A stretch of 20,578 bases of DNA from a virus, in the IMG/VR virus record IMGVR_UViG_3300031211_000487, positions 1 through 20,578 of that record, one strand, 5' to 3'. The notes beneath the pieces are model-generated. The model searched no databases. It was not told the DNA's origin and saw nothing but the letters and a program-made list of their open reading frames with translations. How positions within the stretch are numbered: position 1 is the stretch's first letter; every line of letters begins with the position of its first letter. Position numbers and translations under genes: made by a program. Positions 1 to 20,578 of this stretch are shown here, in pieces.

Positions 1-248
1 CTAATGTTATTTTAGGATTATTTAGTCCTTTTAGACATGATATTCCTGAATATTGGGGTTATGATATTAAATTATTTAAAGATAATATAAGATTTTTAGA
101 AATTTTAGGAGGTCGTGATGGTGGTGGAGGTACTGTATGTCCATTATATTTTGATGGAGCTGTTAATTACTTTAGAGAACTGCCATTACCTGATAATATA
201 AAAAGAATTAAGAATGTTTACAGATTATTAAACAAAATAAGACAATAA
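1..248 (+). CDS. DnaB-like replicative helicase/RecA-fold ATPase, C-terminal fragment (5' end outside window)
   Basis: An open frame enters from the left edge (codons from base 3) and stops with TAA at 246-248, giving the last 81 residues. The tail reads LEILGGRDGGGGTV, then LYFDGAVNYFRELPLP. This resembles the C-terminal strand-hairpin of DnaB-family helicases, where a conserved arginine and glycines (R-x-G-x-x-G) precede the last beta strands. In that family the protein is a hexameric 5'-3' helicase that unwinds the phage fork and partners the primase; a primase gene lies 3 kb downstream and an SSB-like gene in between. The Walker motifs are outside the window, so the assignment rests on the tail and the neighbourhood. 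Another RecA-fold phage ATPase is possible. Confidence 0.55.
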   Translation, partial: NVILGLFSPFRHDIPEYWGYDIKLFKDNIRFLEILGGRDGGGGTVCPLYFDGAVNYFRELPLPDNIKRIKNVYRLLNKIRQ

Positions 249-251
249 ATT

Positions 252-644
252 ATGGAAGGATTAATAAAAAACAATAAGCTTATTGCTGACTTTATAGGAG
301 CTAGTAAAACTAGTAATTGTAAAGATAATGAAATGTTTATACCTGGCCAAACAATATGTAGAATAGATACTATTGAATTAGGTAAAGGACATATTTTAAA
401 ATTTCATAAATCATGGGATTGGTTAATGCCTGTAGTTGAAAAAATTGAAAGTGAATTTTGCAGTTCTAATATTCACTATTATAGTGCTGGTATGATGAAA
501 CAAGAATATGTTGTTGAATTTTTAGGTTATAATATTGATTATGATAATTCTCAGTATGATAAATCTAAAATTAAAGCTGTTTATAAAGCAGTAATTAAAT
601 TTATTAAATGGTATAATGAAAATAAAGTAAATGAGCCTAGTTAA
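252..644 (+). CDS. Conserved phage protein of unknown function (130 aa)
   Basis: The gene starts 3 bases after the helicase stop and its 3' end overlaps the next gene by 14 bases, so it is translated as part of the same unit. The protein is soluble, with no signal peptide or membrane segment. Its centre, around residues 48-62, carries LKFHKSWDWLMPVVEKIE, a tryptophan-rich helical stretch that I have the impression recurs in small proteins of Bacteroidota phages; I cannot name a domain. The C-terminal third is a predicted amphipathic helix rich in Lys and Tyr. There is no Shine-Dalgarno sequence in the leader. No function is offered; the position between helicase and DNA-repair genes suggests an accessory role in DNA metabolism. 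Confidence 0.75.
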   Translation: MEGLIKNNKLIADFIGASKTSNCKDNEMFIPGQTICRIDTIELGKGHILKFHKSWDWLMPVVEKIESEFCSSNIHYYSAGMMKQEYVVEFLGYNIDYDNSQYDKSKIKAVYKAVIKFIKWYNENKVNEPS

Positions 645-1497
645 AAAAGTAACTAGGAAATCAATGATGATAAGATATTCAGGTAGAAGTTCTGATTATA
701 TAAGTCCTTCATTTGGATATGGATGTTTATTAAATTGTAGTTATTGCTATATGAAAAGACATAGACCAGAAGGTTTAGATATCCCTAAAAATATAGAAGA
801 TATCTTAACTGCTGTAGATCATCATGTAGTGTTTGAAACAATTGATAAACCTAATCAAACAGATTCTAAATTTGTTACTTATGATATTTCTTGTAATGAG
901 GACTTTGCTTTACATAGTAAATATTATGATTGGGAAAAAATATTTAGATTTTTTAGAGATCATAACAGAGCTAAAGCAACTTTAGCAACTAAAATAATTC
1001 CTAATCATTTTTTAAAATTTAATCCTTGGGAAAAAGTCAGAATTAGGTTTAGTTTAATGCCACAAAAATTAAGTACTATTTTTGAACCAAATACTCCTTC
1101 TATACTAGATAGAATTAAAGCTATTAATAGGTTCTATGAAGCAGGATATGACGTTCATGTTAACTTTAGTCCTGTAATACTATATAAAGGCTGGAAAACA
1201 GATTATATGGACTTATTTGGGCTATTAGATCAATATGTAAAAGAAGAATATAAAAAAGATGTATTAGCAGAAGTGATATTTTTAACTCATAACAAAGATA
1301 AACATGAAAACAATGTAAAAAACAAATTAGAAAAAGAGTATTTATTATGGAATCCTAAAATTCAAGAAAAGAAAATTTCTGAATATGGAGGAAAAAATGT
1401 TAGATACAAAAAAGTATTAAAAAAACAAGCTATTAATCAATTTAAAAACATACACAATGAAATAATACCTTGGAACACTATACGATATATATTTTAG
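631..1497 (+). CDS. Spore photoproduct lyase-like radical SAM protein
   Basis: This is a 288-residue radical SAM enzyme. The cluster motif is C32-x3-C36-x2-C39 (GCLLNCSYCYMKRH), the CX3CX2C spacing that binds the 4Fe-4S cluster and S-adenosylmethionine. The rest follows the SplB family: a second conserved cysteine, C88, in YDISCNED (matching the H-atom-donor Cys of Bacillus SPL), then KATLATK, RIRFSL, an FEPNTPSILDRI stretch, an AGYDVHVNFSPVILYKGW stretch and AEVIFLTH. Known members revert 5-thyminyl-5,6-dihydrothymine in UV-damaged DNA by a 5'-deoxyadenosyl radical without light. The protein is shorter than Bacillus SPL (about 340 aa) because it lacks the N-terminal extension. Repair of phage DNA is an inference; no spore genes are near. 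The gene overlaps its upstream neighbour by 14 bases and ends in TAG. Confidence 0.85.
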   Translation: MSLVKKVTRKSMMIRYSGRSSDYISPSFGYGCLLNCSYCYMKRHRPEGLDIPKNIEDILTAVDHHVVFETIDKPNQTDSKFVTYDISCNEDFALHSKYYDWEKIFRFFRDHNRAKATLATKIIPNHFLKFNPWEKVRIRFSLMPQKLSTIFEPNTPSILDRIKAINRFYEAGYDVHVNFSPVILYKGWKTDYMDLFGLLDQYVKEEYKKDVLAEVIFLTHNKDKHENNVKNKLEKEYLLWNPKIQEKKISEYGGKNVRYKKVLKKQAINQFKNIHNEIIPWNTIRYIF

Positions 1498-1561
1498 TAG
1501 AATAAAATATAAAATAATAAAATAGAATTCTGTTGTAAATAAAAAAGATTTTGTATATATT

Positions 1562-1582
1562 TTAGGAGATATTATAATGTAA
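1562..1582 (+). other. Shine-Dalgarno-like sequence followed by an ATG-TAA start-stop pair
   Basis: Between the lyase and the ATPase genes (1498-1655, no gene) lies TAGGAGAT at 1563-1570, 6 bases before ATG (1577-1579) that is followed at once by TAA (1580-1582). A purine-rich Shine-Dalgarno is otherwise rare in this window. This could be a start-stop element that holds a ribosome upstream of the next gene, a decayed gene start, or chance. Confidence 0.25.
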
Positions 1583-1655
1583 AAAACAAAATAGTATTTT
1601 TATTTAGATCAATTAAAAGGAAGAAAAAAAGAATTAATGAAAGAAAGAAAAATTT

Positions 1656-2417
1656 ATGGAATTACCTAAAAAGATTGTCAAATCGACATCTAAAAATCCA
1701 AGAACTATGATAATATATAGTCAACCAAAAATGGGCAAAACAACAGCTTTAGCTCAATTGGATGATTGTTTAATATTAGATATAGAGAATGGTAGTGAAT
1801 ATGTAGATGCTTTAAAAATAAATGTTAAGAAAGAAGCTAAGGAGCAGAAAAAGTTACCTATAGTAGTTCTTAAAAACATTATGAATAAAATTAAAGCAGC
1901 TAATGAAGAAAAAGATGGATATGTATATACAAGAATTGCTCTTGATACTGTATCTACTTTAGAAGAAATAGCTATACCTTTAGCTAATAAAATGTATAAA
2001 AATACGCCTATGGGTAGAAATTGGGAAGGTAAAAGTGTTTTAACATTGCCTCAAGGTGCAGGATATTATTATTTAAGAGAAGCTCTTAATAGCATTATCA
2101 ATGATTTAAGTGAACTTTGTGAAACACTCATACTATTAGGACATGTTAAAGATAAATTAGTTGAAAGAGAAGGAAAAGAAATGAATGAAAGAGGTATATC
2201 TTTAACTGGTAAAACAGGTCCTATCCTATGTGCTCAAGTTGATGCTATTGCTTATTTTTACAGAGATGAATTTGAGGGTAGATTAAATTTTAAACCTTCA
2301 GAATCTCTATTATCAGGTACTAGAATTAAACATCTTAGAAATAAAGATATTTTACTTTCTAAGTATGATCCTGACAAAGATACAGTAACTTCAAACTGGA
2401 CTCAAGTTTTTAAATAA
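1656..2417 (+). CDS. Sak4-like RecA-fold/AAA ATPase, probable phage recombination mediator
   Basis: This 253-residue P-loop ATPase has a Walker A at residues 21-30 (YSQPKMGKTT, where Ser22 replaces the usual first Gly) and a hydrophobic strand ending in D97 (YTRIALDTVST) as Walker B. A later strand, LILLGHVKDK (158-167), matches the sensor strand of the RecA fold. This arrangement is typical of the AAA_24/Sak4 group, small RecA-like ATPases that promote ssDNA annealing in phages together with the phage SSB. The SSB-like gene follows 24 bases downstream, which supports the call. The start chosen is ATG 1656; a second ATG at 1637 is out of frame. The P-loop type alone cannot exclude another role such as helicase loading. 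Confidence 0.8.
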   Translation: MELPKKIVKSTSKNPRTMIIYSQPKMGKTTALAQLDDCLILDIENGSEYVDALKINVKKEAKEQKKLPIVVLKNIMNKIKAANEEKDGYVYTRIALDTVSTLEEIAIPLANKMYKNTPMGRNWEGKSVLTLPQGAGYYYLREALNSIINDLSELCETLILLGHVKDKLVEREGKEMNERGISLTGKTGPILCAQVDAIAYFYRDEFEGRLNFKPSESLLSGTRIKHLRNKDILLSKYDPDKDTVTSNWTQVFK

Positions 2418-2441
2418 AAATAATAAATAAAACAAAGAAAT

Positions 2442-3029
2442 ATGATCAATTTAAATAACGTAAAAGAAAACAATATATCAATTTTTAACGGAGGTGAAGC
2501 AGGAGTAGCCAAAGCTAAATTAACTAAAATTGTAAAAAAACAACCAGAAGATAAACCACGTTCTCCTGATTACAAAATTTTTTTTGAAGATTCAGAAGGA
2601 GAAATTAATGTAGCTTTTTATATTCCAGATGGACAAAATGAAGCAGTTGCAAATAGAGAACTTGCAAGATTGTTAAGCATTGCTAGAGCACTTTTTGGAG
2701 ATGACTATGAATTTCCAGAAGTAAGTAGCTATGAAGATGGTTACAAGAAAATTATGGGATTACTTAAAAAAGAAGCAATAGGATCAAAATTTAATCTTTT
2801 TGTTTGTTATGGGTATGACAAAAATCCTAGTAAATATTTAGGAGTTAGAATGTTTGATTTTGTAGAATCAGGAGATGTATCTCTTGAAGAGACTAACTTA
2901 AAAGTTAAAAAATCAGATGTAATGAAACAAATTACACCTAATACAGAAGAAGATAATGGTACATCATTAAACGAAGCTATGGAAGAGTTAAAAGATAGTG
3001 AGGATGATGATGATTTTGAAACATTTTAA
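2442..3029 (+). CDS. Phage single-stranded DNA-binding protein (SSB-like)
   Basis: The 195-residue protein has an N-terminal beta-rich region (about 20-145) with AKLTKIVKKQ, PDYKIFFEDSEGEINVAFYI and YLGVRMFDFV, consistent with an OB-fold-like core, followed by a flexible linker and a very acidic tail ending DSEDDDDFETF. An acidic tip with a terminal aromatic residue is the hallmark of SSB proteins, which use it to recruit partners. Its place directly after a Sak4-like ATPase and before a primase fits ssDNA coating during replication and recombination. Sequence identity to bacterial Ssb is not visible by eye, so the call rests on tail, size and context. A strong terminator follows 28 bases after the stop. 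Confidence 0.7.
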   Translation: MINLNNVKENNISIFNGGEAGVAKAKLTKIVKKQPEDKPRSPDYKIFFEDSEGEINVAFYIPDGQNEAVANRELARLLSIARALFGDDYEFPEVSSYEDGYKKIMGLLKKEAIGSKFNLFVCYGYDKNPSKYLGVRMFDFVESGDVSLEETNLKVKKSDVMKQITPNTEEDNGTSLNEAMEELKDSEDDDDFETF

Positions 3030-3056
3030 TATCAATAGTTTATAAATAGTAACATT

Positions 3057-3084
3057 AAAGGGAGACTGACCATCTCCCTTTTTT
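3057..3084 (+). terminator. Rho-independent terminator after the SSB gene
   Basis: A perfect 9-bp stem, AAAGGGAGA (3057-3065) with TCTCCCTTT (3073-3081), encloses a 7-base loop and runs into a T tract (3079-3084). It closes the helicase-to-SSB unit. Confidence 0.9.
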
Positions 3085-3096
3085 AATTCAATAAAA

Positions 3097-3228
3097 ATGA
3101 ATAAGTTAATAGAAAGAGCAAAACAAATAGAAAAAATACAAAGTGAAACTTTGCAAGAATTTTATAAAGAAAACAAAATATTTCATGAAATTCACTTTAA
3201 TAATAATATAGCATTTACTATAAGATGA
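3097..3228 (+). CDS. Small ORF coupled to the primase gene (43 aa)
   Basis: ATG 3097 opens a 43-codon frame ending in TGA at 3226-3228. The protein is a charged helix with heptad-like spacing in MNKLIERAKQIEKIQ, followed by a short beta-like tail. Its stop overlaps the primase start as ATGA (3225-3228), the usual sign of translational coupling, and it lies just after the SSB terminator with an A-rich leader (AATAAAAATG). Without it the primase would have no leader of its own. I recognise no family; it may be a small primase partner or simply a leader peptide that sets primase translation. Confidence 0.6.
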   Translation: MNKLIERAKQIEKIQSETLQEFYKENKIFHEIHFNNNIAFTIR

Positions 3229-4232
3229 TAAATTTAAATAAAAAATCTCTTACTAAAAATAATTTATTAAATCATGTTACAGATTTAGATATATTTAATT
3301 TCTATTCTGGTATGAATTTAAAAATAAACAAACCAATTTTATCACCATTAAGAAATGAAAAAAACCCTTCATTTTCTTTATTTAAAGGTAAAGATGGTAA
3401 TATTTATTATAAAGATTTTGTTTTAGGAGGAGGAGATTGTATTAAATTTGTTGAAAAAATGTTTAATCTTAATCATTTAGAAGCTTTAAGCAAAATAGTT
3501 ATTGATTTTAATTTAAAATATTATTTTGATCATAAACCTTTAAATAGAACTATTAATAAAAATTTTGTTAAAGTAGATAGAGATAAAGAATTAGATAAAG
3601 TACAAGAAAGTTATTTAAATATTAGAACTAGAAAATGGAAAAAATATGATATAAAATATTGGAATCAATTTGGTATAAGATTATATACTTTAAAATATTA
3701 TAATGTTGTCCCAATAGAATATATTTTTATTAATGATAATATTATTAAAGCTGATAAATATGCTTATGCTTATGTTGAAAATAAAGATAAAGAATATAGT
3801 TTTAAAATATATCAACCATTTAATAAAAAAATAAAATGGCTTTCTTCTCATAACGAAAGTGTATGGCAAGGTTGGAATCAATTACCAAATATAGGTTACA
3901 ATTTAATTATAACTAAATCTTTAAAAGATATAATGTGTATTAGAGAAGTTTCAGGATTTCCTAGTACAGCATTGCAAACAGAAAACATTATTCCTAAAGA
4001 AAATGTATTTAAAGAATTGCAAAAAAGATTTGAAAATTTATATCTTTTATATGATAATGATTATGATTCAGAAACAAATTGGGGCAGAGAATTTGGTAAA
4101 AAATTTTGTAAAGAATTTAATATTATTCAAATAGAAATTCCTGATAAATTTAAATCAAAAGATATTTCAGATTTTACAAAAAAATTTGGAATTAGAGAAT
4201 CAAAAAAATTAATAAATAAATTAATAAAATGA
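3225..4232 (+). CDS. DnaG-like DNA primase with TOPRIM domain, zinc ligands lost
   Basis: The first 80 residues follow the CHC2 module of DnaG: SPLRNEKNPSFSLF (40-53), then VLGGGDCIKFVEKMF (66-80). However, the positions that bind zinc in DnaG (C-x2-H and C-x2-C) are Ser40, Arg43 and non-cysteine residues. A TOPRIM-type region follows at 225-300: NLIITKSLKDIMCI, then TALQTEN, then LYLLYDNDYDSETNWG with the acidic pair D277/D279. The Glu of the usual first TOPRIM motif (EGxxD) seems to be Lys231. The length of 335 aa is that of a primase without a helicase domain. It probably makes RNA primers with the DnaB-like helicase upstream. Starts and stops overlap as ATGA on both sides. Confidence 0.8.
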   Translation: MINLNKKSLTKNNLLNHVTDLDIFNFYSGMNLKINKPILSPLRNEKNPSFSLFKGKDGNIYYKDFVLGGGDCIKFVEKMFNLNHLEALSKIVIDFNLKYYFDHKPLNRTINKNFVKVDRDKELDKVQESYLNIRTRKWKKYDIKYWNQFGIRLYTLKYYNVVPIEYIFINDNIIKADKYAYAYVENKDKEYSFKIYQPFNKKIKWLSSHNESVWQGWNQLPNIGYNLIITKSLKDIMCIREVSGFPSTALQTENIIPKENVFKELQKRFENLYLLYDNDYDSETNWGREFGKKFCKEFNIIQIEIPDKFKSKDISDFTKKFGIRESKKLINKLIK

Positions 4233-4633
4233 AAAAAAATGAATTAGTATTAATAGCAGTATATGGCAGTTTAATAAAAGGATTGTCTAATCATAATATT
4301 ATTGTAAATTCAAAATATGTAGGAGTATTTGAATCTAAACCTGAATTTACTATGATAAGTTTAGAATCTTTTCCAGCATTAATAAATAAAGGAAACACAA
4401 GTATAACATTTCATGTTTATGCTGTAGATAAAGATGTTTTTGATTCTGTTAATGTTTTAGAAGGTTATCGTGGAGAAAATAAAAATAATTTTTATGAGAG
4501 AGGTATTTTAAAAACTCCATTTGGTAATGCTTTTTATTACTATCAAAATAAAAGCAAATTAAAAGAAAATAATCCTATAGTAGCATCAGGTAATTGGTAT
4601 GATCATTATACAACACAAGTAAAAACTTATTAA
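4229..4633 (+). CDS. Gamma-glutamylcyclotransferase-like (AIG2/GGCT fold) protein
   Basis: The 134-residue protein has the family's substrate loop AVYGSLIKGLSNH (residues 10-22; YGSL at 12-15) and a central FDSVNVLEGYRG stretch in which E78 lies at the catalytic glutamate position, followed by YERG. GGCT-fold enzymes cleave gamma-glutamyl amides with release of 5-oxoproline; AIG2-like members also act on gamma-glutamyl amines. It starts inside the primase stop (ATGA, 4229-4232) and ends 1 base before the ATP-grasp gene. It is the first gene of an amide-bond cassette, where it may remove or trim the gamma-glutamyl group made by the ligases. The physiological substrate cannot be read from sequence. 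Confidence 0.8.
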   Translation: MKKNELVLIAVYGSLIKGLSNHNIIVNSKYVGVFESKPEFTMISLESFPALINKGNTSITFHVYAVDKDVFDSVNVLEGYRGENKNNFYERGILKTPFGNAFYYYQNKSKLKENNPIVASGNWYDHYTTQVKTY

Positions 4634-4634
4634 T

Positions 4635-5501
4635 ATGAAAAAGTACAAATTGTTTAGACCAAGAATTAGAAGTAGACATCCTTCTCATTCACAATTAAGA
4701 CCAAAATATAAAAAATTACTTTTATTACCATTTAGATCTATTATTAGATTTGGTTCTTTTACTGAATTAAAAGATAATGAAGTAAATAAAAAAAGAATTG
4801 AAGTTAATAGTGTTAGTTCTATTAAAAATAGTGCTAATAAGCTACTAATGAAACAAAAATTTGCAACTAATAATATAAAAACAGCAATTTGGTTTAAATA
4901 TAATAATAACCAACAATTGTTTATTGATCAAAACACAAATGAACAAATTAACATTAATGAATTACCTTATCCTATTATATCTAAACATATTAAAGGTAGT
5001 AGAGGTATTGGAAATGTAAAACATGATAATGTTGATGCTCTTCAAAGATGGATGATAAATAAAAATTTTAATAATTATATATTTGAAAAATATTATAATT
5101 ATGTTAGAGAATATAGACTTCATGTAGATTCTGAAGGTTGTTTTTATTCTTGCAGAAAAATGTTAAAATCAGATTCTCCACAAGAACACAGATGGTATCG
5201 TAATAATGATTATTGTGTTTGGATTATGGAAGATAATGACTTGTTTGATAAACCAGTAAATTGGGAACAAATAGAAATAGAAAGTGTAAAAGCTTTAAAA
5301 GCAGTAGGACTTGATGTAGGTGCTATTGATTTAAGAATTCAATCTGCTACTACTAATAATGAAGAAAAAAGGGAAAATCCTGAATTTATTATAGTAGAAA
5401 TTAATTCTGCTCCTAGTTTTGGAGACGTTACATTAGAAAAATATATAAAACAATTACCTAAAATTTTAAAAAGAAAAAAATATGAGTCAAGTAGAAACTA
5501 A
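4635..5501 (+). CDS. ATP-grasp carboxylate-amine ligase
   Basis: The 288-residue protein shows the ATP-grasp order: an N-terminal part with IIRFGSFTEL (36-45) and a helix NSANKLLMKQKFAT (65-78); the ATP-binding strand and glycine loop IISKHIKGSRGIGN (114-127) with K117; the adenine-side segment YIFEKYYNYVREYRLHV (148-164); VGAIDLRI (228-235) with metal-site D232; and the final FIIVEINSAPSFGD (251-264) with E255 and N257 as magnesium ligands. The family joins a carboxylate to an amine through an acyl phosphate. The positively charged N-terminus (RPRIRSRHPSHSQLRPK) is unusual and could bind an acidic or nucleic-acid partner. The gene overlaps the amidotransferase gene by 20 bases. The substrates are unknown. 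Confidence 0.85.
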   Translation: MKKYKLFRPRIRSRHPSHSQLRPKYKKLLLLPFRSIIRFGSFTELKDNEVNKKRIEVNSVSSIKNSANKLLMKQKFATNNIKTAIWFKYNNNQQLFIDQNTNEQININELPYPIISKHIKGSRGIGNVKHDNVDALQRWMINKNFNNYIFEKYYNYVREYRLHVDSEGCFYSCRKMLKSDSPQEHRWYRNNDYCVWIMEDNDLFDKPVNWEQIEIESVKALKAVGLDVGAIDLRIQSATTNNEEKRENPEFIIVEINSAPSFGDVTLEKYIKQLPKILKRKKYESSRN

Positions 5502-6213
5502 ATCAGCATTAATTGGATTATTAGGACATCAACATTCTGGAAGATTTAATCCTGGGTATGGTCAAAATGCAGCTTATGTAGAATATTTTAGACAATTTGG
5601 AGATGTTATAATTATTGATGCTCAATGTGATCAAGTAATTCCTGTAGATTTACTAGTATTACCAGGAGGTAGAGATGTAAATCCTATGAATTATAAACAA
5701 AAGCCATTAATAGGAACTCAATCTTCAGATTTAGAGTATGAGTGGTTTTTTGCAAATATGTTTGAAAAGTATTTAGAAAAAGCAAATAATAAACAAACAG
5801 CTATTTATGGTATTTGTGCAGGTTTTCAAAACATTATAGTACATAGTGGAGGCTCTTTACAACAAGAATATGCACAAAAGCAATCAAATGATTTTAGAGG
5901 AGAATTAGTTGATTTATTAAAGTTTAATAATAAAGTAATTCAAAAATATTCTAATATTAGAGAAGCTTATAATAAAGAAAACTATAATATAGATTTTAAA
6001 AAAACTAATTCTATTCATCACCAATCTGCTATACCTTCAGATATTACTAATGATTTTGATATTCTTGCTATTAATAAAGAATTCTTTAATGTAGAATTTA
6101 TTATTCATAAAGAATTGCCTATGGCTGCAGAACAATCTCATCCTGAAGAAAGGATTAATCCAATACTTACAGATTCAATAATTAATCAACTTTTAAATTC
6201 TTTGCAAAAATGA
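5482..6213 (+). CDS. Class I glutamine amidotransferase (peptidase C26-like)
   Basis: The 243-residue protein has the triad Cys-His-Glu of class I amidotransferases: oxyanion strand LLVLPGGRDVNP (57-68), nucleophile elbow YGICAGFQN (109-117) with C112, a SIHHQSA segment (177-183), and EQSHPEERI (217-225) with H220 and E222. Related enzymes hydrolyse glutamine to feed ammonia to a ligase or, as in the C26 group, cleave gamma-glutamyl bonds (PuuD type). PGGRDVNP and the HHQ segment favour the gamma-glutamyl-hydrolase branch. It overlaps the ATP-grasp gene by 20 bases and the next gene by 4 (ATGA), so stoichiometric production with the ligase is likely. Whether it makes ammonia or cuts a gamma-glutamyl conjugate is open. 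Confidence 0.87.
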   Translation: MSQVETKSALIGLLGHQHSGRFNPGYGQNAAYVEYFRQFGDVIIIDAQCDQVIPVDLLVLPGGRDVNPMNYKQKPLIGTQSSDLEYEWFFANMFEKYLEKANNKQTAIYGICAGFQNIIVHSGGSLQQEYAQKQSNDFRGELVDLLKFNNKVIQKYSNIREAYNKENYNIDFKKTNSIHHQSAIPSDITNDFDILAINKEFFNVEFIIHKELPMAAEQSHPEERINPILTDSIINQLLNSLQK

Positions 6214-6800
6214 AAAATTTATTAATTACTTCTAATAATAGAAGTACAGAGTTAGTAAAAAATTTTAAAAATTTTACTATATTGGATATAAATAATCAAA
6301 ATTTTTTAAATAATTTCTTTAATTTTATAGAGAATAATCCTCAATCAGCATTAAAAAATTGCATAATAGACAATTTATATGAGTTATTTACAAAAAATTA
6401 TTCCAGTCAAGTAATATCTATTTTATATAGAAATTTTCATACCAAAACAGTTTTATTTAAAGAAGACGATTATGACGTAATACAATCTAATTCATTTTTT
6501 TCTATACCTATTTATAAAGAATCTATTAACAATAAAATTAAAGTCTTTAAAATAATTAAATTAGTGGATAGATATTTAAAAAGTGATAAATCATTATTTG
6601 ATTCAAAATCAATTTGTTATTTTTTAGAAAAAAATATAAATGAAAACAGTTTTTATATAGATAAAATAGATAAAAATCAAAATTTTTTAACTATAAATAA
6701 ATCATTTAAAATAAACTCTTCTGAATGGAATTTTATATTTTCTGAAAATTTAGAAGAAAACAGTGATTTAATTTTAAACATTTTAAAAGAAACAATATGA
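6210..6800 (+). CDS. Unknown protein embedded in the amide-bond cassette (196 aa)
   Basis: The frame is joined by ATGA overlaps to the class I amidotransferase upstream (6210-6213) and to the first amidoligase downstream (6797-6800). The protein is rich in Asn, Lys, Phe and Ile with no signal peptide or membrane segment. MKNLLITSNNRSTELVKNF at the start and LKNCIIDNLYELF (48-60) look like strand-helix repeats of a Rossmann-like fold, but I recognise no catalytic motif. Two cysteines (C50, C135) are present. Its fixed position between two amide enzymes suggests a carrier, substrate-binding or scaffold role, by inference only. Confidence 0.7.
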   Translation: MKNLLITSNNRSTELVKNFKNFTILDINNQNFLNNFFNFIENNPQSALKNCIIDNLYELFTKNYSSQVISILYRNFHTKTVLFKEDDYDVIQSNSFFSIPIYKESINNKIKVFKIIKLVDRYLKSDKSLFDSKSICYFLEKNINENSFYIDKIDKNQNFLTINKSFKINSSEWNFIFSENLEENSDLILNILKETI

Positions 6801-7594
6801 GCATTATAAAAAAAGTAACAATAGGAGCTGACCCAGAATTATTTTTTATCAAAAATAATAAAGCTAAAAGTGTAGAAGGGTTAATTGGAGGAACTAAAGA
6901 AGACCCTATTCCTTTAGACAGAGAAGGATTTTTTCTACAAGAAGACAATGTAATGGCAGAATTTAATATTCCTCCTTCTAGAAATTCTCAAGAGTTTTCA
7001 GACAACATAGAATATGCTTTAGATAATATTGAAACTATTGCTAAAGTTAATGATTGTAAATTAGCAATTATTCCTTCTATGAAATTTGATAAAGAAGAAT
7101 TAAATTCTGAACAAGGTATGCTTTTTGGATGTTTAGCAGATACTAACGCTTATACTAGATATGAAAATCCTAGAGTAGAAATTAAAGAAAATATTAGAGT
7201 AGCAGGTGGACATATTCATATTGGATATGAGAATTCTGATACAGAAACTAATATTAAATTAATAAGAGCTTTAGATATCTTTTTAGGTTTGCCTTCTTTA
7301 GTTAAAGATAAAGATACAAAAAGAAGAGAATATTATGGCTCTGCAGGTTCTTTTAGAGAAAAAACTTTTGGAGTAGAGTACAGAGTATTGTCTAATTTTT
7401 GGATTAAAGATGAAGAAAGTAGAAAATGGGCATTTAATCAAGTAAAACAAGCAATAAATTTTATCAATTCTGGAAGTATGGACATGGTAGATATAAAAAC
7501 TTTAGCTCAAGTAAAGTTAGCTATTGATGATAATGATATATCATTAGCAATGTCATTAGAAGAAAAAATAATTAATAATTTTGTAATAAAATAA
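6797..7594 (+). CDS. Amidoligase, COOH-NH2 ligase type 2-like (first copy)
   Basis: The 265-residue protein matches the phage amidoligase family of the glutamine-synthetase/GCS fold: TIGADPELFF (8-17) with the metal-binding acidic pair D12/E14, MAEFNIPPS (53-61) with E55 and N57, GGHIHIGYE (137-145) with two histidines, and FGVEYRVLSNFW (191-202) with the basic residue that contacts phosphate. Family members are predicted to activate a carboxylate with ATP and condense it with an amine. Family proteins occur in phages such as the phiEco32 group. It follows the unknown gene by an ATGA overlap and precedes the class II amidotransferase by 4 bases. The acceptor is not known. Confidence 0.87.
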   Translation: MSIIKKVTIGADPELFFIKNNKAKSVEGLIGGTKEDPIPLDREGFFLQEDNVMAEFNIPPSRNSQEFSDNIEYALDNIETIAKVNDCKLAIIPSMKFDKEELNSEQGMLFGCLADTNAYTRYENPRVEIKENIRVAGGHIHIGYENSDTETNIKLIRALDIFLGLPSLVKDKDTKRREYYGSAGSFREKTFGVEYRVLSNFWIKDEESRKWAFNQVKQAINFINSGSMDMVDIKTLAQVKLAIDDNDISLAMSLEEKIINNFVIK

Positions 7595-7598
7595 AAAT

Positions 7599-9605
7599 AT
7601 GAGTGAGCAATTTATAATAGTATCAAGCATAATGTTAGTATTTTTAATTAGTGTTTTTATAGAAAATTTTGTTAGATTCTATAAACTACTTTTTAAGAAC
7701 CAAATAACAAAAAATACTACATTAAATTGTGGAATTTTTGCTTGGTCAGGAAATAGTAATGATAAATTTACTAAAGCAAAATTTGATATCTTAGGAATAT
7801 ATAATGATTCAAGAGGTGGAGATGGTTGTGGAATTTCTAAAAATTCTGAAATTATAAAAAATATTAAAAAAGATAAATATTTTAAAGATTTTTTAATTAA
7901 TAAAAATTATAATAATGATTTAGAAAACAATTATATAATAGGTCATACTAGAAACTCTAGTAAAGGTTTAAAAAATGAGGAAAATACTCATCCTTTTGGA
8001 TTTGGAGAAGACAAAAATAAAGGATATGAGTTTATAGGAGTACATAATGGTACTCTTTATAATGAAAATGATATTGCTAAAAAATATAAATGTAATAAAT
8101 TTAAAAATGATAGCAGTATTTTATTAGAAGCCATTTTTAATTCTAAAAGTTTTAAACCTTTAAGTGAATATTTAGGTGCAGCAGCAACAGTTTTTACTAA
8201 TACTAATGAACCTAATACTATTTATGCTTTTAGAGGGGAATCTAAAAAGTATAAGAATGATAAAAATACTGAAAAAGAAAGACCTTTATATTATTATCAA
8301 GAATCTAAAAACAGTCTTTATATTTCTTCAATGGAAGAATCTTTAATAGCTATTACTGAAAATGAAAAAGATATTGAAAAAATATTTGAATTTAAATTTA
8401 ATACAGTATATAAAATTAAAGATGGTAATGTAGAAAAAGCTGAAACTTTTAAAATTAGTAGACAAAAAATGACTCAAAGGATTCAATATAGTAATCATTC
8501 TAATTATAATAATGAAGTCCCAAATCATTGGAAAGAAAATAAAATATCTGATAATGTTGATAAAATTACTAGTAATTATAAAAATAGAAGAAGCAGAAGA
8601 TTAAAAAATTCTTCCAATGATACTTCTAATGTTTTTAAAATTAAAGATGAAGTAATTTCAAATAAAGATAGAAAAAGAAATAAAATTGTCTTTGAAAATT
8701 TTCTTTATAGAAGAAATGGTCATGTTACTAATGGTATATTTATATACACTAAAGAAGAGAAGTTTATTTATTTAGAAGAAGACTTAGTTGATGCATATCA
8801 AGTATTTTTTACTGATTATTTAGGTAAACCTTATGATAAAATTAGTGGTAAATTTAAAAAAAGTATAAGTGAAATAAAACATGAAGATTATTATATACCA
8901 TTTGATGCTAGAATATATAATGATTATGAAAATTATCCTTTTATTTATATTGTAGATGGAATAAGAGTAATTAGAAAAAGTGATTATAATGTTTTAAATA
9001 CTCAAAAAGCTAAAAATAGTTTAGATTTTATTGAAAAAGCTAGTTGGTGCGCTACTCACCCTATTTTAAATAGAAAAAGAGAAGCTATTAAAAATGGAAA
9101 TAAAATAGAATTTATGAGATTTAATCCTTTAAATTCAGATTTTATTTATACAATTGTAAATGGAAGTGTTACTACTAGAAAAAATAATTATTCAGATAAT
9201 TTTTTAAATGGGATAAAACTAGAAGATGAAATTATAACTGCAGATCAATATACTGGTAAAGTTATTAAATTAAATTCTATAAATGAAAAAGAAATTTCAA
9301 AATTTGATGAAATTACTTCAACATTATCTAATAAAGAAATAAATGAATTAAAAAGAAAAGGAAATGAAATAATTAAATTATTTGATTTAGAACCTTATAC
9401 TGAAAAAGAAAATGAAGAAACACTTGAAAAATTCTCATTTTTATTTAGTAAAATGGAAAATATGTATAATAAATACATGATTAGAAAAAGAGAATCTTTT
9501 AATAAAATTGAAGATTGTAATTATTCTAAACAAATGACTAGTGCAATTGATAATTTTGGTAAAGAACTTGAAGAAATTAATAATAATCTTTTAATAAATA
9601 GTTAA
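7599..9605 (+). CDS. Class II glutamine amidotransferase with membrane-spanning leader and unknown C-terminal half
   Basis: This is a 668-residue protein. Residues 6-24 (IIVSSIMLVFLISVFIENF) form a predicted membrane segment followed by basic residues, which suggests a cytoplasmic body. The Ntn-hydrolase amidotransferase domain starts at C44 (NCGIFAWSG) and continues with SRGGDGCG (71-78), IIGHTRNSSKG (113-123), THPFGFG (130-136) and FIGVHNGTLYN (145-155), that is all the glutamine-binding and oxyanion motifs. Class II enzymes need Cys at the mature N-terminus, and no ATG, GTG or TTG codon lies next to C44, so removal of a 43-residue leader (as in PurF or GltB propeptides) is implied. A charged linker (about 290-350) leads to an unassigned region with two long beta-rich parts and a helical tail. 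The gene lies between two amidoligases and probably supplies ammonia or transfers glutamine amide. Confidence 0.82.
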   Translation: MSEQFIIVSSIMLVFLISVFIENFVRFYKLLFKNQITKNTTLNCGIFAWSGNSNDKFTKAKFDILGIYNDSRGGDGCGISKNSEIIKNIKKDKYFKDFLINKNYNNDLENNYIIGHTRNSSKGLKNEENTHPFGFGEDKNKGYEFIGVHNGTLYNENDIAKKYKCNKFKNDSSILLEAIFNSKSFKPLSEYLGAAATVFTNTNEPNTIYAFRGESKKYKNDKNTEKERPLYYYQESKNSLYISSMEESLIAITENEKDIEKIFEFKFNTVYKIKDGNVEKAETFKISRQKMTQRIQYSNHSNYNNEVPNHWKENKISDNVDKITSNYKNRRSRRLKNSSNDTSNVFKIKDEVISNKDRKRNKIVFENFLYRRNGHVTNGIFIYTKEEKFIYLEEDLVDAYQVFFTDYLGKPYDKISGKFKKSISEIKHEDYYIPFDARIYNDYENYPFIYIVDGIRVIRKSDYNVLNTQKAKNSLDFIEKASWCATHPILNRKREAIKNGNKIEFMRFNPLNSDFIYTIVNGSVTTRKNNYSDNFLNGIKLEDEIITADQYTGKVIKLNSINEKEISKFDEITSTLSNKEINELKRKGNEIIKLFDLEPYTEKENEETLEKFSFLFSKMENMYNKYMIRKRESFNKIEDCNYSKQMTSAIDNFGKELEEINNNLLINS

Positions 9606-9610
9606 ATATT

Positions 9611-10738
9611 ATGTCAAACAAAGAAGTAACTACAATTACGGGAAAAAAAGAATTAAAAATTAATTGTAGAAAAATAGAAAATGAATACTATTTAATAGGA
9701 GATAGAAAAATAAAAGATTCTGGCGATTGCTATCCTATTAATGGTAGGTATTATAAAAATAATACTGATTATATTATCTATGACCATTTACATAAAAGAT
9801 ATGAAATTAATAATGTAAATTATGTAAAAGGAGTTGTTAATATTATTAGTAAAGATAAATTAGAAATAGGATATTTTTTAAATAATGATTTAATGACTAC
9901 ATTACGAGATGTTAAAACAAATTTTGTTTATTTTGTAATGAATTATTCTTTATTAGATGATACTAATTATGTTCTTAATAAAACTAGTAATATTTATTGT
10001 CATTATAGTAAATTGACTCCATTAAATATATTAAATTATAAAAAAATAGATTATGGATATAAACAAAGTTTAAATTATAACATTACTCCTGAAACTATAA
10101 AACTTGTTAAAGATAGATATTTAAATAATTTACAATATTTAAAAAAATATAATTTTTCTTATGGAATAAAAGAATATTTAAATGGACTTAGTTTTGGTGC
10201 AGAATTTGAAACAAGTAAAGGAGTTATTCCTAAAGAATATTGTTTAGCAAATGCATTAGTACCTCTTAGAGATGGGAGTATTAAAGGATTAGAATATGTA
10301 ACTTTACCCTTAGAAGGGGAAAAAGGTATTAATTCATTAATTAATAGTTCTAAATTAATTAATGAATATACTAGTTATGATGATACTTGTTCTTTTCATT
10401 TGCACTTAGGAAATGTACCAAGAACAGAATCTTTTATTGCTGCTTTATTTAAATTATCTTTATTTATTCAAGATGACATATTTAAAATGTTTCCTTTGTA
10501 TAAAAAAGATAATAGAGGGTATAAAAGAAAAAATTATACTGCACCATTACCAACTGTAGAATTATTATCTAAATTAGACAATAAAATTACACCTTCTAAT
10601 TTAAAAAGTAATTTTTCAAAAATATTTAATTATCTTTCTGATGGTAGAGATTATAATGAGTATAATAAAGAATTAAATTATGTAACTAATCACCCTAATG
10701 ATCCTAATAATACTAGAAAATGGAATATTAAATCACGT
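9611..10738 (+). CDS. Amidoligase (second copy), exon 1
   Basis: Exon 1 encodes residues 1-376 of a gene split by a group I intron; the frame meets a TAA at 10739-10741 only because the intron starts there. Residues 1-190 form a beta-rich, Tyr/Asn-rich region of unknown function (for example DSGDCYPINGRYYKN, 36-50). The amidoligase domain starts at LSFGAEFETSKG (193-204) with catalytic E198/E200, then PLRDGSIKGLEYVTLP (218-233) and SFHLHLGNVP (261-270). Joining base 10738 to 11632 keeps the frame (Arg376-Tyr377) and rebuilds the motif RYHWINF. The full product would be 573 residues. It is related to the Amidoligase_2 family of predicted ATP-dependent amide-forming ligases and starts 5 bases after the class II amidotransferase gene. 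Confidence 0.85.
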
Positions 10739-10819
10739 TAACAATATAGCGTAGTAATACAGTAATGTATTATAAAAAATATTGGGTGAATTCAAAGAAA
10801 GTCTTCATAAAATTAGGTT

Positions 10820-10862
10820 AATTGGAATATATTTTGTATGTTTGTATAAAAATATTCCAATT
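10820..10862 (+). promoter_or_regulatory. Hairpin ending at the endonuclease start codon
   Basis: A perfect 11-bp stem, AATTGGAATAT (10820-10830) with ATATTCCAATT (10852-10862), ends at the base before ATG 10863. It may be part of the intron P4-P6 domain, or it may hide the translation start of the endonuclease in the unspliced RNA, as known hairpins do in T4 intron ORFs. It also marks ATG 10863 as the likely start. Confidence 0.55.
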
Positions 10863-11447
10863 ATGAAAAAATTAAACATGAAAAAAGGTAGTTATACTAA
10901 TTACCCTTTTAAAAAGAATCAAGAAATTGATGGTATTATTATTTTAGAAAATGATTTTGTCTTTACTGAAGATAGATATTTTGTTAAATATGAATGTAAA
11001 TGTGGTAATATAGATTATAAACGTTTATCTCATTTACAAAAAATGAAATATAAAGTTTGTAAAAAATGTTCAAGGACTAATAAATATCCTGAACAAAGAA
11101 AAGCTAGAAATCATTTTGAAAATAATATACATAAACAATGGATTAAAAATATTAACTTTAATTTAAAAAGAGGTAATAGAATTTTAAAAAATAATTTAAC
11201 AAGTAAAGATTTATATAATCAAATTGTTAAACAAAATTTTAAATGTTATTACTCTGGAGTAAAATTAAATGTTGTTGATATATTTAAAAAAGATTCTAAC
11301 GGTTCTATAGATAGAATTGATTCAGATAAAGACTATACAGTTGATAATATACATTGGGTTTATAAACCTATAAATATTATGAAAAATGGACTTAATTCTG
11401 ATGTATTTATAGAAATGTGTGATTTAATTTCAAATTTTAAAAGATAA
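10863..11447 (+). CDS. Intron-encoded zinc-ribbon/HNH homing endonuclease
   Basis: The 194-residue protein (ATG 10863; the frame also reads back to a TTG at 10782 inside ribozyme P3, which is unlikely to be used) has a four-cysteine zinc ribbon at C45, C47, C66 and C69 (ECKCGN and VCKKCS). A KCYYSGVKL segment (127-135) follows, and then an HNH-type core with SIDRIDSDKDYTVDNIHWV (148-166) and INIMKNGL (170-177), including N162, H164 and N171. This layout is that of phage HNH homing enzymes which cut intronless alleles so that the intron is copied. It is nested in the intron that interrupts the second amidoligase and is best seen as a passenger of that mobile element. Confidence 0.88.
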   Translation: MKKLNMKKGSYTNYPFKKNQEIDGIIILENDFVFTEDRYFVKYECKCGNIDYKRLSHLQKMKYKVCKKCSRTNKYPEQRKARNHFENNIHKQWIKNINFNLKRGNRILKNNLTSKDLYNQIVKQNFKCYYSGVKLNVVDIFKKDSNGSIDRIDSDKDYTVDNIHWVYKPINIMKNGLNSDVFIEMCDLISNFKR

Positions 11448-11631
11448 TTTTGAGCTAAGCTTGTAGCTAAATGCTACTTGAAAGTGCAACGACTAGGTAT
11501 TGAAACTACATATGTAGAATATAATATACTCACGAGCGCCCAACATCCTACAGTCGGTAGGATGATGACATAGTCTGGACTATATGGAAACATATAGAAG
11601 TAGTAATTAAAAAAGCTACGATAACAATTCG

Positions 11632-12225
11632 TATCATTGGATTAATTTTGTACCTTTATTATTTGGTAATAAACAAACTATAGAATTTAGAATTCATACA
11701 CCTATTAAAGATCCTAATAAAATTATTTCTTTTTTATTGTTTTGTTCTAAATTAATTAATTTTACCAAACAAAATGAAGATTTAATTTTAAGTTCTGATA
11801 ATACTGAATATTTTGATTTACTAAATATTTTTAATTCTAAAACTAGTAACTATAAAGGCAGTAGAAAATTAGATTCAGAAGTTATAAATTATTATATACA
11901 TAGAAAAAATGCAACTAAATTATTTTCAAAAAATAATGATTATAATTATGATGAAAAAAAATTTTTATATGACCCAAAAATAGATTTTAATTATGAATAT
12001 AATACTTATTTTTTGAGTAAAGAACATTATGAAGAAAAAGAAAAATTAAAAAAAACTTTAGATTCAGAATTAGAAGCTTCAAGAACTGTAAATTCTTGGT
12101 TTCATAATGAAGAAGTTTCAGACCGTGAATCTGCAGCAATGAGAGCAATAAATAAAAGAATTAATCAATCATCTGGTCCAGCTTTAACAGTTCCGCTTTC
12201 CTCTTATATTTTTAGAGATGAATAA
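11632..12225 (+). CDS. Amidoligase (second copy), exon 2
   Basis: Exon 2 continues codon 377 of the gene starting at 9611. It opens with YHWINFVPLLFGNKQTIEFR (377-396), the conserved C-terminal motif of Amidoligase_2-like proteins, where TIEFR supplies the arginine that contacts ATP. An open frame without its own ATG runs from the splice site to TAA at 12223-12225; a TTG at 11737 in the same frame is not a plausible start because it would drop the motif. The remainder (about 420-573) is charged and helical, ending SSGPALTVPLSSYIFRDE. Both halves are intact, which argues that the intron splices and the enzyme is made. Confidence 0.83.
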   Translation, partial: YHWINFVPLLFGNKQTIEFRIHTPIKDPNKIISFLLFCSKLINFTKQNEDLILSSDNTEYFDLLNIFNSKTSNYKGSRKLDSEVINYYIHRKNATKLFSKNNDYNYDEKKFLYDPKIDFNYEYNTYFLSKEHYEEKEKLKKTLDSELEASRTVNSWFHNEEVSDRESAAMRAINKRINQSSGPALTVPLSSYIFRDE

Positions 12226-12260
12226 GGTAATGATTCTAATAATAAATTTAAAATAATATT

Positions 12261-12968
12261 ATGAAAGTTAAATTAAATACTGAAAATAAATTTAAAAACT
12301 ATACAGAGAGTTTATTAGAATGGAATAAAAAATTAGTAAATCCTTTTAATAAAAATTATTTTAAGTTATTAGATACTTTTTTAAATAAAGGAAGTGCTCA
12401 AGGAAAATTTCATCATAAAACTAATGAGATTTTTAAAGCTTTTGAGTTTGTTGATCCTAATAATGTTCCTGTAGTTATTATGTCAGATACTTCACATATA
12501 TCTACAGGATTGCCTTATGGCAGTATGTTAACATCTACTGGTAATACAATGAATAATTGTATTGATCATATAGAAAATGCTATAGAAAGAGATTTAAGAG
12601 AAGGATTTAATATGAATTTTGACTCTTCTTTAGAATCTTGGGCAATGCAAAATGTATTATTATTAAATACTAATTATACATATGCTCCTGGATATGGTGA
12701 AGATTATAGTAAAATTTGGAAAAAGTTTAATACTAAAATAATTCAATCATTAAATATAAACAGAGTTGGAATACATTTTGTATTTTTAGGTAGAAAAAGT
12801 AACTATTACAATTCTTTAATAAATAAAGCAAAACATTGGACATATTTAGAAAATAGACCAGAAGAAAAAAAAAGTGAATTTAATGTAAAATTTATGAAAT
12901 CTATTAATGAAAAATTAAGAGATTCTAATGGTAAAGAATCAGAAATACAATGGCATAAATATATTTAA
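12261..12968 (+). CDS. Uracil-DNA-glycosylase-fold protein with altered active-site motifs
   Basis: The 235-residue protein follows family 1 UDG along its length: VPVVIMSDTSH (69-79) at the GQDPYH motif, TGLPYG (82-87) at the GLxF stacking site, SLESWAMQNVLLLNTNYTY (123-141) with the uracil-binding N136, IHFVFLGRKS (171-180), and FNVKFMKSINEKLRDSNGK (207-225) with the terminal IQW. The catalytic Asp (D76) and His (H79) of motif A are kept. The Pro-Tyr between them is Thr-Ser, and the HPSPLS loop is RPEEKK (199-204). In known UDGs the Tyr blocks thymine, and the loop His stabilises the leaving base. The enzyme may therefore be weak, non-catalytic or aimed at another base. It starts 35 bases after the amidoligase. 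Confidence 0.78.
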   Translation: MKVKLNTENKFKNYTESLLEWNKKLVNPFNKNYFKLLDTFLNKGSAQGKFHHKTNEIFKAFEFVDPNNVPVVIMSDTSHISTGLPYGSMLTSTGNTMNNCIDHIENAIERDLREGFNMNFDSSLESWAMQNVLLLNTNYTYAPGYGEDYSKIWKKFNTKIIQSLNINRVGIHFVFLGRKSNYYNSLINKAKHWTYLENRPEEKKSEFNVKFMKSINEKLRDSNGKESEIQWHKYI

Positions 12969-12991
12969 TTATAAATTAAATGCTTATTAAC

Positions 12992-13022
12992 TTGTATAAT
13001 ATAAATTTTTTTAGTATATTTG
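12992..13022 (+). promoter_or_regulatory. Bacteroidota-type promoter (TTG-N20-TATATTTG)
   Basis: TTG at 12992-12994 is followed after 20 bases by TATATTTG at 13015-13022, an exact match to the Bacteroidota -7 consensus TAnnTTTG with the proper distance from the -33 TTG. Transcription would start near 13029, just before the ATG at 13045. It lies in the only clear non-coding gap between the UDG-like and RusA-like genes. Confidence 0.7.
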
Positions 13023-13044
13023 TATTTAATTAAAAAAATTTATA

Positions 13045-13515
13045 ATGATTTTTATAGAAGGTAATGTGCCAAGTTTAAAAAATAGTAAAATTAAAACTAA
13101 TAGAGGAATATTTGCTTCCCCTACTGTTAATAAGTATATTAGAAAGCTAGGGATTCAATCTTTTAGTTCTAGTAAAAAAGAAATTAAAGGTTATGTTGAT
13201 ACTAAAAATAAGCCTAACATTTTTGCTAAAAAAACTAAAAACTTGAAAAAAGAGATTGAATCTAAAGGCTTTCCAATATTTATTGGATATCATCAAGTTA
13301 GGAAAACAAAAAGATTATTTGACTTTAGTAATAGTGTAGAAATAATACAAGATTTATTAACTGCTCATGATATTATTGAAGATGATAATGTAAAATTTGT
13401 ATTTCCTATACCAATGACAAAAAAAGGAAAATTACCAACTACTAATAATATTAGAAAAAAGGATTGGTACAGCGTAGATAAAGAAAATCCAGGAGTTTAT
13501 ATTAAAATATTTTAA
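13045..13515 (+). CDS. RusA-like Holliday junction resolvase
   Basis: The 156-residue protein begins FIEGNVPSLKNSK (3-15), the basic-hydrophobic start of RusA-type resolvases. It carries the acidic core KRLFDFSNSVEIIQDLL (89-105) and AHDIIEDDNV (107-116), in which D93, D103 and D113/D114 stand where RusA has its metal-binding aspartates. RusA dimers cut four-way junctions symmetrically, which phages need to resolve branched replication or recombination DNA before packaging. A Lys-rich insertion (about 41-75) makes it longer than E. coli RusA (120 aa). It is the first gene behind the promoter at 12992-13022. Confidence 0.8.
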   Translation: MIFIEGNVPSLKNSKIKTNRGIFASPTVNKYIRKLGIQSFSSSKKEIKGYVDTKNKPNIFAKKTKNLKKEIESKGFPIFIGYHQVRKTKRLFDFSNSVEIIQDLLTAHDIIEDDNVKFVFPIPMTKKGKLPTTNNIRKKDWYSVDKENPGVYIKIF

Positions 13516-13546
13516 ATAAAAAATTTATGAAATAAAAATTAAAATA

Positions 13547-14551
13547 ATGAATGAAGAATTGGAAGAATTGTTTAAACACAATTTGAATGAAGAAAAAAAA
13601 TTAATGCTATCATATAGTAGATTATCATCTTTTGATACTATAGGACCTAAAGTTTTAATTAATAGACCCAAAATTGACAATATTGGTGTAAAAATGGGTT
13701 CACTAATAGATGATTTACTATTAAGTCCAGATATATATAAAACTAATTATTATAAATTTGATGGCAAAAAACCTACTGCAACTTTAGGTAAATTATCAGA
13801 CATTATTATTGCTAATTTTGTTAAAATACCAAATAAAGATAAAATTTTAAAAATTTGTAAAAAAAATGATTTTTGGAAAAGGCAAAGTGATGAAAATATA
13901 ATCAAAAACTTTGATAAAGAAGAATTTTATGAATATATTAAAGCTTATATAGAATCTAAGAGTAAAATATTAATTACTTCTGAAGATTATAAAAAAGCTA
14001 TTTTAATAAAAAATACTTTACTTACTCATAACCACAGTAAGGAAATATTTAAAAGAGATCATAGAGTTTATCAATTTCCTTTTAAAATAGATATAGAAAA
14101 TATTATTTTAAGAGGTATTATAGATATATGCACAATAAATCATAAAGAAAAAACTGTTGAATTTATTGATTTAAAAACAGGTGCTGCAAATTCTTTAGAC
14201 TTTCAAAGAAATTTTTTAAAACATAGGTATTATTTTCAATCAGCAATATATCAAAAAGCGTTTGAAGTATTTAAAAAAGAATTAGAATTAAGTGATGAAT
14301 ATACTTTAAAGCCATTTCAATTTCTTTATATTAGCAGGAGTGAACAAATACCTGTAATATATGAAATTGATGAAAAATGGAATAAAGCAGCTTTTCATGG
14401 TTTTACATTAAATAAATATACTTATAAAGGTATTATAGAACTTATTGATGATGCTAAATGGCATTGGAAACATAAAGTTTTTAATTTACCAAGAGAAATA
14501 TATGAAAATAATGGTAAAATGATTATGAGAAGTAATTTAATAGAAGTATAG
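13547..14551 (+). CDS. PD-(D/E)XK exonuclease (Cas4/RecB-like)
   Basis: The 334-residue protein has LSYSRLSSFD (21-30) and KMGSLIDDLLLSPD (49-62), as in phage exonucleases of the PDDEXK_1/DUF3799 type. The catalytic core is ILRGIIDI (187-194) with D193, EFIDLKTG (205-212) with D208 and K210, and the helix YYFQSAIYQKAF (228-239) giving the QxxxY motif. Such enzymes resect linear DNA ends to make ssDNA for annealing by a Sak4- or Rad52-like protein; a Sak4-like ATPase and SSB-like gene lie upstream in the window. There are no cysteines placed for a Cas4 iron-sulfur cluster. The stop TAG abuts the next ATG directly. Confidence 0.85.
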   Translation: MNEELEELFKHNLNEEKKLMLSYSRLSSFDTIGPKVLINRPKIDNIGVKMGSLIDDLLLSPDIYKTNYYKFDGKKPTATLGKLSDIIIANFVKIPNKDKILKICKKNDFWKRQSDENIIKNFDKEEFYEYIKAYIESKSKILITSEDYKKAILIKNTLLTHNHSKEIFKRDHRVYQFPFKIDIENIILRGIIDICTINHKEKTVEFIDLKTGAANSLDFQRNFLKHRYYFQSAIYQKAFEVFKKELELSDEYTLKPFQFLYISRSEQIPVIYEIDEKWNKAAFHGFTLNKYTYKGIIELIDDAKWHWKHKVFNLPREIYENNGKMIMRSNLIEV

Positions 14552-15112
14552 ATGAGAAACATATCCACAACATATTTATTTCCATTGATAAATGACATAT
14601 TAGAAATAAATTATAATTTTTATTCTAAATATGTTAAAACTACTTATATTAATAGTGATTTATACAAAGATAAGAAATATTTTTATATTTTAATTGATTA
14701 TGATTTTAAAATTCCAGAATTTAGACAGGAAGAAGAAAGATTAATGAATTTTGATATATTTATAGATTCTGTAGATGTAGATGAAGATACAGTATTAATG
14801 ATTTATGAATTTCCTAAATCTTATGAAAAAGAATTTGAATATTTTAAAAAAGGTAAATATTCTAAATTTGGAAATGATGCTAAAATGAAAATTTTAAAAT
14901 TTTTTCACAGATTGTTAGGAACTTCTACGGAAGGATTAAAAATTCTTACAAAAATTAAACATGTACTTTATAGAAATAGTATTCTTAAAGAGCAATTAGA
15001 AGAAAGTTTAGAAATAAAATTAAATACAGATGCAGAATTAGGTAGTATAATGGATAATAACAAAGAAACAGTAAAAATAGACAAAAAGAAATTAAAAATA
15101 GAGAATTTATGA
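14552..15112 (+). CDS. Conserved phage protein of unknown function (186 aa)
   Basis: The ATG touches the exonuclease stop (TAG then ATG at 14552), and the gene ends with an ATGA overlap with dUTPase, so it belongs to the recombination-to-dUTPase unit. The protein has a mixed alpha/beta N-terminal half with many Tyr and Phe, including FYILIDYDFKIPEF (44-57), and YFKKGKYSKF (97-106). A Lys-rich helical half follows, ending in a charged tail NKETVKIDKKKLKIENL. No catalytic motif, signal peptide or membrane segment is seen. Position next to an exonuclease suggests an accessory of the recombination system, by inference only. Confidence 0.72.
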   Translation: MRNISTTYLFPLINDILEINYNFYSKYVKTTYINSDLYKDKKYFYILIDYDFKIPEFRQEEERLMNFDIFIDSVDVDEDTVLMIYEFPKSYEKEFEYFKKGKYSKFGNDAKMKILKFFHRLLGTSTEGLKILTKIKHVLYRNSILKEQLEESLEIKLNTDAELGSIMDNNKETVKIDKKKLKIENL

Positions 15113-15537
15113 AAGTAAAAATTAAACCAAGAAATGAAGAAGTAAAACTTCCTTATTCTAAAAATGAAGGAGATGTAGGTCTTGATTTAGAAGCTATTGA
15201 AGTTGAAAAATCAGGCAATTGGTTTTTTCCAATTTATACTTATAACACAGGAGTAGCTTTAGAAATTCCTAAAGGATATTGGGTATTACTAACTCCTAGA
15301 AGTTCACTATCTAAAAAATTAATGTGGTTAGCAAATCATGTTGGAATTGTTGATACTGAATATAGAGGAGAACTAATGTTTAAATTTAGAAGCATATTAG
15401 GTATTAAACCTTATAAAATTGGAGAAAGAATTGGTCAAATGATTCTTATGAAAAAATACAAAATTGATTTTGAAGAAGTATCTGATCTAACTGTTACTAA
15501 AAGAGGTAATAGAGGATTTGGAAGTACTGGAAAATAA
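15109..15537 (+). CDS. dut: dUTP diphosphatase (dUTPase)
   Basis: The 142-residue protein has all five trimeric dUTPase motifs: DVGLDLEA (22-29), PRSSLSKK (63-70), VGIVDTEYRGE (78-88) with the catalytic D82 and the Tyr that selects deoxyribose, GERIGQMIL (105-113), and RGNRGFGSTGK (132-142), which closes over the phosphates. The enzyme hydrolyses dUTP to dUMP and diphosphate, keeping uracil out of DNA and supplying dUMP for a thymidylate synthase; the TS-like gene is at 19742. A terminator follows 8 bases after the stop. Confidence 0.95.
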   Translation: MKVKIKPRNEEVKLPYSKNEGDVGLDLEAIEVEKSGNWFFPIYTYNTGVALEIPKGYWVLLTPRSSLSKKLMWLANHVGIVDTEYRGELMFKFRSILGIKPYKIGERIGQMILMKKYKIDFEEVSDLTVTKRGNRGFGSTGK

Positions 15538-15544
15538 TCTTAAA

Positions 15545-15582
15545 GGCTGTATATTGATTTTTATTGATATACAGCCATTTTT
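15545..15582 (+). terminator. Rho-independent terminator after dUTPase
   Basis: A 10-bp stem, GGCTGTATAT (15545-15554) with ATATACAGCC (15567-15576), is followed by ATTTTT. It ends the unit that starts at the 13045 promoter and sits in front of the ATG at 15593. Confidence 0.85.
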
Positions 15583-15592
15583 AACTTTAATT

Positions 15593-15940
15593 ATGACAGA
15601 AAAACTAAATGATAAATTAGCTGATAAATATATAAATATTCTAATTAAAAATTGTTCAGAAACTTTGTTTGTAAAAGCTAAAGAATATGTAAGAAATGGA
15701 GATAGAATGCATAATTTTAACAAAGGTGCTATAAAAACAGGAACAATAAGAGAAAAAGTTATTAGAGGCATGAGGTTAAAGCATGATATATCAGTAGATG
15801 ATATGTTAAATGATATAGAGAATAATAATTTGCCTTCTAAAGAGTTAGTTTTAGAAAAATTTGGTGATATTATTAATTATAACATTATAGAAGCAATGAG
15901 TATTTTACACAGAATTGAATTAAAAGAAAAAAATGGCTAG
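15593..15940 (+). CDS. All-alpha NTP-pyrophosphatase/Nmad1 (DUF1599)-like protein
   Basis: Start ATG 15593 is chosen because the frame upstream (from 15518) runs through the dUTPase terminator hairpin; this gives a 115-residue protein. It is mostly helical: FVKAKEYVRNGDRMHNF (26-42), then GMRLKHDISVDDML (59-72) and VLEKFGDIINYNIIEAM (84-100). The E-K-x-x-D-x-x-N-Y pattern with upstream Lys-Glu-Tyr is like the nucleotide-modification-associated domain 1 (DUF1599) and MazG-like helical bundles, which handle nucleotides. Its place between dUTPase and RNR fits dNTP metabolism. By eye this is a fold-level call; the substrate is unknown. The gene overlaps the next by 8 bases. Confidence 0.6.
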   Translation: MTEKLNDKLADKYINILIKNCSETLFVKAKEYVRNGDRMHNFNKGAIKTGTIREKVIRGMRLKHDISVDDMLNDIENNNLPSKELVLEKFGDIINYNIIEAMSILHRIELKEKNG

Positions 15941-16493
15941 AAGAAGAACAGAAAGAATTTTTCCAGATGTAATGTTAGATATAGAAACATTAGGTACAGA
16001 AGAAAATTCTTTAATACTTTCTATAGGATTAGTAAAATTTAATATGCAAACTAGTGAAATAGGAGAAAGTTTACACTTAAAATTAGATATTGTTGATTCT
16101 TTAGAAAATAATTTTGAGTTAAATATTGATACTGTAAAATGGTGGCTAAAACAACCAAAAGAATTTACAAAATTATTAATATCAGAAGAAACTTTTAAAT
16201 TAAAAGAAGCTCTAAATAAAATATCTAATTTTTTAAATCCTACTTATAAAATATGGGCAAAGTCTCCTAGTTTTGATTGTAATTTATTAAAATCAGTATA
16301 TAAAAAATTAAATAAAGAGATACCTTGGGACTTTAGAAAACAGCAAGATGTAAGAACTTTAATTAATTTAAATCCTGGTGTGTATAAAGATTTTAAAAAT
16401 AATAATAAAATTACACACAATGCCTTACAGGATTGTTTTGATCAAATAGAATATTGTACACATATATTTAGAACTATAAAAATTAAAAAATAA
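15933..16493 (+). CDS. DEDD-family 3'-5' exonuclease
   Basis: The 186-residue protein has the DEDDh layout: VMLDIETLGT (13-22) with D16 and E18, the IGLVKF strand (31-36), DTVKWWLKQP (66-75), KSPSFDCNLL (110-119) with D115, and KITHNALQDCFDQIEY (159-174) with H162 and D167. The WW-containing segment and 3'-5' fold match the RNase-T/exonuclease-VIII-like phage group (PF16473). Such enzymes trim 3' ends of DNA or RNA using two metal ions. Whether this one is a proofreading aid for a polymerase outside the window or an RNA-turnover enzyme cannot be told. It overlaps the upstream gene by 8 bases. Confidence 0.82.
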   Translation: MARRRTERIFPDVMLDIETLGTEENSLILSIGLVKFNMQTSEIGESLHLKLDIVDSLENNFELNIDTVKWWLKQPKEFTKLLISEETFKLKEALNKISNFLNPTYKIWAKSPSFDCNLLKSVYKKLNKEIPWDFRKQQDVRTLINLNPGVYKDFKNNNKITHNALQDCFDQIEYCTHIFRTIKIKK

Positions 16494-16639
16494 TGGATGA
16501 AAATTTAAATACAATATTGCAAATTTCTGATAATGTTATATCAGGATTAGAATATGGTGATTTATCAAAGAATAAAGTAGTAGAAATGTTAAATGAATTA
16601 AAAGAAGAAGCAGAATTAGCTAAATCACAAATAAGCTAA
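16493..16639 (+). CDS. Small acidic helical ORF upstream of nrdB (48 aa)
   Basis: ATG 16493 shares its A with the exonuclease TAA stop (TAATG), and the frame ends in TAA at 16637-16639, 8 bases before the NrdB start. The peptide is acidic, with a C-terminal amphipathic helix NKVVEMLNELKEEAELAKSQ (27-46). No family is recognised. Its fused start and tight spacing to nrdB suggest it is really translated, perhaps as a small regulator or partner of the reductase, by inference only. Confidence 0.55.
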   Translation: MDENLNTILQISDNVISGLEYGDLSKNKVVEMLNELKEEAELAKSQIS

Positions 16640-16646
16640 TTTAAAA

Positions 16647-17666
16647 ATGGAAAAACAGATGATGACAGAAAAAAACAAAGAAACACAACAAAATAATATA
16701 TTTAAAAAAAGAGTAAATATTTTACCTTATGAATATCCATCTTTATTAAAATATAAAGATGCAATTAGACATTCTTATTGGTTAGAATCAGAATTTAATT
16801 TTACTTCTGATATTAGTGATTTTAAAACTAAAATTACTGAAGTAGAAAAAGAAGCTATAAAAAGAACAATGCTAGCAATTGCTCAAATTGAAGTTAGTGT
16901 TAAGACTTTTTGGTCTGATTTATACAAAAGAATGCCTATTACAGAAATAGGAGATGTAGGGATGACTTTTGCAGAATCAGAAGTAAGACATAAAGATGCT
17001 TATGCAAAACTATTAAGAGTTTTAGGATTAGAAAAAGATTTTAAAGGATTAGTAGAAGTTCCTGCAATTAAAGATAGAATAAGTTATTTAACAAAATATT
17101 TAGATGGCACTAGAAGTAAAGATAATAAAATGTTTACAAAATCAGTTTTATTATTTTCTTTATTTATAGAACATGTAAGTTTATTTAGTCAATTTTTAAT
17201 AATGATGTCTTTTAACAAAAAGAAAAATCTTTTTAAAGGTATTTCTAATGTAGTAGAAGCTACAAGTAAAGAAGAAGATATTCATGGTAATTTTGGAGCG
17301 GAATTAATTAATATAATTAAATCTGAAAATCCAGAATGGTTTGATGAAACATTTGAAGAACTTATAAACTCAGCATGTGAAAAAGCATTTGAAGCTGAAT
17401 GTAAAGTTTTAGATTGGATTTTTGAAAAAGGAGAATTAGAATTCTTAAATAGAAACACTATTGAAAATTTTATAATGAATAGATTTAATAATTCATTAAA
17501 TAAAATTGGTATGGATAAGATATTTAAAACAGATTCTGATGAACTTGAAAAAACAATCTGGTTTGATGTTGAAACAATATCTAGTAAAGAAGGAGATTTC
17601 TTTTACAAAAAAGACATAAATTATAATAAAAAATCTAAAAGCGTTACAGAAGATGACTTATTCTAA
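16647..17666 (+). CDS. nrdB: Class I ribonucleotide reductase, small subunit (NrdB)
   Basis: The 339-residue protein has the full diiron site: E82 in AIAQIEVSVKTF (77-88), E112 and H115 in ESEVRHKDAY (110-119), E175 in FIEHVSLF (173-180), and E210 and H213 in EEDIHGNFG (209-217). Y119, four residues after H115, matches the radical tyrosine Y122 of E. coli NrdB. The C-terminus ends TEDDLF, like the peptides with which NrdB binds NrdA. It makes the tyrosyl radical that NrdA uses to reduce ribonucleotides to deoxyribonucleotides, which supports phage DNA synthesis. It overlaps nrdA by 14 bases, so equal synthesis is likely. Confidence 0.93.
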   Translation: MEKQMMTEKNKETQQNNIFKKRVNILPYEYPSLLKYKDAIRHSYWLESEFNFTSDISDFKTKITEVEKEAIKRTMLAIAQIEVSVKTFWSDLYKRMPITEIGDVGMTFAESEVRHKDAYAKLLRVLGLEKDFKGLVEVPAIKDRISYLTKYLDGTRSKDNKMFTKSVLLFSLFIEHVSLFSQFLIMMSFNKKKNLFKGISNVVEATSKEEDIHGNFGAELINIIKSENPEWFDETFEELINSACEKAFEAECKVLDWIFEKGELEFLNRNTIENFIMNRFNNSLNKIGMDKIFKTDSDELEKTIWFDVETISSKEGDFFYKKDINYNKKSKSVTEDDLF

Positions 17667-19281
17667 AAATTATTGGTTAAATGATGAAAGTAGATTATTC
17701 TTAAAAAGAGGTTATTTCAATGAAACAGCTGAAGAAAGAATAATTCAAATGGCATATGCAGCAGAAAAAAGACTAGGAATACAAAATTTTGCAGAAGATT
17801 TTATATCTCACACAGAAAATGGATTTTATAGTTTTAGTACGCCAGTATGGATAAATTTTGCAAAAAATAAAGGATTACCTATTGCATGTTATGGATCAAA
17901 TATTGATGATTATTCAGACAGTATTCTAAATGCAAATAGAGAAATAGGTATGATGTCTAAATATGGAGGAGGTACTTCTGCTTATTTAGGAAATATTAGA
18001 AAAAGAGGTAGTAAAATATCTTCAGGAGGAGAAGCAGATGGACCAGTTCATTATGCTAGAATGTATGATACAGTAATTGATGTATTTAAACAAGCAGATT
18101 CTAGAAGAGGTTCTTGTGCAGTATGGCTACCTATTGAACATTTAGATGTTGATGAGTTTTTAGATATTAATACAGAAGGAAATTTAATACAAAATTTACA
18201 ACATGGTTTAACTATTACTGATCAATGGTTAAAAGAAATGAAAGAAGGAGATAGTGCTAAAAGAAAAATTTGGGCAAAAGTTATTGAAAAAAGAGGAGAA
18301 ATTGGACTTCCTTATCTTATGTTTAAAGACAATTCTAATGCTAATACTCCTTATAAAGAATTAGGAAGAGAAATTACAGCTAGTAACTTATGTTCTGAAA
18401 TTCAATTACCTACTAATAGTTATGAATCATTTGTATGCTGTATTGGCTCAATTAATTTGCTACATTGGGACAAAATTAAAGAAACTAATGCAGTAGAAAT
18501 TTACACACAATTTTTAAATGCAGTTTTAGATGAGTTTATTGAAAAAGCTGAACATTCAAAAGGAATGAAAAGAGCTTGGAGATTTGCTAAAAATCATAGA
18601 GCAATTGGTGTAGGTACATTAGGATATCATTCCTATTTACAAAGTAAAATGATTGAATTTGAATCATTAGAAGCAAAGCAAAATAATTATCAAATTTTTA
18701 AAACTTTACAAGAAAGAACTAATAAAGCTAGTCAAGATTTATATAATTTTGACAAGAGAAAATATTCTTGTTTAAGAAAAGGATTTGCTAACACAACTTT
18801 AATGGCAATTGCTCCTACTAAATCTAGTTCTTTTATTTTAGGACAAACTAGTATGGGTATTGAACCAATTAAATCTAATTATTTTGTAAAAGATTTAGCA
18901 AAAATTAAAAGTGTTTATAAAAATCCTTTTTTAAAAGCTCATCTTGCTAAACATGATATGGATAGTCCAGATATTTGGGAAAGTATTTTGCATAAAGATG
19001 GTTCAGTTCAGCATTTAGATCTTCCTAATAAAGAAGTATTTAAAACATTTATGGAAATTACTCCTAAAGAATTAATTTTACAAGCTGCTCAAAGACAAAA
19101 ATTTATTGATCAATCACAATCATTAAATTTATTTATACATCCTTCAATATCTACTAAAGATGTTAATGCATTGTATTTATATGCACATGAAGAAGGAATT
19201 AAAACTTTATATTATCAATTTAATGAGAGTTCTGCTCAAGCTTTTAGTAGAAATATACTTGATTGTAAAAGTTGTGAATAA
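17653..19281 (+). CDS. nrdA: Class I ribonucleotide reductase, large subunit (NrdA)
   Basis: The 542-residue protein begins directly with the catalytic barrel; no N-terminal ATP-cone is present. The active site is visible: C79 in PIACYGSN, the N-x-C-x-E triad N245, C247 and E249 in SNLCSEIQLP (244-253), C262/C263 in VCCIGSINL (261-269), the radical-transfer pair Y520-Y521 in KTLYYQF, and the redox tail DCKSCE with C538 and C541. With NrdB it reduces NDPs using the tyrosyl radical and reductant-fed cysteines. Lack of the ATP-cone means no dATP switch of the usual kind, so the phage can run dNTP synthesis past normal control. A terminator follows. Confidence 0.93.
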   Translation: MTYSKNYWLNDESRLFLKRGYFNETAEERIIQMAYAAEKRLGIQNFAEDFISHTENGFYSFSTPVWINFAKNKGLPIACYGSNIDDYSDSILNANREIGMMSKYGGGTSAYLGNIRKRGSKISSGGEADGPVHYARMYDTVIDVFKQADSRRGSCAVWLPIEHLDVDEFLDINTEGNLIQNLQHGLTITDQWLKEMKEGDSAKRKIWAKVIEKRGEIGLPYLMFKDNSNANTPYKELGREITASNLCSEIQLPTNSYESFVCCIGSINLLHWDKIKETNAVEIYTQFLNAVLDEFIEKAEHSKGMKRAWRFAKNHRAIGVGTLGYHSYLQSKMIEFESLEAKQNNYQIFKTLQERTNKASQDLYNFDKRKYSCLRKGFANTTLMAIAPTKSSSFILGQTSMGIEPIKSNYFVKDLAKIKSVYKNPFLKAHLAKHDMDSPDIWESILHKDGSVQHLDLPNKEVFKTFMEITPKELILQAAQRQKFIDQSQSLNLFIHPSISTKDVNALYLYAHEEGIKTLYYQFNESSAQAFSRNILDCKSCE

Positions 19282-19290
19282 TAATTAATA

Positions 19291-19327
19291 TAACCTTGTT
19301 TATTAATTTAAACAAGGTTATTATTTT
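19291..19327 (+). terminator. Rho-independent terminator after nrdA
   Basis: TAACCTTGTTT (19291-19301) pairs with AAACAAGGTTA (19310-19320) in an 11-bp stem, followed by TTATTTT. It ends the nrdB-nrdA unit. Confidence 0.85.
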
Positions 19328-19340
19328 AAAAATTAAAAAT

Positions 19341-19721
19341 ATGAAATTAAGAGAATTTGAAATAACTGCAATTACAAATAAAGTTCATGAAGAACTGACA
19401 AAAAATTTAAAAATACCTTCTTTTGATAAAGAAATAAAAAAAGAAAAAGAATATTATGACATTATTAGTAAATCTATATATAAAATAAATAAAGAAAAAG
19501 ATAAAATTAAAGAAATTCAAAATAATAGTGAAAAATATGTACTTAGTGTTCTAACAACGCATATTAAAAATTTTAATAAAGATGCCTTAAATACCAGATT
19601 TAAAAATAAATTTATTTCTGACAATATTCCAAGATTAAGTAAAATTAAAGAAAGTGTAATTTTATCTAATAACAGTAATTTAAGTGAATTAGTTGATGAA
19701 CTAGTTAAAAAATATTCATAA
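19341..19721 (+). CDS. Conserved phage protein of unknown function, coiled-coil (126 aa)
   Basis: Start ATG 19341 is chosen because the in-frame upstream codons run through the terminator hairpin. The 126-residue protein begins MKLREFEITAITNKVHEEL, then has long Lys/Glu-rich helices (about 25-65) suited to a coiled coil, and a C-terminal SNLSELVDELVKKYS. It has no signal peptide, membrane segment or cysteine. A small helical protein next to nucleotide-metabolism genes could be a structural or regulatory factor; I do not recognise its family. It is 20 bases upstream of the thymidylate-synthase-like gene. Confidence 0.68.
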   Translation: MKLREFEITAITNKVHEELTKNLKIPSFDKEIKKEKEYYDIISKSIYKINKEKDKIKEIQNNSEKYVLSVLTTHIKNFNKDALNTRFKNKFISDNIPRLSKIKESVILSNNSNLSELVDELVKKYS

Positions 19722-19741
19722 GATATTTAAAATTAAAAATA

Positions 19742-20578
19742 ATGGCAAAAATAGATATTGCATATCACAAATTATTACAAGAAATTAAACAAAAAGGTTT
19801 TAAATATGAAGATCCAAATCGTAAAAATGTATATAGATATCAAATACCAAATTATCAAATACAGCACAATTTTTCAGATGGCTTTCCTGCAATAACTACT
19901 AAAAAGTTATATTGGAAAGGTATTGTAGGAGAACTTTTATTGATATTAAGAGGAGATACAAATATTAAATATCTTGTAGATAATGGTATAAACATTTGGA
20001 ATAAAGATGCTTATAATTATGCTAAATTAAAATGTAATTATAATTGTAATATTGAAGAATTTATTAATGATGTTAAAAAAAGTAATAAATTTCATGGATA
20101 TACTTTTAAATTAGGAAATGTAGGTAGAAACTATGGTGCTCAGTTAAGAGATTGGATAGGGCATGATAAAAATAATATGTTAGGAGCTACATCTAAGCAT
20201 ATAGATCAATTAAAAGATCTTATTTATACTCTTAGAACTAACCCTATGGCTACTAAGAAAACAGTAACCTTTTGGAATCCTGCAGAAGCCAATGAAACAG
20301 CATTAACACCATGTCATTGGAGTTTTGAGATACTAGTTGAACCTTTAAGTGTTTTAGATCAAACTTTATTTGTAAAAGATAATAGTAAGAAAGGTTGGAC
20401 TGTTAATGCTAAAAAACCTAAATATCAATTTACTTTAAAATGGCATCAACATAGTGTAGATACGTTTTTGGGTTTACCTTTTAACATTGCAAGTTATGCA
20501 TTATTGGCACAGATTATAGGTAAGATGACCAATATGATTCCAAAAGATATTATAGGAGATTTGTCTAATGTACATATT
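19742..20578 (+). CDS. Thymidylate synthase-family protein, partial (3' end outside window)
   Basis: The first 279 residues are present, from ATG 19742 to the window edge. Catalytic features are kept: E64 in GELLLILRGDTN (63-74), W86, Y131 in YGAQLRDW, the nucleophile C191 in TPCHWSFEI (189-197), D240 and the GLPFNIASY loop (244-252) with N248, which selects uracil over cytosine in TS. Phosphate-clamp arginines differ, though: the SRR motif is ATK with K172/K173, the QRS motif is QHS (H236), and the N-terminal RTGT loop is PNRKNVYR. An insertion of about 20 residues (about 98-122) precedes the LGNVGRNYGAQ segment. The enzyme may methylate dUMP or hydroxymethylate a related pyrimidine. The last part is missing, so folate-binding residues cannot be judged. 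Confidence 0.85.
   Translation, partial: MAKIDIAYHKLLQEIKQKGFKYEDPNRKNVYRYQIPNYQIQHNFSDGFPAITTKKLYWKGIVGELLLILRGDTNIKYLVDNGINIWNKDAYNYAKLKCNYNCNIEEFINDVKKSNKFHGYTFKLGNVGRNYGAQLRDWIGHDKNNMLGATSKHIDQLKDLIYTLRTNPMATKKTVTFWNPAEANETALTPCHWSFEILVEPLSVLDQTLFVKDNSKKGWTVNAKKPKYQFTLKWHQHSVDTFLGLPFNIASYALLAQIIGKMTNMIPKDIIGDLSNVHI

Follow-up and report, generated by a model that had tools for sequence, protein, structure and literature searches.

What does a phage make, or break, with a run of genes that form and cleave amide bonds? The question is raised by positions 4229–12225 of the window, by which we mean the whole stretch of 20,578 nt that was analysed. This region contains seven head-to-tail genes, all on the + strand, with intergenic spacings of +1, −20, −4, −4, +4 and +5 nt, so that gaps do not exceed 5 bases and overlaps range from 4 to 20. 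They lie between the genes of a primase and a uracil-DNA glycosylase (UDG), with those of a dUTPase and ribonucleotide reductase further downstream. Their features are the following:

4229–4633, +, GGCT/AIG2-like gamma-glutamyl cyclotransferase (PF06094, 3.4e-12; phrog_2520, 2.3e-18)
4635–5501, +, RimK-like ATP-grasp ligase (phrog_2599, 1.8e-32; TIGR00768, 6.6e-11, below cut-off)
5482–6213, +, protein with a class I amidotransferase (GAT) fold, Peptidase C26 (PuuD/SpuA) type (Peptidase_C26, PF07722, 7.7e-17)
6210–6800, +, protein of 196 aa without a family (no Pfam match, no convincing PHROG match)
6797–7594, +, phiEco32-type COOH-NH2 ligase type 2, a glutamine-synthetase-like amidoligase (AL2; PF14395, 4e-14; phrog_3815, 4.6e-74)
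7599–9605, +, class II GAT, whole gene (PF13522, 6.5e-9)
7599–7727, +, its N-terminal leader of 43 aa, a hydrophobic helix with a basic C-side, which ends directly before Cys44
7728–9605, +, its glutaminase domain (Cys44 on) and C-terminal beta/helical region (PF13522, Foldseek)
9611–12225, +, amidoligase (AL, Amidoligase_2-like), whole split gene (phrog_2443, 6.3e-26)
9611–10738, +, amidoligase exon 1, with an N-terminal beta domain and E198, E200, H263 and H265 of the presumed active site
10739–11631, +, apparent group I intron (RF00028; exon joining)
10782–11447, +, intron-borne ORF of an HNH/endonuclease VII-like homing endonuclease (phrog_1035, 5.2e-13; phrog_3322; phrog_3118)
11632–12225, +, amidoligase exon 2, with the RYHW..E-x-R motif and the C-terminus

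The first-pass annotation had described such a contiguous run, and the Pfam and PHROG matches, together with the spacings, agree with all seven of its calls in kind and position. The seventh gene is not one open frame: the amidoligase is split by the intron.

The active sites are well preserved. The GGCT protein has the YGSL motif and the catalytic Glu78; its residues Y12, G13, L15 and E78 are intact and 100% conserved in 68 sequences. The same full conservation is found for K69, E159, R161, K175, D232 and E255 of the ATP-grasp protein. The Cys-His-Glu triad of the C26 protein (C112, H220, E222) is intact, and C44, R118, H149, N150, G151 and D171 are conserved in the class II GAT. In AL2, which scores 52.9 bits against PF14395 (cut-off 25), D12, E14, D50, E55, H139, R187, E194 and R196 are 100% conserved in 94 sequences and H141 in 97% of them. 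Exon 2 of the amidoligase carries E398xR400 (alignment numbering; three lower in the 573-aa product). The ATP-grasp protein probably ligates glutamate or another amino acid, judging from its PDB profile matches, which include cyanophycin synthase, RimK and alpha-L-glutamate ligases. The 196-aa protein has been seen in near-identical contigs only; a relative (L002) has in the same slot a protein of 222 aa with almost no similarity to it.

Recurrence of the cassette in other phages

With the phiEco32-type ligase as the entry point, we have compared 57 loci that are non-redundant and well flanked. This ligase, the class II GAT and the second amidoligase occur together in all 57, the ATP-grasp protein in 54, GGCT in 45 and the C26 protein in 38. 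Such a recurrence as a unit is more than chance, and it extends far beyond this phage, as had been anticipated. Scattered genes and broken sites had been named in advance as signs against a pathway: neither was found. The same enzyme families are linked in different phage groups, among them phiEco32, LUZ24, RIO-1, phi14:2 and cr108_1. More than 300 sequenced phage records, including laboratory phages of E. coli and Pseudomonas, carry the phiEco32-type ligase of the cassette. The isolate hosts are diderms among the matches listed in the AL2 and ATP-grasp searches, in a biased sample of hosts. Bacterial homologues are found at 7 loci in 84,980 genomes; four of them (L049, L050, L051 and L053) hold other cassette genes, and the other three have lone divergent ligases without clear context. 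A search of plasmids gave no match.

The window itself is crAss-like. Twelve of its proteins have counterparts in Cellulophaga phage phi14:2, with 27–51% identity and in unchanged order, and gene order and homologues are shared with phi14:2 and cr108_1, as in Crassvirales. Structural genes (capsid, portal, terminase) were not recognised on the 20.6-kb contig. The matches of AL2 to PF14395 and phrog_3815 confirm the link to phiEco32-type amidoligases made at first reading: the cassette is the crAss-like version of a known phage amidoligase cassette. The cassettes of phiEco32, LUZ24, PaP3, tf, RIO-1 and PSA-HP1 have the same core of GGCT, RimK-like ATP-grasp, COOH-NH2 ligase type 2, amidoligase and class II GAT; they are also clustered on one strand near a primase gene (PMC3890496, PMC5498523). 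The window differs from them by its gene order and by the addition of the PuuD/SpuA-like class I protein and the 196-aa gene. Its amidoligase is longer by about 190 residues at the N-terminus and contains the intron, a membrane leader is present on its class II enzyme, and the extra gene that podoviruses have between the two ligases (phrog_4877/11055) is missing. In phi14:2 and cr108_1 the order is that of the window: primase, (GGCT), ATP-grasp, ligase, class II GAT, amidoligase and UDG. The former shares the leader, but has neither the class I gene nor the 196-aa gene; the latter has no GGCT and no leader. The intron was not seen in either of them.

Enzyme pairs and the membrane leader

In 56 of the 57 loci the class II GAT and the second amidoligase are neighbours, and so they are in 13 of the 14 distinct gene orders (P=5e-5 by shuffling within orders, which are not fully independent); both orientations occur. 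This adjacency suggests an ammonia donor and its ligase, which may form a complex. With Foldseek the class II GAT matches the glutaminase domain of GlmS (1xff, E=2.8e-10, TMt 0.69). It resembles the glutaminase part alone of known enzymes, so that one expects the acceptor on a separate protein; no acceptor domain was recognised in its C-terminal beta/helical region. As for the amidoligase, the spliced protein reaches E=0.0019 with PF12224, below the cut-off, while 18 of 18 relatives match this family. The PDB matches listed for its model belong to the glutamine synthetase/gamma-glutamylcysteine ligase superfamily, each of them weak (E > 0.001). No solved structure was found to be related by sequence to either amidoligase. 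Profile comparison did not support a kinship of the N-terminal domain of the long amidoligase with the gene that podoviruses have between their two ligases, nor with the C-terminus of the glutaminase.

A second pair is formed by the C26 protein and the phiEco32-type ligase, adjacent in 35 of 38 loci and in 7 of 8 orders (P=0.005). GGCT and ATP-grasp are neighbours in 6 of 10 orders (P=0.11), and GGCT and C26 domains are fused in one locus (L125). These last two proteins do not appear to replace each other: at least one is present in 55 of 57 loci, about 53 being expected by chance, which is not significant. The nearest solved relatives of the C26 protein by sequence are of the Peptidase C26 kind (among them 3fij, 7d4r and PuuD, 6vtv). 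It belongs to the PuuD superfamily and is not filed as PuuD, since it has 15 bits with NF008471 against a cut-off of 266 (NCBIfam). We consider it a probable gamma-glutamyl hydrolase. The first-pass annotation was right about its class I fold; the hydrolase reading suits the protein better than that of another ammonia donor.

The leader of the class II enzyme is hydrophobic, positive-inside, and stands immediately before the catalytic cysteine in 16 of 44 crAss-side cassettes; it was found in none of 40 others. Its C-side is more charged than its N-side in 15 of the 16 non-redundant cassettes and equally charged in the remaining one. The AlphaFold model has a helix at residues 3–33 and a low-confidence linker at 33–42. 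A lipoprotein signal, with the lipobox [LVI][ASTVI][GAS]C next to the core, was considered and rejected: position −2 is Leu, −1 is mostly N, S or F, and a basic stretch separates the hydrophobic core from the cysteine. A leader in this position before the catalytic cysteine of a glutaminase is apparently new. That it might place the enzyme at the membrane had been proposed; the leader is indeed real and recurrent. It is missing in 28 of the 44 crAss-side relatives and the cysteine needs a free N-terminus, therefore it may be a removable propeptide and not a permanent anchor. It is conceivable, although improbable in our estimate, that the crAss-like glutaminase is a membrane-tethered proenzyme, cut exactly at the catalytic Cys, with the pair acting at the inner membrane to amidate a lipid-linked precursor of the envelope. 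We know of no counterpart of such a membrane-activated, ammonia-channelling ligase encoded by a phage.

Possible reactions and their substrate

Our leading reading, which is tentative and falls a little short of even probability, is a small non-ribosomal amide-bond pathway acting on a cell-envelope peptide precursor. We infer every one of its reactions; their logic is fairly well supported and the envelope peptide is our best guess for the substrate. The class II enzyme would hydrolyse glutamine and pass the ammonia to the neighbouring amidoligase, which would amidate a carboxylate. The phiEco32-type ligase and the RimK-like ATP-grasp protein would put a gamma-glutamyl or other amino-acid unit on an amine of the same substrate. 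Gamma-glutamyl groups would then be removed by the PuuD/SpuA-like hydrolase and the cyclotransferase, either to deprotect an intermediate or to strip a linkage of the host itself. The substrate would be the stem peptide of peptidoglycan, altered early in infection, and the leader would hold the class II enzyme at the inner membrane face before processing, and perhaps after it. In favour of this reading stand the linkage of the families across phage groups, the two pairings, the conserved catalytic residues, the leader, the diderm hosts and the earlier proposals on peptidoglycan.

A glutaminase is coupled to an ATP-dependent ligase which amidates a peptide carboxylate in the peptidoglycan amidation systems MurT-GatD and AsnB/LtsA. 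The enzymes of the cassette could work in a similar way; they differ in that the ligase looks glutamine-synthetase-like and that neither a Mur ligase nor an asparagine-synthetase domain gave a match. Several facts stand against the envelope pathway. By Pfam, the cassette has no domain that is particular to peptidoglycan precursors, a Mur ligase for example. Most relatives have no leader, and Ntn-type maturation would remove it. The neighbours are replication and nucleotide genes, which fit a metabolic role equally well. Amidoligase and GGCT genes also occur in phages of Gram-positive bacteria (PMC11318856, PMC5513430). If the target is indeed the envelope, it would be a new route by which a phage remodels the infected cell. 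Testable reactions and complexes now stand in place of a list of domains, through the leader and the two pairings (glutaminase with second amidoligase, hydrolase with first ligase).

The cassette was reportedly predicted in 2009 by Iyer et al., a hypothesis cited in later papers. Modification of a surface polymer, one of the targets raised at first reading, had been proposed before: a phage 'peptidoglycan modification' or amidoligase cassette has been published for phiEco32, LUZ24 and RIO-1 (PMC5498523), and earlier authors had proposed the modification of peptidoglycan, with the exclusion of superinfecting phages as an alternative (PMC5498523, PMC10580990). Our literature search found no paper which defines the product, in agreement with the first-pass annotation, nor any experiment on the function of the cassette.

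A soluble product is less probable, and still to be considered. The cassette would form and cleave a gamma-glutamyl amine (of a polyamine or an amino acid, for example), as in the puu/spu pathway or as a removable protecting group, and the metabolite would aid replication or block defence. PuuD pairs with PuuA, and GGCT proteins cleave gamma-glutamyl amines. Like PuuA with PuuD or SpuA, the window has a glutamine-synthetase-like ligase beside a C26 protein of the gamma-glutamyl hydrolase kind, and the GGCT–C26 fusion points in the same direction. The window differs by the absence of a recognisable polyamine oxidoreductase or aminotransferase and by the extra glutaminase, second amidoligase and ATP-grasp protein. 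A small-molecule pathway alone leaves the class II glutaminase, the second amidoligase, the RimK-like ligase and the membrane leader unexplained; C26 and GGCT are each present in only part of the loci (38 and 45 of 57), and the PuuD equivalog cut-off is far off. Nothing in this analysis pointed to the blocking of defence that had been suggested; PADLOC, which holds defence and not counter-defence proteins, gave no match.

The match of the ATP-grasp protein to the RimK family would also suit the tagging of a host or phage protein with glutamate or other residues, which the hydrolases would trim; ligases of other ATP-grasp families in phages have been proposed to modify proteins (PMC4431377). 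We regard it as unlikely. Tagging needs no enzyme that produces ammonia, and clustering of unlabelled genes in the crAss-like cassettes gave no small co-conserved carrier or substrate protein, a candidate which the first-pass annotation had suggested looking for. More doubtful still is a role in nitrogen or nucleotide metabolism, in which amide nitrogen would be shifted, or glutamyl compounds recycled, for nucleotide synthesis. The genomic site between primase and UDG and upstream of dUTPase and ribonucleotide reductase would agree with it, and resource recycling has also been mentioned for the cassette (PMC5498523); a specific product is suggested instead by the presence of three ATP-dependent ligases and by how strictly ligase, glutaminase and amidoligase are inherited together. 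Amide-forming enzymes could decorate modified bases, and one viral fold match of the glutaminase is a protein named 7-cyano-7-deazaguanine synthase. Hypermodification of DNA with amino-acid groups is nevertheless very improbable: this match spans the common glutaminase domain, and the window shows no recognisable gene for pre-modification, be it base-hydroxymethylating, a kinase or another.

The intron of the seventh gene

The intron is predicted to be of group I and is apparently self-splicing. Its 3' part scanned alone matches RF00028 at 11440–11597 with 54.6 bits (E 1.5e-13; gathering score 50 in Rfam); the whole intron with its ORF gives 45.9 bits. The Rfam scan of the whole window missed it and only short stretches alone revealed it, so that whole-locus scans of the relatives say little. 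A group I scan of the gene gaps in L053 and L077 gave no match. Exon 1 ends in T and the intron in G; at the junction CGT is followed by TAT. Joined at this point, which is conserved in the alignment with relatives, the exons form one frame and would give an amidoligase of 573 aa. The spliced protein aligns with uninterrupted relatives through RYHW and regains their motif RYHWINFVPLLFGNK..EFRIHTP.

The cassette and its relatives

The G+C content of this 20,578-base viral contig is about 20–29% (in 1-kb steps) and its main genes are on the + strand. The first-pass annotation had described a contiguous run of seven genes at 4229–12225, with six named families and one unknown gene, in the order GGCT-like, ATP-grasp, class I amidotransferase (here C26), unknown, amidoligase (here AL2), class II amidotransferase (GAT) and amidoligase. 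Both points hold: the successive spacings are +1, -20, -4, -4, +4 and +5, and each family is matched in Pfam and PHROGs. The following features are needed below:

5482–6213: C26, a PuuD/SpuA-like protein with the class I GAT fold
6797–7594: AL2, a phiEco32-type ligase
9611–12225: amidoligase, split by a group I intron
12261–12968: uracil-DNA glycosylase-like protein (NCBIfam 1.4e-23, below cut-off; unnamed by Pfam)

Judged by sequence, this is an already known kind of phage cassette. The same enzyme families are together in phiEco32, LUZ24 and RIO-1, and also in UFV-P2 (PMC3890496). A seven-gene "peptidoglycan modification cassette" has been described, with superinfection prevention as a hypothesis (PMC5498523), and in phages of Gram-positive bacteria amidoligase and GGCT genes occur together as well (PMC11318856, PMC5513430). 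The phiEco32-type ligase is encoded in 315 of 50,697 phage records; in the literature we found no paper with a tested function for the cassette. Podovirus-type cassettes (35 loci) have a conserved phrog_4877/phrog_11055 gene between the two ligases (9808–10425 in locus L040, 8170–8739 in L042), which we looked for in crAss-like cassettes and did not find.

Among Crassvirales, Cellulophaga phage phi14:2 has matches to twelve window proteins, with their order kept: g2442, primase, GGCT, ATP-grasp, ligase, class II GAT, amidoligase, uracil-DNA glycosylase, RusA, exonuclease, the gene after it and the small subunit of ribonucleotide reductase. From this phage we infer a host probably belonging to the Bacteroidota. 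Genome cr108_1 has a similar layout, class I gene included. The nearest relative complete for all six families is locus L002, with cassette proteins 42–67% identical; L001, L003 and L047 are near-identical fragments. In L002 the identity is 61–78% for several other replication proteins but only 31–34% for the ribonucleotide reductase proteins (16647–19281) at the corresponding place, so the reductase genes were probably replaced from another source. A radical SAM protein of the spore photoproduct lyase family (631–1497; TIGR03886 3.7e-89, below cut-off) is 81% identical in L002 and might repair photoproducts in viral DNA. The slot between C26 and AL2 (6210–6800; 6340–7008 in L002) shows almost no protein similarity between these related phages, and perhaps holds a hypervariable gene.

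Linkage, active sites and a possible reaction

Cassette-bearing loci collapsed at 90% identity to 94, of which 57 are flanked by 6 kb or more on either side; nearly all were fetched through AL2, which is thus present by construction, and host sampling is biased. Scattered, unlinked genes or mostly broken active sites had been named as evidence against the proposed pathway. We found class II GAT and amidoligase in 57/57 well-flanked AL2 loci, ATP-grasp in 54, GGCT in 45 and C26 in 38. There are 14 different gene orders: class II GAT adjoins amidoligase in 13 of them (56/57 loci), and C26 adjoins AL2 in 7 of 8 orders (35/38 loci). Shuffling genes within orders gives P=5e-5 and P=0.005 respectively, values which are guides rather than strict probabilities because the orders share ancestry. 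In L125, GGCT and C26 domains are fused in one protein. The expected catalytic residues are conserved in each family (52–94 sequences) and intact in the window; its C26 retains C112, H220 and E222, but differs at some positions that are conserved elsewhere in the family (A113 for R, K133 and K151 for H).

In one cassette group (L065, L069, L072, L078, L088, L008, L011, L067) the amidoligase is followed by a further class II GAT-like protein, distinct from the first and starting MCL, MCI or MCV. Contig L055, from a deltaproteobacterial MAG, has two lone divergent phiEco32-type ligases (7989–9092 and 12284–13441) in a neighbourhood with clamp-loader, SSB and helicase genes, and lacks the other cassette genes.

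Structure models were built on 18–19 sequences, with low overall confidence for the class II protein (pTM 0.46) and better for the amidoligase (pTM 0.73). The matches of the class II protein to GlmS, PurF and AsnB are confined to their glutaminase part, so a different protein probably accepts its ammonia. The model of its constant neighbour, the amidoligase, weakly but consistently resembles the glutamine synthetase superfamily. C26 resembles gamma-glutamyl hydrolases and its constant neighbour, AL2, is the other glutamine-synthetase-like ligase; the ATP-grasp is RimK-like. These likenesses and pairings suggest that the class II GAT–amidoligase pair may carry out an amidation, and that the remaining enzymes would attach and remove gamma-glutamyl groups. 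The envelope as target is a guess of moderate strength, from earlier authors' reasoning, diderm hosts among the matches listed and the leader of the class II GAT.

The leader of the class II GAT

This leader has 43 residues before the catalytic Cys44, predicted as one helix (3–33) and a loose linker. Such a leader is found in 16/84 non-redundant cassettes; the others mostly start with Met-Cys, a few having other short extensions. All 16 are among 44 in the tree half holding crAss-like phages, against 0/40 in the other half, and well-supported branches force at least five gains or losses. Since the leader comes and goes, the chemistry cannot depend on it. In 15/16 leaders the stretch following the hydrophobic core has a higher net charge than the one preceding it (the two are equal in L048), and 13/16 have Leu two before the Cys. 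None of the other five families has members with an N-terminus of this kind. Propeptides are present in E. coli glutamate synthase and Bacillus PurF. As class II GATs require a free N-terminal Cys, we infer that the leader is processed.

The intron in the amidoligase gene

The seventh gene had been read as a single amidoligase gene; the family stands, the undivided gene does not. Its coding region has two open frames with a third in between, an HNH/endonuclease VII-like gene (PHROGs match), and the DNA 3' of it matches the group I intron core RF00028 (54.6 bits). Exon 1 stops at 10738 (CGT) and exon 2 begins at 11632 (TAT), giving a predicted product of 573 aa. The predicted spliced junction is KWNIKSR-YHWINFVPLLFGNKQTIEFRIHTP, aligned with the consensus KWNIRTR-YHWVNLIPLLFGNKQTVEFRIHTP of intronless relatives. 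The intron lies directly ahead of the conserved E-x-R motif (E398 and R400 when numbered on an earlier 577-aa splice model; subtract three for the 573-aa product).

Cassette genes resemble recurrent targets of homing elements in L079 (6910–7111), L076, L111, L077, L014, L053, L044 and L026. In L076 and L079 the split in C26 falls at one and the same profile position, L079 also giving a weak group I match; in L111 it falls nearly there. The amidoligase is split in L077 and apparently in L014, and L053 has one ligase in three pieces. In E. coli phage Bas89 a ligase gene is in two parts with an HNH gene inside, and in L026 an HNH gene lies between ligase and GAT.
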